Below are positions 1-64,000 of a stretch of 64,000 nucleotides of DNA, one piece after another. The position numbers and the translations under genes were made by a program. The stretch spans positions 620,001 through 684,000 of the forward strand of contig NZ_JQMV01000003.1 of the NCBI RefSeq assembly GCF_000744885.1, read 5' to 3'. Under the pieces are notes generated by a model, which saw nothing but the letters and a program-made list of their open reading frames with translations, ran no database searches and had not been told where the DNA came from. The first letter of the stretch is position 1. Every line of letters begins with the position of its first letter. This DNA comes from Thermus amyloliquefaciens (GTDB taxonomy: Bacteria; Deinococcota; Deinococci; Deinococcales; Thermaceae).

Positions 1-1409
1 CGGAGGCTTATGTCCCGGTGGGGGCGACGCCTTGGCGTGTGGTAGCGCCCATCCTTTTCCTCAAGTTCGGCCAAGGCCTCTGGGCAAAGCACCTCCTCCC
101 GCACCAGGGGCTTTTCCCAGGCGGCGGCGTGCAGGTGGAGGGGGCAGAGCACGGGGTTCTGGGGGTCGGCCACCGCCGCCTCGGGAGGGGTCCTTAGGAG
201 GAGCTCGGGCCGGTGGAGGAAGTACTCGTCCAAGGGGTCCTCGCGGGGGATGTAGACCACCAGGGCCCTCCGTCTTCCCCTTCCCGCCCTGCCCGCCCGC
301 TGCCAGAAGGCGGCGATGGACCCGGGGTACCCCACCAGGGCCACGGCGTCCAGCTCCCCGATGTCCACCCCCAGCTCCAGGGCGCTGGTGGAGACCAGGA
401 CCCGCACCTCCCCGGACTTCAAACCCTCCTCCAGGCGGCGCCTTTCCCGGGCGGTGTACCCCGCCCGGTAGGGGCGCACCCCGGGGTGGGCGGCGTAGCG
501 GGCGATGAGCTCGGCGCTTTTCCGGGCGTTGGTGAAGATGAGCCCCCTCAGGCCCCCTTCCGCCAGGGCCCGGGCCAGATAGGCGGCCTCGAGGAGGGGG
601 CTTCGCCTCCTTTCCCCCTTGGCGTCTAGGGGCTTGGGAAGGAGGACGAGGAGCTCCCGTTCCGAGCGGGCCACCTCCTCCCGGAGCTCCACGAAGGGCA
701 GGCCCGTTAGGTTCTCCGCATGCTCCTTGGCGTTCCCTATGGTGGCGCTGGCTGCGATCACCTGGGGGTTAGCCCCGTAGTGCCGGGCCAGGCGCAGGAG
801 GCGGAAGAGGACCAGGGCCACATGGGTGCCAAAGACCCCCCGGTAGGCGTGGAGCTCGTCCAGGACCAGGTAGCGGAGCCGGGAGAGGAAGGAGGCGAAC
901 TCCCCGTGCCGGGGTAGAAGGCCGAAGTGGAGCATGTCGGGGTTGCTGAGGAGGACAAGCCCCTCCTGTTTTGCCTTCCGCCTTACCTCCCCTTGGGTGT
1001 CCCCGTCGTAGGGGTAGATCCCCTTGACCCCCAAGGTCTCGGCCATGGCCCTAAGGCGCCGCAGCTGGTCGTGGGCCAGGGCCTTGGTGGGGAAGAGGAG
1101 GAGGCTCGTGCCCCCTTCCAGGGCCGCCTTGAGCACCGGGGCCTGGAAGACCAGGCTCTTCCCCGCGGCGGTGGAGTAGGCCATGACCAGGTTCTTCCCC
1201 TCCTCCACCCGAAGGAGGGCTTCCTTCTGGTGGGCGAAGGGCTTGAGCCCCAAGGCCTCGAGGACCCCGGCAAAGACCCCCTGGTAGGGAACCGTCCTCG
1301 GGGGGGTCTGGGGAAGGGTGCGGGCGAAAACGATCCGCCCTCGGAACTCCGGGTTGGCCTCCAACCAGTCCCGGTAGCTTTCCCACCCCCGTAGGGCCTC
1401 GGGCAGCAC
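1..1409 (-). CDS. DEAD/DEAH-box helicase, 3' end beyond window
   Basis: Superfamily 2 ATP-dependent helicase of the YprA/MrfA type; about 469 residues are visible and the C-terminus runs off the left edge. Seen: Walker A TAAGKS with Lys about residue 84, a DELH box near 183, SATIGN near 220 and QRAGRAGRG near 370, in family order. The GTG start is chosen because a CATAAT box sits 6 bases upstream, the leaderless layout common in this window; an ATG slightly upstream is in another frame. Family members act in DNA repair or DNA remodelling; the exact role here is inferred. The usual C-terminal DUF1998/cysteine region is not visible. Confidence 0.85.
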   Translation of the reverse strand, partial: MLPEALRGWESYRDWLEANPEFRGRIVFARTLPQTPPRTVPYQGVFAGVLEALGLKPFAHQKEALLRVEEGKNLVMAYSTAAGKSLVFQAPVLKAALEGGTSLLLFPTKALAHDQLRRLRAMAETLGVKGIYPYDGDTQGEVRRKAKQEGLVLLSNPDMLHFGLLPRHGEFASFLSRLRYLVLDELHAYRGVFGTHVALVLFRLLRLARHYGANPQVIAASATIGNAKEHAENLTGLPFVELREEVARSERELLVLLPKPLDAKGERRRSPLLEAAYLARALAEGGLRGLIFTNARKSAELIARYAAHPGVRPYRAGYTARERRRLEEGLKSGEVRVLVSTSALELGVDIGELDAVALVGYPGSIAAFWQRAGRAGRGRRRALVVYIPREDPLDEYFLHRPELLLRTPPEAAVADPQNPVLCPLHLHAAAWEKPLVREEVLCPEALAELEEKDGRYHTPRRRPHRDISL

Positions 1410-1415
1410 CTTTCC

Positions 1416-1421
1416 ATTATG
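1416..1421 (-). promoter_or_regulatory. Leaderless -10 box of helicase gene
   Basis: CATAAT on the minus strand, 6 bases before the GTG start. No clear -35 box was found. Confidence 0.5.
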
Positions 1422-1435
1422 GCCTCTTGCGGCTT

Positions 1436-2056
1436 CTAAAGTTCCCTGACCCAGACCTCGTGGATCACGGGGTGGCCGTGGTAGGGGGCCCAGAAGGGGC
1501 TGGCCCGTTTGGCGTAGAGGCGAAAGCCCAGGGCCCGGTAAAGCCCCCTGGCGGCGGCGTTGGCCCGGGTGGTGGAGAGCTGCACCCCTTTCACCCCCTT
1601 TTTCCTTAGGCACTCCAGAAAATCCCCCAAAAGGGCCTTTCCCAGACCCTTTCCCTGGGCCTGGGGATCCACGGCGATGTGCAGGTGGGCGGGGTAAAGG
1701 CGCGTGGGGGCCTTGGGGCCTGGGAAGAGGAGGAGCCGGAGGAGGTAGCGGAGGTGGGGAAGGGGCGGGCCGTAGAAGCCCAGAAGGAGCCGGAGGAGGA
1801 GAAGGGGCACGCGGGGGAGGAGGTAAAGGGCCAGGGCCAGGTGGGAACAGGCGCCCAGCACGTAGCCCAGGACGACCCCCTCCTCCTCCGCCACCCGGCC
1901 GCAACAGCCCCGCCTCAGGTAGGGGGCCACGAAGAGCTCCCCCCAGAGCTCCTGGCTGGGGAAGACCCAAGAACCCTCCCGGCCCAGGAGGAGGGTTTGG
2001 TGGGAGAGCCGGGCGATGGCGGGGAGGTCCTTCTCCCCGGCGGGACGGAGGACCAC
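1436..2056 (-). CDS. GNAT family N-acetyltransferase
   Basis: 206-residue GCN5-related acetyltransferase that would move an acetyl group from acetyl-CoA to an amine. The acetyl-CoA pyrophosphate loop (QGKGLGKA) is near residue 140, followed by the usual helix and a GLYRALGF motif. A central leucine-rich stretch (about 65-100) is unusually hydrophobic and may form the substrate pocket or touch the membrane. The GTG start lies 6 bases after a TAAAGT box. The helicase gene starts 26 bases downstream. The substrate cannot be named. Confidence 0.8.
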   Translation of the reverse strand: MVLRPAGEKDLPAIARLSHQTLLLGREGSWVFPSQELWGELFVAPYLRRGCCGRVAEEEGVVLGYVLGACSHLALALYLLPRVPLLLLRLLLGFYGPPLPHLRYLLRLLLFPGPKAPTRLYPAHLHIAVDPQAQGKGLGKALLGDFLECLRKKGVKGVQLSTTRANAAARGLYRALGFRLYAKRASPFWAPYHGHPVIHEVWVREL

Positions 2057-2062
2057 AGGTCC

Positions 2063-2068
2063 ACTTTA
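2063..2068 (-). promoter_or_regulatory. Leaderless -10 box of GNAT gene
   Basis: TAAAGT on the minus strand, 6 bases before the GTG start. Confidence 0.55.
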
Positions 2069-2071
2069 AGT

Positions 2072-2100
2072 GCCCCGTGATGGCTTGCGCCACGGCGGGC
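2072..2100. repeat. Dispersed palindromic repeat, copy 1
   Basis: Imperfect inverted repeat around the core TGGCTTGCGCCA, next to the 5' end of the GNAT gene. Related cores occur near 37480, 41748 and 46077. Confidence 0.5.
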
Positions 2101-2154
2101 CCCGGAAGCGCCTTGGGGATCCCCCTTACCCGCTTGCGGCACTTGGCCCTTACA

Positions 2155-3242
2155 ATGCCCCTTGTGCGCCGCCTGGCTCCCTGGCAGTGGCTTCTTGGCC
2201 TTTTGGCCCTCTACTGGGTGTTGGCGGAGGCCCTGAGGCTTTGGCTGGGGCTTCTTTGGGCGGAGCGGGTGGGGTTGGTTCTGGCGGCCTTGGGGGTTTG
2301 GGCCTTCATCAACGGGCGGTTCATCTTCGCCTACTACCATGCCCTCACCACCTCCTTCCGGGTGCGGAGGCTTCCCTCCTACCCGGAGCCCCAGCCGGGG
2401 ACCACCTCCTCGTCTTGGCTCCCCACCCGGACGACGAGGTGCTGGCGGCGGCGGGGCTGATGCGCCGCACCCTGTTGCGGGGAGGGCGGGTGAGCGTGGT
2501 CTACCTCACCTCGGGGGATGCCTTTGACCTGGCGGCGGGAAGCCCCTTGCCCTCCCAGGAGGCCATGCGCCGGCTGGCCTTAAGGCGCATGGTGGAGGCT
2601 TGGCGGGGCCTCGAGGCCCTGGGCCTTTCCCGGGATAGCGCCTACTTTTTAGGCTTTCCCGACCAAGGGCTTTTTGCCCTCTTCACCACCCACTACTACC
2701 TGCCCTACGAAAGCCCCTACACGGGCCTCAAGGCGGTGGCGTATCCCGGGTGCCACCGCCTGGGGCTTCCGTACACGGGAAAGGCCCTGGAAGCCACCTT
2801 GGTGGAGCTTTTGTCCTCCCTTAAGCCCACCCGCATCCTCCTGCCAAGCCCCTTGGACCTCCACCGGGACCACCAGGCCACGGCGTACTTTGGCATGCAG
2901 GCGGCGGCTTCCCTGGGGATGGAGGCCAGGCTGGAATACTACCTCATCCACGGGGGGTACCAGTACCCCTTGCCCAAGGGGCTTCATCCCCGCCTCCCCC
3001 TCTACCCGCCCCCTCGGGGAAAAGGCCTTCCCTGGCGCCGCTTCCCCCTGGGCGAGGAGGAGGTGAGGCTAAAGGAGAAGGCTATCCGCGCCCACCGGAC
3101 CCAGATGCGGCTCCTGGGCCGGTTTCTTTTGGCCTTTGTGCGGCAAAACGAGCTTTATAGCCCCCTTCCCATTCCCGCCCGGGAGGCCTTAGCCCCGGAG
3201 GAGGAGGGGTGGGCCGTCCTCGAGGGGCGGGAGGTCCTCTAG
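2155..3242 (+). CDS. Membrane-linked PIG-L/LmbE deacetylase, apparent frameshift
   Basis: Zn-dependent N-deacetylase of the PIG-L/LmbE family. The catalytic part carries APHPDDE (zinc ligands H, D and D) and a later HRDHQ motif. The frame starting at ATG 2155 encodes two membrane helices and a charged linker ending PEPQPG; the deacetylase continues in the -1 frame from about 2397. Adding one G to the run 2397-2400 joins them into a 362-residue protein reading PGDHLLVLAPHPDDE. The helices would place the enzyme at the membrane, suggesting a glycolipid or envelope sugar substrate (inference). The 3' end overlaps scpB by 54 bp, converging. Confidence 0.75.
2397..2400 (+). other. Putative frameshift site (G run) in PIG-L gene
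   Basis: Four G's where five would keep one reading frame between the membrane segment and the deacetylase domain. This fits a sequencing or assembly deletion, a real mutation, or slippage. Confidence 0.6.
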
Positions 3243-3710
3243 GCTCTCCAGGCCGAAGACCTCCAGGAAGCGCTCCGTGGTGCCGTAGAGCTTGGGCCGC
3301 CCCGGGGCCTCCTTCTCCCCCACCACCCGGATAAGGCCTCTTTCCAGAAGGCTTTCCAGGATGCCCTCCACGCTCTTCCCCCGCATGGCCTCCAGCTCCG
3401 CCCGGGCCACGGGCTGGTGGTAGGCGATGAGGGCTAGGACCTCGAGGGCCGCCCTGGAGAGGCGGGGCGGGGAGGGCTTCAGCACCCGCTCCACCGCCGG
3501 GAGGGCCTTTTCGTGCACCACGAGCCGCCAGCCCCCCGCCACCCGCTCCAGGGCCACCCCCAGGCCTCCCTCTTGCAGCTCCGCCTCCAGGGCCTGGAGC
3601 GCCCTCAGGAGGGTTTCCTCCGGGTGGCCCAGGGCCCGAAGCTCCTTCAGGCCCACGGGCCTTCCCGCGGCGAAGAGCACCGCAAGGAGCTCGGCCTTCA
3701 GGCTAGGCAT
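3189..3710 (-). CDS. scpB: Segregation and condensation protein B
   Basis: 173-residue winged-helix protein that binds ScpA and SMC in the bacterial condensin complex for chromosome compaction and segregation. Family hallmarks seen: an N-terminal MPSLKAELLAVLFAAGRPV start, a central EVLALIAYHQPV and later GRPKLYGTTERFLEVFGL. The start is the ATG overlapping the tsaC stop by 8 bp, so translation is probably coupled; longer upstream extensions lie inside tsaC. scpA lies about 50 kb away after trpS, so the two partners are not in one operon here. Confidence 0.93.
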   Translation of the reverse strand: MPSLKAELLAVLFAAGRPVGLKELRALGHPEETLLRALQALEAELQEGGLGVALERVAGGWRLVVHEKALPAVERVLKPSPPRLSRAALEVLALIAYHQPVARAELEAMRGKSVEGILESLLERGLIRVVGEKEAPGRPKLYGTTERFLEVFGLESLEDLPPLEDGPPLLLRG

Positions 3711-4296
3711 CCTGGAGGTAGGGCAGCAGGGCTTCCTTGGGGATGGCCCCTTCCCGCAACACCCTGCCCGTGCGCAGATCCACCACGCTGGAGGCCAGCC
3801 CCTCCGCCTCCCCGGGGAAAACATAGTCCACGGGGAAGCCCCGGGCCTCGGCCTCGGTGCGCACAGGGGGTTCCCCGCTGCGGTTGAGGCTGGTGGCGGC
3901 GGCGTAGCCCCCCACTCGGCGGAGGAGCTCCCTGAGGGGCCTGTGGTTGGGCATGCGTAGCCCCACCGACCCGTCCCGGCTGATCCAGGGGGGGATCTGC
4001 CGTCCGGGGACCACCACCGTAAGCCCCCCCGGCCAGAAGGCCTCGGCCAGGCGAAGGAACCTGGCCTCCAGGGGACCGAGGTCGGCCAGCTTCAGGGCGG
4101 CTTCCAGGTCGGCCACCAGGACCTGGAGGGGTTTTTCCTCCCCCCGTCCCTTCAGGGCGTAAATGCGTCGGCAGGCGGCCTCGTCCTCCATCCGGGCCAG
4201 GACCCCCCAGACCGTGTCGGTGGGAAAGGCCACCAGTCCCCCCTGCTTCAGGGTCTTGGCCGCCTCCTCCAACTCCTTCTGGTATACTTCTGTCAT
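3703..4296 (-). CDS. tsaC: L-threonylcarbamoyladenylate synthase
   Basis: 197-residue Sua5/YciO/YrdC enzyme that makes threonylcarbamoyl-AMP from threonine, bicarbonate and ATP for the t6A37 tRNA modification. Motifs seen: PTDTVWGV near residue 25, KGRGEEKPL (KxR-type site) near 50, and TSLNRSGEPP near 134. It is the short TsaC form without the Sua5 C-terminal domain. Its start codon overlaps that of the divergent pilC in a shared CATG, and a TATACT box lies 11 bases upstream inside pilC. Confidence 0.92.
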   Translation of the reverse strand: MTEVYQKELEEAAKTLKQGGLVAFPTDTVWGVLARMEDEAACRRIYALKGRGEEKPLQVLVADLEAALKLADLGPLEARFLRLAEAFWPGGLTVVVPGRQIPPWISRDGSVGLRMPNHRPLRELLRRVGGYAAATSLNRSGEPPVRTEAEARGFPVDYVFPGEAEGLASSVVDLRTGRVLREGAIPKEALLPYLQDA

Positions 4297-4313
4297 GCCG
4301 GTCTACCAGTATA
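4283..4313. promoter_or_regulatory. Divergent tsaC/pilC promoter pair
   Basis: TATACT on the plus strand (4283-4288) lies 6 bases before the pilC ATG. TATACT on the minus strand (4308-4313) lies 11 bases before the tsaC ATG. Each box is inside the opposite gene. -35 boxes are not clear. Confidence 0.6.
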
Positions 4314-5515
4314 AGGCCCGCGACCGCCAGGGCCGCCTGGTGGAGGCCACCATAGAGGCCGAGGACCTGCGCACCGCCGCCAGGATCCTTAGGGACCGGG
4401 GGCTTTTCGTGGCCGAGATCAAGGAGCCGGGGAAAGGCCTCCAGGCGGAGGTCCGGCTTCCCGCCTTGGATCGGGGGCCTGGCCTCAAGGACCTGGCCAT
4501 CTTCTCCCGGCAGCTGGCCACCATGCTGGGGGCGGGGCTTACCCTCCTCCAGTCCCTCTCCATCCTGGAACGGCAGACCGAGAACAAGAAGTTTCGGGAG
4601 ATCATCAAGAAGGTCCGCACCGATATCGAAGGGGGCATGGCCTTTTCCGATGCCCTGGCCAAGCACAAGCTCTTCTCCCGGCTCTACGTGAACCTGGTGC
4701 GGGCTGGGGAGACCTCGGGCGGGCTGGACGTCATCCTGGACCGCCTGGCCACCTTCCTGGAAAAGGACCTGGAGCTCAGGGGCAAGATCCGCAGCGCCAT
4801 GACCTACCCCACCATCGTCTTCGTCTTCGCCGTGGGCGTGGCCTACTTCCTCCTCACCGGGATCGTGCCCCAGTTCGCCCAGATCCTCACGGATCTGGGC
4901 TCGGAGCTCCCCCTTCTCACCCGCTTCCTCATCGCGCTTTCCAACCTTCTCCGGGCCGCCACCTTGCCCCTTCTCCTCTTGGCCGTGGTCCTCTTCTTCG
5001 CCTACCGCTGGTATTACGGGACCCCCCAGGGGCGGAGGGTGGTGGACCGCGTCAAGCTCCGGGTTCCCGTCTTCGGCAACCTGAACCGCAAGACGGCCGT
5101 GGCCCGCTTCTCCCGCACCCTGGCCTTGCTCCTCTCCAGCGGGGTGAACATCGTGGAGTCCTTGGACATCACCAAGGGCACCGCGGGCAACAGCGTGGTG
5201 GAGGAGATCGTGGACACGGCTAAACTCAAGGTGCAGCAAGGGGATCCCCTGAACCTCACCCTGGCCCAGCACCCCTTGGTCTTCCCCCCCATGGTGAGCT
5301 CCATGGTGGCCATCGGGGAGGAGACCGGGGCCCTGGACACCCTCCTCTCCAAGATCGCCGACTTCTACGAGCGGGAGGTGGACGAGGCGGTGGCCAGCCT
5401 CACCGCGGCCATCGAGCCCCTCATGATCATCTTCCTGGGCGTGATCGTGGGGATGATCGTGGCGGGGATGTTCCTGCCCCTCTTCAAGATCATCGGCACC
5501 CTTTCCGTGCAATAA
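4295..5515 (+). CDS. pilC: Type IV pilus inner-membrane protein PilC
   Basis: 406-residue GspF/PilC family platform protein that couples the assembly ATPases to pilin insertion at the inner membrane. Two GspF domains are visible (about 70-193 and 270-395), with FSRQLATMLGAGLTLLQSL in the first and FSRTLALLLSSGVNIVESL in the second, and three main hydrophobic segments near 170-195, 215-240 and 375-400. The ATG is set by the TATACT box 6 bases upstream; the longer open frame upstream is antisense to tsaC. In Thermus the type IV pilus serves twitching and DNA uptake. The pilin cluster is about 50 kb away. Confidence 0.95.
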   Translation: MPVYQYKARDRQGRLVEATIEAEDLRTAARILRDRGLFVAEIKEPGKGLQAEVRLPALDRGPGLKDLAIFSRQLATMLGAGLTLLQSLSILERQTENKKFREIIKKVRTDIEGGMAFSDALAKHKLFSRLYVNLVRAGETSGGLDVILDRLATFLEKDLELRGKIRSAMTYPTIVFVFAVGVAYFLLTGIVPQFAQILTDLGSELPLLTRFLIALSNLLRAATLPLLLLAVVLFFAYRWYYGTPQGRRVVDRVKLRVPVFGNLNRKTAVARFSRTLALLLSSGVNIVESLDITKGTAGNSVVEEIVDTAKLKVQQGDPLNLTLAQHPLVFPPMVSSMVAIGEETGALDTLLSKIADFYEREVDEAVASLTAAIEPLMIIFLGVIVGMIVAGMFLPLFKIIGTLSVQ

Positions 5516-5942
5516 GCCTTTCGGCCACCTCCGGGGGGACCGGCATCACGGAAAGCCGGTTCCCCCTCTTCACCAGGGGGTGGTCTTTGGGGAAGCAGGC
5601 CCTGAGCTCCTCTAAGGGCAAAAGAGGCCAGGCCTCGAGGAACTCCACCTCCACCGTGTACCAGCGGGGCTTTTCCGGGGTGGCCTGGGGGTCAAAGTAG
5701 GGGCTCTTGGGGTCAAACTGGGTGGGGTCGGGGAGGAGGGTGCGCACCACCCGGCAGAGCCCGGCGATGCCCGGGGGGTTGGCGCGCGAGTGGTAGAAGA
5801 AGCAAAGGTCCCCCACCTGCATCCGCATCAGGTAGTTCCGGGCCTGGTAGTTGCGCACCCCATCCCAAACCGCCCTTCCTTCCCGTTTGAGGTCCAGGAT
5901 GCTGTACTCCTCGGGCTCGGACTTGAGGAGCCAGTAGGCCAT
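5490..5942 (-). CDS. EVE domain-containing protein
   Basis: 150-residue single EVE (PUA-like) domain, the usual family length. The opening MAYWLLKSEPEEYS and the segment GVRNYQARNYLMRMQVGDLCFFYHS are family signatures. EVE/YTH-like folds bind modified bases in DNA or RNA; the target here is unknown. The start lies 7 bases after a TAAACT box with a 17-bp spaced -35. Its 3' end overlaps the convergent pilC end by 26 bp. Confidence 0.9.
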   Translation of the reverse strand: MAYWLLKSEPEEYSILDLKREGRAVWDGVRNYQARNYLMRMQVGDLCFFYHSRANPPGIAGLCRVVRTLLPDPTQFDPKSPYFDPQATPEKPRWYTVEVEFLEAWPLLPLEELRACFPKDHPLVKRGNRLSVMPVPPEVAERLIARKGCR

Positions 5943-5949
5943 GGCCAAG

Positions 5950-5978
5950 AGTTTAAAGGAGGCTTTAGCCGGGGTAAA
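5950..5978 (-). promoter_or_regulatory. Promoter of EVE gene
   Basis: -35 TTTACC (5973-5978), 17-bp spacer, -10 TAAACT (5950-5955), then 7 bases to the ATG. Confidence 0.6.
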
Positions 5979-6012
5979 ACCTTTTGGCAAAGCCCCGGGG
6001 GAAGATGAGGGC

Positions 6013-6498
6013 ATGCGCGCCCTTCTTCCCCTCCTTTGGCTCCTTTCCGCCTGCACCCTCACCCTGGAGCTGGTCCATCCGGGCCACCGCATCTCGGGGC
6101 TGGAGACCCAGGGGACCTACTGCACCCACGGGGACACCTGGGTGGACTTCCGCTTCCTCCTAGAAGGGAGCCTGGACCGCTTGGAGCTTTACTGGCTTGC
6201 CGAGGGAAAGCCTCCCCAGGAGGCCCGGCCCGGAGAGGGGTATACCCTCTTGGGTCCTATCCGGGGAGGTCTCTTGCGGGGCTGGCTCCAGGTTGCCCCC
6301 TCCGGGGAGGTCCGGGCGGTTTCCCTCACCTCCCCCCAGGGCCAGGGGGGAGCCCTGCCCCAGGGGATCGGGGTGGAGCCCTTGCCTGAGCGCAGGCTCT
6401 GGCTTAGGGGCTTCACCGGGGGGGTGGCGGGGCCCTTCGTCGCTGCCCAAAACCCCGTCCGCCCCGACGCCTCCCCCGCCTGCGATCCCCTCTGGTAG
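6013..6498 (+). CDS. Putative lipoprotein of unknown function
   Basis: 161 residues. It starts MRALLPLLWLLSACTL, a signal peptide with a LSAC lipobox (modified Cys at residue 13), so an exported lipid-anchored protein is likely. The mature part is a mostly beta-type sequence with no family I recognise and has two more Cys residues (about 37 and 159). The start is chosen for the signal peptide rather than the longer open frame upstream. It runs up to the oxidase gene downstream. Confidence 0.7.
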   Translation: MRALLPLLWLLSACTLTLELVHPGHRISGLETQGTYCTHGDTWVDFRFLLEGSLDRLELYWLAEGKPPQEARPGEGYTLLGPIRGGLLRGWLQVAPSGEVRAVSLTSPQGQGGALPQGIGVEPLPERRLWLRGFTGGVAGPFVAAQNPVRPDASPACDPLW

Positions 6499-6501
6499 CC
6501 T
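6496..6501 (+). promoter_or_regulatory. Leaderless -10 box of glcD-like gene
   Basis: TAGCCT, 6 bases before the ATG and overlapping the lipoprotein stop codon. Confidence 0.5.
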
Positions 6502-6507
6502 GTGGGC

Positions 6508-7854
6508 ATGGGGGTCCTCGAGGCGGTGCAAAGGGAGCTCAAGGCCCTCTTCGGTTCCCGGGCCCTCCTGGGGCCGGAGAGGGGGGTCTACCGCTACGAC
6601 GCCATCCTGGTGGGGCCAGAGCCCCTGGCCGTGGTCCTGCCCGAAAGCCGGGAGGAGGTGCAGGCCCTGGTGCGCCTGGCCCGCAAGCACGGTCTACCCC
6701 TGGTTCCCCGGGGGGCGGGAAGCGGCCTCTCCGGGGGGGCGGTGCCGGAGGAAGGGGCCATGGTGGTGGCCTTCACCCGCATGACTCGCCTGGAGCTGGA
6801 CCCCAAGGGCCGCACCGCCTGGGCCGAGCCCGGGGTGACCACGGCCCGGATCTCGGAGGAGGCCAGACCCTACGGGCTCTTCTACCCTCCCGACCCCGCT
6901 TCTTGGCGCACCAGCACCTTAGGGGGAAACCTGGGGGAGAACGCCGGGGGGCCCCTTTGCTTCAAGTACGGAGTCACGGGGGACTACCTCCTGGAGCTGG
7001 AGTTCGTGGACGCCTTTGGGGAGGCCCACCGCCTTTCCCGCCAGGCCTACGATCTGCCCGGCCTCCTCATCGGTTCCGAGGGCACCTTGGGGCTCATCAC
7101 GGGGGCTAGGGTGCGCCTCCTCCCCCTGCCCCGGCACCGGGCCACCCTCATGGCGGCCTTTCCCGAGGTGGGGTCCTTGGCGGAGGCGGTCTCCCGGGCC
7201 ATCGCGGAAGGGGCAGTGCCCGCTAAGCTGGAGTTCCTGGACCCCGTCTGCGTGGGGGCGGTGGAGGACTACCTGGGCATGGGCCTGCCCCGGGGGCATG
7301 CGCTTCTCCTGGCGGAAACCGATGGGGACGACATCGAGGTGGTCCAGGAGGAGCTTTCCCTCCTGGAGAGGACGGCCCAAGGCCTGGGGGCTAGGGTGCG
7401 AAGGGCGCAGGACGAGAAAGAAGCCGAGGCCCTCTGGCGAGCCCGCCGGGCGGTGAGCCCCGCCTTGGGCCGCATCCGCCCCAAGCGGGTGAACGAGGAC
7501 ATCGCCGTGCCCCGGAGCCGCCTGCCCCAGGTGGTGCGGGAGATCGCCGCTTTGGCGGAGGCCTACGGCCTCATCGTGGCCCAGTTCGGCCACATCGGGG
7601 ATGGCAACCTGCACCCCAACATCCTCTTTGACCCCAGGCGGGAAAGCGAGGAGCGGGTTTGGGAGCTGGCCCACGAGATCGCCCGGGTGGCCCTGCGCCA
7701 CGGGGGGGTGCTTTCCGGGGAGCACGGGATTGGCCTCATGAAGCGGGAGTTCATGAGGGAGGCGGTGGATGGGGCCACCCTCGAGGCCTTCCGCGCGGCG
7801 AAGGGGGCCCTGGACCCCCAAGGCCTGTTCAACCCACGAAAGGTCCTCCCCTAA
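6508..7854 (+). CDS. FAD-linked oxidase, glycolate oxidase GlcD type
   Basis: 448-residue flavoprotein oxidising a 2-hydroxyacid such as glycolate or D-lactate. It has a FAD-binding type 4 domain (about 35-210, with [14 protein letters not shown] and [10 protein letters not shown]) and a C-terminal oxidase domain with [11 protein letters not shown] and GEHGIGLMK. Length and order match GlcD and D-lactate dehydrogenase. No GlcE or GlcF gene is adjacent, so it may use partners encoded elsewhere or act alone. A longer GTG start two codons upstream is possible but conflicts with the -10 box. Confidence 0.9.
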
Positions 7855-8087
7855 GGGCCGGCGCATAGGGGTTGCCGCGAGATTGGTCTTCGCCCATGAG
7901 CCATGGGCAGGGAAGAAGGGCGTTGCCCAAGGCCTTTCTGAGGCCCCCGCCGTGGCACCTGGGGGTAAGCCCCAAGGGGGGTCCAGGCCAGGGGGAGGCC
8001 CTCTCCCGGGGTAAGGGTGCCCATGCTGGTTCGCCAGGGTTCATGCCTGGCTGGTCCTTTTTCACAGGGTTTTAAAAGGAGCCGATC

Positions 8088-8093
8088 TATCCT
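8088..8093 (+). promoter_or_regulatory. Leaderless -10 box of GGDEF gene
   Basis: TATCCT, 6 bases before the ATG. The 245 bp between the oxidase and this gene hold several small GC hairpins but no riboswitch that I recognise. Confidence 0.5.
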
Positions 8094-8099
8094 GGAAGC

Positions 8100-9035
8100 A
8101 TGGATGGCCGGGGCCGCTTTTTCTACCTTGCCAGCTGGATGGGGATGGCCCTGGCCCTTGGGCTGCAGGTGCGGCGGTTTCCCCCCCAGGGCCTGGAGGT
8201 TCTCCTCTACGGCCTTTTCATCCTCCTTGCCCTCTGGGCCTTGAGCCGGGGTCCTAAGCTGGCGCCCCGCTGGCTCCTCCATCCCGTGGGGGCCTACCTC
8301 CTCTTTGAGATGGTGCGGGTGGGGGATAGCTGGCCCCTGGTGGGTTTTTTCAGCCCCGCCTTGTACCTTTTGGCTGGGCTTGCCTACCCGCCCTGGTCTT
8401 TGGGGTACCTGCTCGGCGCCTTTTGGGGTGGGGTTTTGGTCCTGGCCCCCTTACTTTTGGGCCGGAACCTGGACTTCTGGCCCCACTTTGCCGTGAGCCA
8501 GGTGCTCCTGGTGGGGCTTACCTTCCTCCTGGCCCGCTTCCGCGAGCTCCACGGCCAGATCCGTTTCTGGCGGGAACAGGCCCTCACCGACCCCCTCACG
8601 GGCCTGCCCAACCGCCGGGCCCTGGAGATGGCCATGGAGCGGGAGGCGGCCCGGGTGGAGCGGGGGGAGGAAACCTTTGCCCTGATCCTGCTGGACCTGG
8701 ACGATTTCAAGCGGGTGAACGACACCCAGGGCCACCAGGAGGGGGATCGCCTTCTCAAGGAGGTGGCCCAGTACCTGGTGGCCCACGTGCGCCAGGGGGA
8801 CCTGGTGGGGCGCTGGGGCGGGGAGGAGTTTGCGGTCCTTCTTCCCCAGACCAAGGGGGAAGAGGCGGCGCAGGTGGCGGAAAGGCTAAGGGCTGGCCTT
8901 GCCCGTTTGGGCGTGACGGGGAGCTTCGGGGTGGCGGTGTACCAAGGGGACCTACAGGACCTCTTCCAGAAGGCCGATGGCGCCCTATACTTGGCCAAGT
9001 CGGCGGGCAAGGACCGGGTGGAGCGGGGTTTTTAG
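8100..9035 (+). CDS. Membrane GGDEF diguanylate cyclase
   Basis: 311 residues: an N-terminal set of about six hydrophobic segments (roughly 8-150), a short linker, then a GGDEF domain (about 155-311). The active site reads GRWGGEEF. RQGD lies five residues before it, matching the RxxD product-inhibition site. It should therefore make c-di-GMP from two GTP, with feedback control, in response to an unknown membrane signal. It converges on tyrA with a 4-bp overlap of stop codons. Proximity to pilus genes is too loose to assign a process. Confidence 0.92.
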   Translation: MDGRGRFFYLASWMGMALALGLQVRRFPPQGLEVLLYGLFILLALWALSRGPKLAPRWLLHPVGAYLLFEMVRVGDSWPLVGFFSPALYLLAGLAYPPWSLGYLLGAFWGGVLVLAPLLLGRNLDFWPHFAVSQVLLVGLTFLLARFRELHGQIRFWREQALTDPLTGLPNRRALEMAMEREAARVERGEETFALILLDLDDFKRVNDTQGHQEGDRLLKEVAQYLVAHVRQGDLVGRWGGEEFAVLLPQTKGEEAAQVAERLRAGLARLGVTGSFGVAVYQGDLQDLFQKADGALYLAKSAGKDRVERGF

Positions 9036-10111
9036 GAGACGCGGTAGCCCACCTGGGCGAGGACCTTCCGGGCCGCCTCCCGTTCCTCCCGGCTGGCGAA
9101 GCCCAGCCGGATGGCCCCGGCTTCCTCCCGGATGGTGAGGACCTCGATGTCCTTGATGTTCACCCCGGCCTCTCCCAAGGCGGTGGCGATGCGGGCGATC
9201 TCCCCGGGGCGGTCCGGCACCTGCACCACCAGGTCGTGCATCTCGGGGAGGAGGCTCCGGCGCACGATGGGGAGGCTATCCCGGGTGCGCTTGGCGGCCT
9301 CGGCCGCCTGGAGAAGCCTCTTTGGCTCGTCCAGGAGGCCTTCCAGTTCCAAGAGCACCGCCCGGAGCTCCTCTATGGCCGCCTTGAGGGCCTCCTTGTT
9401 CTCCACCACCATGTCCCGGCTCATCCTGGGGGAGCCCGAGGCCACCCGGGTGAGGTCGCGGAAGCCCCCGGCCGCCAGGAACATGAGGAGGTCCCGGTGG
9501 GGGCTTTGGGCCACCAGGCGGTTCAGGGCCACCGCCAGCAGGTAGGGGAGATGGGAGATGCGGGCCACCAGCTGGTCGTGGAGTTCCGGGGATATTTCCA
9601 AAGGATAGCCTCCCAAGGCCTCCACCAGCCTTCTGATCCCCTCCTGGGCCTTAGGGCTGGTCCTTTCCGTGGGCGTCAGGACCCAGATGGCGTTTTGCAA
9701 GAGGCCGGCGTGGGCGTTTTCCACCCCGGCCCGCTCGCTTCCCGCCATGGGGTGGCCCCCAAGGAAGTGGGGGAGGGCGGCCTCGAGGGCCGCCACCACC
9801 CTGCCCTTCACGCTCCCCACATCGGTCCAGAGGCTTTCGGGGTTTGCCAAGGGGGCCAAGGCCTTCCCCAGCTCCGCCAGGGCCCCCACGGGGGCGGCCA
9901 GGATGCCCAGCTGGAGCTCCCCCACCCAAGGCCCCAGGGTGGGATGCACCCGGTCCGCTACCCCCAGGAAAAGGGCCTTCTCCAGGGCCTCAGGGTCCTG
10001 GTCGTAGGCGTGGATCTCCTCCGCCAGGAAGCGCTCCTTGAGCCCCAGGGCCACGCTCCCCCCCAAAAGCCCCACGCCAAAGATGCCCACCTTGCCAAAA
10101 AGCGGCCTCAT
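9032..10111 (-). CDS. tyrA: Prephenate dehydrogenase with ACT domain
   Basis: 359 residues. Oxidative decarboxylation of prephenate to 4-hydroxyphenylpyruvate with NAD(P)+ in tyrosine synthesis. A Rossmann motif GVGLLGGS is near residue 10, HPMAGSE is in the prephenate-binding region, and a C-terminal ACT domain (about 290-359, VQVPDRPGEIARI) suggests tyrosine feedback. The start overlaps the aroF stop by 4 bp, so the pair is translationally coupled and falls under the same attenuator. Confidence 0.93.
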   Translation of the reverse strand: MRPLFGKVGIFGVGLLGGSVALGLKERFLAEEIHAYDQDPEALEKALFLGVADRVHPTLGPWVGELQLGILAAPVGALAELGKALAPLANPESLWTDVGSVKGRVVAALEAALPHFLGGHPMAGSERAGVENAHAGLLQNAIWVLTPTERTSPKAQEGIRRLVEALGGYPLEISPELHDQLVARISHLPYLLAVALNRLVAQSPHRDLLMFLAAGGFRDLTRVASGSPRMSRDMVVENKEALKAAIEELRAVLLELEGLLDEPKRLLQAAEAAKRTRDSLPIVRRSLLPEMHDLVVQVPDRPGEIARIATALGEAGVNIKDIEVLTIREEAGAIRLGFASREEREAARKVLAQVGYRVS

Positions 10112-11163
10112 CCCCGATGCGGCGGGAAGGCCCCCTGGGCCGGGGCCGAAAGGGTCTTGCCCAGGGCCTCCACCAGGCGCCGGGCCTTGGCCATGAGCTC
10201 GGCGAACTCGTGCTCGTGGAGCTGCTGGGCGGCGTCGGAGAGGGCCTTTTCCGGCTCGGGGTGGGTCTCCACGATGAGGCCGTCCGCCCCCGCCGCCAGC
10301 CCCGCCAGGGCCAGGGGGATGACCCACTCCCGCCGGCCTGCGGGGTGGGAGGGGTCTACCCAGACGGGGAGGTGGGTCCAGGACTTCAGCACGGGCACCG
10401 CGGCCACGTCCAGGGTGAAGCGGGTGGCCTTCTCAAAGGTGCGGATCCCCCTCTCCACCAGGATGACCTGCATGTTGCCCCGGGAGAGGATGTACTCGGC
10501 GCTCATGAGGAACTCCTCCAGGGTCATGCTCATGCCCCGCTTGAGGAGCACGGGCTTGCCCGACTCCCCCACCGCCTGGAGGAGGGGGAAGTTTTGGGCG
10601 TTGCGGGCCCCGATCTGCAAGGCGTCGGCGTACTCCGCCACCAGCTCCACCTGCTCGGGGGAGAGGACCTCGGTGACCACGGGAAGGCCCGTTTCCCGCC
10701 GGGCCTCCGCCAGGATCTTCAGGCCCTCCACCCCCAGGCCCTGGAAGGCGTAGGGGCTGGTCCTGGGCTTGAAGGCCCCACCCCGGAGCATCCCCGCCCC
10801 GTGGGCCTTGACGTACCGGGCCGCCTTCAGGGTCTGTTCCCGGGACTCCACCCCGCAGGGGCCCGCCGCCACCAGCACGTGCCCGTCCCCCGTCTTGCCC
10901 GTGGGGAACTCCAGGACGGTGGGGAAGGGCTGGACCTCGAGGCTCGCCAGCTTCCACGGCTTGGAGATGGGGATGACCTCCGCCACCCCCGGGAGCGCCC
11001 GGAAGTGCTCCATCAGCTCGGGGGTGGGGCCCTTGCCGATGGCCCCCACCAGGGTGGTCTCCACCCCTCGGGAAACATGGGGCCGGTACCCCACCTTCCC
11101 GATCTCCCGGATGACCTCCTCCAGCTCCGCTTCCGTGTGTCCCCGCTTCATCACGATGAGCAT
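10108..11163 (-). CDS. aroF: 3-deoxy-7-phosphoheptulonate synthase (type I beta)
   Basis: 351-residue DAHP synthase, first step of the shikimate pathway (PEP plus erythrose-4-phosphate). It carries the N-terminal ferredoxin-like regulatory domain (1-70) of the Thermotoga/Bacillus class, then a TIM barrel with AAGPCGVES, RGGAFKPRTSPY, QIGARNAQNF, LLKRGM and DPSHPAGRR. It is the first enzyme gene after the attenuator and is coupled to tyrA. The ribosome site GGAGGAG lies just after the terminator U-run. Confidence 0.95.
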   Translation of the reverse strand: MLIVMKRGHTEAELEEVIREIGKVGYRPHVSRGVETTLVGAIGKGPTPELMEHFRALPGVAEVIPISKPWKLASLEVQPFPTVLEFPTGKTGDGHVLVAAGPCGVESREQTLKAARYVKAHGAGMLRGGAFKPRTSPYAFQGLGVEGLKILAEARRETGLPVVTEVLSPEQVELVAEYADALQIGARNAQNFPLLQAVGESGKPVLLKRGMSMTLEEFLMSAEYILSRGNMQVILVERGIRTFEKATRFTLDVAAVPVLKSWTHLPVWVDPSHPAGRREWVIPLALAGLAAGADGLIVETHPEPEKALSDAAQQLHEHEFAELMAKARRLVEALGKTLSAPAQGAFPPHRG

Positions 11164-11184
11164 CTTCTCCTCCCTAAAAAGCTT

Positions 11185-11210
11185 GGGCGCCCCCTTTTTT
11201 GGGGGCGCCC
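11185..11210 (-). terminator. Attenuator terminator of aroF-tyrA
   Basis: A perfect 10-bp GC stem (11185-11194 with 11201-11210), an A6 loop, then AAGCTTTTT in the transcript. The upstream arm can instead pair perfectly over 10 bp with 11240-11249 inside the leader reading frame, which would be the antiterminator. Confidence 0.85.
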
Positions 11211-11225
11211 TCTTGCGGAAAAACC

Positions 11226-11291
11226 CTATGCGGACCGCAGGGCGCCCCCGGCGGGATAATAAAAGCCAAAGTAGTGCCCAGAGGTCCGCAT
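11226..11291 (-). CDS. Aromatic leader peptide of aroF-tyrA attenuator
   Basis: 21-residue reading frame MRTSGHYFGFYYPAGGALRS followed by A and a stop. Five of six residues at positions 7-12 are Tyr or Phe (TAC TTT GGC TTT TAT TAT), which would stall ribosomes when Phe- or Tyr-tRNA is short. Its first nine bases (11283-11291) pair perfectly with 11228-11236 at its end. The start is a few bases from the expected transcription start, so it is nearly leaderless. Function is inferred from architecture. Confidence 0.8.
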   Translation of the reverse strand: MRTSGHYFGFYYPAGGALRSA

Positions 11292-11301
11292 ATTGCCCCT
11301 A

Positions 11302-11330
11302 AGCTTAGTGAAGGGGGAAACCCCTGTCAA
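11302..11330 (-). promoter_or_regulatory. Promoter of aroF-tyrA leader
   Basis: Perfect -35 TTGACA (11325-11330), exact 17-bp spacer, -10 TAAGCT (11302-11307). The VOC stop codon TGA lies inside the -35 box. Confidence 0.8.
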
Positions 11331-12088
11331 GGGTGCGCGGGGGAAAGCCGGACCTCGGCCCCCGTGGGGTCCTTAAGGGTCCTCTCCCGCCCCCAGGGGT
11401 CCAGGAGGCTATAGGCCAAAAGCCCGGTGGCCCCTGGGGGCGCTTTCCGCCTTCCCGCCCAGATGTTGGCCCCTATGTGGTGGTGGTAGCCATCCCAGGC
11501 GAAGAAGAGGGCCCCCGGGTAGGTGCGCAGGGTGACCCCCATGCCCAGTTCCCCCGCGAAGAAGGCCTCGGCCTCCTCCAGGCTTTCCACGTGGAGGTGC
11601 AGGTGGCCGAGGAGGGCCTCGGGGGGAAGGGGGCCGGGGCCTGGAGCCTCGGAAAGAAGCCTTTCCAGGTTTAAGGGGGCGGTGAACATCAAGGGCCCTT
11701 GGGGCCATTCCCCTTCGGGCCGGTCCCGGTAGATCTCGAGGCCATTCCCCTCCGGGTCGCGGAAGTAGAGGGCCTCGGAAACCCCGTGGTCTGCCGCCCC
11801 CTCAAAGGGGATGGGGGCGCTTAGGAGCTTCCGGGCCACCTGCGCCAGGGCCTTCCGGTCGGGGAGGAGGAGGGCGAAGTGGTAGAGGCCCACCGAGGGG
11901 TAGGGCCTTGGGAGGGCCTGGGAGTCGTGGAGGACCTCCAAATGAAACCCCTCCCCCTCAGGGAATAGCCGGTAGCGGGGTGGGTCCGCTTCCACCTTCA
12001 GGCCCAGAAGGTCCCGGTAAAAGGCCAAGGCGGCCTCCAGGTCCCGCACCCTAAGGGTTAGGGAGGAAAGCCGCCTGGGAAAGGCCAT
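11327..12088 (-). CDS. VOC family ring-cleavage dioxygenase-like protein
   Basis: 253 residues with two vicinal-oxygen-chelate repeats (about 1-120 and 145-250), resembling YfiE/CatE extradiol dioxygenases. Candidate metal ligands are in LYHFALLLP, HLHLHVES and the glutamates of the second repeat. The substrate is unknown; catechol-type cleavage is a family-based guess. The start overlaps the yceI stop by one base (TAATG), so the two are probably an operon from the yceI promoter. Confidence 0.8.
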   Translation of the reverse strand: MAFPRRLSSLTLRVRDLEAALAFYRDLLGLKVEADPPRYRLFPEGEGFHLEVLHDSQALPRPYPSVGLYHFALLLPDRKALAQVARKLLSAPIPFEGAADHGVSEALYFRDPEGNGLEIYRDRPEGEWPQGPLMFTAPLNLERLLSEAPGPGPLPPEALLGHLHLHVESLEEAEAFFAGELGMGVTLRTYPGALFFAWDGYHHHIGANIWAGRRKAPPGATGLLAYSLLDPWGRERTLKDPTGAEVRLSPAHP

Positions 12089-12624
12089 TACTGGGCCGCC
12101 GCCTCCTGGGCCTTCACCGCCTCGGTGTCCACGCTGAAGCGCACCTCCTCGCCCACCAACACCCCGCCCAGCTCCAGGGGCATGTTCCAGGTGAGGCCGA
12201 AGTCCTTGCGGTTCAGCCGGCCCTCAAAGTGGGCGGCCACCCGCTCGTTGCCCCAGGGGTCCTTGGCGGGGCCATGGGTTTCCACCTCAAAGGCCAGGGG
12301 CCGGGTGACCCCGCGGAGGGTCAACTCCCCCTCCACCCGGTACCTTCCCTCGCCCAAGGGGGTGATCCCGGTGCTCTTGAAGAGGATATCCGGGAAGTTC
12401 TCCGCATCCAGGAAGTCGGGGGAGCGGAGGTGGTTGTCCCGGTCCGGCACGCCGGTGTGGATGCTCTTGGCGTCCAGGCGTGCCTCCACCCGGAGGGGCT
12501 TGCCCGCCTCGTCGGTTTCCACAAAGCCCTCCTTGAGGTTCAGGGTGCCCTTCACCGTGGCGATCATCATGTGCCGCACGGCGAACTGGATGCTGGTGTG
12601 GGTGGGGTCTAGGTTCCAACGCAT
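12088..12624 (-). CDS. YceI family polyisoprenoid-binding-like protein
   Basis: 178-residue lipocalin-like YceI protein; family members bind long isoprenoid chains. Signature segments seen are [18 protein letters not shown] at the start, [15 protein letters not shown] in the middle and GLTWN near the end. No signal peptide is visible, so it should be cytoplasmic, as some Thermus relatives are. It has a strong promoter with an overlapping palindrome and heads a two-gene operon with the VOC protein. Confidence 0.92.
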
Positions 12625-12657
12625 CTTTGAACCTCCTTGGGCTCGAGGCCCAAGCGT

Positions 12658-12693
12658 ATGATATCCATAGCGCTATACTATGTCAAGCGCTAT
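12658..12693 (-). promoter_or_regulatory. yceI promoter with operator-like palindromes
   Basis: -35 TTGACA (12681-12686), 17-bp spacer, -10 TATCAT (12658-12663). The palindrome ATAGCGCTAT (12667-12676) sits in the spacer, and a second partial copy AGCGCTAT (12686-12693) overlaps the -35. Repressor control is likely; the regulator is unknown. Confidence 0.75.
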
Positions 12694-13501
12694 CCCGGAT
12701 AGTAGCTGGGGGAGAAGGCGAGGCCCAGGGCTTGGGCGAAGGCCTGTAGGCCCAGGCGGTCGGGCTCCTCCAGGTGGTAGCGGAAGTTCCAGAGGTAGTG
12801 CTCCATCAGGGCGGGGTGGATGCCAAGCCTCCTGGCCTCGGCCTCCGCCACCTCCCCCAGCCGGGCCAGCCCCTGGCGCCGGGCCCGCCTTAGGGCCCGC
12901 ACCAGCTCCAAGGGGGGAGGGGCTTCCCTGCGGTAGGCCCAGACGGCGAAGACGAAGGGGAGCCTGGTGCGCTCAAACCAGAGCATGGAGAGGTCCACCA
13001 CCGCCACCTCTCCGAAGCGGGTGGGGAGGGCGTGGGGGGTTTCGGGAAGGCGGTCTAGGAGCTGGGCGTAAGCCCTGATGGCCTTGTCGCCGATGAGGAG
13101 TACCCCGTCGTATTCCCCAAGGAGCTCCAGCCCCCCTTCCCTCCCCTCGTACCGGGGGAAAACCCCCCGTTCCCGGAGGAGGAGCTTCAGGAGCTCCACG
13201 CTGGTGGCGCTTTCCGTGGTGAGGGCGATGCGCCTTAGGTCTTGGAGCCTTCCCTTGTGGAAGAGGTTCACCGAGTACACCCGCCCCAGCACGGCCACGG
13301 AGAAGTCGGGAAGCAGCCCGAGCTCCTCCTGGTGCTCCAGGTAGAAGTAGCTGGAGACCAGGGAAAGCCCCACCTCCCCCGAGAGCACCATGCGGTTGAG
13401 TTCCGCGGGGACGCCGTGGCACAGGGTCCAGCCGTTGGGCTTTAGGAAGCGGTAAAGGGGGGCGGTGTTGGCGTAGAGGGGGACGCCTAGGGCGTAAGGC
13501 A

Positions 13502-13502
<1 letters not shown>
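12690..13502 (-). CDS. mqnA: Chorismate dehydratase, futalosine menaquinone pathway
   Basis: 270-residue periplasmic-binding-protein-fold enzyme that removes water from chorismate to give 3-enolpyruvylbenzoate, the first step of the futalosine route to menaquinone. The opening GVPLYANTAPLYRFL and the block ELNRMVLSGEVGLSLVSSYFYL match MqnA, as does the late TRLPFVFAVWAYR. It overlaps the mqnE stop by one base (TGATG), so the two consecutive enzymes are coupled. Confidence 0.93.
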
Positions 13503-14616
<1,114 letters not shown>

Positions 14617-14620
<4 letters not shown>

Positions 14621-15297
14621 GGGGAGGAGTCTACCCCTTGGCGGAACCTCTGGACTAGGGCCTCCACTTCCTTTCGCCTTCCCCCCACGCTCTTCCCCGG
14701 CAGGAGGCCCCGCAGGTAGCGGTCGGTGAGGAGGAGGTCCACGTAAGGGTAGACGGTGGCGGCCATGACCGCGTCCAGGAGGTCGGAGGGCCGGGGCTTG
14801 CGGTTGAGGTCCGAGGCCATGTGGGCGAGGAGCTCGGCCAAGAAGCGCACGAAGGGCACCTCCTTGAGGCCGGTGCGTCCCTTGATCTCCTGAAGGGCCG
14901 CCTCGAGGGCCTCCCGATAGGGCAGGCCCCGGAGGCTTTCCGGCAGGCCCCGGAAGGGGGATAGGTCCGCGGGGATTTCCCAGCTTCCCCCCCTCCAGAG
15001 GAAATCCTCCCGGTAAAGCCCCCGCTCCTGGCGCACGGCCACCTCCTGCCAGGGGCGCACCCAGTACCCCTGAGAGAACTCGGCGAAAAGGCGCTGCAAG
15101 GCGGGCAGGAGGTAGCCCGCCTTCTCCTGGGGGCCCCGTACGGGGTAGAGGGTCTCCAGCACGTGGAAGGGGCTGGGAGGGGCCAGGACCTTGCCCCGGA
15201 GGGCCCGGTAGAGCTCCCCAAACACCTCATGCCCCCGCTGGCCCAGGAGGTGCTTGGCCATGCGGCTGGCGTGGTTTTGGTCCAGGTAGACCAGCAA
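14617..15297 (-). CDS. Hypothetical protein, possible PIN-like fold
   Basis: 226 residues, no family named with confidence. An early acidic motif VYLDQNHASRMAKHL and a late DAVMAATVYPYVDLLLTDRYL resemble the first and last acidic sites of PIN-like nucleases, so an RNase-type fold is possible (inference). The TTG start is chosen because it follows the yqhA stop by a few bases; the longer frame upstream lies inside yqhA. It overlaps mqnE by 4 bp, placing it in the menaquinone operon. Confidence 0.6.
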
Positions 15298-15301
15298 GGT
15301 C

Positions 15302-15745
15302 CTATTCCTTGGCCTTGGCCAGCCACAAGGCGGAGGCCAAGAGGGCCACGCCCCCGGCGAAGAGGAGGAAGTCCAGGGAGGTCTGGGGTTTGAAGGCGGA
15401 GGCCTTCTCAAAGAACTTCACCACCAGGATCATGATGATCACCTGGCCCAGCTTCCCCTTGAGATCCCCCAGGCTTTCCACCGTGAGGACGTTTTCCAAG
15501 GGAAGCTCCAGCTTGCGGATGAAAAGCTCAAAAAGGCCCAGGCTGAAGATGAGGAAGACCGCGCTCAGAAGGGCCAGGTCCACGGCGCCCACCAGGAGGG
15601 GGAGGGCTTCGTCCAGGGGTTTTTGCACGGCCACCAGGGTTTCCTCGAGGGCGTGCCAGGCGAAGTAAAGGGCCCCGAGGAGCATCCCCGCCACGGGCAA
15701 AAGCATGAGCCAGCGCAAGGGGTAGACCAAGGTCTCCGGGCGCAT
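15302..15745 (-). CDS. YqhA family (UPF0114) membrane protein
   Basis: 147 residues with about four hydrophobic segments. RWLMLLPVAGMLLGALYF, VDLALLSAVFLIFSLGLFE and SLGDLKGKLGQVIIMILVVK resemble the YqhA family, whose role is unknown. It is the first gene of the yqhA-PIN-mqnE-mqnA run, read from a leaderless-type start. Confidence 0.75.
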   Translation of the reverse strand: MRPETLVYPLRWLMLLPVAGMLLGALYFAWHALEETLVAVQKPLDEALPLLVGAVDLALLSAVFLIFSLGLFELFIRKLELPLENVLTVESLGDLKGKLGQVIIMILVVKFFEKASAFKPQTSLDFLLFAGGVALLASALWLAKAKE

Positions 15746-15751
15746 GGGCTC

Positions 15752-15757
15752 ATGCTA
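15752..15757 (-). promoter_or_regulatory. Leaderless -10 box of yqhA-mqn operon
   Basis: TAGCAT on the minus strand, 6 bases before the ATG, overlapping the end of the LacI gene. Confidence 0.5.
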
Positions 15758-16786
15758 AGGCAGGTAGGGGGCCGCGGGGGAGGTGCGGGTGGAGGCCCGT
15801 TCGATCAGGAGGGGCTCAAACCGCACCGCCCGGGGAGGGCCCGCATACCCTTGCATCCTTTCCAGGAGGAGCTGGGCCGCCCGAGCCCCCATGGCCTCCA
15901 CCGGCTGGGCGATGGTGGAAAGCCCCACCTCCTCGGTGAAGGGATGGCCGTCAAACCCCAAGACCCGCACCTCCTTGCCCACGGTAAGCCCCAGCCTCTC
16001 CGCCTCCTCCAGGACCCCCAGGGCCACCTGGTCGGCCCCGGCGAAGACGTTGAGGGGCGGGGAGGCCCTTTCCAGGAAGTACCGGAGGGCCAGCCTGCCC
16101 CCCTCCTGGGAGAGCCGGGTGGTGTACAGGTGCTCCTCGGGGAAGGGGCGGCCCGCGGCCTTGAGGGCTTCCCGGAAGCCGGCCAGGCGCTCGGCGAAGA
16201 CCGTGTGGCGGAAGGCCCGGTCGGGCTCCTCCTCCACCTTCACGGCGAAGATGGGCCCGGGGAAGCGGGCCAGGTACTCCCCGGCCAGGTGCCCCCCCAG
16301 GAAGTTGTCCAGGTACACGGAGTCGTACCGGGGGTTCTTGGCGTCCACCAGCACCACGGGACGGTCGGTGGGAAGACGCCCCCCCTCAAAGTGCTCGCTG
16401 AGGTCGTAGGAGGCCAGGATGAGCCCATCGGTGAGAAAGGCCAGGGTGGAGCTTTCCAGGTAGCGCCTAAGCCGGGCCTGGGAGAGGATGGGGAAGAGGG
16501 CCAGGTCGTAGCGCTTTTCCAAAAGCACCCCCTCAAGGCCCTCCACGAGCCTGCGGTAAAACTCCGTGGCCACAAAGGGAAGGAGCACCGAGACCGTGTA
16601 GCTTCTCCCTCCCGCGATGCGCCGGGCATGGGGGTTGGGGGTGTAGCCCAGCTCCTCCATGGCCCGGAGCACCCGGGCCCGGGTTTCCGGCCGCACCGCC
16701 TTGTGGTTGTTGAGCACCCGGCTCACGGTGCCCACGCCGACCCCGGCCCGGGCGGCCACCTCGAGGATGGTGGGTTTCTTCTTCAT
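15755..16786 (-). CDS. LacI family transcriptional regulator
   Basis: 343 residues. The N-terminal HTH (TILEVAARAGVGVGTVSRVLN) and hinge (residues 1-60) are canonical LacI; a periplasmic-binding-like effector domain follows (about 60-330), so it should sense a small molecule, usually a sugar. The downstream ATG (MKKKP) is chosen; an alternative ATG five codons upstream is equally open. Tandem palindromes lie between its promoter and start, implying autorepression. The yqhA promoter overlaps its 3' end. Confidence 0.93.
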   Translation of the reverse strand: MKKKPTILEVAARAGVGVGTVSRVLNNHKAVRPETRARVLRAMEELGYTPNPHARRIAGGRSYTVSVLLPFVATEFYRRLVEGLEGVLLEKRYDLALFPILSQARLRRYLESSTLAFLTDGLILASYDLSEHFEGGRLPTDRPVVLVDAKNPRYDSVYLDNFLGGHLAGEYLARFPGPIFAVKVEEEPDRAFRHTVFAERLAGFREALKAAGRPFPEEHLYTTRLSQEGGRLALRYFLERASPPLNVFAGADQVALGVLEEAERLGLTVGKEVRVLGFDGHPFTEEVGLSTIAQPVEAMGARAAQLLLERMQGYAGPPRAVRFEPLLIERASTRTSPAAPYLP

Positions 16787-16807
16787 GACCTTGCTCCCCA
16801 TTCCTGG

Positions 16808-16832
16808 TGGAAGCGCTTCATGGAAGCTTCCA
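16808..16832. promoter_or_regulatory. Tandem LacI-type operators
   Basis: GAAGCGCTTC (16810-16819) and the perfect 12-bp palindrome TGGAAGCTTCCA (16821-16832), centres about 12 bp apart, with the central CG or AG/CT typical of LacI operators. They lie downstream of the lacI-like -10 box and just before the divergent PlsY-like gene. Confidence 0.75.
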
Positions 16833-16837
16833 CTCCC

Positions 16838-16866
16838 AGGATAGGGCAAGGGGGAGGGTTTTGCAA
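16838..16866 (-). promoter_or_regulatory. Promoter of LacI regulator gene
   Basis: -35 TTGCAA (16861-16866), 17-bp spacer, -10 TATCCT (16838-16843). Confidence 0.7.
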
Positions 16867-16876
16867 GAATGGGGGC

Positions 16877-17410
16877 ATGGCCCACGTGATCCTGGCGTAC
16901 CTCCTGGGTTCCTTGGTGGGGGGGCTTCTCCTCTTCCCCGAGGTGCGGGACAAGGACCTTCCCGGGGGCTCCGGGGTTTACCGCAGGAAGGGCCCTTTGG
17001 CGGCCCTTTTGGTGGTGCTCTTTGATCTGGGCAAGGGGGTTCTGGCCGCCTGGCTGACCCCGCCGGAGTGGCGGCCCTGGGGGGCGGGGGCCGTGGTGGC
17101 GGGGCACAACTGGCCCCTTTACTTCCGCTTCCGGGGCGGGGGTGGGATCGCGCCCTCCTTGGGCTACTTCCTGGCCTGGCTTCCCCGGGAAACCCTGGTG
17201 GCGGCCCTTTTGGGCCTGGGGGTGGCGGGGGTCTACCACCTGGTGTACTGGGGAAGGCGCCGCAAGGGCATCTACCCCATTCCCTTTGGGGCCATCTTCG
17301 GCTACCTGGCCCTCCTGCTCCTGGCTTCCCCCGAGGGCCGGTTGGGGGCCTTCCTGGCGGCCCTTTTGGTGGGGCTTAGGGGCCTGCAAATCCTCAGGGG
17401 AAGATGGTAG
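16877..17410 (+). CDS. PlsY-like glycerol-3-phosphate acyltransferase
   Basis: 177-residue membrane protein with about five hydrophobic segments. PlsY signatures are present: GSGVYRRKG, a region KGVLAAWLTP and AVVAGHNWPLYFRFRGGGGIA. PlsY enzymes acylate glycerol-3-phosphate from acyl-phosphate. The usual GGKG here reads GGGG, losing a conserved Lys, so this may be a paralogue with altered substrate or activity. The start follows AAGAAT and six bases. The 3' end holds the -10 of the next gene. Confidence 0.8.
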   Translation: MAHVILAYLLGSLVGGLLLFPEVRDKDLPGGSGVYRRKGPLAALLVVLFDLGKGVLAAWLTPPEWRPWGAGAVVAGHNWPLYFRFRGGGGIAPSLGYFLAWLPRETLVAALLGLGVAGVYHLVYWGRRRKGIYPIPFGAIFGYLALLLLASPEGRLGAFLAALLVGLRGLQILRGRW

Positions 17411-17413
17411 CTT
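17408..17413 (+). promoter_or_regulatory. Leaderless -10 box of FAH gene
   Basis: TAGCTT, 6 bases before the ATG; its first three bases are the stop codon of the PlsY-like gene. Confidence 0.5.
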
Positions 17414-17419
17414 TAGGGC

Positions 17420-18214
17420 ATGAAGATCCTCCGGTTTAACGAGGGGCGTTGGGGCATACTGGAAGGGGAGCTGGTCCTGGAAACCGATGGCCCTGGGGGC
17501 AACCCCACGGGGAGGCGCTACGACCTGGCGGCGGTTCGCCTCCTGGTGCCCGCCACCCCCAGCAAGATCGTCTGCGTGGGGCGGAACTACCGGGAGCACA
17601 TCCGGGAGATGGGCCACGACTTCGGCCAGGATCTGCCCAAGGAACCGGGCCTATTCCTGAAGGCCCCCAACACCCTGGCCCACCCCGGCAACCCCCGGGA
17701 CCCCTGGAACACGGGGGATGCGGTGCCCTACCCCTTTTTCACCCAGGAGCTCCACTACGAGGGGGAGTTGGCGGTGGTGATCGGGGACCGCATGCGGAAC
17801 GTGCCCCCGGAAAAGGCCCTGGACCACGTGCTGGGCTACACCATCGCCGTGGACATCACCGCCCGGGATGCCCAGAGGCAGGACCTGCAATGGGTGAGGG
17901 CCAAGAGCGCGGACAAGTTCCTGCCCTTAGGCCCCTGGATTGAAACCGATCTGGATCCGCAGAACACCTGGGTGCGCACCTACGTCAACGACCAGCTGCG
18001 GCAGGAGGGGCACACCTCCGCCATGATCTTCGGCGTGGCCGAGATCCTGTCCTACATTTCCAGCTTCATGACCCTGGAGCCCATGGACGTGGTCCTCACC
18101 GGTACCCCGGAAGGGGTGGGGGCCTTGCAGCCGGGGGACCGGTTGGAGGTGGCCGTGGAGGGCATCGGCACCCTGCACACCCGCATCGGCCCCAAGGAGG
18201 AGCGCCCATGGTGA
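17420..18214 (+). CDS. Fumarylacetoacetate hydrolase family protein
   Basis: 264 residues. FAH-fold metal-dependent enzyme; family members cleave or isomerise beta-keto acids such as those from aromatic catabolism, or decarboxylate oxaloacetate. The metal site EGELAVVIG with a downstream Asp (VDITARDAQ) and the GTPEGVG loop are present. The substrate is unknown. It overlaps the MBL hydrolase by 7 bp, suggesting a two-gene unit. Confidence 0.9.
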
Positions 18215-19119
18215 AGGTCCTGGACCTCCACTTCCAGGGAGCGGAACGGGTGATCGCCAGCTTCCTCCTGGACTCCCAGGAGGGGCCGGTGCTGATCGAA
18301 ACCGGCCCTGAGAGCACCTACCCCCGCCTCGAGGCGGCCCTGAGGCGGGAGGGGGTGGACCCCAGGGAGGTCCGCCACGTCTTCGTGACCCACATCCACC
18401 TGGACCACGCCGGGGCCGCTTGGCGGTTTGCCGAGCTTGGGGCCACGGTGTACGTGCACCCACGGGGGGCCCCGCACCTGGTGGACCCCTCGAGGCTCCT
18501 GGCCTCCGCGGAGCGCATCTATGGGGCGATGCTGAAGCCCCTCTGGGGGGAGCTGAAGGGGGTTCCCCAGGCGCAGGTGCGGGCCTTGGGGGACGGGGAG
18601 ACGGTGGAGCTCGGGGGGCTTAGGGTCCAGGCCCTGGAAACCCTGGGCCATGCCTCCCACCACCACGCCTACCTGGTGGGCGGCCTCCTCTTCGCGGGGG
18701 ACATCGCCGGGGTGCGGATAGCCCCGGGGCCGGTTCTCCCCCCTACCCCGCCCCCCGACATCCACCTGGAAAGCTGGTACGCCTCCTTGGACCGCATCCT
18801 GGCCCTCCGGCCCGAGGCCCTCTACCTCACCCACTTCGGCCCCTACCGGGATGTGGAGGCCCACCTCCTGGCCCTGCGGGGGGTTTTGGAGGAGTGGGCG
18901 GGTTGGGTCCTGCACCGGCTCAAGGAGGGCCTCCCCCTGGAGGCCATGACGGAGCGCTTTGAGGCCTACTGGCGGGAAGGCCTCTTGCGGGCCGGGGTGG
19001 GGGCGGAGGGGATGCGCCTTTACGAGCTGGCCGATCCCCCCTACATGAACCTGCAGGGCTTGGTGCGCTACTGGCAGAAGCACCACCCGGATGCTTTGGC
19101 CGAAGGCCAAACACCTTGA
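18208..19119 (+). CDS. MBL-fold metallo-hydrolase
   Basis: 303 residues. The HxHxDH zinc motif is seen as THIHLDHAG (near 60), with later ligands in [15 protein letters not shown] and LTHFGP, all in the expected order. A helical C-terminal region (about 220-303) follows. Possibly a thioesterase or glyoxalase-like hydrolase; substrate not assignable. It shares an operon with the FAH protein; purN follows immediately. Confidence 0.9.
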
Positions 19120-19136
19120 GGCCCTGGGATAGGCCT

Positions 19137-20027
19137 ATGCTGAGCCCATTTCCCTTGGGCCGCCCTGCCCGGATGGCGGTGATGGCCTCGGGCCGGGGCA
19201 CCAACCTGGAGGCTCTCCTGGAGGCCTTCCCCCCCGGAAACCCCTGGGGGGAGGTGGTGCTGGTCCTCTCCGACAACCCGGAGGCCTACGCCCTAAAGCG
19301 GGCGGAGAGGCGGGGAGTAGAGGCGGTGGCCATCCCCTGGCGGGGGCGGAGGAGCTTTGAGGCGGAGGCCCAGGCCCTCTTGCGGGCCAGGGGCGTGGAC
19401 CTGGTCCTCCTGGCCGGCTTCATGCGCCTCCTTTCCCCGGGTTTTGTGGAGGCCTGGTACGGGCGGCTTCTCAACATCCACCCTTCCCTCCTTCCCGACT
19501 ACCCCGGGCTTCGGGTGCACGAAAGGGTCCTCGAGGGGGGAGAAAAGGAGACCGGCTCCACGGTGCACTTCGTGGACCAGGGCATGGACACCGGCCCCAT
19601 CGTCCTGCAGGGGCGGGTGCCCGTCCTGCCCGGGGATACCCCGGAAACCCTGGAAAGGCGGGTGCTTTTTCTGGAGCACCGCCTCTACCCCAAGGCGGTG
19701 CGCCTGGTCCTCTCCGGGCTCGCCTTCCCCCCAGGGGAGGGCCTGAAGGCCCTTCTTGGGGAGGCCTGGCCCCGCTTCCAGGGGCTTTCCCCGCGGGAGA
19801 AGCCCCTCTATCTCCGGGTTGCGGCCCTGCTTTCCGCCTGGGGTTTAAGGGATCGGGTGCCCGCCGCCCTTTTGGGCCAGGGGGGGGACTGGGCCCGGGG
19901 TGCCTTCCTCACCGCCCATCTGCTGGCGGAAGACCATCCCGCCTTGCGCCAGGAGCTGGCCCAGCTCCCCGAGGAGGTTCGCCTGAGGGCCGAGGAGGGG
20001 TTAAGGCGGGTAGAATTGCCCCTATGA
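19137..20027 (+). CDS. purN: Phosphoribosylglycinamide formyltransferase, extended
   Basis: 296 residues. Transfers formyl from 10-formyl-THF to GAR, step 3 of purine synthesis. MASGRGTNLEAL binds the ribose-phosphate; the catalytic Asn/His are in LNIHPSLLP and the Asp in DQGMDTGPI. The catalytic domain ends near residue 200, about the usual PurN length; the remaining ~90 residues are an extra helical domain I do not recognise. An ATG start at 19137 is chosen; a TTG seven codons upstream and an ATG at 19173 are alternatives. It overlaps purD by 4 bp. Confidence 0.92.
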   Translation: MLSPFPLGRPARMAVMASGRGTNLEALLEAFPPGNPWGEVVLVLSDNPEAYALKRAERRGVEAVAIPWRGRRSFEAEAQALLRARGVDLVLLAGFMRLLSPGFVEAWYGRLLNIHPSLLPDYPGLRVHERVLEGGEKETGSTVHFVDQGMDTGPIVLQGRVPVLPGDTPETLERRVLFLEHRLYPKAVRLVLSGLAFPPGEGLKALLGEAWPRFQGLSPREKPLYLRVAALLSAWGLRDRVPAALLGQGGDWARGAFLTAHLLAEDHPALRQELAQLPEEVRLRAEEGLRRVELPL

Positions 20028-21277
20028 AGGTGCTGGTGGTGGGTTCCGGCGGGAGGGAGCACGCCCTCCTTTGGAAGGCGGCGCAAAGCCCCCTGGTGGA
20101 TCGCCTCTACGCTGCCCCTGGCAACGCCGGGATGGCCGCTTTGGCCGAGCTGGTTCCCTGGAATGGGGACGTGGAGGTCCTGGCGGAATGGGCTTTGGGC
20201 GAGGGGATAGACCTCACCCTGGTGGGTCCTGAGGCCCCCTTGGTGGAGGGCATCGCCGATGCCTTTGAGAAGCGGGGTCTTCGGATCTTCGGCCCCACCC
20301 AGAAGGCCGCCATGATCGAGGGCTCCAAGGCCTTTGCCAAGAAGCTCATGGAGCGCTACGGCATCCCCACGGCCCGGTACCGCGTGTTTCAGGATGCCCT
20401 CTCCGCCCTGGAGTACGTGGAGCGCGTGGGGGTGCCCATCGTCATCAAGGATTCCGGCCTGGCGGCGGGCAAGGGGGTCACCGTGGCCTTTGACCTGCAC
20501 ACCGCTAAGCAGGCGGTGACGAACCTGCTTTCCGGTCCCGAGGGGGGGGAGGTGGTGGTGGAGGAGTACCTGGAGGGGGAGGAGGCCACGGTGCTGGCCC
20601 TCACCGATGGCGAGACCATCTTGCCCCTCCTGCCCTCACAGGACCACAAGCGCCTTCTGGACGGGGACCAGGGTCCCATGACCGGGGGGATGGGGGCGGT
20701 GGCTCCCTACCCCATGGACGGGGCCACATTGCGGCGGGTGGAGGAGGAGATCCTAAGGCCCCTCATCCAGGGTCTACGGGCGGAAGGGGTGGTCTACCGG
20801 GGGGTGGTCTATGCCGGGCTCATGCTCACCCGGGAAGGCCCTAAGGTGCTGGAGTTCAACGCCCGCTTTGGCGATCCGGAGGCCCAGGCCCTTCTGCCCC
20901 TTTTGCAAAGCGACCTGGTGGAGCTGGCCCTAAGGGTGGCGGAGGGGCGGCTTGCGGGGGCCCGGCTTTCCTGGCGGGAAGGGGCCAGCGCCTGCGTGGT
21001 CCTGGCGGCCCCCGGCTACCCGGAAAGCCCCAAGAAGGGCATCCCCCTCCGCATCCCTGAGCCCCCCGAGGGGGTTTTGGTGTTCCACGCGGGCACCCGG
21101 CGGGAGGGCGAGGCCTTCGTGAGCGCAGGGGGGCGGGTGCTGAACGTGGTGGGCCTGGGGCGCCACCTGGAGGAGGCCCTGAGCCGGGCCTACGCTTACC
21201 TTCCCCAGGTGGGTTTCCCCGGGGCTCTTTACCGCCGGGACATCGGGCAGAAGGCCCTGCGGCGGGCTAGTACTTGA
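20024..21277 (+). CDS. purD: Phosphoribosylamine-glycine ligase
   Basis: 417-residue ATP-grasp enzyme joining phosphoribosylamine and glycine (purine step 2). N-terminal VLVVGSGGREHALLWK, the ATP-grasp core (about 105-300, with IKDSGLAAGKGV, SQDHKRLLDGDQGPMTGGMG and EFNARFGDPE) and a C-terminal domain are all present at family length. It is coupled to purN by an ATGA overlap, so the pathway order is inverted on the DNA. Its 3' end converges on the exonuclease gene with an 11-bp overlap. Confidence 0.96.
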   Translation: MKVLVVGSGGREHALLWKAAQSPLVDRLYAAPGNAGMAALAELVPWNGDVEVLAEWALGEGIDLTLVGPEAPLVEGIADAFEKRGLRIFGPTQKAAMIEGSKAFAKKLMERYGIPTARYRVFQDALSALEYVERVGVPIVIKDSGLAAGKGVTVAFDLHTAKQAVTNLLSGPEGGEVVVEEYLEGEEATVLALTDGETILPLLPSQDHKRLLDGDQGPMTGGMGAVAPYPMDGATLRRVEEEILRPLIQGLRAEGVVYRGVVYAGLMLTREGPKVLEFNARFGDPEAQALLPLLQSDLVELALRVAEGRLAGARLSWREGASACVVLAAPGYPESPKKGIPLRIPEPPEGVLVFHAGTRREGEAFVSAGGRVLNVVGLGRHLEEALSRAYAYLPQVGFPGALYRRDIGQKALRRAST

Positions 21278-23176
21278 GCCGGGCCAGGGGGAGGCGGGCG
21301 CAGGCCTGGAGCACTTCCCCCAGGGTCCGGTAGCCCTTGGCCTTGAGGAGGGGGACCATTCCTGCGAAGACCTCTGCGGTCATGAGGGCGTCTCCCAAGG
21401 CGGTGTGCCGGCCGATCACGGGCACGCCGAAGCGCTCCGCCAGGGTTTCCAGGCGGTGGTCCTCCAGGTCGGGAAAGAGGAGGTAGGAAAGGAGCAGGGT
21501 ATCCACCAGGGGGGGTTGGTGGAGGCCCACCCGCTCCAGGAAGGCCATGTCAAAGGCCCCGTTGTGGGCCAGGAGCACCGTGTCCTCCAGGAACAGGCGA
21601 AACCCAGGGAGCACCTCCTGCAGCTTGGGTTTTCCCTTCAGCATCTCCCAGGTGAGGCCGTGGACCTCGGTGGAGGCCTTGGGGATGGGGCGCCCAGGGT
21701 CCACCAAGGCCTCGAAGACCTCGTGGCGGAGCACCTTTTGCCCCAGGAGGTGGACCGCCCCTAGGGCGATGATGGCGTCCCTTTCCGGATCCAGGCCGGT
21801 GGTTTCCAGGTCAAAGGCGGTGTAGAGGAGGCCCTCCAAGGGGGCTTCCTCCAGCTCCTCGGGGGCATGGAGGAGGGAGAGGTCAAAGACCTCGGCCCGG
21901 GGGGGAGGGCCGGCCTTGGAGGGGAGCCGGGGCGCCTCCCGGGCGGGGAGGAGGAGGTGGAGGCGGAAGCCCTCGCGCCAGGCGCTGCCACCGGACCGCT
22001 CCGCCGCCTCCTTGAGGAGGGGGGGGAGGTCGGGGTGGGGGCTGGGCTGGTGGGGGGTTTGGGCAGGGTGAGGGTGAGGTGGAGCAGGCGGCCCTCCCGC
22101 CGCCCTTCCAGGAAGGCCTCTTCCTCATCGCCTATGGCGGCCGCCAGGCCTCGAGCCAGGGCGTAGGTGTCCGCCTGGACCAGGAGGCCCCTGGCCTCCT
22201 CCTCCAGGAAAAACCCCGGGGAGACCCCCGTTTCCCGCTCCAGGGCCTGGGCCAGGAGGGCGAAAAGGTCCTCCGCCAGGACCTCCGCCGCCTGGGCCGG
22301 GGCTTCCCAGGAGGCCACCAGCTGGCCAAGTTCCCCCGCGGTGGCCCTGGCGGTCTTGAGGAGGGGCTCGAGGGGCGTTCCCCTGGCCTCCTGGCCCAGG
22401 GCCTCCGCCAGGGCCTGGAGCCCAGCCAGCTTGTCCCTAAGGCGGTGGAGGAGGGCGGCATCCCACCCTTCCCTTTCCCGGGCCTCCTCCAGGAGGACCA
22501 AAAACCCCCCCTCTCCCTCCAAGGGCACCACCTGGAGCCTAAGCGGTCCCCTGGGCCCCTGGGTCAAAAACCTCTCCTCCGGGAGTCCCAGGGCGTGGAC
22601 CATAAGCCCCCGGTCCAGGAGGCCAAAGAGGCTTTTGCCCACCCCCAGGCCCTCCCCCAGGAGCTCCCGGGCCTTGGGGTTGTAGAGGAGGACCTGGCCC
22701 TTGGGGTTGGCCAGCACCACCCCGTGGGGAAGGTGGCCGATGAGGGCGGAAAGCTTCCGCCTTTCCTCTTCCAGGAGGGATTTGGCCTCAGCGATGCGGG
22801 CGGCCACCTCCTTTTCCAAGGCCTCCTTTTCCTGGGCCAGGCGGTTGATGAGCTCCGCCAAGGCCCTGAGCTCAAAGGGCCCCCGGAGGCGCAGGCGGTG
22901 GCCGGGGTTGGCCAGGACGATCTCCGCCTCCTGGCCCAGGGCCCGGGTGGCGGCCAGATAGCCCAGGAAGACCGGGTAAAGGAGGGCGGCCAGCACCAAG
23001 GTGAAGAGGAAGCCCACGAAGAGAAGGGTGGGGAGCTTCTCCCTCGCCAGACGGAGGAGTTCCCTTCCCAGGTCCTCCTCCCCTTGGACCAGGAGGAAGA
23101 GGCCAAGCCCCACGGTCCCTCCCACCAGGAGGAGGCCCAGGAGAAGTGCCCCAAGAAAGCGCAAGATCTCCCTCAT
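21267..23176 (-). CDS. Membrane sensor (HAMP/PAS) fused to DnaQ exonuclease, apparent frameshift
   Basis: Probably one 636-residue protein. The N-part (frame starting 23176) has two membrane helices (about 7-30 and 52-75), a coiled coil/HAMP-like stretch, a PAS-like segment (about 140-190) and a degenerate kinase-like region. The C-part (about 447-636; alone it would be 21267-21839 from a TTG) is a 3'-5' exonuclease with DLETTGL, HNGAFDMAFL and HTALGDAL, the DEDDh motifs. The two frames join if one base is added to the run at 22052-22057. A similar exonuclease neighbours DUF294 proteins and acetate symporters in Pseudomonas. The start overlaps the receiver gene by 4 bp. Confidence 0.78.
22052..22057 (-). 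other. Putative frameshift site (C run) in sensor-exonuclease gene
   Basis: Six C's in the transcript after AAA. A seventh would join the sensor and exonuclease frames. Upstream codons fit the first frame and downstream codons (KEAAERSGGSAWREGF) fit the other. Confidence 0.65.
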
Positions 23177-23532
23177 CTTCCCCCCGCCAGTTCCTCCACC
23201 TGGGCCAGGAGGTCCTGGATGCCAAAGGGCTTGGCCATGAAGGCCTCGGCTCCCAGGGCCAGGGCCTTGGCCCGGTCCGCCTCCCGCCCCCGGGCGGTGA
23301 GCACCAGGACCTTGGGGCCCTGGGGGAGGGCCTTGGCCCGTTCCAACACGGCGAAGCCATCCATGCCCGGAAGCATGAGGTCCAAGACCATGAGGTCAAA
23401 GGCGCCTTGGGCCAAGGCCTCGAGGGCCTCCTCCCCCGTGCGGGCCAGGACCACCTGGTGCCCGGCCTTCTTCAGGAGAAACTCCAAGGGCACCAGAATG
23501 CTTTCCTCATCGTCCACCACCAGAATCCTCAT
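23173..23532 (-). CDS. Single-domain response regulator (receiver)
   Basis: 119 residues, only a CheY-like receiver. The acidic pocket DDE is at 7-9, the phosphorylation site Asp about 51 in VLDLMLPGMDG, then TARG and KPFG. No DNA-binding output domain follows, unlike CrbR-type partners of symporter-kinases. It overlaps the kinase gene by 26 bp, so it is its probable phosphorylation partner; its output may be a protein contact, perhaps with the sensor-exonuclease encoded next. Confidence 0.92.
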   Translation of the reverse strand: MRILVVDDEESILVPLEFLLKKAGHQVVLARTGEEALEALAQGAFDLMVLDLMLPGMDGFAVLERAKALPQGPKVLVLTARGREADRAKALALGAEAFMAKPFGIQDLLAQVEELAGGR

Positions 23533-26005
23533 GCTCCACCTCCAAGGGGAGGGTGAAGGCGAAGGTGGCCCCTTCCCCCTCCTCCAACCAGATCCGTCCC
23601 CCCAGGCTTTCCACCAGCCTCCGGGCCAGGAAAAGCCCGAGACCCGTGCTCCCCGAGAAGCTCTGGAAGGGCTCAAACACCAGGGTTCTGGCCTGGGGGG
23701 GCACCCCAGGGCCGTCGTCGGAGACGCGGAAGAGGGCTTCCCGGTTAGCAAGAAGCTCCAGGCGCACCCGGCTTCGGGCGTGGCGCAGGGCATTGTGGAG
23801 GAGGTTCAAAAGCACCTGGAGCACCCGGTCCCGGTCCGTGAGGGTTTGGACCTCCGCCAGGTGAGACTCCATTGTAATCCCCCTTTCCCTGGCCAGGGGT
23901 TCCACCAGGGCCAGGGCTTCCGCGGCCAGGGCCCGGAGGTCCGTGGGGCCACGGAGGAGGGGCACCCCCGCCTGGAGCCGGGTGTAGGCCAGGACCTCCT
24001 CCACCAGGCGGGAGAGCCGGGCGGTTTCCTTGGCCAGGAGGGCCACAAAGCGCCGGCGTTCCTCCTCGGAAAGGTCGGGGTTGGCCTCCAGGATCTCCGC
24101 CAGGGCCCGCACGGCGGTGAGGGGGGTTTTGAGCTCGTGGGAGACCGCGGCCAAGAGCTCGTCCTTGGCCTGGTCCAGGGCCTTCAGGCGCTCGTAGGCC
24201 TCGGCCAGCTCCTTCCTGGCCTCCTCGAGGGCCTGGGCGTAAGCCCGGAGTTCCCGCGACTCCCGGGCCGCCTCCTCCACCTCCTCCCGCAGGGCTTCCG
24301 GGGGAACCGCCCGGGTGACGGAAAGGAGGAGGAGCTTGGCGGTGGCGGGCCCCACGGAGCCCGCCAGCAGGGTTTCCGCAAGCCCCGCCGCTTCCCGGCC
24401 TGGGAGGGTGTGGGCCTGGCGGCGGAAGGCCTCCTCCGCCTCCAGCCCCAACACCCGCCGGAGGAGGGCCGCCAGCTCCTCCACCTCCCCCGTGCGCTCC
24501 TCCTGCAGGGCCATCCGCCGGGTGAAGAGGGAAACCCCGAGGGTCAAGGCCAGGTTTAGGGTGAGGCTTGCCAGAAAGCCGTGGGTCACGGGGTCCAGGC
24601 CCTGGACTCCGAGGAGCCCCTCCGGCCGCAGGAGGGGGTGGGGGCCCTCCAGAAAGAAGGGGGGGAGCCACCCCGAGCGGGCCAGGGCCGGGAGGAACAG
24701 GGTGTAGGCCCAGGCCAGGATCCCCCCCAGGAGGCCCGCCAAGGCCCCCTGGGGGGTGGCCCCCTTCCAGAAGAGCCCCAGGAGGCTTGCGGGGGCCAGC
24801 TGGGCCACGGCCACGAAGGAGATGAGGCCCATGGCCACCAGGGCGTAGGCCTCCCCCGCCAGGCGGAAGTAGAGGTAGGCCAGGAGCATCACCGCCAGGA
24901 TGGAGATCCTGCGCCAAAGGAGGAGGCTTCCCAGGGCCCGGAAGCGGAGGAGAAGGGGGGAGAGGAGATGGTTGGAGATGAGGATGGAAAGGGCCAGGCT
25001 TTCCACCACCACCATGGCCGTGGCCGCGGAAACCCCCCCCAGGAAGGCGAGCAGGGCCAAGGGGGCGCTCCCCAGCTCCATGGGCAGGGCCAGCACGTAG
25101 AGGTCCGGGTTTCCCTCGGGCAGGAGAAGGCGGCCAAAGAGGGCCAGGGGCAGGACGGGCAGGTTGATGAGGAGGAGGTACAGGGGGAAGGCCCAGGCCG
25201 CCAGGCGAAGGTGCTGGGGGTCGGTGTTCTCCACCACGCTCACGTGGAACTGGCGGGGCAGGAAGAGGAAGGCCAGGCCGGAGAGGAGGACGAGGCTTAC
25301 CCACTCCAGGTAACCGGCAAGGCCCTCCGGGGGGAGGAGGAGGGAGAGGAGCTCAGGGCGGTTCTGGACCTGGGGGAAGGGGCTTCCCAGCTGCCACAGC
25401 ACCACCCCTCCCACGAGGAGGAGGGCCAGGAGCTTCACGAGGGACTCAAAGGCCACCGCCAACACCAGGCCCTGGTGCCGCTCCGAAGGGTCCAGGCGGC
25501 GGGTGCCGAAGAGGATGGCGAAGAGGGCCAGGAGCAAGGCGGTGGGCAGGGCGATGTCCGTGAGGGGCTCCTCCTCGCCCCTGAGGAAGAGGAAGGCCTG
25601 GGCGATGGCCTTGAGTTGCAGGGCCAGGTAGGGGAGGAGGCCCACCACCAAAAAGCCGGCGGCCAGGGGGCCGAGGAGGCCGTGGCCGAAGCGCAGGTAG
25701 AGGAAATCGGCCCAGGAGGTGAGGCGGTGGGCGCGGGCCAGGGAAAGCAGCCTCTCCTGGAGAAACGGCCACAGGAGGAGGACCAGGGTGGGCCCCAGGT
25801 AGATGGGGAGGAAGCTGGCCCCCTCCGTGGCCGCCCGGCCCACGCTTCCCATGAAGGTCCAGGCGGTGGCGTAGACCGCCAGGGAAAGGGTGTACGCCCA
25901 GGGGCTTTGGGCCAAGGCGCGCCCCCGCCCCTCCCCCAGGAGGGCCACCAGGAAGAGGAGGCCCAGGTACAGGAAAAGGCTCAGAAAGAGGACAAGGGGG
26001 TTCAT
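23507..26005 (-). CDS. Na+/solute symporter-histidine kinase fusion (CrbS-like)
   Basis: 832 residues. Residues 1-480 form an SLC5/SSS symporter (about 13 hydrophobic helices). A STAC-type segment follows (about 530-570, ETLLAGSVGPATAKLLLLSV), then a coiled coil, HisKA with H623 in AVSHELKTPL, and HATPase with NLLHNALRHA and DDGPGV. CrbS/MxtR proteins of this build control acs and acetate use in proteobacteria. Inference: it senses or transports acetate or a related acid. Overlaps with its neighbours indicate a coupled operon. Confidence 0.93.
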   Translation of the reverse strand: MNPLVLFLSLFLYLGLLFLVALLGEGRGRALAQSPWAYTLSLAVYATAWTFMGSVGRAATEGASFLPIYLGPTLVLLLWPFLQERLLSLARAHRLTSWADFLYLRFGHGLLGPLAAGFLVVGLLPYLALQLKAIAQAFLFLRGEEEPLTDIALPTALLLALFAILFGTRRLDPSERHQGLVLAVAFESLVKLLALLLVGGVVLWQLGSPFPQVQNRPELLSLLLPPEGLAGYLEWVSLVLLSGLAFLFLPRQFHVSVVENTDPQHLRLAAWAFPLYLLLINLPVLPLALFGRLLLPEGNPDLYVLALPMELGSAPLALLAFLGGVSAATAMVVVESLALSILISNHLLSPLLLRFRALGSLLLWRRISILAVMLLAYLYFRLAGEAYALVAMGLISFVAVAQLAPASLLGLFWKGATPQGALAGLLGGILAWAYTLFLPALARSGWLPPFFLEGPHPLLRPEGLLGVQGLDPVTHGFLASLTLNLALTLGVSLFTRRMALQEERTGEVEELAALLRRVLGLEAEEAFRRQAHTLPGREAAGLAETLLAGSVGPATAKLLLLSVTRAVPPEALREEVEEAARESRELRAYAQALEEARKELAEAYERLKALDQAKDELLAAVSHELKTPLTAVRALAEILEANPDLSEEERRRFVALLAKETARLSRLVEEVLAYTRLQAGVPLLRGPTDLRALAAEALALVEPLARERGITMESHLAEVQTLTDRDRVLQVLLNLLHNALRHARSRVRLELLANREALFRVSDDGPGVPPQARTLVFEPFQSFSGSTGLGLFLARRLVESLGGRIWLEEGEGATFAFTLPLEVEHEDSGGGR

Positions 26006-26178
26006 GGGCGGCGGAACAGCAGGTAGGCCAGGAGCACCACCAGGCCCCAGGAGCCGTAAAGGTAGAGGTAAAGGGGAGGAAGCCCCTGGGGCCCAAGGGG
26101 CAGGGGGAAGACCAGGCTCACGGGGAAGAGGAAGAGGAAAAGGGCCAGGAGGAAGAGGGCAAGGGCTCTCTCCTTCAT
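26002..26178 (-). CDS. Small membrane protein
   Basis: 58 residues with two hydrophobic helices (about 6-25 and 35-54), no known family. The ATG (MKERALALFLL) overlaps the DUF294 stop by 4 bp, and its stop overlaps the kinase start by 4 bp, so it is translated as part of the chain. The position suggests a partner or assembly aid of the symporter-kinase (inference). Confidence 0.7.
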   Translation of the reverse strand: MKERALALFLLALFLFLFPVSLVFPLPLGPQGLPPLYLYLYGSWGLVVLLAYLLFRRP

Positions 26179-27923
26179 CGCAGCTGGAAGCGGTTTGCGG
26201 TGCTTTCCTGCATCTCGGCGATGGCCCGGAAGCCTTCCAGGGCCTTCCGCCGTTCCCCGGGGGATAGGCTGGACCAAAGCACCCGGTTGCTCACCTCCCC
26301 TCCCTGCTCCAAGGCCTTTAGCTGGTGCTTCAGGCGCAGGGAGAAGAAGAAGCGGAAGGCCTCCTCGAGGCGTTCCGCCCCCTCGAGGCTTAGGGTGCCC
26401 CCTTCCGCCGCCACCTTGAGCCTCTCCACCGTGCCCTTGGCCAGGCTTCCCGCCATGAGGGCATACAGCCGGGCCAGGGCCACGATGGGGGCGATGGCGT
26501 GCCGCTTCAGGTCCACAAAACCCTCCTCGGTGCGCACCCGGCCGAAGAGGCCCAGGGGGGGACGGAAGGCCAGGCTGGCCTGGGCCAGGTGGTAGAGGAA
26601 GACCCCTTTCCGGCTTCCCTCCAGGATGGTCTCCTCCAAAGGCCTTAGGGAAAGGCTACCCGCCGCCTTGCGCAGGTCAAAGAAGATCTGGGTTTCCAGG
26701 AGGGCCTGGGGTTCGGGGGCCTCCATCCAGCGGCGGAAGGTATCCTGCCATTCCCCAAGGGGCTTGCGCCAGCGGGTGGCCATGTACCCTCCCTTGCACT
26801 CGGGGATGCCCGCCCGGAGGAGTCCTCCCACCACGTGCTCCGCCAGGGCCTGGAAGTAAGCTTCGTGGCCGTCACCTTCCAGAACCAAGGCGTTGTCCTG
26901 GTCGGTGAGAAGGGCCTGCTCCCGCCTGCCCTCCGAACCGAAGACCAGGAAGGCGTAGGCCATGGGAGGGGGCCCTTGGGTGGTTTCCGCCTCCCGCACC
27001 AGGCGGCGGATGAGGGCGTCGTTCAGGGAGGCCACCACCCGGCCGATCTCCACCCCGCCCAGGCCCCGTTGGAAGAGGGCCTCCACCAAGGAGGCCACCT
27101 CGAGGCTATACCGCTCCAGCTCCAGCCTCTCGATCCGCCTTAGGAGGAGGAGGGGGCTTTGCGCCCGGCTCAGGAGGAGGTCGGTGTGGGTGACCACCCC
27201 CACCACCCGGTCCCCTTCCGTGAGGGGGAGGTGGTGGATCCCCCGCTCCACCATGGCGGCCAGGGCCTCATAGATGGGGGTGTCCGCGGGAAGGGAGAAA
27301 AGGGGGGTGGTCATCACCGCCCCCACGGGGGTGGAAGGGGGGCGGCCCTCCGCCAGGAGCCGGTTCCTTAGGTCCCGGTCCGTGAGGATCCCCAGGGGCT
27401 CCCCCTCCACCAGCAGGCTGGAGATGCCCTCTTGGCGCATCCTTCGGGCCGCCTCCTCCACCGTGGCCGAGGGGGGGATGAAGGCGGGTGGGCGGTGCAC
27501 CAGGTTTCTCACCGGGGCGAAGAGGGAGGGTTCCGGGGCCACCCTAAGCCGCACCCGTTCCACCAGGCCCTGGCCGAAAAAGCGGGCCGCCTCCGGGTAG
27601 GCCAAAAGCCTCTGGAAGGCCTCCTTGGGGAAGGCCAGGACCCTGATGGGGGTTTTGGCCACCACGCTTAAGGAAGGGGGCTCCCCGGAGAGGAGGGAGG
27701 GGAAGCCGAAAAACTCCCCCGCCTCCAGGGTCCCCACCTCCTCTTCCCCATCCAGAAGAGCCACCTGACCTTCCAGGAGGAGGTAGAGGTTTTGCGCAGG
27801 CGCCCCCCCCTGTTCCAAAAGCAAGGAACCTGGGGGATAGACCTCCTCCAGGGCCTCGCGGAGGAGGGCCTCCCGTTCCCTCTCAGGAAGGGTGCTTAGG
27901 GGTGGAGTGTTCCGGGGGTCCAT
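26175..27923 (-). CDS. cNMP-binding/CBS/DUF294 nucleotidyltransferase-like protein
   Basis: 582 residues: a cyclic-nucleotide-binding-like domain (about 10-125, GSLLLEQGG, EFFGFPSLLSG), a CBS pair (about 140-255, GILTDRDLRN, VVGVVTHTDLL), a DUF294 nucleotidyltransferase domain (about 280-420, FGSEGRREQALLTDQDNAL) and a C-terminal helical domain (about 430-580). GSEGRxEQxLxTDQDNA matches GlnD-like active sites. Such proteins neighbour acetate permeases and DnaQ-like exonucleases in proteobacteria. Expected to modify or sense in response to a nucleotide; target unknown. Confidence 0.92.
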   Translation of the reverse strand: MDPRNTPPLSTLPEREREALLREALEEVYPPGSLLLEQGGAPAQNLYLLLEGQVALLDGEEEVGTLEAGEFFGFPSLLSGEPPSLSVVAKTPIRVLAFPKEAFQRLLAYPEAARFFGQGLVERVRLRVAPEPSLFAPVRNLVHRPPAFIPPSATVEEAARRMRQEGISSLLVEGEPLGILTDRDLRNRLLAEGRPPSTPVGAVMTTPLFSLPADTPIYEALAAMVERGIHHLPLTEGDRVVGVVTHTDLLLSRAQSPLLLLRRIERLELERYSLEVASLVEALFQRGLGGVEIGRVVASLNDALIRRLVREAETTQGPPPMAYAFLVFGSEGRREQALLTDQDNALVLEGDGHEAYFQALAEHVVGGLLRAGIPECKGGYMATRWRKPLGEWQDTFRRWMEAPEPQALLETQIFFDLRKAAGSLSLRPLEETILEGSRKGVFLYHLAQASLAFRPPLGLFGRVRTEEGFVDLKRHAIAPIVALARLYALMAGSLAKGTVERLKVAAEGGTLSLEGAERLEEAFRFFFSLRLKHQLKALEQGGEVSNRVLWSSLSPGERRKALEGFRAIAEMQESTANRFQLR

Positions 27924-28248
27924 AGTTGGGGGTTAGCCAAGCCACCAGGGGTATGAGGTAGGGCAGGGCCACCTGGGCTTGGAGCAGGATTAAAAGGCCT
28001 ATCCCCAGCATGAAGGCCGGGGGTAGAAGGATGAAAAGCCGCACCACGCGACCAATGCCCGGAGGCGGGAGGGGCCAAAGCCGGTGGTAAAGGATACCCA
28101 ACCCCATCCCCAAGGCGGTTCCCAGGGCGATCTGGAAAAGCACGCTGGGGGTGGGGAAGGGCAAGCCCAAAAGGTAGTGGCCGCTCAGGTAGAAGCCGAA
28201 GAGGACCACCAGGCTTCCCAGGTAAAACCTCAGGTAGAGGAGGGGCAT
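27883..28248 (-). CDS. Membrane protein of unknown function
   Basis: 121 residues with about four hydrophobic segments (10-28, 33-53, 68-88, 90-106) and a charged tail. No family recognised. Its 3' end overlaps the DUF294 start by 41 bp, more than usual here, so the DUF294 start could be internal or its translation strictly coupled. It follows the symporter terminator-like hairpin. Confidence 0.65.
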   Translation of the reverse strand: MPLLYLRFYLGSLVVLFGFYLSGHYLLGLPFPTPSVLFQIALGTALGMGLGILYHRLWPLPPPGIGRVVRLFILLPPAFMLGIGLLILLQAQVALPYLIPLVAWLTPNYGPPEHSTPKHPS

Positions 28249-28259
28249 AAGGACATTTT

Positions 28260-28279
28260 AGGGGGGCGGAAGCCCCCCT
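28260..28279 (-). terminator. Hairpin after symporter gene
   Basis: AGGGGGGC/GCCCCCCT stem with a 4-base loop, followed by TAAAAT in the transcript. A weak or partial terminator that could lower expression of the sensing genes relative to the symporter. Confidence 0.55.
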
Positions 28280-28285
28280 TCTTGC

Positions 28286-30028
28286 TCAGTGTTCCGCCGC
28301 TTGGCCTGCTCCTTTCGGGATGCGGATCTCCTCCACCAGGTGCTGGATGTGCTCTGGTGGCGGAGGCGTGGCCCGGGAGACCAGGTAAGCCACGATGAAG
28401 TTCAGGATCATGCCGATGACGCCCACGCCCTCGGCGCTGATGCCAAAGAGGTTGGGGATCACCGGGGCTGGGGCCCCGAAGATCTGGGGCGCCCGCATCA
28501 TCCCGATCATCACCGCGGTGAAGATGAGGCCTACCAGGATGCCGGCGATGGCCCCCTCGCGGTTCATGCGCTTGTCAAAGATCCCGAGGAGGATGGCGGG
28601 AAAGAGGCTTGCCGCCGCCAGACCGAAGGCAAAGGCCACCACCTGGGCCACGAAGCCAGGCGGGTTCACCCCGAAGTAGCCGGCCAGGATCACCGCCAGG
28701 AGGATCACGATGCGCCCGGCCAGGAGGCGCTGGGCCTCGGTGGCGTTCGGGCGGAAGATGCGGTAGTAGATGTCGTGGGAGATGGCGCTGGACATGGCCA
28801 AAAGAAGCCCCGCGGCCGTGGAGAGGGCCGCAGCCAGACCGCCCGCCGCCACCAAGGCGATCACGAAGGGGGAGAGCCGGGCCACCTCCGGGGTGGAAAG
28901 GACGATGATGTCGTTGTCCAAGTGGACCTCGTTCTTGCTCTTCTCATCGGGGGTGTTGAAGTCCGGCCTGCCGCCCTTTAAGGCGAAGGCCCGGCCAGGG
29001 GCGAAGGTGACCTTGCCGTCCCCGTCCTTGTCCACGAAGGCCAGGAGCTTGGTCTTTTCCCACTTGGCCACCCAGTCGATCTGGCGCACCTCCTCCAGGG
29101 TCTTGCCGTTCAGGGTGGAGATGAGGTTGTAGCGGGCGAAGGCCGCCACTGCCGGGGCGGTGGTGTAGAGGAGGGCGATGAAGAGGAGAGCCCAGCCGGC
29201 GGAGTAACGGGCGGAGCGCACGTCCGGCACGGTGTAGAAGCGGATGATCACGTGGGGAAGCCCAGCGGTGCCCACCATCAGGGCCAGGGTGATGGCCAGG
29301 ATGTCGATCATGGGCTTGCCCTGGAAGGGCTTGGTGTACTCGGTGAAGCCCAGGTCCACCTGGATCTGGTTGAGGCGGCTCACCAGGTCGCTGAAGGTGA
29401 AGGCCAGCTGGGGAATGGGGTTCCCGGTGAGTACGTTGGCGATGGCGATGGCGGGGATCAGGTAGGCGATGATCAGCACCGAATACTGGGCCACCTGGGT
29501 CCAGGTGATGCCCTTCATGCCTCCCAGAACGGCGAAAAAGGCCACCACGGCCACCCCGATGATCACCCCGGTGGCGATGTCCACCTGCAGGAAGCGGCTG
29601 AAGACGATGCCCACGCCCCGCATCTGCCCAGCCACGTAGGTGAGGGAGATGAAGATGGTGGCGATGGCCGCCACCGCCCGGGCGGTGTGGGAGTAGTAGC
29701 GGTCCCCGATGAAGTCCGGCACCGTGTACTTGCCGTACTTGCGCAGGTAGGGGGCCAGGAGGAGGGCCAGGAGGACGTACCCCCCGGTCCAGCCCATGAG
29801 GTAGACCGCACCGTCGTAGCCCATGGAGGAGATGAGGCCCGCCATGGAGATGAAGCTGGCCGCGGACATCCAGTCGGCGGCGGTGGCGGCTCCGTTGGCG
29901 ATGGCGGGTACCCCGCGGCCCGCCACGTAGAACCCTGCGGTTTCCCGCACCCTCGAGGCGTAGCCGATGTAAATGTAGGCGGCAAAGGTCAGGCCTACAA
30001 TGATATAGGTCCAGGTTTCAACGCTCAT
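28286..30028 (-). CDS. Sodium:solute symporter large subunit (acetate-type)
   Basis: 580-residue SLC5/SSS transporter of the VC_2705-type (large subunit with a small DUF4212 partner), related to ActP. About 13 helices; the core motif GRGVPAIANGAATAADWMSA and the later GGLAAALSTAAGLLLAMSSA are present. A soluble insert near residues 310-375 includes FVDKDGDGKVTF, an EF-hand-like calcium loop. With acetyl-CoA synthetases upstream, acetate or another short acid is the likely substrate (inference). The small subunit gene is 9 bases upstream. Confidence 0.93.
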   Translation of the reverse strand: MSVETWTYIIVGLTFAAYIYIGYASRVRETAGFYVAGRGVPAIANGAATAADWMSAASFISMAGLISSMGYDGAVYLMGWTGGYVLLALLLAPYLRKYGKYTVPDFIGDRYYSHTARAVAAIATIFISLTYVAGQMRGVGIVFSRFLQVDIATGVIIGVAVVAFFAVLGGMKGITWTQVAQYSVLIIAYLIPAIAIANVLTGNPIPQLAFTFSDLVSRLNQIQVDLGFTEYTKPFQGKPMIDILAITLALMVGTAGLPHVIIRFYTVPDVRSARYSAGWALLFIALLYTTAPAVAAFARYNLISTLNGKTLEEVRQIDWVAKWEKTKLLAFVDKDGDGKVTFAPGRAFALKGGRPDFNTPDEKSKNEVHLDNDIIVLSTPEVARLSPFVIALVAAGGLAAALSTAAGLLLAMSSAISHDIYYRIFRPNATEAQRLLAGRIVILLAVILAGYFGVNPPGFVAQVVAFAFGLAAASLFPAILLGIFDKRMNREGAIAGILVGLIFTAVMIGMMRAPQIFGAPAPVIPNLFGISAEGVGVIGMILNFIVAYLVSRATPPPPEHIQHLVEEIRIPKGAGQAAEH

Positions 30029-30037
30029 CTTCCACCC

Positions 30038-30286
30038 CTACTCATGCACCCCGTAGTGCCGGTCCAGCTGATCCATCTTCCAGGCGTAGTAGAAGATGAG
30101 GATCACGAAGACGTAGATGCTTCCCTGCTGCGCGAACCAGAAACCCAGGGGAAGCCCTCCCAGGCGGATGCCGTTCAGGGGCTCCACCAGGAGGATGCCG
30201 AAGACGTACGAAACCAGCGCCCAGATGAGGAGCAGGTTTCGTATGAGCGAGGTGTTGGCCTTCCAGTACTCCTCTGTTTTGTGCAT
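30038..30286 (-). CDS. Sodium:solute symporter small subunit (DUF4212)
   Basis: 82 residues, two membrane helices (about 16-36 and 52-70) with the family ending FYYAWKMDQLDRHYGVHE. It always accompanies VC_2705-type symporters and is thought to help assembly or activity. It is the first gene after the strong promoter at 30355-30383 and has a GGAGGGAG ribosome site. Confidence 0.9.
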   Translation of the reverse strand: MHKTEEYWKANTSLIRNLLLIWALVSYVFGILLVEPLNGIRLGGLPLGFWFAQQGSIYVFVILIFYYAWKMDQLDRHYGVHE

Positions 30287-30354
30287 AGCTCCCTCCCCCG
30301 CTTGGGAAGCGCTTTTGCGCCTCCTTTTGTCAGCTTCCCTCGCGGTTAGCGGCC

Positions 30355-30383
30355 ATCTTAGGAAAGGATGAGGGGGGTGTCAA
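30355..30383 (-). promoter_or_regulatory. Promoter of symporter/sensor operon
   Basis: -35 TTGACA (30378-30383), 17-bp spacer, -10 TAAGAT (30355-30360), giving a leader of about 63 bases. Upstream TTTCTTGACA matches the -35 context of the acs and iclR-acs promoters. The leader holds GGGAAGC and GCTTCCC in inverted order, with GGAAGCGCTT as in the LacI operator. Confidence 0.75.
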
Positions 30384-30434
30384 GAAACCTTGGCTTTGCG
30401 GGCATGCGAAAAAGGTGGGGTTTCCCCACGCAAA

Positions 30435-30459
30435 GGGGGGCGGGGCTTCCCCGCCCCCC
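30435..30459 (-). terminator. Terminator after second synthetase
   Basis: Perfect 11-bp GC stem with a 3-base loop, 13 bases after the stop codon, separating the synthetase pair from the symporter operon. The downstream T-run is short (TTT). Confidence 0.65.
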
Positions 30460-30472
30460 CGCGGAGGGAAGG

Positions 30473-32356
30473 CTACTCCTCGAGGGTGGAAAGGTCCCCG
30501 GGGTCGCGGCCCAGCTCCTTGGCCTTCAAGAGCCGCCTGAGGATCTTGCCGGAGCGGGTCTTGGGGAGCTTGTCCAGGAAAACCACCTCCGAAGGGGTGG
30601 CGATGGGCCCCAGTTCCCGACGGACATGGGCCACCAGGTTTTCCTTGAGCTCCTCCGAGGGAGCCTGGCCCAGGCGGAGGACCACAAAGGCCTTGATGGC
30701 CTCCCCCTTGAGGGGGTCGGGCACCCCGATCACCGCCGCCTCGGCCACCGCAGGGTGGGACACCAAGGCGCTTTCCACATCGGCGGTGCCGATGCGGTGG
30801 CCCGCCACGTTCAAGACGTCGTCCGCCCGGCCCAGGACGCTGAAGTAACCCTCCTCGTCCTTGCTGGCCACATCGCCCGCCACGTAGACGTTCCCCGGCA
30901 CCTCCCGCCAGTACTGGAGGTAGCGGTCGTGGTTGCCCCAGACGGTGCGCATCATGTGGGGGAAGGGGCGCTTGAGCACCAGGAGCCCTCCTTGGCCCGG
31001 GGCTACCGGCTTCCCCTCCTCGTCCACCACCTCCGCCTCCACCCCCGGCAGGGCCACCCCGGCGAAACCGGGCTTGGCCGGGAGCACGAGGGGGGTGCCC
31101 AGGGTGGGGCCCCCCAGCTCCGTCTGCCACCAGTTGTCGGCCACGAAGCCCCGCCTGCCCCCCTCCACCAGGTGCTGGTAGGCCCAGCGCAGGGCCTCGG
31201 GGTTTAGGGGTTCCCCGGCCACGGCGATGAGGCGCAAGGAGGAGAGGTCGTACTTCCCGGGCCACTCGGGGCCGTACTTCATGAAAAGGCGCACCGCGGT
31301 GGGGGCGGTGAACATCACGTTCACCCGGTGGCGTTCCACCGCTTGCCAGAAGGCCCCGGGGTCGGGGTAGTCGGGGGCGCCCTCCCGGAGGACGCTGGTC
31401 ACCCCTTCCAGGAGGGGGGCGTAGACGATGTAGGAGTGGCCCACGATCCAGCCGATGTCGCTGGTGGCCCAGTAGACGTCGTCGTCCTTCACGTCAAAGA
31501 AGGTGCGGAGGTGGTAGGTGGTGCCCACCATGTACCCCCCGTGCACGTGCACCACGCCCTTGGGCTTTCCCGTGGAGCCCGAGGTGTAGAGGATGAAGAG
31601 GGGATGCTCCGCGTCCACCATCTCCGCCCGGGCCTCCGGGGGGTGGCTCCAGAGGAGCTCCTGGAAGTCGTGGTGGCCTTCGGGGAGCTCCGTCCGGATG
31701 GCCCTTTGGAACCAGACCACCTGGAGGGGGAGGTCCTTGATGGCCTCCTCCACGATGGAGCGGAGGTCCACCCCCTTGCCCCTCCGGTAGCTCACGTCCC
31801 CGGCGATGAGGAGTTTGGCCCCCGCGTCCAGGATGCGCTCGCGCAAGGCGGAAACCCCAAGCCCCGCGTAGACCACGCTGTGGATGGCTCCCAGGTAGGC
31901 GGTGGCCAGCATGGCCAGCACCCCCTCGAGGGTCAGGGGCATGTAGATGACCACCCGGTCCCCCTTCGCCACCCCCAGGCGCTTAAGCCCCGTGGCCAGG
32001 CGGCGCACCCGGTCCAGGAGTTCCCCATAGGTGAGCTTCTCCTCCCGCCCGTCCTCGGAGAGGTAGAGGAGGGCCACCTTGTTCCTGAGGCCCCTTTCCA
32101 CGTTCCGTTCCAGGGCGTTGTAGACGGCGTTGGTGGTGCCCCCCAAGAACCAGCGGTGCTCGGGAAGGTTCCACTCCAGCACCCTTTCAAAGGGCTTCTC
32201 CCAATAGAACCTCTTGGCCCACGCCCCCCAGAACCCCTCGGGGTCCTCGAGGCTTTGCCGGTAGACCTCGGAAAAGTTCTGGAGATTTGCCTTGCGGCGC
32301 ACCTCCTCTGGGGCCCAAAGCCGTTCCTCTGCCTTAAGAAGCTTTTCCACCGCCAT
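30473..32356 (-). CDS. Acetyl/propionyl-CoA synthetase-like enzyme
   Basis: 627-residue AMP-forming acyl-CoA synthetase of the ACS group. P-loop [11 protein letters not shown], acyl-pocket motif NWWQTELGG, hinge region [13 protein letters not shown] and the catalytic, acetylatable Lys604 in RSGKILRR are present. It keeps the WWQTE block that favours small acyl chains; acetate, propionate or similar is likely. The ATG is inside the end of the upstream fusion gene (23-bp overlap) with a GGAGGAGG site. It is distinct from the canonical acs nearby. Confidence 0.9.
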   Translation of the reverse strand: MAVEKLLKAEERLWAPEEVRRKANLQNFSEVYRQSLEDPEGFWGAWAKRFYWEKPFERVLEWNLPEHRWFLGGTTNAVYNALERNVERGLRNKVALLYLSEDGREEKLTYGELLDRVRRLATGLKRLGVAKGDRVVIYMPLTLEGVLAMLATAYLGAIHSVVYAGLGVSALRERILDAGAKLLIAGDVSYRRGKGVDLRSIVEEAIKDLPLQVVWFQRAIRTELPEGHHDFQELLWSHPPEARAEMVDAEHPLFILYTSGSTGKPKGVVHVHGGYMVGTTYHLRTFFDVKDDDVYWATSDIGWIVGHSYIVYAPLLEGVTSVLREGAPDYPDPGAFWQAVERHRVNVMFTAPTAVRLFMKYGPEWPGKYDLSSLRLIAVAGEPLNPEALRWAYQHLVEGGRRGFVADNWWQTELGGPTLGTPLVLPAKPGFAGVALPGVEAEVVDEEGKPVAPGQGGLLVLKRPFPHMMRTVWGNHDRYLQYWREVPGNVYVAGDVASKDEEGYFSVLGRADDVLNVAGHRIGTADVESALVSHPAVAEAAVIGVPDPLKGEAIKAFVVLRLGQAPSEELKENLVAHVRRELGPIATPSEVVFLDKLPKTRSGKILRRLLKAKELGRDPGDLSTLEE

Positions 32357-34865
32357 ACTCCTCCTCCAAGGCGGAAACATCCCCGGGGTCTAGGCCCAGG
32401 AGTTCCGCCTTCAATAGCCGCCTTAGGATCTTGCCGCTTCGGGTGCGGGGTAGGCGCTCCACGAAGACGATCCGGGGTGGGGGCACCGGTCCCAGGTGCC
32501 GCAGGAGGTGGGCCTTGATCTTCTCCGCCAGTAGGGCCTTGAGCTCCTCGGGCACCTCCTTCCTGGGGACGGCAAAGACCACGATCTCCTCCCCCTCCTC
32601 CCCAGGGATGCCAATGGCGGCGGCCTCCGCCACCTGGGGGTGGGTGAGGGCGGCCGCCTCCACCTCGGCGGTGCCCAGCCGGGCCTCCCCTACCTTAATG
32701 ACCTCGTCCGTGCGTCCCAGGATGCGGAAATAGCCCTCCTCGTCCCAGGTGGCGAGGTCCCCCGTCCAGTACAGCCCTCCCCGCCAGGGGCTTTCCCCCC
32801 CGAGGAGGTCCACCATGTGGGCGGGCCCCGCCCTGAGGAGGACCAGGTGGCCCTTGGCCCCTGGGGGCAGGACCCGGCTCTCGGCGTCCACCACCCGGGC
32901 CTCCACCCCGGGCATGGGGACGCCCACAAAGCCGGGCTTGGCGGGAAGGGTGAGGGGCGTGGCCAGGGCGGGAGTCCCCAGCTCCGTCTGCCACCAGTTG
33001 TCCAGGGGCCAGGCCAGGTTCTCCCGGGTCCAGCGCCACACCTCCGGGGCTAAGGCCTCGCCCACGCTTCCCACCAGGCGCAAGGAGGTGGGCCGGGCTT
33101 CCCCGTGGCGGCGGAGGGTGCGGAGCACCGTGGGGGAGGTGAGGAGCACGTCCACCCCAAGGCGCCCCAGCCTTTCGTAAAAGGCCGCGGGGCTGGGGTG
33201 GTCCGGCCGGTCCTCCACCAGGAGGCTGGTACCCCCCAGGAAGAGGGGGGCATAGAGGCCGAAGGAGTGCCCCACCACCCAGAAGAGGTCGGCGGTGGTG
33301 TGGAAGACCTCCCCCGGCTTCAGGTCAAAGAGGTACCGGAGGGCCCAGCTCACCCCCACCATGTACCCCCCGTGGCCGTGGACCACCCCCTTGGGCCTTC
33401 CCGTGGAGCCCGAGGTGTGGAGGATGAAGAGGGGGTGCTGGGCGGGAACGGGGACGGCCTCCGCGGGCTTCCCCTCCGAGGCCCTTTCCAGGAACTCCGT
33501 GGTGCCCCGGGTGTGCCAGAGCACGGGCAGGTCAAGGCCCGCAAGGGCTGCCTCCACCACCGGCCTCAAGGGGATGAGCTGGCCCCGGCGGAAGTAACCG
33601 TCGGCGGCGATCAACAGGCGGGCTTGGCTTTGCCAAAGCCTTTCCCTAAGGGCTTCCGGACCTAGGCCCACGGGTAGGGCCACGTGGACCGCCCCTATCC
33701 GGGCCAAGGCCAGGAGGCTTAGGGCCGCCTCCACCCCGGTGGGCAGGTAGAGGGCCACCCGGTCCCCAGGCCTTACCCCCAGGCCCAGGAGCACCCCGGC
33801 CAGGCGGGCGGAGAGGTCGCGCAGTTCCCGGTAGGTCCATTTGGCAACCTCCCCCTCCCCGTCCAGGGTGAGGAGGGCCACCTGCTGGGCCCTTTCGGGC
33901 AGGTGGCGGTCCAGGGCGTTGAGGGCGGCGTTGGTGCGCCCTCCCGCAAACCAGGTGCGGCTTTCCGGATCAAAAGCCCTTTGCCAGGGGGTTTCCCAAT
34001 GGAACTCCCTGGCGAAGCCGCCAAAAAAGGCCTCGGGGTCCTCGAGGCTCGCCCGGTGGGCCTCGGGGTAATCCCTGAGGTTGGCCCTTTCCCGCAAGGG
34101 GGGAGGGGGCGTGAGCACCTCCACCCTCAGGTTGGCCTCCGGGGGCGGGGGCAGGGAGGGGGGCTCTGGCGGCTTGAGGTACGGGGAAACCTGGGCCACC
34201 TCGGAAAGGGAGCGGGCCAGGCGGCTGAAGGCAAAGGGGAAGCGCCGGGCGGGAACCACCACCCCTAAGGCCCCCAGAAGCTTGCCCTCCGGGTCAAAAA
34301 GCGGGGCCGCCAGGGCGGAAAGCCCCGGGGCGTACTCCTCCATTTCCACCGCCAGGCCGGACTCCCGGATGCGGGTGAGCTCCGCCTCGAGGGCCTGGGG
34401 GTCCGTGAGGGTGTAGGGGGTTTTGGGGACCAGGGGAGGCAGGGGGAGGGCCCCGTAGGCCAGGAGCACCTTGCCCAGGGCCAGGGCGTGGACCTCCTTC
34501 GGCAGGGCATCGCCCAGGGGGTGGGGCTGGCCCTGCCGCCCCCGGGTTTTCAGCCGGATCCCTTCCGGGGTCAGAAGGGCCAGGTAGCACCGCTCCCGGG
34601 TGCGGAGGTAAAGTTCCTCCAAGGCCTCCTCCAGGGGCGTGGTCTCCAGCCGGAGGGGCTTGGCCTGGCCCAGGCGGTACCCCCTTTCCGTCTTCACGGC
34701 GAAGCCCTCCTCCGCCAGGCTGTTCAGCAGGGCGTAGGCGGTGGAGAGGCTCTTGCCCAGGACGCGGGCCACCTCCTTCACCTCCACCCCTTCCGGGTGC
34801 TCGGCCAGGTAGGCCAGGATGCGCAAGGCCGCTTGGACCGTGGAGAGGCTTCTCTTCCTGGCCAT
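32334..34865 (-). CDS. IclR regulator fused to acetyl-CoA synthetase-like enzyme
   Basis: 843 residues in one uninterrupted frame. Residues 1-65 are an IclR winged-helix (TVQAALRILAYLAEHPEGVE, KSLSTAYALLNSLAEEGF). Residues about 70-230 are the IclR effector domain (HALALGKVLLAYG, SGLAVEMEEYAPGLSALAAP). A Pro-rich linker lies at 230-260. Residues about 260-843 are an ACS with TSGSTGRPKG near 490, NWWQTELG, a WTGD-type hinge and Lys812 in RSGKILRR, so catalysis looks intact. It may be a DNA-binding enzyme that couples acyl-CoA formation to transcription of the divergent acs (inference). The -10 is 8 bases before the ATG. Confidence 0.93.
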   Translation of the reverse strand: MARKRSLSTVQAALRILAYLAEHPEGVEVKEVARVLGKSLSTAYALLNSLAEEGFAVKTERGYRLGQAKPLRLETTPLEEALEELYLRTRERCYLALLTPEGIRLKTRGRQGQPHPLGDALPKEVHALALGKVLLAYGALPLPPLVPKTPYTLTDPQALEAELTRIRESGLAVEMEEYAPGLSALAAPLFDPEGKLLGALGVVVPARRFPFAFSRLARSLSEVAQVSPYLKPPEPPSLPPPPEANLRVEVLTPPPPLRERANLRDYPEAHRASLEDPEAFFGGFAREFHWETPWQRAFDPESRTWFAGGRTNAALNALDRHLPERAQQVALLTLDGEGEVAKWTYRELRDLSARLAGVLLGLGVRPGDRVALYLPTGVEAALSLLALARIGAVHVALPVGLGPEALRERLWQSQARLLIAADGYFRRGQLIPLRPVVEAALAGLDLPVLWHTRGTTEFLERASEGKPAEAVPVPAQHPLFILHTSGSTGRPKGVVHGHGGYMVGVSWALRYLFDLKPGEVFHTTADLFWVVGHSFGLYAPLFLGGTSLLVEDRPDHPSPAAFYERLGRLGVDVLLTSPTVLRTLRRHGEARPTSLRLVGSVGEALAPEVWRWTRENLAWPLDNWWQTELGTPALATPLTLPAKPGFVGVPMPGVEARVVDAESRVLPPGAKGHLVLLRAGPAHMVDLLGGESPWRGGLYWTGDLATWDEEGYFRILGRTDEVIKVGEARLGTAEVEAAALTHPQVAEAAAIGIPGEEGEEIVVFAVPRKEVPEELKALLAEKIKAHLLRHLGPVPPPRIVFVERLPRTRSGKILRRLLKAELLGLDPGDVSALEEEYGGGKAS

Positions 34866-34873
34866 TTGCGTCC

Positions 34874-34902
34874 ATGTTCTTTTGCTAGGGCCCTCATGTC
34901 AA
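34874..34902 (-). promoter_or_regulatory. Promoter of iclR-acs fusion gene
   Basis: -35 TTGACA (34897-34902), 17-bp spacer, weak -10 GAACAT (34874-34879), 8 bases before the ATG. Confidence 0.6.
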
Positions 34903-34947
34903 GAAAAGAGGGGTTTGGTACATGGTGAAAAACCCCCCTTTTCTTGA
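34899..34947. promoter_or_regulatory. Inverted-repeat operator between acs and iclR-acs
   Basis: Two 18-bp arms (34899-34916 and 34930-34947) match at 17 of 18 positions as an inverted repeat, TCAAGAAAAG(A/G)GGGGTTT, separated by 13 bp. The outer ends overlap the -35 boxes of both divergent promoters. Candidate binding site for the IclR domain. Confidence 0.75.
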
Positions 34948-34972
34948 CCCCATCCCGGGAGGGGCCTATCCT
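34944..34972 (+). promoter_or_regulatory. Promoter of acs
   Basis: -35 TTGACC (34944-34949), 17-bp spacer, -10 TATCCT (34967-34972). A good AAAGGAGG ribosome site precedes the ATG. Confidence 0.75.
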
Positions 34973-34992
34973 GAAAAGCCAAAGGAGGGGAT

Positions 34993-36939
34993 ATGGACCG
35001 GATTGAAGGCGTTCTCAAGGAGGAGCGGGTCTTCTATCCCAGCGAAGCCTTCCGCCAGCAGGCCCACATCAAGAGCGAGGAGGAGTACCAGCGCCTGTAC
35101 GAGGAAAGCCTAAAGGACCCGGAGGGCTTCTGGGGACGGGTGGCCTCCGAGCTCCACTGGTTCCATCCCTGGCAGAAGGTCTTGGAGGGGGACCTGCCCC
35201 ACCCCAAGTGGTTCGTGGGGGGCAGGACCAACCTCGCCTACAACGCCCTGGACCGCCACGTGGCCACCTGGCGCCGCAACAAGGCGGCCCTCATCTGGGA
35301 GGGGGAACCGGGGGAGGAGAGGGTCCTCACCTACCACGACCTCTGGCGGGAGGTGCAGAAGTTTGCCAACGTTCTGAAGCGCCTGGGGGTCAAGAAGGGA
35401 GACCGGGTCACCATCTACCTGCCCATGATCCCCGAGGCGGCCATCGCCATGCTGGCCTGCACCCGCATCGGGGCCATCCACTCCGTGGTCTTCGGCGGTT
35501 TCTCCAGCGGGGCCCTGGCCGAGCGCATCCGGGACGCGGAGGCCAAGGTGCTCATCACCGCGGACGGGGGCTACCGCCGCGGGCAGGTGGTGCCCCTGAA
35601 GCAAAACGCGGACGAGGCCCTGCGGGAGGTCTCCAGCGTGGAGCACGTGGTGGTGGTGCGCCGCACCGGGGAGGAGGTGCCCTGGACCCCGGGCCGGGAC
35701 CACTGGTGGCACGAGCTCATGGAGGCGGCCTCCGACCGCTGCGAGGCGGAGCCCATGGAGGCGGAGGAGCCCCTTTTCATCCTTTACACCTCTGGCTCCA
35801 CGGGGAAGCCCAAGGGGGTCCTGCACACCCTGGGCGGCTACATGACCTACGTCTACCTCACCACCAAGCTGGTCTTTGACCTGAAGGACGAGGATGTGTA
35901 CTGGTGCACCGCGGACGTGGGCTGGATCACCGGCCACTCCTACGTGGTCTACGGGCCCCTTTTGAACGGGGCCACCACGGTGATGTACGAGGGGGCCCCC
36001 AACTGGCCCGAGCCTGACCGCTTCTGGCAGATCGTGGACAAGTACGGGGTGAACATCCTCTATACCGCTCCCACCGCCATCCGGGCCTTTATGAAGTGGG
36101 GGGAGGGCTGGCCCCTGAAGCACCGGCTGGACTCCTTGCGCCTCCTTGGCACCGTGGGGGAGCCCATCAACCCCGAGGCCTGGCTTTGGTACTACCAGGT
36201 GATCGGCAAGGGGCGGTGCCCCATCGTGGACACCTGGTGGCAGACGGAGACCGGGGGCATCATGATCACCACCCTGCCCGGGGCCCACCCCATGAAGCCG
36301 GGGCATGCGGGCAAACCCTTCTTTGGGGTGAAGCCGGAGATCCTGGACGCGGAGCACAAGCCCGTGGAGAATCCGGATGAGGGTGGTCACCTTTGCATCA
36401 CCCGTCCCTGGCCCAGCATGCTCCGCACCGTCTGGGGGGACCCTGACCGCTTCCTGCAACAGTACTTCAGCCAGCATCCCGGCAACTACTTCACCGGGGA
36501 TGGGGCCAGGCGGGATAAGGACGGGTACTACCTCATCCTGGGCCGGGTGGACGACGTCTTGAACGTGGCCGGGCACCGGCTGGGCACCATGGAGATTGAG
36601 TCCGCCTTGGTGTCCCATCCCGCGGTGGCCGAGGCGGCGGTGGTGGGCCGCCCCGATCCCTTGAAGGGGGAGGCCATCGTGGCCTTCGTGACCCTCAAGG
36701 AGGGCCATGCGCCTTCTGAGTCCCTGCGGGATGAGATCAAGGCCCACGTGGCCAAGGTGATCGGTCCCATCGCCCGGCCCGACGAGGTGCGCTTCACGGA
36801 TGCCCTGCCCAAGACCCGCTCCGGCAAGATCATGCGCCGCCTCCTGCGGCAGATCGCCGCCGGGGAGAAGGAGATCAAGGGGGATACCTCCACCCTCGAG
36901 GACCGGTCGGTGGTGGAGCGCCTCAAGGAAGGGGCCTGA
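34993..36939 (+). CDS. acs: Acetyl-CoA synthetase
   Basis: 648 residues, the canonical length. Makes acetyl-CoA from acetate, ATP and CoA through acetyl-AMP. N-terminal ACS domain, [12 protein letters not shown]-loop (near 263), [10 protein letters not shown] acetate-pocket motif, [27 protein letters not shown] hinge and Lys612 in RSGKIMRR, the residue acetylated in bacterial Acs. Divergent from the IclR-ACS fusion and ended by a strong bidirectional hairpin. Confidence 0.96.
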
Positions 36940-36951
36940 CCCTTCGGGGGC

Positions 36952-36981
36952 AAGGGGGGCCGGGGATCCCCGGCCCCCCTT
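36952..36981. terminator. Bidirectional terminator between acs and SnoaL-like gene
   Basis: Perfect 30-bp palindrome of A/G-C blocks with GGTTTT on the plus side; serves the two convergent genes. Confidence 0.85.
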
Positions 36982-37001
36982 GGGTTTTGCGGGGGGCCTG
37001 G

Positions 37002-37388
37002 CTACTGGGCCGGGCTCTTGTGCACGTGAACCACCTTCCACCCCTCAGGGAAGCGCACCGCCACCCGGCTTTCGTTCACCGTCCGGTGCTTAAGCCCCCC
37101 CTCCTCCTCCACGGTGAGGAGGAGGGTGTAGGTGAAGATGGCCACGTCCCCGTAACGCTGGAGGCGCTTTTCCAAGAGGTCAATCCGGTAGGGCCTGCCC
37201 CCCGTGGCAAAGCGGCGCTCCGTCATGTAGAGGTGGAAGGGGAGGCCGTCCAGCCGGTGCGGGGTCACGAACCACTCGTAAAGGGAGAGCTCCTCGTGGG
37301 TGGTGGCCCGGTAGCCCTCAGGATCCCCCTCATAGATGCTCCTTAGGTGCCTTTCCAGAAAATCCCAGAGTTCCGCTTCGCCTTCCAT
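37002..37388 (-). CDS. SnoaL/CaMKII-association-like protein
   Basis: 128 residues with an NTF2-like look: an opening helix (ELWDFLERHLRSIYEGD), then alternating strands ending GWKVVHVHKSPAQ, typical of SnoaL-like or CaMKII-association domains. It may bind a small ligand or oligomerise; function unknown. The ATG after AGGAGGTGGGG is preferred to a GTG two codons upstream. It converges on acs. Confidence 0.75.
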   Translation of the reverse strand: MEGEAELWDFLERHLRSIYEGDPEGYRATTHEELSLYEWFVTPHRLDGLPFHLYMTERRFATGGRPYRIDLLEKRLQRYGDVAIFTYTLLLTVEEEGGLKHRTVNESRVAVRFPEGWKVVHVHKSPAQ

Positions 37389-37474
37389 CCCCACCTCCTC
37401 CTTAGCCCTTTCCGCGGATACCTAGGAGCGCGGGTTGCGGGCTTGGGTGATCCGCCGTGATGGTCCCGGGGCCT

Positions 37475-37501
37475 CCGCCGTGGCTTGGGCCACACGGGGT
37501 A
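37475..37501. repeat. Dispersed palindromic repeat, copy 2
   Basis: Core GTGGCTTGGGCCAC near 37480 with flanking C-rich and G-rich arms. It lies in the 151-bp gap between the SnoaL-like and mutase genes, which holds no gene. Confidence 0.45.
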
Positions 37502-37539
37502 GCCAAGAAGGTGCCTTTTCCCGCCCTGGCGGGGCCTTC

Positions 37540-39084
37540 TCACCTCCCAGGTTGGTACTCCCCCCACTCCTCCCTCAAGACCCCACAGACCTCCCCCAAG
37601 GTGGCCCGGCGGCGGAAGGCCTCGAGGACGTAGGGGAAGAGGTTCTCCTCCCCCCTGGCGGCCTGGCGCAACCTTTCCAGGCCCACCCGCACGCTTTCCC
37701 CGTCCCGCTTGGCCTTGAACTCCGCCAGTTCCCGCTTGCGCCTTTCGTGGAGCTCGGGGTCGATGCGCTGCACCGGGGTGGGCTCGTTGAGGGGGCTTTG
37801 GGGGTCGGCGAAGCGGTTCACCCCCACGATGATGCGCTTCCCCTCCTCCACCTCCTTCTGGAACTGCCAAGCGGATTCCTCGAGGGCCCGCTGGAAATAC
37901 CCCGCCTCCACCGCGGCCACCGCCCCCCCCAGGGCGTCGATCTCCCGGATGAGCCTTTCCGCCTCCCGTTCCAGCTCCTCCGTGAGGTGCTCCACGTAGA
38001 AGCTTCCCCCCAGGGGGTCCACCGCCCGGGTCACCCCGCTCTCGTAGGCCAGGATCTGCTGGGTGCGGAGGGCGAGAAGGGCGCTTTTCTCCGTGGGGAG
38101 GCCCAGGGCCTCGTCGTAGGCATTGGTGTGGAGGCTCTGGGTGCCCCCCAGCACCGCCGCCAGGGCCTGGTAGGCGGTGCGCACCACGTTGTTCAAGGGT
38201 TCCTGGGCGGTGAGGGTGGAGCCTCCCGTTTGCGTGTGGAAGCGGAGCATCCAGCTCTTGGGGTCCTTGGCCCCGAACTCCTCCCGCATGATGCGGGCCC
38301 AAAGCCTTCTGGCGGCGCGGAACTTGGCGGCCTCCTCAAAGATATCCCCGTGGGCGGCGAAGAAGAAGGAGAGCCTGGGGGCGAACTCGTCCACCTCTAG
38401 GCCCCGCTCCAGGGCGGCCCGCACGTAGGCCTTGCCGTCCGCCAGGGTGAAGGCGATCTCCTGGGCGGCGGTGGAGCCCGCCTCGCGGATGTGGTAGCCG
38501 GAGATGGAGATGGTGTTCCACCTGGGCACGTGGCGGGCGCAGAACTCAAAGATGTCGGTCACCAGGCGCATGGAGGGCCCTGGAGGGTAGATGTAGGTGC
38601 CCCGGGCGAAGTACTCCTTGAGGATGTCGTTTTGCACGGTGCCGGAGACCTTGTCCCAGGAAACCCCCTGGGCCTCCGCCACCAGGAGGTAGAGGGCCAG
38701 GAGCATCATGGCGGGGGCGTTGATGGTCATGCTGGTGGAAACCCGGTCCAAGGGGATGCCCTCGAAAAGCTTTTGCATGTCCTCCAGGGTGGCGATGGAC
38801 ACCCCCACCCGGCCCACCTCCCCCACGCTCATGGGGTGGTCGGGATCCAGGCCCAGCTGGGTGGGCAGGTCAAAGGCCACGCTTAGGCCCGTCTGGCCCT
38901 GGGCCAGGAGGTATCGGTAGCGGGCGTTGGACTCCTCCGCGGTGGAGAAGCCCGCATACTGGCGCATGGTCCAGAGCCTGTCCAGGTACATCCGGGGGTA
39001 GATGCCCCGGGTAAAGGGATACTCCCCAGGGCGGCCCAGCTTTTCCCGGTAACCTTCGGGCAGGGATTCAAAGAGGCCTTCCAT
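37540..39084 (-). CDS. Methylmalonyl-CoA mutase, catalytic large-domain subunit
   Basis: 514 residues covering only the TIM-barrel substrate domain; the C-terminal cobalamin-binding domain is absent, so a separate small B12 subunit must exist elsewhere. Motifs: [44 protein letters not shown] and [16 protein letters not shown]. It interconverts methylmalonyl- and succinyl-CoA, which would let propionyl-CoA enter the TCA cycle, fitting the acyl-CoA synthetases nearby (inference). A 45-residue membrane ORF is 9 bases upstream. Confidence 0.92.
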
Positions 39085-39093
39085 GCCCTAGTT

Positions 39094-39231
39094 TTACAGG
39101 AAAATCCGCACGAGGAAAAGGAAGAGGAAGAGGACCCCGAAAAGCAAGAGGAGGGGCGGCAGCAGCAGGCTGTACATGGCCAGCACCAGGGCCAGGAAGT
39201 CCTTCCAGTCAGGCTTGATCTCCCCCTTCAT
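39094..39231 (-). CDS. Small membrane protein before mutase gene
   Basis: 45 residues starting MKGEIKPDWKDFLALVLA, then a strongly hydrophobic leucine/phenylalanine stretch (about 12-44) forming one or two helices. The start lies 6 bases after TAGGCT, a leaderless layout. No known family. It would be the first gene of the mutase transcript. Confidence 0.6.
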   Translation of the reverse strand: MKGEIKPDWKDFLALVLAMYSLLLPPLLLLFGVLFLFLFLVRIFL

Positions 39232-39308
39232 CCCTTTAGCCTACCCCTTTGGGGCGTGGCGATGGGGGGGCAAGGCTTTACCCGTGGATAGCTATTGCCG
39301 GTGTTTGC

Positions 39309-39314
39309 TAGGAT
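39309..39314 (+). promoter_or_regulatory. Leaderless -10 box of HxlR-min operon
   Basis: TAGGAT, 6 bases before the ATG. Confidence 0.5.
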
Positions 39315-39320
39315 TGGGCC

Positions 39321-39629
39321 ATGGCCCTCTCCAAGAACACCCGCAAGATGCTCAAGGTGTTGGCACGGCGCGGGGCGCCGGAGGTGCTCTTCGCCCTAAG
39401 CCGCGGAACCTCCCGCTTTTCCGACCTGGAGTCCTTCCTGGGCCTTTCCCCTCGGACCTTGGCGGAGCGGCTTCGGGAGCTCCACCTTCTGGGGTTCGTC
39501 CAGCGGCAGGCCTACCCTGAGGTGCCCCCCCGGGTAGAATACCTCTTGACCCCGCGGGGCAAGCGGGTTTTGGAATTTTTGGGCGAGTTGGATGCGATAT
39601 TGGATGTGGTACAGGAGGGGAAGCGGTGA
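39321..39629 (+). CDS. HxlR-family winged-helix regulator
   Basis: 102 residues, a single winged helix of HxlR type: LFALSRGTSRFSDLESFLG, LSPRTLAERLRELHLLGFV and a wing ending RVEYLLTPRGKRVLEFL. The family's usual N-terminal sensing Cys is absent. Its stop overlaps the minD GTG (GTGA), so it is tied to cell-division genes, an uncommon partner for this family. Its target is unknown. Confidence 0.88.
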   Translation: MALSKNTRKMLKVLARRGAPEVLFALSRGTSRFSDLESFLGLSPRTLAERLRELHLLGFVQRQAYPEVPPRVEYLLTPRGKRVLEFLGELDAILDVVQEGKR

Positions 39630-40429
39630 AAGCTAGAGCCATCGTGGTGACGTCGGGCAAGGGGGGCGTGGGGAAGACCACCACCACCGCCAACCTGGGG
39701 GCGGCCTTGGCCAAGCTGGGGGAGAAGGTGGCGGTGGTGGACGTGGACGTGGGCCTCCGCAACCTGGATGTGGTCATGGGCCTCGAGGGCCGGGTGGTCT
39801 TTGACCTCATCGACGTGCTGGAGGGGCGGGCCAAGGTGCGCCAGGCCCTGATCCGGGACAAGCGCGTGGAGAACCTCTTCCTCCTCCCCGCCTCCCAGAC
39901 CAAGGACAAGGAGGCCCTGGACCCCGCCAGGTTCCGGGAGCTGGTACACCACCTTTTGACGGAGGAGGGCTTTGACCGGGTGCTCATAGATTCCCCCGCC
40001 GGCATTGAGAAGGGTTTCCAGACCGCCGCCACCCCGGCGGAAGGGGCCTTGGTGGTGGTGAACCCGGAGGTGAGTAGCGTCCGCGACGCTGACCGCATCA
40101 TCGGCCTGCTCGAGGCCCGGGAGATCCGGGAAAACTTCCTCATCATCAACCGCTTGAGGCCCAAGATGGTGGCCCGGGGGGACATGCTCTCCGTGGAGGA
40201 CGTGGTGGAGATCCTGGGGCTTAAGCCCATCGGCATCATCCCCGAGGACGAGCAGGTGCTCATCTCCACCAACCAGGGGGAGCCCTTGGTGCTTAAAGGG
40301 ACGAGCCCAGCCGCCATCGCTTACATGGAGACCGCCCGCAGGATCCGCGGGGAGGAGGTACCCTTCCGCAACCTGGAGGAGGCCCAGGGGCTTTTGTCGG
40401 TGATCCGTAGGCTCTTCGGAGGTCGCTGA
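39626..40429 (+). CDS. minD: Septum site-determining protein MinD
   Basis: 267-residue deviant Walker ATPase (SGKGGVGKTTTTANLG at the start; VVDVDVGLRNLDVVMGLE; IDSPAGIEKGF) with a C-terminal amphipathic helix (GLLSVIRRLFGG) that would bind the membrane. With MinC and MinE it places the division septum. The GTG start overlaps the HxlR stop; minE overlaps by one base. Confidence 0.96.
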   Translation: MKARAIVVTSGKGGVGKTTTTANLGAALAKLGEKVAVVDVDVGLRNLDVVMGLEGRVVFDLIDVLEGRAKVRQALIRDKRVENLFLLPASQTKDKEALDPARFRELVHHLLTEEGFDRVLIDSPAGIEKGFQTAATPAEGALVVVNPEVSSVRDADRIIGLLEAREIRENFLIINRLRPKMVARGDMLSVEDVVEILGLKPIGIIPEDEQVLISTNQGEPLVLKGTSPAAIAYMETARRIRGEEVPFRNLEEAQGLLSVIRRLFGGR

Positions 40430-40650
40430 TGTGGTGGCGGAGGAAGAGCAAGGAGAAGGCCAAGGAAAGGCTCAAGCTGGTGCTGGCCTACGACCGGGCC
40501 AAGCTTTCCCCGGGCCTGGTGGAGAACCTGAAGCGGGACCTTCTGGAGGTGCTCCGCCGCTACTTCCCCGCCCAGGAGGAGGGGCTTTCCGTGGCCCTGG
40601 AGGAGCGGGGGGAGAAGATGGTCCTGATCGCCGATATTCCCCTACGGTAA
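40429..40650 (+). CDS. minE: Cell division topological specificity factor MinE
   Basis: 73 residues, short for MinE (often 80-90). The anti-MinCD helix region KERLKLVLAYDRAKLSP and the topological domain EVLRRYFPAQEE...VALEERGEKMVLIADIPL are present. Stimulates MinD ATPase to set up pole oscillation. No minC is found in this window. Confidence 0.93.
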   Translation: MWWRRKSKEKAKERLKLVLAYDRAKLSPGLVENLKRDLLEVLRRYFPAQEEGLSVALEERGEKMVLIADIPLR

Positions 40651-40656
40651 AAACCC

Positions 40657-41736
40657 ATGGTCCTCCGCCGCCCAAACCTCTTGGCCTACGACTGGGGCCT
40701 GATTCTCCTGGCGGTAACCATCGCCGTTTTGGGGCTTTTCAACCTGCGAAGCGCCGCCCCTGAGCCTGGCCTTTTGAGCCGCCAGCTTTTGGCCTTCGGC
40801 CTGGGCCTCCTCCTGGCGGTGGGGGTGCAGTTCTTTTCCCGCCGCCAGGTCTTCGCCCTGGCCTACCCCCTTTACGCCCTTTCCCTTCTCCTTTTGGTGG
40901 CCGTGCTGGCCTTTGGTCGGGAGATCAACGGGGCCAAGGCCTGGTTCGTCCTGGGACCCTTGCAGTTCCAGCCCCTGGAGCTGGCCAAGCTGGGCCTCAT
41001 CCTGGCCTTGGCCCGGCTTCTGGAGGCCCGGGAGGTGCGCCGGGTTTCGGATTATCTCCTGCCCGGCCTCCTGACGGCACCCGTGGTCCTGCTCCTCCTC
41101 CTCCAGCCGGACCTGGGGGGGAGCCTGGTGGTGCTCTTTGGCGTCTTTGCCGTCCTCTTTGTGCGGGGCCTGCCCTGGAGGCACCTTTGGGTGGGCGTTC
41201 TCGCCCTGGTGCTCCTGGTGCCCACCGTGGTCTGGCCCAACCTCAAGCCCTACCAGCGGGAGCGGGTCCTCATCGTCTTGGACCCCTACCGGGACCCCCT
41301 GGGCCAGGGCTTTCAGGTGATCCAGTCCACCATCGCCATCGGCTCCGGAGGGCTTTTCGGCAAAGGGTATGGCCAGGGTACCCAAACCCAGCTGGGCTTT
41401 GTCCCCTTCCGCCACACGGACTTCGTCTTCGCCGTTTTTGCGGAGGAGTGGGGGTTTGTGGGTTCGCTGGCCCTCCTGGGGCTTTACGCCCTCCTCCTGG
41501 TGCGGCTCTTGGCCATGGCCTTGGAGTGCCCCCGGCTTGCCGACCGCCTCTTCCTGGCCGGGGTGGGGGGGATGCTGGGCTTCCAGGTGGTGGTGAACCT
41601 GGGGGTGGCGTTGGGGGTAATGCCGGTGACGGGCTTAACCCTCCCCCTTTTCTCCTACGGGGGTTCCAGCCTCATGGCCACCCTCCTTTCCCTGGGGCTG
41701 GTCCTTTTGGTGCACCGGGACCGGGCTGCGCCCTGA
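40657..41736 (+). CDS. rodA: Rod shape-determining SEDS protein RodA
   Basis: 359 residues with about ten membrane helices. SEDS-family peptidoglycan polymerase that extends the cell wall of rods together with PBP2. Seen: GREINGAKAWFVLGPLQFQP, the catalytic-loop region RVLIVLDPYRDPLGQGFQ, GSGGLFGKGYGQGTQ, FVPFRHTDFVFAVFAEEWG and TLPLFSYGGSSLMA. It is 6 bases after minE, so rod growth and septum placement share one transcript. Confidence 0.94.
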   Translation: MVLRRPNLLAYDWGLILLAVTIAVLGLFNLRSAAPEPGLLSRQLLAFGLGLLLAVGVQFFSRRQVFALAYPLYALSLLLLVAVLAFGREINGAKAWFVLGPLQFQPLELAKLGLILALARLLEAREVRRVSDYLLPGLLTAPVVLLLLLQPDLGGSLVVLFGVFAVLFVRGLPWRHLWVGVLALVLLVPTVVWPNLKPYQRERVLIVLDPYRDPLGQGFQVIQSTIAIGSGGLFGKGYGQGTQTQLGFVPFRHTDFVFAVFAEEWGFVGSLALLGLYALLLVRLLAMALECPRLADRLFLAGVGGMLGFQVVVNLGVALGVMPVTGLTLPLFSYGGSSLMATLLSLGLVLLVHRDRAAP

Positions 41737-41770
41737 GTACCCCTTCGTGGCTTGCGCCGCCTTGGGGCTC
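41737..41770. repeat. Dispersed palindromic repeat, copy 3
   Basis: GTACCCC...GTGGCTTGCGCCGC...GGGGCTC directly after the rodA stop codon. An imperfect hairpin that could end transcription. Confidence 0.5.
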
Positions 41771-41832
41771 CAGAAAAACCTCGTTAGCTACGGCTCTTTC
41801 CTTCTGGAGGTGGCGGCTCCCTGAGGGGTGCC

Positions 41833-41860
41833 TTGCCCTAGAGGGCGCGCCTGCTAAACT
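41833..41860 (+). promoter_or_regulatory. Promoter of potABCD
   Basis: -35 TTGCCC (41833-41838), 16-bp spacer, -10 TAAACT (41855-41860), 7 bases before the GTG. Confidence 0.6.
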
Positions 41861-41867
41861 GGGCCCC

Positions 41868-42938
41868 GTGGCCGGGGATGTGTTGGTGCGCCTGTCCGGG
41901 GTTAGGAAGAGCTTTGGCGGCGTGATGGCCCTGGATGGGGTGGACCTCGAGGTGCACCGGGGGGAGTTCTTCAGCCTCCTGGGCCCTTCGGGATGCGGCA
42001 AGACCACCCTTCTTAGGCTTCTCGCCGGGTTTGACACCCCGGATGCGGGAAGGATTGAGATCGCGGGCAAGGACATGGCCGGGGTGCCCCCCTACGACCG
42101 TCCGGTGAACACCGTCTTCCAGAACTACGCCCTCTTCCCCCACATGACCGTGGAGGGGAACGTGGCCTTTGGCCTGCGCATGAAGGGCCTCCCCGGGGGG
42201 GAGGTTCGCCGCAAGGTGGCCTGGGCCCTGGAGTTGGTGGACCTCCTGGGCCTGGAGAAACGCTACCCCCGGGAGCTTTCCGGCGGGCAGAGGCAACGGG
42301 TGGCCCTGGCCCGGGCCTTGGTGCTGGAGCCCCAGGTGCTCCTGTTGGACGAGCCCCTTTCCGCCCTGGACCTGAAGCTGCGCCAGGAGCTTAGGGTGGA
42401 GCTCATGCAGCTTCAGCGGAGGCTTGGCACCACCTTCATCTTCGTCACCCACGACCAGGAGGAGGCCCTGGTCATGTCCGACCGGATCGCGGTGATGCGC
42501 TCGGGAAGGATTGAGCAGGTGGGCCTGCCCGACGAGGTCTATGAGCGGCCTAAAAACCGCTTCGTGGCGGATTTCCTGGGCCGTTCCAACCTCCTCCCCG
42601 CCAGGCCCCATCCCATGGGGGCGGAGACCCCTTTGGGCCCCTTGCGGCTTCGGGAGCCCCTAGCCCGGGAGGCTTTACTGGTGATCCGGCCCGAGAAGAT
42701 CCGCCTCTACCCTTTGGGGAACGGGGCCCCCGCGCGGGACAACCTGGTGCGGGCCAAGGTGGAGGAGATCGTCTACACGGGGGCGGAGAACCAGTACTAC
42801 CTGCGGGCTGGGGAGGTGCGGCTTCTGGCCTACACGCTGAACCAGGACCTGCAGGAGCCTGGTGCCGAGGAGTTTGCCTATGGGGAGGAGGTGCTCTGCT
42901 ACCTTCCCCCGGAAAACCTGGTGGTGCTCCATGAATGA
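41868..42938 (+). CDS. potA: Spermidine/putrescine ABC transporter ATPase
   Basis: 356 residues. Walker A GPSGCGKTT, Q-loop FQNYALFPH, signature LSGGQRQRVALARAL, Walker B VLLLDEPLSALD, then a TOBE-like C-terminal domain (about 250-350). Powers polyamine import with PotB, PotC and PotD. The GTG start is set by the -10 box; the longer open frame upstream overlaps rodA. It overlaps potB by 8 bp. Confidence 0.94.
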   Translation: MAGDVLVRLSGVRKSFGGVMALDGVDLEVHRGEFFSLLGPSGCGKTTLLRLLAGFDTPDAGRIEIAGKDMAGVPPYDRPVNTVFQNYALFPHMTVEGNVAFGLRMKGLPGGEVRRKVAWALELVDLLGLEKRYPRELSGGQRQRVALARALVLEPQVLLLDEPLSALDLKLRQELRVELMQLQRRLGTTFIFVTHDQEEALVMSDRIAVMRSGRIEQVGLPDEVYERPKNRFVADFLGRSNLLPARPHPMGAETPLGPLRLREPLAREALLVIRPEKIRLYPLGNGAPARDNLVRAKVEEIVYTGAENQYYLRAGEVRLLAYTLNQDLQEPGAEEFAYGEEVLCYLPPENLVVLHE

Positions 42939-43791
42939 GGCGGCTACCCCCTGGCAACGCGCCTTCCGGGTCCTGGTGACGGTGGGCCCCGGGGGGCTAT
43001 GGTTGGTGCTCTTCGTGCTCCTCCCCACCCTTTTGGTCCTCCTGGCCTCCTTCCTCAGCCGGGGGCCTTATGGGGAGCTCACCGGGCCCTGGGGCTTCCA
43101 CAACTACGCCAAGCTCCTTCGCCCCGTCTACCTCGAGGCCTTCGCCCAAAGCATTCTCGTGGGGGTTCTGGCCACCTTCTTCTCCGCCTTGCTGGGCTAC
43201 CCCCTGGCCTTTTACATCGCCCGCCACCCGAGGCGGGATCTCCTCCTCTTCCTCCTTCTCCTTCCCTTCCTCACCAACTTCCTCATCCGGGTCTACGCCT
43301 GGCTTCTCCTCCTGCAACGGGAGGGCCCGGTGAACGCCCTCCTGGGGGCCCTTGGCCTCGGTCCTTTGGCCCTTTATCCCTCCTTCCTGGCGGTGCTCTT
43401 GGCCACGGTGTACACCTTCTTGCCCTTTTTTGTCCTGCCGGTGTACGCCAGCGTGGAGCGGCTGGACTGGCAGCTACTGGAGGCGGCCTACGACCTGGGG
43501 GCAAGGCCCGTTAAGGCCTTTTTGCATGCGGTCTTGCCCCAGACCTACCCCGGGCTTTTTGCGGGGAGCGTGCTGGTCTTCATCCCCGCCATGGGCACCT
43601 TCGTAGTGGCGGACCTCCTGGGGGCAGGGCGGGTGGTCTTGATTGGGAACCTAATCCAGCAGCAGTTTGGCATCACCCGGGACTGGCCTTTTGGGGCTGC
43701 GCTCAGCGTGTTCCTGATGGGGTTTGTGCTTCTTTCCCTTTACCTTTACGCCCGCTTGCAGGGGGAAAGGGGGCTAAAGGACCTGGTATGA
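42931..43791 (+). CDS. potB: Spermidine/putrescine ABC transporter permease
   Basis: 286 residues with six membrane helices and the EAA loop region (LLEAAYDLGARPVKAFLHAVLP). One of two inner-membrane permeases of the polyamine importer. The ATG (MNEAATPW) overlaps the potA stop; it overlaps potC by 4 bp. Confidence 0.94.
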   Translation: MNEAATPWQRAFRVLVTVGPGGLWLVLFVLLPTLLVLLASFLSRGPYGELTGPWGFHNYAKLLRPVYLEAFAQSILVGVLATFFSALLGYPLAFYIARHPRRDLLLFLLLLPFLTNFLIRVYAWLLLLQREGPVNALLGALGLGPLALYPSFLAVLLATVYTFLPFFVLPVYASVERLDWQLLEAAYDLGARPVKAFLHAVLPQTYPGLFAGSVLVFIPAMGTFVVADLLGAGRVVLIGNLIQQQFGITRDWPFGAALSVFLMGFVLLSLYLYARLQGERGLKDLV

Positions 43792-44567
43792 GAAGGCTCC
43801 TTACCCTCCACGCCTTCCTGGTCTACCTCTTCCTCTACCTGCCCATCTTGGTGATCGTGGCCCTTTCCTTCAACGAAAGCCGCCGGGGGGTGCGCTTCAC
43901 CGGGTTTACCCTGGATTGGTACCGGGCCCTTTTCCAGGACCCCCGGGTCCTGGAATACTTCCTGAATACCCTGGTGGTGGCCTTCGTCTCCACCCTGGTG
44001 GCCACCCTTTTGGGCACCCTTCTGGCGGTGGGGCTGGTGCGCTACCGCTTTCCCGGCAAGGGCTTCCTCTCCTACCTCCTCTACATCCCCGTGGTGGTGC
44101 CCGACGTGGTGATGGGGGTATCCCTCCTTCTCCTCTTCGCCGTGGCCCGGGAGGTTTTGGGGTTCCCCCGGCTCTCCCTCCTCACGGTGATCCTGGGGCA
44201 CATCACCTTCCAGGTGGCCTTCGTGACCCTGGTGGTGCGCTCCAGGCTCCTCCTTCTGGACCCGGCCTTGGAGGAGGCCGCCCGCGACCTGGGGGCCCGG
44301 GGCTGGCAGACCTTCTTCCACGTGACCCTGCCCCTGGCCTGGCCGGGGGTGGCGGCGGGGGCCTTCCTGGCCCTCACCCTTTCCCTGGACGACTTCGTGG
44401 TCACCTTCTTCACCGCCGGCCCCGGGGCCACCACCTTGCCCCTTTACATCTATTCCAGCGTAAAGCTGGGGGTGAGCCCCAAGGTGCATGCCCTTTCCAC
44501 CCTGATCATCGGCCTTAGCGCCTTTTTCCTGGCCTTGGGGTATGCTTTGGGCAGGAGGAGGGTATGA
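43788..44567 (+). CDS. potC: Spermidine/putrescine ABC transporter permease
   Basis: 259 residues with six helices and the EAA loop (LEEAARDLGARGWQTFFHVTLPLAWPG region). It includes FNESRRGVRFTGFTLDWY, common in PotC. Pairs with PotB; overlaps potD by 4 bp. Confidence 0.94.
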   Translation: MRRLLTLHAFLVYLFLYLPILVIVALSFNESRRGVRFTGFTLDWYRALFQDPRVLEYFLNTLVVAFVSTLVATLLGTLLAVGLVRYRFPGKGFLSYLLYIPVVVPDVVMGVSLLLLFAVAREVLGFPRLSLLTVILGHITFQVAFVTLVVRSRLLLLDPALEEAARDLGARGWQTFFHVTLPLAWPGVAAGAFLALTLSLDDFVVTFFTAGPGATTLPLYIYSSVKLGVSPKVHALSTLIIGLSAFFLALGYALGRRRV

Positions 44568-45622
44568 GGCGTTTCGCTATCCTTTTGCTGGCGATCCTTC
44601 TTTTGGGTTTGGGGGTCTTTTTCCTCAGGCCGAAGCAGGCCCCCGGGGCGGGGGAGACCCTGTACTTCCTGAACTGGGCCGATTACATCCCGGAGGACCT
44701 CATCCGGAAGTTTTCGGCGGAGACCGGGGCCAAGGTGGTCCTGGACACCTTTGAATCCCCCGAGGCCATGCTGGCCAAGCTGAAGGCGGGGGCGGACCGG
44801 GAGTTCTCCTTGGTGGTGGCTCCCGACTACTACGTGCTGCAGATGGCCCGGGAGGGGCTCATCGCCCCCTTGGAGAAGGAGAGGCTCGGGAACCTGGCCA
44901 ACCTGGACCCCTTCTTCCTGGACCCTCCCTATGACCCCGGCCTCCGGTACTCCGTCCCCTACCTCTGGGGCACCACGGGCCTGGCCTACAGGGAGGACCT
45001 GGTGAAGGGGAGCGTGGACTCCTACGCGGTTCTCTTTGACCCCGCCCGGAGCGTGGGGCCCTTCCTCCTCCTGGACGAGATGCGGGAGACCATCGGGGCG
45101 GCCTTGAAGTACCTGGGCTACTCGGTGAACACCACGGACCCCGAGGCCTTGGAGAAGGCCAAGGGGCTTCTCCTCGAGGCCAAGCGCCGCTCCGTGGGCT
45201 TCGCCGGGGGGGTGGAGGCCCTAAACCGGATCCTGGGCGGGGATGCGGCGGTGGCCCTGGCCTACTCCGGGGATGTGCTCCAGGCCAGGCAGGAGGACGA
45301 AAGGCTCCGCTATGCGATCCCCAAGGAGGGCAGCACCCTTTGGACCGACGCCCTGGTGGTCCTCAAGCGGGGGCCCAGCCAGGATCTGGCCTACCGCTTT
45401 ATCAACTTCTTGCTGGAACCGGAAAACGCCGCCGCCTTGGCGGAGTACACCCATTACGCCACCCCCGTGGCCAAGGCCCTTCCCCTTCTCCCCGAGGCCA
45501 TGCGCCAGGACCCCACGGTCTTCCCCCCGGAGGAGGTGCGGCAGAAGCTGGAGTACCTCAAGGACCTGGGCCCGGACATCGCCCTCTATGACCGGGTCTG
45601 GACCGAGGTAAAGGCCCGCTAA
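44564..45622 (+). CDS. potD: Spermidine/putrescine-binding protein
   Basis: 352 residues. N-terminal signal or anchor helix (4-21) without a lipobox Cys, then the family opening LYFLNWADYIPEDLIRKF and the polyamine-site region with DYYVLQMAREG and YLWGTTGLAYREDLV. Captures polyamines outside the membrane for PotABC. Polyamines are abundant in Thermus, where they stabilise nucleic acids at high temperature. Confidence 0.94.
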   Translation: MRRFAILLLAILLLGLGVFFLRPKQAPGAGETLYFLNWADYIPEDLIRKFSAETGAKVVLDTFESPEAMLAKLKAGADREFSLVVAPDYYVLQMAREGLIAPLEKERLGNLANLDPFFLDPPYDPGLRYSVPYLWGTTGLAYREDLVKGSVDSYAVLFDPARSVGPFLLLDEMRETIGAALKYLGYSVNTTDPEALEKAKGLLLEAKRRSVGFAGGVEALNRILGGDAAVALAYSGDVLQARQEDERLRYAIPKEGSTLWTDALVVLKRGPSQDLAYRFINFLLEPENAAALAEYTHYATPVAKALPLLPEAMRQDPTVFPPEEVRQKLEYLKDLGPDIALYDRVWTEVKAR

Positions 45623-45645
45623 ACGCGGGTTGCGGGAGGCGGGGC

Positions 45646-45651
45646 TATACT
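45646..45651 (+). promoter_or_regulatory. Leaderless -10 box of cytochrome c gene
   Basis: TATACT followed by GGGCCC and the ATG. Confidence 0.6.
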
Positions 45652-45657
45652 GGGCCC

Positions 45658-46065
45658 ATGAAGGCCAAGGTCCTTTTCTTCCTCCTGGGCCTGGTCCTAG
45701 GGGGGCTCGGGACGGCGGCCCAGGGGGTGGAGGGCCTCTGGTCCCGCTACTGCGCCCAGTGCCACGGCCCCCGGGCCCAGGGGGTGCGGCCCTACCCGGG
45801 CCTGCAGGGGGCGGTGCCCCTCTTCGCCACCCCCGAGGGGCGGCGCTACCTGGTCCTGGTGGTCCTCTACGGCAAAAAGGGGGAGGGGGAGGCGGGGCTC
45901 ATGCCCGGCTTCGCCCAGCTCAAGGACGAGGAGCTTGCCGCCCTTCTGAACCACCTAAAGGCCCTGCTCCAGGTGAAGGGGGATCCCTTCACCCCGGAGG
46001 AGGTGCGCAAGGGGCGAGGCTTGAACCTCACCCCGGATGCGGTGAAGCGGCCGGAGGGGCCTTAA
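45658..46065 (+). CDS. Monohaem cytochrome c
   Basis: 135 residues: signal peptide (1-22), haem motif CAQCH (C32, C35, H36) and a probable axial Met82 in GLMPGFAQL. Exported class I cytochrome c carrying electrons outside the membrane. A tail of about 25 residues after the haem fold is unassigned. The partner oxidase or donor is not encoded nearby. Confidence 0.9.
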   Translation: MKAKVLFFLLGLVLGGLGTAAQGVEGLWSRYCAQCHGPRAQGVRPYPGLQGAVPLFATPEGRRYLVLVVLYGKKGEGEAGLMPGFAQLKDEELAALLNHLKALLQVKGDPFTPEEVRKGRGLNLTPDAVKRPEGP

Positions 46066-46099
46066 GTACCCCGTGGTGGCCCAAGCCACCACGGGGTAC
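46066..46099. repeat. Dispersed palindromic repeat, copy 4 (perfect hairpin)
   Basis: Perfect 15-bp arms (46066-46080 and 46085-46099) with a CCAA loop, directly between the convergent cytochrome and ilvD stop codons. Its core is the reverse complement of copy 2. It may act as a bidirectional terminator. Confidence 0.75.
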
Positions 46100-46106
46100 C
46101 GACTCG

Positions 46107-47777
46107 TCACGCTTCGGGGTCTTGGAGCACCGCCCCCTGGTCCGCCTGCGCCACCAAAGCGGCGTAGCGGGCGAAGAGGCCGTGGCGGAACGCCGGGGGA
46201 CGGGGTTGCCAGCGTTCCTGCCGCTTCCGCAGCTCCTCCTCGGGGAGGAGCACCTCCAAAAGCCGGTTTTCCACGTCGATCCGCACCCGGTCCCCCTCCT
46301 CCAGGAGGGCGATGGGCCCGCCCACGAAGGCCTCGGGGGCGATGTGGCCGATCATGAGCCCCCGGGTGCCCCCGGAGAAGCGGCCGTCGGTGAGGAGGGC
46401 CACCTCCGGGCCCAGGCCTTCCCCCACCAGGGCGCTGGTGACGGAGAGCATCTCGGGCATGCCGGGTGCCCCCTTGGGCCCCACGTAGCGGATGACCAGC
46501 ACATCCCCCGGGCGGATCCCTCCCCCGAGGACCTTTTCCATGGCCGCCTCCTCCGAGTCAAAAACCCGGGCGGGGCCCTCAAAGAAGGTGCGCTCGGTGC
46601 CGGCGAGCTTGAGCACGGCCCCCCTGGGGGCGAGGTTCCCCTTGAGCACCACCAGGCCCCCGTGGGGCTTCAGGGCCTGTTCCACCGGGAAGACCACCTG
46701 CTGGCCCTCCCTTTCCCGGTAGGCCCTTTCCACCTCCTCGGCCAGGGTCCTGCCGGTGAGGGTGCGCTCGTCCCCGTGGAGGAGGCCCGCCTCCAGGAGC
46801 CTCTTGAAGACCAAGGCGGTCCCCCCGGCCTCGTAGAGCTCAAAGGCGGTGTAGGTGCCCCAGGGCCTGAGGTCGGCGATGACCGGGGTCTTGCGGGAGA
46901 CCTGGTCAAAGTCGTCCAGGCTGAGCTCCACCCCCGCTTCTTTGGCCAGGGCCAGGAGGTGGAGCACGGCGTTGGTGCTTCCCCCGGTGGCGGCCACGGC
47001 GGCGATGGCGTTGAGGAAGCTCCTGCGGGTGAGGAAGTCCCTGGGCTTCCAGTCCCGGGCGATGGCCTCGGCCAGAATGCGGCCCGCCTCCCGGGTGGCC
47101 CTCGGCTTCTCGGGGTGCACGGCGGGGATGGCGTTGTAACCCACGGGGGAGAGGCCCAGGGCCTCGAGGGCCATGGCCATGGTGTTGGCGGTGTACTGGC
47201 CGCCGCAGGCCCCGGGGCCGGGGATGGCCCGGCGCTCGATCTCCAAAAGCTCCTCCTCGGTGATCTTCCCCGCCGCCCTCTGCCCCACCGCCTCAAACAC
47301 GGAAACGATGGTGAGCTTCCGCCCCTGCCACTCCCCGGGGGCGATGGTGCCCCCGTAGAGGACCATGCCCGGTACCCCGCTCCGGATCACCCCCATGGCC
47401 CCGCCGGGGATGGTCTTGTCGCAGGCGGAGAGGGCCACCATCCCGTCGTAGAGGTAGCCCTGGGCGATGAGCTCCACGCTGTCGGCGATCACCTCGCGGC
47501 TCACCAGGCTCGCCCGCATCCCAGGAGTACCCATGCTGATGCCGTCGGAGATGGCGGGGGCCCCGAACTCAAAGGGGAAGACCCCGGCCTCCTTGAGCCC
47601 CGCCTTCACGTCCAGGGCCAGCTGGCGGAGGTGGAAGTTGCAGGGCATCCCGTCGGTGAAGGTGTTCACCACCCCCACGAAGGGCCTCTGGAAGTCCTCG
47701 TCCCCTACCCCCACCGCCCGGAGCATGGCCCGGGCGGGGGCCTGCTGCAAGCCTTTTTTGATACGGTCCGATCTCAT
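46107..47777 (-). CDS. ilvD: Dihydroxy-acid dehydratase
   Basis: 556-residue iron-sulfur enzyme converting dihydroxyisovalerate and its methyl homologue to 2-keto acids for Val, Ile and Leu. [30 protein letters not shown] and [11 protein letters not shown] carry the cluster and substrate signatures (Cys in each of the first two). It is the last gene of the leu operon, overlapping the SDR gene by 4 bp. Confidence 0.96.
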
Positions 47778-48508
47778 GCGTCCCTCCAGGTGGCGATCCT
47801 GCCATGAAACTGCCGGGCCCTGGGCAGAAGGCGCACCAGGGCCTGGGCCGCCTCCTTGGGGTTTAGGAGGCGGCCTTCCTCCTTGTAGCCGCGAAAAACC
47901 CGATGGAGCACCGGGGCGGCGCTTCCTTGGGCCTCCCGGGCCTGGCGCTGCATCTCGGTTTCCACCACCCCGGGGCGGTAGATGAAGCAGGCCACCTCGG
48001 GCACCTCCGCGGCCAGCTGCCGGGCCAGGTGCTCCTCCGCCGCCTTGGCCACCGCATAGGCCCCGATCCCGGGGAGGTTGCTTTCCGCCGCTCCGGAGCC
48101 CACGTACACCGCCACCCCTTCCCCCTTTTTCCGGAGAAGGGGGTAGGCGTAGCGGGCCAGCTGGTAGCCGGCCAGGAGGTTGGCCTCGAGGACCTCCAGG
48201 AAGAGGGGCTCGGCCAGCTCGTAGACCAAGGGCCCCGGGTGCAACACCCCGGCGTTGTGGATGTAACCGTAAAACCCCCCCAAGGCCTCCGCCTTTTGCA
48301 CCAGCCCCTCAGCCACCTGGGCCTGCCCGGCGCTTCCCGCCACCCATTCCGCCCTAACCCCCAGGGCGCGCACCGCCTCGCCCACCTCCCGTAGCGCCCC
48401 TTCCGAGCGGGCGTTCAGCACCAGGTCGTAGCCCGCCTTAGCCAGCTCCAGGGCCAAGGCCCGGCCGATGCCGCGGCTGGCCCCGGTGAGGATCAGGGTC
48501 TTTCTCAT
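47774..48508 (-). CDS. Short-chain dehydrogenase/reductase
   Basis: 244 residues with a Rossmann [14 protein letters not shown] in [10 protein letters not shown], catalytic Ser in VGSGAAESN and YxxxK in YAVAKAAEE. An NAD(P)-dependent oxidoreductase whose substrate cannot be named. It sits between the Uma2 genes and ilvD with 4-bp overlaps on both sides. Confidence 0.92.
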
Positions 48509-49038
48509 AAGAGCTCCCCCAAGGGGATGGCGATCCCCATAAAGGTTACGGTGTCCTCAGGGCCTAGGGTCCGCACCTCCCGGTACCCCTCCCCCGCGGG
48601 CTCCCGGTGGACCCAAAGGCGCCTTCCCGGAAGGTCCGCCACCCAGACCTCGGGCACCCCGCCCTTGGCGTAAAGGGGCACCTTCACCCCCAGGTCGTAG
48701 GCCAAAGAGGTTTCCGCCACCTCCACCACCAAAAGGGCGTCCTTCCCCTCCGGTAGCCCTTCCTCGTAGAAGTCGGGCCGGGGCGGCAGCAGGGCGAGAT
48801 CGGGGTAGAGCTCCGACTTTCCCACCACCAGGGGGCTTTGCACAAAGAGGATGGCCTTTTCCGGAACCAAGGGGGCGAGGAGGGCGGTGAGCCTGGCCAC
48901 CTTGGCCGCGTGACGCTTGCCGATAGGGCTCATCTCCAGGAGTTCTCCTTCCACCAGTTCCAGCCTCAGGTCCTCGGGGAAGACCCCGGCCTCCACCATG
49001 CGGTGGAACTCGTCCAGGGAGATCCGGTGGCGGGTCAC
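48505..49038 (-). CDS. Uma2 family endonuclease-like protein (DUF820), copy 2
   Basis: 177 residues of the Uma2/DUF820 restriction-endonuclease fold. Active-site-like pattern: YPDLALL with D near 90, VVEVAETSLAYDLGVKVPLYA (E, K) near 120, and VPEVWVADL. It resembles the neighbouring copy over its full length, so a tandem duplication is likely. Family function is largely unknown. Confidence 0.9.
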   Translation of the reverse strand: MTRHRISLDEFHRMVEAGVFPEDLRLELVEGELLEMSPIGKRHAAKVARLTALLAPLVPEKAILFVQSPLVVGKSELYPDLALLPPRPDFYEEGLPEGKDALLVVEVAETSLAYDLGVKVPLYAKGGVPEVWVADLPGRRLWVHREPAGEGYREVRTLGPEDTVTFMGIAIPLGELL

Positions 49039-49568
49039 GGCAGGACCTCCTTCACCGGGATTTTGAGCCCCAGCACCTCCAGTTCGTCCTCCTCGAGGGT
49101 TTGCCGTTCGCCGTAGCCTCCCCCAGCGGGTTTGCGGAAGACGTGCACCCGGTCCCGCACCAGGTCCACCACCCAGACCTCGGGCACCCCGGCCTGGGCG
49201 TAAAGGGGCACCTTGACGTTCAGGTCGTAGTCCAGGGAGGTTTCCCCCACCTCCACCACCAAGAGGGCGTCTTGGGCCTCGGGGAGCCGGTCCCGGTAGG
49301 CGGTCCTGGGGGGGCGGAGGAGGGCCAGGTCCGGGTAGACCTCCGTGTCCGGGGGCAGGACCAGGGGGTTTTGCACGGAAAGGACCGCCCGCCCCCGAAG
49401 GGGGGAGAGGAGGTCCACCAAGGTGTTGAGGACGTAGGCGTGGCGTTTTCCGATGGGGCTCATCTCTAGAATCTCTCCTCGCACAAGCTCCACCCGGGCA
49501 TCCTCGGGGAGGATGCCGGCTTCGGCCATGCGGTGGAACTCCTCGGCGGTAAAGCGGTGGCGGAGCAT
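49035..49568 (-). CDS. Uma2 family endonuclease-like protein (DUF820), copy 1
   Basis: 177 residues, the same length as the adjacent copy and similar throughout (FTAEEFHRMAEAGILPEDAR, LEMSPIGKRHAYV, VVEVGETSLDYDLNVKVPLYA). It starts 5 bases after leuB ends and overlaps the second copy by 4 bp. It keeps the acidic and lysine residues of the putative nuclease site. Confidence 0.9.
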   Translation of the reverse strand: MLRHRFTAEEFHRMAEAGILPEDARVELVRGEILEMSPIGKRHAYVLNTLVDLLSPLRGRAVLSVQNPLVLPPDTEVYPDLALLRPPRTAYRDRLPEAQDALLVVEVGETSLDYDLNVKVPLYAQAGVPEVWVVDLVRDRVHVFRKPAGGGYGERQTLEEDELEVLGLKIPVKEVLP

Positions 49569-49573
49569 TTTCC

Positions 49574-51213
<1,640 letters not shown>

Positions 51214-51216
51214 GCT

Positions 51217-52629
51217 TTACCTCCCGATGCCAAACACCTCGCGGGCGTCCGCGATCTCGCCCGCCACCGCCGCCGCCGCCACCATGAGGGGGCTCATGAG
51301 GACCGTGCGCCCCCTGGGGCTTCCCATGCGCCCCTTGTAGTTGCGGTTGGAGGAGCTGGCGGCCAGCTCGTCCCCCTGGAGGCGGTCCGGGTTCATGGCC
51401 AGGCACATGGAGCACCCCGGGTTCCGCCACTCAAACCCCGCCTCGCGGAAGACCTCGGCGATGCCCTCCTCCTCGGCCTTCTTGGCCACCCACTCCGAGC
51501 CCGGCACCACCAGGGCCCTCACCCCCTTCTTCACCTTGTGCCCCTTGAGGAAGCGGGCCACCTCGCGCAGGTCCGAAAGCCGGGCGTTGGTGCAGCTGCC
51601 GATGAAGGCCACCTGGATGGGCACCCCCTTGATGGGCTGCCCGGGCCTCAGGCCCATGTAGGCCAAGGCCTCCTCGGCCAGGGGGCGTTCCTCCTCGGGA
51701 AGCTCCTCCAGGAGGGGGACCCTGCCGTCAATGGGCACCGCCTGCCCGGGGTTGATGCCCCAGGTGACCGTGGGGGGGATCTCCTCGGCGCGGAAGGTGA
51801 CCACGTCGTCGTAAGGGGCATCGGGGTCGGAGGCGAAGCTCCGCCAGCGCCTTTTGGCCTCCTCCCACTCCGCCCCCTTGGGGCTAAAGGGGCGGCCCTC
51901 GAGGTAGGCGAAGGTGGTCTCGTCGGGGTTCACGTAGCCGATGCGGGCCCCGCCCTCAATGGACATGTTGCAAAGGGTCATGCGGCTTTCCATGTCCATG
52001 GCCTCCACCGCGCTTCCCCCATACTCGTAGGCGTAGCCCAGGCCCCCCTTCACCCCCAGGTGGCGGATGATGTGCAGGATCACGTCCTTGGCGTAAACCC
52101 CAGGGGAGAGCTTCCCTTCCACGTTGATGCGCCGCACCTTGAGCTTCTGGGCCGCCAGGGTTTGGGTGGCCAGCACGTCCCGCACCTGGCTGGTGCCGAT
52201 GCCGAAGGCCACCGCTCCGAAGGCCCCGTGGGTGGAGGTGTGGGAGTCCCCGCAGGCGATGGTCATCCCCGGCTGGGTCAGGCCCAGCTGGGGCCCGATC
52301 ACGTGCACGATGCCCTGGTTCCCGCTTCCCAGGTCAAAGAAGGTGATCCCGTGCTCCTTGGTGTTTTGCCGGAGGGCCTCCAGCATGCTTTGGGCCAAGG
52401 GGTCCTGGAAGGGCTCGGTGCGGTCGTGGGTGGGGACGATGTGGTCCACGGTGGCGAAGGTGCGGTGGGGGTAGCGCACCTTAAGCCCCAGGTCCCTGAG
52501 CATCCCGAAGGCCTGGGGGCTCGTGACCTCGTGCAGGAGGTGCAGGTCAATGAAAAGCTGGCTTTGGCCGCTTCGCAGCTTCCTCACCTCGTGGGCCTCC
52601 CATACCTTCTCGTAAAGCGTTTTTCCCAT
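51217..52629 (-). CDS. leuC: 3-isopropylmalate dehydratase large subunit
   Basis: 470 residues, aconitase fold with a 4Fe-4S cluster. [14 protein letters not shown] and [12 protein letters not shown] plus [13 protein letters not shown] carry the three cluster cysteines. The ATG ([15 protein letters not shown]) follows a GGGAGGGAG site; the longer frame upstream covers the attenuator. First enzyme gene of the operon, after the leucine leader. Confidence 0.96.
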
Positions 52630-52644
52630 GCTCCCTCCCTTTAC

Positions 52645-52673
52645 AAAAATCCCCCGGGTTCTGGGCCCGGGGG
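52645..52673 (-). terminator. Attenuator terminator of leu operon
   Basis: Stem 52651-52658 with 52666-52673 (8 bp, GC only), 7-base loop, then ATTTTT in the transcript. GGGCCCGG at the end of the leader frame can pair over 8 bp with CCGGGCCC in this hairpin as a candidate antiterminator. Confidence 0.75.
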
Positions 52674-52690
52674 AAAGCAACAGGGCTTCC

Positions 52691-52738
52691 CTAAGCCGGG
52701 CCCGCCCGGCCTAGGTCTAGCAGGAAGCCCCGCCGCAT
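52691..52738 (-). CDS. Leucine leader peptide of leu operon
   Basis: 15-residue frame [15 protein letters not shown]. Three Leu codons lie in four positions (CTG CTA GAC CTA), two of them CTA, rare in this GC-rich genome. It lies 8 bases after the -10 box and before the terminator, as in amino-acid attenuators. Function inferred from layout. Confidence 0.7.
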
Positions 52739-52746
52739 TGCCCTAT

Positions 52747-52775
52747 AGCCTAAGCCTCCCCTGCCTCAGGGTCAA
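52747..52775 (-). promoter_or_regulatory. Promoter of leu operon
   Basis: -35 TTGACC (52770-52775), 17-bp spacer, -10 TAGGCT (52747-52752). Confidence 0.75.
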
Positions 52776-52792
52776 GGGCTTGGCGCTAGGGC

Positions 52793-52821
52793 TTGACGAG
52801 AAGAAGGGCCTTCCGTACAAT
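52793..52821 (+). promoter_or_regulatory. Promoter of tRNA-Leu
   Basis: -35 TTGACG (52793-52798), 17-bp spacer, -10 TACAAT (52816-52821). Divergent from the leu operon promoter. Confidence 0.75.
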
Positions 52822-52834
52822 GACCCTTGCGTCT

Positions 52835-52921
52835 GCCGGGGTGGCGGAATTGGTAGACGCGCACGATTCAGGGTCGTGTGTCCTCGCGGACGTGCGGGTT
52901 CAAGTCCCGCCCCCGGCACCA
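52835..52921 (+). tRNA. tRNA-Leu (anticodon CAG)
   Basis: 87 bases including an encoded CCA. Acceptor arms GCCGGGG and CCCCGGC pair, the anticodon stem CACGA/TCGTG encloses TTCAGGG (anticodon CAG), there is a long variable arm as in class II tRNAs, and GGTTCAAGTCC forms the T loop. Reads CTG leucine codons. Confidence 0.97.
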
Positions 52922-52922
52922 A

Positions 52923-52952
52923 AGGGCCCCCGGAAGGGGGCCTTAGGCTTTT
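52923..52952 (+). terminator. Terminator after tRNA-Leu
   Basis: GGCCCCC/GGGGGCC stem with a GGAA loop, then CTTTT; it ends two bases before the trpS -10 box. Confidence 0.75.
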
Positions 52953-52954
52953 GC

Positions 52955-52960
52955 TACACT
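52955..52960 (+). promoter_or_regulatory. Leaderless -10 box of trpS
   Basis: TACACT, 7 bases before the ATG. Confidence 0.5.
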
Positions 52961-52967
52961 GAGGCCC

Positions 52968-53981
52968 ATGACGCGGGTTCTCTCCGGCATCCAGCCCTCG
53001 GGGGAGATCCACATCGGCAACTACCTGGGGGCCATCAAGCAGTGGGTGGAGCTGGGGGAGAGGCTGGGGCGGGAGGCCTTCTTCTGCATCGTGGACTACC
53101 ACGCCCTCACCAACCCCCTGGCCTACGACCCCCAGACCTTGGCCCGGCGTACCTTTGAGGCCGCCTTGGTGAACATGGCCGCGGGGCTCAACCCCGAGAA
53201 GGTCACCCTCTTCGTCCAGTCCCACGTGCCCGAGCACACGGAGCTCGCCTGGGTCTTCACCACCCTCACCCCCTTGGGGGACCTCACCCGCATGACCCAG
53301 TTCAAGGACAAGGCCGCGAAGCAGGAGGCGGTCTGGTCGGGCCTCCTCATGTACCCCGTGTTGCAGGCGGCGGACATCCTCATCTACAAGGCGGACACCG
53401 TGCCCGTGGGGGAGGACCAGGTGCAGCACATTGAGCTCACCCGGGAGATCGCCAGGCGCTTCAACGCCCTCTTTGGGGAGACCTTCCCCGAGCCCAAGGC
53501 CCTCCTGAACCCCGAGGCCCCCCGGGTGCCGGGCATAGACGGCAAGGCCAAGATGAGCAAATCCCTGGGGAACACCATCGGCCTCCTGGAGGACGAGGGG
53601 AGCATCTGGGAGAAGATCCGCCACCTGCCCGACGACCCCCAGCGCATCCGCCTCTCCGACCCCGGGGACCCGGGGCGCACCGTGGTCTTCACCTACCTCT
53701 CCTACTTCGCCCCCAAGGAGCTGGTGGAGGTCTTGAAGGAGGAGTACCGGAAGGCGGGGGTGGGGACCTTGGTGGTGAAGCGGATCCTCTTTGAGGAGAT
53801 GATGAAGGTCCTAAGGCCCATCCGCCAGCGGGCGGAGGAGCTCAAGAAGGACCCCGACTACGTGATGGACGCCCTCCTGGAAGGGGCCAGGCGGGCCCGG
53901 GCGGTGGCGGCGGCCACCATGGAGGAGGTGCGGGAGAAGGTGGGGCTCCTTCTCCCCAGCAAGCGCCCGGTGCTTCGGTGA
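52968..53981 (+). CDS. trpS: Tryptophanyl-tRNA synthetase
   Basis: 337-residue class I synthetase charging tRNA-Trp. HIGH-type motif PSGEIHIGNYLGA near residue 10 and KMSKS in KAKMSKSLGN near 195. Length is typical. It has its own leaderless-type promoter after the tRNA-Leu terminator and overlaps scpA by 4 bp. Confidence 0.96.
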   Translation: MTRVLSGIQPSGEIHIGNYLGAIKQWVELGERLGREAFFCIVDYHALTNPLAYDPQTLARRTFEAALVNMAAGLNPEKVTLFVQSHVPEHTELAWVFTTLTPLGDLTRMTQFKDKAAKQEAVWSGLLMYPVLQAADILIYKADTVPVGEDQVQHIELTREIARRFNALFGETFPEPKALLNPEAPRVPGIDGKAKMSKSLGNTIGLLEDEGSIWEKIRHLPDDPQRIRLSDPGDPGRTVVFTYLSYFAPKELVEVLKEEYRKAGVGTLVVKRILFEEMMKVLRPIRQRAEELKKDPDYVMDALLEGARRARAVAAATMEEVREKVGLLLPSKRPVLR

Positions 53982-54628
53982 TCCGGCTGGAGTTTCCCGG
54001 GTTTTCCGGGACCCCGGAGGAGCTCCGGGAGGCCCTGAGGCGGGGAAGGCTTTCCCCCCGGGGGCTTCCCCTTCTCCTCATCGTGGAGCAGGCCCTTGGC
54101 CAGGTGCCCGAGGACCTCAGGGCCCGGGCGGAGCTTCTTCCCCTTTTGGCCGAGCTTTTGGTGCTGAAGCTTTCCCCGGAGAAGGCCCTTACCCCCAAGG
54201 AGGAGGGGGAGGAGGCCCCCATCGTGCGGGTGCTGGTGGACCTCTCCGAGACCGTGGCCTTCCTGGAGGAGCGCCTTAGGCGGCGGAGCCGGCTCCTTCC
54301 CGTGGCCCCGCCCCCGGTGCCCCGGCCTGCCTTGCGCCTTCCCCCCAAGGCCCTGAAGGAGGTGGCCCAGTCCTTCCGCAAGGCGGTGCTGGCCTTGCCC
54401 CAGGAGGCCTTTGGCCTGCGGGAGGCCTGGGAGCGGCTGAAGGGCCTCCTTAGGGGGCGGGTGGCCTTCCACCGCCTACCCTTACGGGGCTGGGGGGAGC
54501 AGGCGGTGGGCTTCGCGGCGCTTTTGGAGGCCCACCGGCTGGGCCTGGTGCGCCTCGAGCAGGAGGAGGCCTTCGGCCCCTTGTGGGTGGAGGCGGAAGG
54601 GGCGGTGGAGGAGCGGCGTCTTGCTTAG
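53978..54628 (+). CDS. scpA: Segregation and condensation protein A
   Basis: 216-residue kleisin subunit that bridges the SMC heads with ScpB. The N-terminal helical part (EELREALRRGRLSPRGLPLLLIVEQ) and the C-terminal winged helix (about 165-215) are recognisable; a charged, Pro-rich middle links them. GTG start overlapping the trpS stop. Shorter than many ScpA proteins (about 250). Confidence 0.85.
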   Translation: MIRLEFPGFSGTPEELREALRRGRLSPRGLPLLLIVEQALGQVPEDLRARAELLPLLAELLVLKLSPEKALTPKEEGEEAPIVRVLVDLSETVAFLEERLRRRSRLLPVAPPPVPRPALRLPPKALKEVAQSFRKAVLALPQEAFGLREAWERLKGLLRGRVAFHRLPLRGWGEQAVGFAALLEAHRLGLVRLEQEEAFGPLWVEAEGAVEERRLA

Positions 54629-54630
54629 CA

Positions 54631-54984
54631 GAGCAGGTGGTCTCTGGCGAAGACCCTCACCCCGAGCGGCCCTCCCTGGTGGTGCGCCTGCCCTTGGGGG
54701 CCCTTTACGAGGGCGTGGGGCTTGCCTAGGTGGAGCTGCTACGCCTCCACCTGACCCCTGAGGAGGACGCCCCGCTGCGGGAACGGAAGACCTACTCCCT
54801 GGTGCCCCAAGCGTGCCTGTGGGGAAGCCCTCATCTGACCCCGGTGGAGACGGCGTGGCGACGGGTGGAGGGGTGGCCCTTGCCGCGGCGGGGCTAGGGG
54901 GGTGTGGCGGAGTTATGGGGGGCGTTGCGGGAGTTGGGGGAGCCTTTGGGGAGGGATGGGGAAAGTCTATGCGCGGGCACTTAA
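54631..54984 (+). pseudogene. Decayed gene with two in-frame amber stops
   Basis: One frame runs for about 118 codons with protein-like composition (VVRLPLGALYEGVGLA; VELLRLHLTPEEDAPLRERK; VAELWGALRELGEPLGRDGE) broken only by TAG at 54727 and 54895. No start codon is obvious and no family is recognised. Probably a remnant, possibly of a transferred or duplicated gene. Confidence 0.45.
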
Positions 54985-55003
54985 GCCTCCTGCTCTAAAA
55001 CAA

Positions 55004-55027
55004 GGGACAGGGGTTATCCCCTGTCCC
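55004..55027 (-). terminator. Terminator after pilin gene
   Basis: Perfect 10-bp stem (55004-55013 with 55018-55027), 4-base loop, then TTGTTTTAG in the minus-strand transcript. Confidence 0.85.
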
Positions 55028-55052
55028 CGAACGCCGGTGCTTACTGAGAGGA

Positions 55053-55496
55053 CTATTGTCCTCCGCCGGAGCTACCTTCTCCGCCGGAGCTACCTTCTCC
55101 GCCGGAGCTACCTTCTCCGCCGGAGCTACCTCCTCCGCTTCCGATGGTTTGGTTATTACCAGCAGCTCCTGACCAGGTTACCGTCACGTTCTGAGTAGAG
55201 GCGTCGAAGCTTACAGAGCACGCGGTAATCGTAGCAGGCTTAGACCCTGTAGAGTAGCTGCCGGCCGAGTAACCCGCTGCTTGGTTACAATCAGTTGGGA
55301 TGCTGGTGACGTTAGGGTTTTCCGCAATGTAGGCGTTAGCTACCTTGTAAACGTTTTGGGCATAAGCCTGCTCCGCTCGTATTTGGGCGCTCCGCCGGGC
55401 CTGGAGCAGGTTGGGCACCAGCACCGCCGCCAGGATGCCGATGATGGCGATGACGATCAGAAGCTCAATCAGGGTAAAGCCTTTTGCGTTCCGCAT
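55053..55496 (-). CDS. Type IV pilin with Gly/Ser/Glu repeat tail
   Basis: 147 residues. The class III-type prepilin start MRNAKGFTLIELLIVIAIIG has the cleavage site before Phe and the conserved Glu5 of the mature protein. The globular part (about 30-117) has one Cys pair (near 69 and 92). The tail is a Gly-Ser-Glu array coded by an 18-bp tandem repeat. The position next to comZ matches PilA4/PilA5 of Thermus, but the tail and body differ from the PilA4 I know. It has its own promoter and a 130-base leader. Confidence 0.9.
   Translation of the reverse strand: MRNAKGFTLIELLIVIAIIGILAAVLVPNLLQARRSAQIRAEQAYAQNVYKVANAYIAENPNVTSIPTDCNQAAGYSAGSYSTGSKPATITACSVSFDASTQNVTVTWSGAAGNNQTIGSGGGSSGGEGSSGGEGSSGGEGSSGGGQ
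55061..55132 (-). repeat. 18-bp tandem repeat in pilin tail
   Basis: Four units of 18 bp (three identical, the fourth differing at one base), each encoding six residues of the SSGGEG type. In-frame copy-number change would alter tail length without breaking the gene. Confidence 0.9.
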
Positions 55497-55631
55497 ACTT
55501 CCTTCTCCTTAAGGGTTTCCGCGCCTTTATGGATTGCGCGGCCATGAGTGCCTATTGCCGTTTTGCCTCCCTTTGCCTTACCGCCTTCTTACCGCCTTTT
55601 TAACCCCGCTCTCACCTCCCCTTGGTTTCCA

Positions 55632-55660
55632 TTCTTAGGGCCTCCCTTGGCCCCCGTCAA
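55632..55660 (-). promoter_or_regulatory. Promoter of pilin gene
   Basis: -35 TTGACG (55655-55660), 17-bp spacer, -10 TAAGAA (55632-55637). It lies just after a C7/G7 hairpin (55661-55678) that may end comZ transcription. The leader of about 130 bases contains GGCGGTAAG twice and a GGAGAAGG ribosome site. Confidence 0.65.
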
Positions 55661-55741
55661 CCCCCCCTTTTGGGGGGGTCATCCTTAGGATGGCAGGGGG
55701 GTGTGAAAGGGGTGTGAAAAGGGGAGCCGGGCCCTGGGCCT

Positions 55742-57415
55742 TCAACGCCGCTCGTAGGAGAGCACCTGGAAGACGGGCTTTCCCCCCTTGAGGCTCGGCA
55801 AAAGCACCGGACGGTTTTCCTGGGGGATGCGGATGTAGACCACCTCCGCCTTTTGCCCGGCGTTGCAGCTCGTTTGGTTCCCGGCGCTGGTGGTGCAGAA
55901 CTCGTTGCTGATCACCGAGCCGAAGAGGACGTTGTCCTTCACCACCCGGAAGGTTCTCCCTGCGTACACCGGGGCCATGACGTATTGCCCCCGCTGGTAG
56001 ATATTCCCCTCCGCCACCAGGCCCAGGGTGTGGGAGGGGAAGAGGCCGTGGGAGGTGTTGGGCAACAGGTTGCCGTTCAGGTTTAGGTTGCCCCCTTGCC
56101 CGTTTTTGGCCAGCACCGCCAAGGTGGCGGACCTTTTCCCCCCTGAGGAGGCCTTGTACTCCGTTGGCTTGTCGAAGACCACATTCAGGCCTTCCAGGAC
56201 CACATCCCCGTAAAGCTCCAACACCCCTTGCCCACCGGCGTAGGTGTACCTAAAGCCGCCCCTGGTCCCGTCAAGGCGGGTGAAGGTGCAGTCTAGCCCA
56301 TTGGTGCTGAGGGTCAGGGTTCCGGAAGTCATGGCGGCCAGGCAGGAGGGGTTGAGGGTGGCCTCTAGGGGCTGGAGGAGGGTCACCGTGTTCCCTATGC
56401 GCTGGATGCGCAAGGCGGCTTTGGCCTGCAGGCACTGCCGCCAGGTGGGGTAGGCGCCGCAGGCCTCCGAGTCCAGCTTGGCGTCCAGGGTGGGGAAGGG
56501 CGGGGGGTCGGAGAGGTCAAAGGGCCCCATGGTCTCGGTGCAGACCCCCTTGTTGTTCTGGCAAACGTCCACGTTTTGGCCGGTGATGTCCTGGCTGCCC
56601 CGGCCCACGAAGACCCCTTTTACCTTGTTTCCGGGCTTCCCGATCGTGACGCTCCCTCCCACGGAGACCTTCCCGTACTGCACCCGCAGGCTGGCGCAGA
56701 GGTCATCCACCTTACGGTAGCTCTCCTCCACCCAAGAGGCGATGTTGCCGTATTCTTGCGTGTCGTATAGGTTGTAGTCGTTGTACAGGGAGAAGTCGCC
56801 AGTGCCACTTATCACGTAATCGTCAGGTTTGTTGCGGTCGCCCACGATGTAAATCCCCCCCCGGATGGTGGCACTGCCGTTCAGCCACTTGTTGGATTGG
56901 CCGGTGCCGGCAAAGATGGCCTGCTCCAGGTAGTCGGTGTTGCTGAGGCGGAAGGTGGCCTGCACCGTGGCCCGGGCGCCACTGCTCCTTCCTTGGGAGA
57001 CCAAGGTGAAGAGTTGCCCATCCTGGGCGTCTTTAATCAGGGTGACGGTGTAGCTCCCAATGGGCCTACCGTCGGCGTCCAGCACGCTTTCCCCGTCCGC
57101 CAGGACCAGCTGGTTGTTGGTGAAGCGGATTAGGGTTCCGCTCCTTCCTAGGTCAATGCCCTCCACCAGGGAGGAGTAGCAACCCGCCCCGCCTCCCCTT
57201 CGGATCTCTTCCTCCCTCCAGATGTAGTACTGGAACAAGGCGGCCTTGTACTTCTGCAGGCCCGCCTCGGCGGCGTAGAAGGCCTGGACGGAGGTGGTGT
57301 CGTTGCGGGTGACCCAAAGTTCTATCTGGGTGCGGAAGAAGGTCCCAAAGACCAAAAGGCTGATGAGGACCATCAGGGCCAGGGTGGCCACCAGGGCAAT
57401 ACCTTTCGCGCGCAT
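55742..57415 (-). CDS. comZ: ComZ-like competence/pilus protein
   Basis: 557 residues. N-terminal hydrophobic helix (about 7-30) with RAKGIALVATLALMVLISLL and FYAAEAGLQKY, as in PilX/ComZ proteins, then a large beta-rich exported domain with several Cys pairs. In Thermus thermophilus ComZ is needed for DNA uptake and is thought to sit at the pilus tip or bind DNA. Gene order with the pilins matches that cluster. Separated by 9 bases from the upstream pilin gene. Confidence 0.88.
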   Translation of the reverse strand: MRAKGIALVATLALMVLISLLVFGTFFRTQIELWVTRNDTTSVQAFYAAEAGLQKYKAALFQYYIWREEEIRRGGGAGCYSSLVEGIDLGRSGTLIRFTNNQLVLADGESVLDADGRPIGSYTVTLIKDAQDGQLFTLVSQGRSSGARATVQATFRLSNTDYLEQAIFAGTGQSNKWLNGSATIRGGIYIVGDRNKPDDYVISGTGDFSLYNDYNLYDTQEYGNIASWVEESYRKVDDLCASLRVQYGKVSVGGSVTIGKPGNKVKGVFVGRGSQDITGQNVDVCQNNKGVCTETMGPFDLSDPPPFPTLDAKLDSEACGAYPTWRQCLQAKAALRIQRIGNTVTLLQPLEATLNPSCLAAMTSGTLTLSTNGLDCTFTRLDGTRGGFRYTYAGGQGVLELYGDVVLEGLNVVFDKPTEYKASSGGKRSATLAVLAKNGQGGNLNLNGNLLPNTSHGLFPSHTLGLVAEGNIYQRGQYVMAPVYAGRTFRVVKDNVLFGSVISNEFCTTSAGNQTSCNAGQKAEVVYIRIPQENRPVLLPSLKGGKPVFQVLSYERR

Positions 57416-57424
57416 GCTTCCTCC

Positions 57425-58129
57425 TTACTGGGGCAGGGGCTTGAGGTTGGGCATCAGGACCTCTTGCCGAAGGGCGTAGCACCCCCGGTTTGCGGGGCAG
57501 GTGAGGGTCTCTCCCGAGAGGGTGGTGAGGGTTGCGGGCCCGGCCGCCCTCATGGGGGTTAGGGAGTACCCCACCACCTCCACCAGGGCGGAGCGGGGGT
57601 AGGCGTCCGGGCCGCAGTCCGGGGTATCCCTGGTCTCCCCGTGGCTGCACAGGTAGCGGATGTCCAGGGCCAGGATGCCCTCGGCCAGGGGCTGGAAGGA
57701 GGCCTCAGGCTGGGTGCACTCGTCGCCGGAGGTGGGGGTGGCGTTCACGTCGCTGCGCTCCAGGGTATCCCCCTGGAAGCGGTAGTCCACCCGGCGGCAG
57801 GCCTGGGTTGGTGCCCGCAGGCTGGTGACGTAGTAAAGGCTCACGCTGTCCTTGGCCCCCCCGTCCGTGCCCCGGAGCACCTGGCCTGCCGGGAGGACGA
57901 AGGCCCGGTTGGCGGTCCCGCTGTTCCAGTACCGGGCGCCGGCCATCTGCAGGTCCCCCGAGACCACCTGCATCACCATCCGCACCCGGTCTTGCAGCTC
58001 GCTTCGGGCCTGGGTTTCCCGGGCAAGGGCGGCGTTGCTGGTGAAGTACCGGACGGCAACGCCAAGGACCGTCACCAGAAGGGCTAGGGCCACCAAGGCC
58101 TCCACCAGGGTGAAACCGGTGCGCTTCAT
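57425..58129 (-). CDS. PilW-like minor pilin
   Basis: 234 residues. Prepilin signal MKRTGFTLVEALVALALLVT with a cleavable Gly-Phe site and mature Glu5, followed by a PilW-type body with several Cys (near 110, 142, 167). Minor pilins prime fibre assembly. Overlaps the PilV-like gene by 4 bp. Confidence 0.88.
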   Translation of the reverse strand: MKRTGFTLVEALVALALLVTVLGVAVRYFTSNAALARETQARSELQDRVRMVMQVVSGDLQMAGARYWNSGTANRAFVLPAGQVLRGTDGGAKDSVSLYYVTSLRAPTQACRRVDYRFQGDTLERSDVNATPTSGDECTQPEASFQPLAEGILALDIRYLCSHGETRDTPDCGPDAYPRSALVEVVGYSLTPMRAAGPATLTTLSGETLTCPANRGCYALRQEVLMPNLKPLPQ

Positions 58130-58686
58130 GGTCTACCACCTCTTGGCGGCGGGCAGGGGGCGGGCTTGTCCTGGGTGGGGGAAGGGTAGACGTCGTAGCA
58201 GGTCACCCGGCGGCCGATGGTGACCCGGGGGCCACGCTCGTGGGCCGCGGTGACCACCAGGGTGACCACCCCTTCGCCCAGGACGCCGCTTTCGCCAAGG
58301 ATGCGCCACCTTACGGCCACGTTCCCTTGGGTCTCCTCCCCTTGGCAGTTCACCGGGCGCAGGAAGCTGGGGTTTCCTTCCCTAAGGGCCTGGGGAGGGG
58401 CTACCCGGGTGGGGCAGGAGTAGAAGTAATCCACGAAGTAGAAGCTCCGCCCGCTTTGGGGGTCGTCGATGTAGGGGTTGGGAGGGGTGAGGACCTCGCT
58501 TTTCAACACCTCGGCGGATTGGGCTTCCAAAACCCGCACCGCCGCCGCCTTGGCGTCGGTGGCGTAGCGGCTTTGGGCGGAGGCCCTGAGGTTGGAAACC
58601 TGGCTCATGAGCAAGGCGCCAAAGGCTATGCCAATGACGGCCAGCGCGATCAGGACTTCTATGAGGGTGAGCCCTTGTCTTTTCAT
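58126..58686 (-). CDS. PilV-like minor pilin
   Basis: 186 residues with the prepilin start MKRQGLTLIEVLIALAVIGI (Gly-Leu site) and a short PilV-type body. Expected to work with the PilW- and FimT-like pilins in assembling the pilus or DNA-uptake fibre. 4-bp overlaps on both sides. Confidence 0.88.
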   Translation of the reverse strand: MKRQGLTLIEVLIALAVIGIAFGALLMSQVSNLRASAQSRYATDAKAAAVRVLEAQSAEVLKSEVLTPPNPYIDDPQSGRSFYFVDYFYSCPTRVAPPQALREGNPSFLRPVNCQGEETQGNVAVRWRILGESGVLGEGVVTLVVTAAHERGPRVTIGRRVTCYDVYPSPTQDKPAPCPPPRGGRP

Positions 58687-59147
58687 CGGACCTCCGCCCT
58701 CCCTTGCGGGGAAATGCGCACGGTTTTGCTGTAGGTGCCCTGCCGGTCGCTCAGGGTCACCGCGGTTTCCGCAAACTCCTTGGGGATGCCCCGGGTGTCA
58801 AAGAGGAAGGGGTTGGCCCCCTGGACTTGGGTTAGCCTCACCCGGCCCCAGTCCCCCTGGCCAAAGGCCACGGTTTGCAGCACCGCGTCGGGGGCGCCGT
58901 CCCGGTTCGTGTCCACGAAGACCTCGTATTGGCCTGCGCCCTGGGCGCTGAAGCGGAGGCCGACGAACTCGTTGCGGCGGATGGCCTCGAGGCGGGCCCG
59001 GGTCACCTGGGCCGCCAAGGACTGGGCCGCCTGGTTCACCGCCTGGCGGCTTGGGTTAAGGAGGCCGGCGCTCAAGGTGAGCGCCACCCCCAAGACCGCC
59101 AGGAGCAGGATGAGCTCAATCAGGGAAAGGCCTTGGCGCCACCTCAC
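58683..59147 (-). CDS. pilA2: FimT/GspH-type pseudopilin
   Basis: 154 residues. Prepilin start with RRQ-type lead and GLSLIELILLLAVLGVA; the body (AAQSLAAQVTRARLEAIRRNEFVGLR) is GspH/FimT-like, and the DTNRDGAPD segment looks like a calcium or turn loop. Closely related to the next upstream gene, so a duplication. The gene symbol is by cluster position only. Confidence 0.83.
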   Translation of the reverse strand: MRWRQGLSLIELILLLAVLGVALTLSAGLLNPSRQAVNQAAQSLAAQVTRARLEAIRRNEFVGLRFSAQGAGQYEVFVDTNRDGAPDAVLQTVAFGQGDWGRVRLTQVQGANPFLFDTRGIPKEFAETAVTLSDRQGTYSKTVRISPQGRAEVR

Positions 59148-59200
59148 GCCTTTAGGCTAGCCCCCGATGGGGCCGGGGGCATCCCCCAAATGGGGGGGGG

Positions 59201-59671
59201 TTACTCCAGGCGGGCCCGGCCCTGCTGGCTCACCACCACCTTGCGGGTGGCAGGGCCCGAGCTAAGGGCGATGGTGCCGGTGATGGGCTTGGCGGGAAGG
59301 CCCCTGGGGTCGAAGAGAAGCGGCATGTTGCCCAAGGCGCTTTGGCCCGGGTCCAGCCGCACCCGGGCCCAGTCGCCCTCCCCAAAGCGCACCCGCTGCA
59401 CCTCCTCGCCGGGATCGTAAGCCCGGTTGCCGTTTCTGTCCAGAAAGACGGCGTACCCGCCTGCCCCCTCCGTGAAGACCTGGAGCCCGGCGAAGGCGTT
59501 GTGCCGGATGGCCTCCAGCCGGGCCCGGGTCACCTGGGCCGCCAGGGAGCGGGCGGCGGCGTCCAGGGCCAGGCGATTCGGGGAGAGGAGGGGAAGGCCA
59601 AGCCCCAGGAGCACCCCCAAAACCCCCAGGACCACCAGAAGCTCCAACAGGCTAAGGCCTTTCCTACGCAT
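59201..59671 (-). CDS. pilA1: FimT/GspH-type pseudopilin
   Basis: 156 residues, MRRKGLSLLELLVVLGVLGVL start and the same AAARSLAAQVTRARLEAIRHN block as its neighbour; DRNGNRAYDPGEE may be a turn or metal loop. First gene of the pilin/ComZ cluster. A TAAGCT box lies 12 bases before its ATG. Symbol by position. Confidence 0.83.
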   Translation of the reverse strand: MRRKGLSLLELLVVLGVLGVLLGLGLPLLSPNRLALDAAARSLAAQVTRARLEAIRHNAFAGLQVFTEGAGGYAVFLDRNGNRAYDPGEEVQRVRFGEGDWARVRLDPGQSALGNMPLLFDPRGLPAKPITGTIALSSGPATRKVVVSQQGRARLE

Positions 59672-59721
59672 GGGCCCGCCACCAGCTTAGCGCTTTTTTC
59701 CAGGCCCCCTGGCTTAGGGGG

Positions 59722-59727
59722 TATGAT
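59722..59727 (+). promoter_or_regulatory. Leaderless -10 box of thiolase gene
   Basis: TATGAT followed by GGGCCC and the ATG. Confidence 0.6.
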
Positions 59728-59733
59728 GGGCCC

Positions 59734-60924
59734 ATGCGCGAGGTCTACATCGTTTCCGCGGTGCGCACCCCCATCGGCCGCTTCGGGGGGGTGCTGAAGG
59801 ACGTGAGCCCGGTGGAGCTTGGGGCCCATGCCATGCGGGCCGCCCTGGAGCGGGCCGGGGTGGAGGGGAAGGACCTGGACCTATACGTGTTTGGGAACGT
59901 GCTCCGGGCGGGGCACGGGCAGCTCCTTCCCCGCCAGGCGGCCCTAAGGGCGGGCATCCCCAAGGAGGTGGATGGGTACCAGGTGGATATGGTCTGCGCC
60001 TCGGGGATGATGGCGGTGATGAACGCCGTCCAGTTCCTGCGCACGGGGGAGGCCCAGCTGGTGCTGGCCGGGGGGATGGAGTCCATGAGCCAGGCGGGCT
60101 TCTACCTCTCCCACCGGGCCAGGTGGGGGTACAAGTTCCTCATGGGGGCCCCGGAGGGGCTGCAGGACATCCTCCTTAGGGATGGCCTTTCCGATCCCTT
60201 CACGGGCGAGGCCATGGGGGAGCAGGCGGAAAGGCTCGCCCAGGACTATGGGGTGGGCCGGGAGGAGGTGGACGAGGCCGCCTACCTTTCCCACCGGAGG
60301 GCGGCGGAGGCCACGGAGAAGGGCCTCTTTGCCCAGGAGATGGCCCCCATGGAGCTTCCCGGGAAGAAGGGGCCGGTGGTGGTGGACCGGGACGAGGGCA
60401 TCCGCCCCGAGACCACCTTGGAGTCCCTGGCGGCCCTGAAGCCCGCCTTCAGGAAGGACGGCATCCTCACCGCGGGCAACGCCAGCCAGATCTCCGACGG
60501 GGCGGCGGCGCTTCTTTTGGCCTCGGAGGAGGCGGTGCGGGCCCATGGCCTGAAGCCCATCGCCCGGGTCCTGGGGGGGGCCTGGGCCGCGGGGGAGCCC
60601 TGGCGCTTCCCCGAGGCCCCCATCCCGGCGGTGAAGCGCCTGCTGGACCGGCTGGGGATGGGGATTGGCGACTTCGGCCTCTTTGAGAACAACGAGGCCT
60701 TCGCCCTCAACAACGTCCTCTTCCACCGCCTTCTGGGGGTGCCCTACGAGAGGCTCAACGTCTTCGGGGGGGCGGTGGCCCTGGGCCACCCCATCGGGGC
60801 CAGCGGGGCCAGGATCCTGGTCACCCTGCTGAACGCCCTGAGGCATAAGGGGGAGGAGAGGGGCCTCGCCGCCATCTGCCACGGGACCGGCGGGTCCACG
60901 GCCTTTGGGGTGGAGATGGTCTAA
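59734..60924 (+). CDS. Acetyl-CoA acetyltransferase (thiolase)
   Basis: 396 residues. Nucleophilic Cys88 in VDMVCASGM, GNASQISDGAAALLLAS, active-site His in GHPIGASGARI and general-base Cys in CHGTGGS. Biosynthetic-type thiolase joining or cleaving acetoacetyl-CoA or longer 3-ketoacyl-CoA. No beta-oxidation genes adjoin. Its 3' end overlaps hepT by 4 bp, converging. Confidence 0.94.
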   Translation: MREVYIVSAVRTPIGRFGGVLKDVSPVELGAHAMRAALERAGVEGKDLDLYVFGNVLRAGHGQLLPRQAALRAGIPKEVDGYQVDMVCASGMMAVMNAVQFLRTGEAQLVLAGGMESMSQAGFYLSHRARWGYKFLMGAPEGLQDILLRDGLSDPFTGEAMGEQAERLAQDYGVGREEVDEAAYLSHRRAAEATEKGLFAQEMAPMELPGKKGPVVVDRDEGIRPETTLESLAALKPAFRKDGILTAGNASQISDGAAALLLASEEAVRAHGLKPIARVLGGAWAAGEPWRFPEAPIPAVKRLLDRLGMGIGDFGLFENNEAFALNNVLFHRLLGVPYERLNVFGGAVALGHPIGASGARILVTLLNALRHKGEERGLAAICHGTGGSTAFGVEMV

Positions 60925-61274
60925 GTGTCCATCTCCTCTAGGATCTTTTCCAAGCGGAAGAGGAGGTGGGGGAGGTCCTGTTCCACGATGGCTCCCACCA
61001 CCTCCATGTCCACGTCAAAGTATTCGTGGACGAAGCGGTTCCGGGTGTCGGCGATTTCCCGCCAGGGAACGTCGGGGTAGCGTTCTTTGAGCTCTTGGGA
61101 GAGGCCCCTGGCGGCCTCCCCTAGGATTTCCAGGAGGCGCACCACGGCCAAGGCGGTGGTGTCCTCTGGGGGGAGGGAGGCCAGGTTCTTTCCTTGCCCC
61201 AGCTCTAGGGCCCTTCGCGCCGCGTCCCGCATGTGCAGGAGCCGGACCCTGTCCGTAATCCTAGGCCGCCTCAT
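60921..61274 (-). CDS. HepT-like toxin (DUF86)
   Basis: 117 residues. HEPN-type putative RNase of type VII toxin-antitoxin pairs. The RX4-6HxY motif is seen as RNRFVHEYF near residue 80. It overlaps the MntA gene by 14 bp. Confidence 0.9.
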   Translation of the reverse strand: MRRPRITDRVRLLHMRDAARRALELGQGKNLASLPPEDTTALAVVRLLEILGEAARGLSQELKERYPDVPWREIADTRNRFVHEYFDVDMEVVGAIVEQDLPHLLFRLEKILEEMDT

Positions 61275-61572
61275 AAAGGGGACGGGCCTCCTTTAGGGCC
61301 TCCTCGCGGAAGTAGCGGCTGAGGCTCTTTGGGGTGTGGAGGTCCACCCGCCTCCCGAACAGGCGGGAGAGCTCCTCCTGGAGGCGCACGAAGCCTAGGC
61401 CCGGGGTCCTTCCGGGGAAGAACTCCACCAAGAGGTCCAGGTCGCTTGCCTCCGAAGCCTCTCCCCGGGCGAAGGAGCCGAAGAGAAGGAGCCTGCGCAC
61501 GCCGTAGCGCTGGCAAAGCTCCTGGAGGCGTTGCCGATCGGGAGTGGGCAGGGAAGGGTTCACCTCTTCCAT
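61261..61572 (-). CDS. MntA-like antitoxin nucleotidyltransferase
   Basis: 103 residues. Minimal nucleotidyltransferase with GSX10DXD: GSFARGEASEASDLDLLVE near residue 30. In characterised pairs MntA adds AMP to the HepT tyrosine and silences it. ATG start (MEEVNPSLP); longer frames upstream overlap DUF503. Confidence 0.9.
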   Translation of the reverse strand: MEEVNPSLPTPDRQRLQELCQRYGVRRLLLFGSFARGEASEASDLDLLVEFFPGRTPGLGFVRLQEELSRLFGRRVDLHTPKSLSRYFREEALKEARPLYEAA

Positions 61573-61603
61573 CTTACCCCGAGGGCTTGCTGGGGGCGTG
61601 TCC

Positions 61604-61912
61604 CTAGACCAGGCCGTCCAGCTCAAAGGCCTCGAGGCGGAACTCCTCCAAGGCCACCTGGAAGGCCCCTTGGGCGGCCAGGAAGCGGGCCGCCTGCCTA
61701 AGGGTTTCCTCCACCCAGGCGGGGTCGTTGCCCAAAAGGCTTAGGCCCACCACCTCAAAGCCCCAGGCGTCCAGGCCGTGGAGGCGGGCGGCGCTCACGG
61801 GGAAGCGGGCCTTCACCCTTTCCAGGGCCGGCTTGATGAGGGCCCGCTTCTCCTTAAGGCTCCGGGCTGGGAGCTCCAGCCGGGCGGTGTAGAGGCCCAG
61901 GTAGGCTTTCAT
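61604..61912 (-). CDS. DUF503 (YlxP-like) protein
   Basis: 102 residues, close to the usual family length (~95). ARSLKEKRALIKPALERVKARFPVSAAR is the family block; the ferredoxin-like fold is expected. YlxP relatives often lie beside ribosome-factor genes; here it follows bamA. Function unknown. Confidence 0.85.
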   Translation of the reverse strand: MKAYLGLYTARLELPARSLKEKRALIKPALERVKARFPVSAARLHGLDAWGFEVVGLSLLGNDPAWVEETLRQAARFLAAQGAFQVALEEFRLEAFELDGLV

Positions 61913-61992
61913 GGCAGAAACGCCGGGCGGCGTCAAGAACAGTTTGCGCTGGGGCCTTGCCTTGGCGCAACCAAGGGCCCCCCTCGGGGCGC

Positions 61993-64000
61993 TTAGAACA
62001 TGGGCCCGATGCGGAAGTGGAGCCTTCCCGTGGGGCTTTCCGGGCTGAAGGCGTAGTCCAGCCGCAAGGAGGGGAGGAGGGCCCCGAAGAGGTCCAGGTC
62101 CAGCTGGAAGCCGAGGCCGGCCCCCCACTTCACCCCGCCGGTGTTGTCAGCGATCCCCAGGTCAGCGAAGAGGATGCCGTAGAGGTTGGTCCCCCCCTGG
62201 GGGGAGAGGTTGAAGTTGTAGCGGTACTCCAAGCTCCCCGTGGCGAAGGAAAGCCCCCCGTACTTGCGGTCCTCGTAACCCCTTAGGAGGAAGGCCTCGG
62301 CCCCGCCCCCGGAGAGGAAGAAGCGCTCGCTCTCTGGTGGGAAGCCCAGCAGGGTGCCCGCGGAGAGGCGGAAGGCCAGGGCCTGGCGTTTTTCCCCGTC
62401 CAAGGGGGCGTAGGTCTTGCCCGTGGCCACCACCGGCACGAAGAAGCTCCGGCCTCCCGTGTCGGGGAGGGAGAGGCCCAAGCCGGTGCTCAGGCCCGCC
62501 TCGTACCCCTGGGTGCGGAAGCGGGGGTTGTCCACCTGGGTGTAGGTGAGGCCGGTGTCCAGCCTCAGGGTCCAGCCGGGGGTGGGGAGGAGGCCTTGGG
62601 CCAGGGTGGGGTTCTTGTACCCGGTGCCGTCGCAATACTTGGGGTCGCTGGGACCGGCGGCGGGGTCGCAAGGGGCGTTGGGGTCATGGACCTCGAGGGC
62701 ATACGCGGACCGCCTGGCGGAAAGCCCCAGGGATAGCCGCAGGTTCTCCAGGTCCTGGGAGAAGGGGCGGGAGAGGGTGAAGCTCCCCCCGGTGCGCCTT
62801 TCCGTGTACTCCCAGCCGGTGTCGGTGCTCCCGTCCAAAAGCTTGTTGTTGCCAAGGGGGGTGGAGAAGAGGCTAAGGGAGAGGCTGGTGCGCACTTCCT
62901 TCAGGTCCAGGTAGTCCACGTAGAGCCAGGGGATGGCGTAGCTCACCGAGAGGGAGAGGTTGTCCCTGGCGTCGTTTTGCACGAAGGCCAGGTCCACCCC
63001 CACCTGGTGGGCCAGGCCGAAGAGGTTGGTCTCCTTGAAGGAGACGCTGCCCGACCAGCCCTCCAGGGAGCTCCAGCCGAGGGCGGGCTGGAAAAGCCCG
63101 GTGCGGGCCTCCTTGAGCCTGAGGACCACCACCACCTGGTCCTCCCTCTCCCCGGGGGCCAGGCCCACCTGGGGCGGCTCTGCGAGAAGCCCCGTGGCCA
63201 TGAGGCGGGCGATGCCCTGGCGCAGGGCCTGGACGCTGAAGAGGCTTCCCGGCTTGGGGAGCTCCCGCAGGATCACCTCCTCCTGGGTGCGGTGCTCCCC
63301 CTGCCACTCCAGGCGGTAGCCCCCGATCTTGAGCTCCACCACCTCCAGGCGGAAGACCCCCTCCTGGAAGCCAAAGCGCACGTCAGCCACCTCCAGGCCC
63401 TTCTCCCCGTAGTAGCCCGCGAGGCGCCGGGCGTCCTCCTGGGCCAGGAGGGGGGTGTAGACCTCCCCGGGCTTGAGCCGGAGAAGGCCCAGGAGGGTTT
63501 CCGCCGGGAAGGCGGTGGCCCCGCGGAGCTCCACCCGCTCGATCACCCCCCCTTCCGGGCCCAGCTGGAGCTGGACCACCACCCCTTCCCCCTCGGGGGT
63601 GAGGTTGAAGTTGACCACCCGGGAAAGTTTCCGGGAAAGGGCCTGCACCCCCTCCAGAAGGAGGTCGTAGCGCAGGTGGTCCCCGGGCTTCAGGGGGAAG
63701 CCCGTGAGGTCCAGGCCCTCTCCCTCCAGGCGCACCACCTTAAGCTCCCGCACCGCCACGGTGAGGATGCCCCCATCCAGGCGGCTACCCTGGGGGTCGG
63801 GGCCGCTATAGCGGTAGCCGGCCCTCTCGTAGCGGGCGGCGAGGCCCCTTAGGGCCTCCTGGTACTTGGCGAAGTCAAAGGGGCCATTCAGGGGCTCCAG
63901 GTCCTTGAGGAGCTCGGCCTCGGAAAGCAGGCTAACCCCCACAAGGCGCACCTCCTTCACCTCCGGGCTCTCCTCCACCCGGAAGGTGAGGAGCATCTTG
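61993..64000 (-). CDS. bamA: BamA/Omp85 outer-membrane assembly protein, 5' end beyond window
   Basis: At least 669 residues; the frame is open at the right edge so the N-terminus is missing. POTRA-type repeats occupy the visible N-part (EVRLVGVSLLSEAELLKDLEP; RVELRGATAFPAETLLGLLRLKPGE; YRLEWQGEHRTQEEVILRELP), then a 16-strand-type barrel (about 280-667). It ends RLHFRIGPMF with the C-terminal Phe typical of outer-membrane barrels. It inserts barrel proteins into the outer membrane. Confidence 0.92.
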   Translation of the reverse strand, partial: KMLLTFRVEESPEVKEVRLVGVSLLSEAELLKDLEPLNGPFDFAKYQEALRGLAARYERAGYRYSGPDPQGSRLDGGILTVAVRELKVVRLEGEGLDLTGFPLKPGDHLRYDLLLEGVQALSRKLSRVVNFNLTPEGEGVVVQLQLGPEGGVIERVELRGATAFPAETLLGLLRLKPGEVYTPLLAQEDARRLAGYYGEKGLEVADVRFGFQEGVFRLEVVELKIGGYRLEWQGEHRTQEEVILRELPKPGSLFSVQALRQGIARLMATGLLAEPPQVGLAPGEREDQVVVVLRLKEARTGLFQPALGWSSLEGWSGSVSFKETNLFGLAHQVGVDLAFVQNDARDNLSLSVSYAIPWLYVDYLDLKEVRTSLSLSLFSTPLGNNKLLDGSTDTGWEYTERRTGGSFTLSRPFSQDLENLRLSLGLSARRSAYALEVHDPNAPCDPAAGPSDPKYCDGTGYKNPTLAQGLLPTPGWTLRLDTGLTYTQVDNPRFRTQGYEAGLSTGLGLSLPDTGGRSFFVPVVATGKTYAPLDGEKRQALAFRLSAGTLLGFPPESERFFLSGGGAEAFLLRGYEDRKYGGLSFATGSLEYRYNFNLSPQGGTNLYGILFADLGIADNTGGVKWGAGLGFQLDLDLFGALLPSLRLDYAFSPESPTGRLHFRIGPMF

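Follow-up and report, generated by a model that had tools for sequence, protein, structure and literature searches.

In Thermus amyloliquefaciens, the genes acs and iclR-acs are transcribed away from each other, and a near-perfect inverted repeat lies between them. This arrangement raises the questions of what the repeat consists of, which protein recognises it, and which genes it controls. The DNA analysed, referred to here as the window, comprises 64,000 nt (NZ_JQMV01000003.1, positions 620,001 to 684,000, forward strand). Unless a contig is named, coordinates are counted within this window.

Gene content of the locus

The gene acs (34993-36939, plus strand) encodes a canonical full-length acetate-CoA ligase, which scores 1020.7 bits against TIGR02188 (cut-off 724.95). 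The divergent gene iclR-acs (32334-34865, minus strand) encodes P0001, a protein of 843 aa identified by its Pfam domains as a fusion of an IclR-type regulator with an acetyl-CoA synthetase. Its 3' end is overlapped by acs3 (30473-32380, minus strand), the gene of a second acetate-CoA ligase (728.8 bits against the same cut-off). After acs3, on the same strand and under a promoter of their own, follow the genes for an 82-aa symporter small subunit (30038-30286; TIGR03647, 119.6 bits) and for a sodium/solute symporter of the VC_2705 family (28286-30028; TIGR03648, 820.8 bits).

Two further genes lie nearby. Downstream of the symporter, a 121-aa protein without a family match is encoded at 27883-28248 (minus strand), and in G038 and G048 similar open reading frames come after the symporter gene. 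Downstream of acs, on the opposite strand, lies a gene resembling that of the methylmalonyl-CoA mutase large subunit (37540-39084, minus strand).

Inverted repeat and divergent promoters

The repeat spans 34898-34948, with arms at 34898-34916 and 34930-34948, of which 18 of 19 pairs are complementary, and a spacer of 13 nt. It is the single inverted repeat in the 64-kb window with at least 18 of 19 matching pairs and a spacer of 3 to 20 nt; in first-order Markov copies of the window, a mean of 0.03 such repeats is expected. The first-pass annotation had described a near-perfect repeat over both -35 boxes, and such a repeat is indeed present, the outer end of each arm sitting inside a -35 box. 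On the acs side, this is TTGACC (34944-34949, plus strand), followed after a spacer of 17 by the -10 box TATCCT (34967-34972, plus strand). CTTGAC is kept in the aligned relatives, except for two genomes of genus g2 that have CTTGCA, and CTATCCT is conserved across most Thermus.

On the iclR-acs side, the -35 box is TTGACA (34897-34902, minus strand), seen on the plus strand as GTCAAG and conserved in 47 loci. The probable -10 box, GAACAT (34874-34879, minus strand), is weak and was assigned by eye, and an alignment of the relatives' intergenic regions shows its position conserved as CAT(A/C)TT on the plus strand. Judged by the position of this promoter and the start site inferred from it, the iclR-acs transcript would be nearly leaderless.

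A four-box operator conserved in the Thermaceae

The element that is conserved among relatives is not the repeat as such. It reads AAA-N7-TTT-N5-AT-N6-AAA-N7-TTT, is about 39 bp long, and is centred in the 13-bp "loop" of the repeat. In the window, this operator occupies 34904-34942, with AAA at 34904-34906, TTT at 34914-34916, the central AT at 34922-34923 (centre 34923), AAA at 34930-34932 and TTT at 34940-34942. Its outer boxes abut both -35 boxes, and its centre lies midway between the divergent promoters. The 51 bp from GTC to GAC that make up the repeat thus consist of the operator and both -35 ends.

In a gap-free alignment of 24 Thermus and 19 other Thermaceae, the four boxes vary little or not at all. 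Conservation falls on TTTCTTGAC on both sides, on TTT/AAA at 7-9 bp from the centre, and on the central AT. In the genera other than Thermus, TAA takes the place of AAA as the outermost box on one side. The GTC...GAC distance is 51 bp at 43 of 47 aligned Thermaceae loci and 52-53 bp at the other four. The G/C-rich 7-bp middle of the arm, on the other hand, drifts: complementarity between the arms is 2.93/7 within the same genome and 2.53/7 between mismatched genomes. Arm identity is 12-19/19 in Thermus and 9-14/19 in the other genera, and of the full 18-bp arm only the two ends are kept in relatives. The expectation that the repeat would be conserved beside homologous fusions therefore holds for the four boxes and for the 51-53 bp geometry, but not for the arm as a whole. 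In T. amyloliquefaciens, the repeat is the sum of two -35 ends, two inner boxes, and a chance-like middle.

This composition bears on the motif. The arm TCAAGAAAAG(A/G)GGGGTTT had been proposed as the recognised sequence and as the query for a motif search, a proposal that its drifting middle does not support; the motif to use instead is that of the four boxes. As a regulon probe, the arm motif returned ten additional near-exact matches in the genome and was rejected. TCAAGAAAAGGGGGGTTC recurs at ten places in G000:C3 (e.g., G000:C3:35562-35579 and G000:C3:36544-36561). The six copies read are all internal to a single near-identical repeated sequence, which is probably a transposase gene.

The symporter promoter and other operator sites

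The symporter operon has the promoter TTGACA-17-TAAGAT (30355-30383, minus strand; TAAGAT at 30360-30355), at which TTTCTTGACA recurs (30378-30387, minus strand). The first-pass annotation had seen a partial match here. It is in fact a complete second operator copy with TTTCTTGAC (30379-30423, minus strand), which fits the four-box pattern without a mismatch and has the same spacing as the divergent acs/iclR-acs operator. When 22 distinct symporter promoters are aligned, they share AAA at -19 to -17, TTT at -9 to -7, AT at -1/0, AAA at 7 to 9 and TTTCTTGAC at 17 to 25, followed mostly by TAAGAT. None of the 22 has a -35 box on the far side of the operator, so the outer AAA box on that side belongs to the operator and not to a promoter. 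No other single observation argues as strongly as this one for a protein site made up of the four boxes.

Within its own genome, the 45-nt pattern with up to three mismatches occurs at only two sites, which serve three promoters, in agreement with the small regulon, symporter included, that had been suggested. A shorter pattern adds one weak match beside another IclR-type gene. This match, with 3 mismatches to the four boxes, is located at G000:C3:475472-475506, just 5' of the IclR-type gene at 475566-476255.

In other genomes, unlinked sites belong to genes of the same kind. The exact or near-exact ones of G037, G038 and G048 are immediately followed by a small subunit and symporter, as is a weaker one in G011. 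Other symporter promoters of Meiothermus and Calidithermus have the core boxes and a degenerate -35 box. The G035 site lies in front of a transporter of another type, whose best models are ActP and MctC, both below their cut-offs. Outside the Thermaceae, weak matches (G073, G110 and others) occur near the level of a reversed-pattern control, and in the two neighbourhoods read there was neither acs nor a symporter nearby.

The IclR-Acs fusion as candidate binder

The fusion comprises HTH_IclR (residues 12-58), IclR_C (82-210), ACAS_N (266-317), AMP-binding (325-676) and AMP-binding_C (734-812). Its membership of the IclR family is clear from HTH_IclR (45.6 bits, cut-off 22) and IclR_C (62.7 bits, cut-off 24), and it aligns to 1mkm over residues 7-210 and to TtgV over residues 8-209. 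With a mean pLDDT of 54.8, the AlphaFold model of this protein was too poor for use. The region GKSLS.AYALL.SL of the HTH is kept in all eight fusions aligned. In a scan reaching close relatives only, the fused IclR half was found elsewhere in Thermus, Meiothermus and Calidithermus only.

Of 50 Thermaceae genomes, 48 encode the fusion or recognisable parts of it, and G006 and G012 do not. Beyond the Thermaceae, one genome of the Deinococcota, G058, which belongs to another family, encodes a fusion, and there the operator lies between the fusion gene and acs. In the fusion-less G006 and G012, a pattern search found no four-box site; G012 retains the acs promoter, CTTGACC...TATGCT, without the boxes. 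As initially proposed, acs and iclR-acs thus have one candidate site in common, which accompanies the fusion across the family and is absent from the genomes without it. This co-absence is supporting and not decisive, because the two genomes are of one genus, so that fewer than two independent events may be involved, and because both also lack the VC_2705 symporter. In G012, a different transporter adjoins acs3.

The co-occurrence of operator and fusion, the divergent position of the genes, and the conserved HTH region make the fusion the natural candidate. Since the Thermaceae genomes without the fusion are also without the operator, the fusion very probably is the binder of the four-box site. 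A description of the fusion or of the operator was not found in the open-access papers searched.

The operator is of a style known for this family. DNA binding by IclR proteins involves dimers or tetramers. The motifs described for them have two or three TTYC/GRAA-type boxes, with the consensus sequences GKTYCRYW3-4RYGRAMC and TGRAACAN1-2TGTTYCA (PMC8222616). The alternating GAAA/TTT(C/G) boxes of the operator are akin to the GRAA/TTYC motifs (PMC8222616), but their spacing, N7/N10-11/N7, differs from the published consensus, the inner spacing being 2-3 bp longer than in group 1 and the outer 1-2 bp longer than in group 2. The fusion shares an IclR HTH, an effector domain and a divergent gene arrangement with TtgV and others of the family (2XRN/2XRO; PcaU, PobR), and its multi-box operator would suit a tetramer, as with TtgV-type regulators. 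Unlike these, it has a carboxy-terminal acetyl-CoA synthetase domain.

The enzyme half of the fusion

In a motif comparison with solved Acs structures and 28 aligned fusions, the Acs domain order of the fusion is complete, and the P-loop, WWQTE, GD, the hinge region and the catalytic Lys are kept. The fusion nevertheless reaches just 470.7 bits against the AcsA equivalog TIGR02188 (cut-off 724.95). In domain order and motifs, it matches Acs of Salmonella enterica, from which it differs at the glycine of the A8 motif (Gly524 of the S. enterica enzyme, a number derived from the alignment) and in the FGG region. The glycine is replaced by Glu or Asp in 28 of the 28 fusions first aligned, in the present fusion by Glu727 (codon at 32685-32687, minus strand), and VFGGF has become LPVGL or similar. 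The A8 glycine has a role in the CoA step of acetyl-CoA synthetases; a paper naming this role was not found in the open literature.

Fusions that were read later also mostly have Glu or Asp, with Gly in G001 and G003 only, so an altered A8 motif is not required in every lineage. These two fusions (L162 in G001, L143 in G003) combine the canonical A8 motif with an acs3-like carboxy-terminal half. Their similarity switches near residues 480-540, and acs3 is absent beside them, which is consistent with chimeras formed by exchange between tandem copies. A general tie between a canonical A8 motif and the absence of acs3 was considered and is contradicted by G002, G035 and G058, whose fusions have Glu or Asp and no adjoining acs3.

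The retained adenylation motifs, the lost glycine, and the score far below the ligase cut-off suggest a sensory role for the enzyme half, with acetyl-adenylate bound or formed by it. A sensor that adenylates without making acetyl-CoA is a reasonable hypothesis from these residues. A fuller scheme is less likely than not: the Acs domain would still adenylate acetate but no longer transfer it to CoA, enzyme-bound acetyl-AMP or its absence would be the signal that places the IclR tetramer on the four boxes, the free tandem copy acs3 would supply the catalysis, and in G001 and G003 an exchange between the two copies would have given the regulator a canonical enzyme end again, the separate copy being no longer found there.

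Two known regulators invite comparison. BirA is a bifunctional biotin ligase and repressor, in which an HTH is combined with an adenylate-forming enzyme that controls the genes for its own substrate. By analogy, the fusion joins an HTH to an adenylate-forming enzyme fold and is a candidate for controlling genes of its own substrate, although the HTH and ligase folds of the two proteins differ. E. coli IclR, the acetate operon repressor, is free-standing and targets the glyoxylate bypass. It shares with the fusion its family and an acetate theme, and the effector domains are weakly similar in sequence (2o99, 1td5), whereas the sites found here are only at acs, acs3 and transporter promoters.

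Alternative explanations and the sign of control

Binding by the fusion is a prediction from sequence, its IclR half could have other targets, and a second IclR-type gene exists elsewhere in the genome. These points would allow for a different regulator, of acetate or of energy metabolism, as the binder, with the fusion merely its neighbour and target. Such a regulator is improbable, given that site and fusion disappear together in G006 and G012 and appear together in G058, that the strong sites of the genome are only at these acetate genes, and that the fused HTH is conserved together with the operator. It is far less probable again that the element is a pair of extended -35 elements whose symmetry is incidental. 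TTTCTTGAC does cover many of the best-conserved columns, but the inner TTT/AAA boxes are conserved about as well as the -35, the symporter operator has its outer AAA at -18 though no promoter faces that way, and G012 keeps the acs promoter and not the boxes. A hairpin in RNA or DNA (terminator, attenuator or cruciform) or a mobile-element end, which the near-perfect repeat and the arm near-copies at ten other places might recall, is the least credible reading. The element lies upstream of both promoters, the arm middles show no co-variation, no Rfam family matched, and the near-copies read sit inside one repeated sequence and not at paired ends. Paired arms were found nowhere else in the 64-kb window, the repeat does not qualify as an insertion-sequence end, and a search of a plasmid collection gave no match.

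The preferred reading is that the shared operator is bound by the adjoining fusion and controls acs, iclR-acs-acs3 and the symporter operon, which is likely from the sequence. The fusion would bind the four boxes, probably as a dimer of dimers, and would in this way control acs together with its own operon (iclR-acs and acs3), while the second, identical site would extend control to the acetate-type symporter operon. With less certainty, the enzyme half may sense acetate, either by binding it with ATP or by forming acetyl-AMP, and the signal may then pass to the IclR half. As to the sign of control, the operator centre lies at about -56 from the inferred start sites, and an equal distance to three or more promoters leans slightly towards activation. 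The strong -35 boxes lean towards repression. That the fusion is a repressor, not an activator, and covers both -35 boxes as long as no acetate is sensed has somewhat less than an even chance. It is favoured by operator boxes that touch the -35 and by near-consensus -35 boxes with 17-bp spacers at acs and the symporter, whereas the weak -10 box of iclR-acs speaks against it, and the identical -35 distance at the divergent, symporter and G035 promoters exceeds what simple occlusion needs.

Significance

The four boxes form a genuine regulatory element that occurs across the family and belongs to a known general type, and the fused regulator that accompanies them is unusual. They delimit a small acetate regulon in a family of bacteria that serves as a model of thermophily, and its regulator carries the relevant enzyme fold built in. 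A dedicated acetate regulon of the IclR type is of a known kind; the enzyme-fused regulator sets this one apart. Should the enzyme half prove to be a sensor, the fusion would show an adenylate-forming enzyme that has independently become a gene switch, and it would offer a ready-made thermostable acetate-responsive part.
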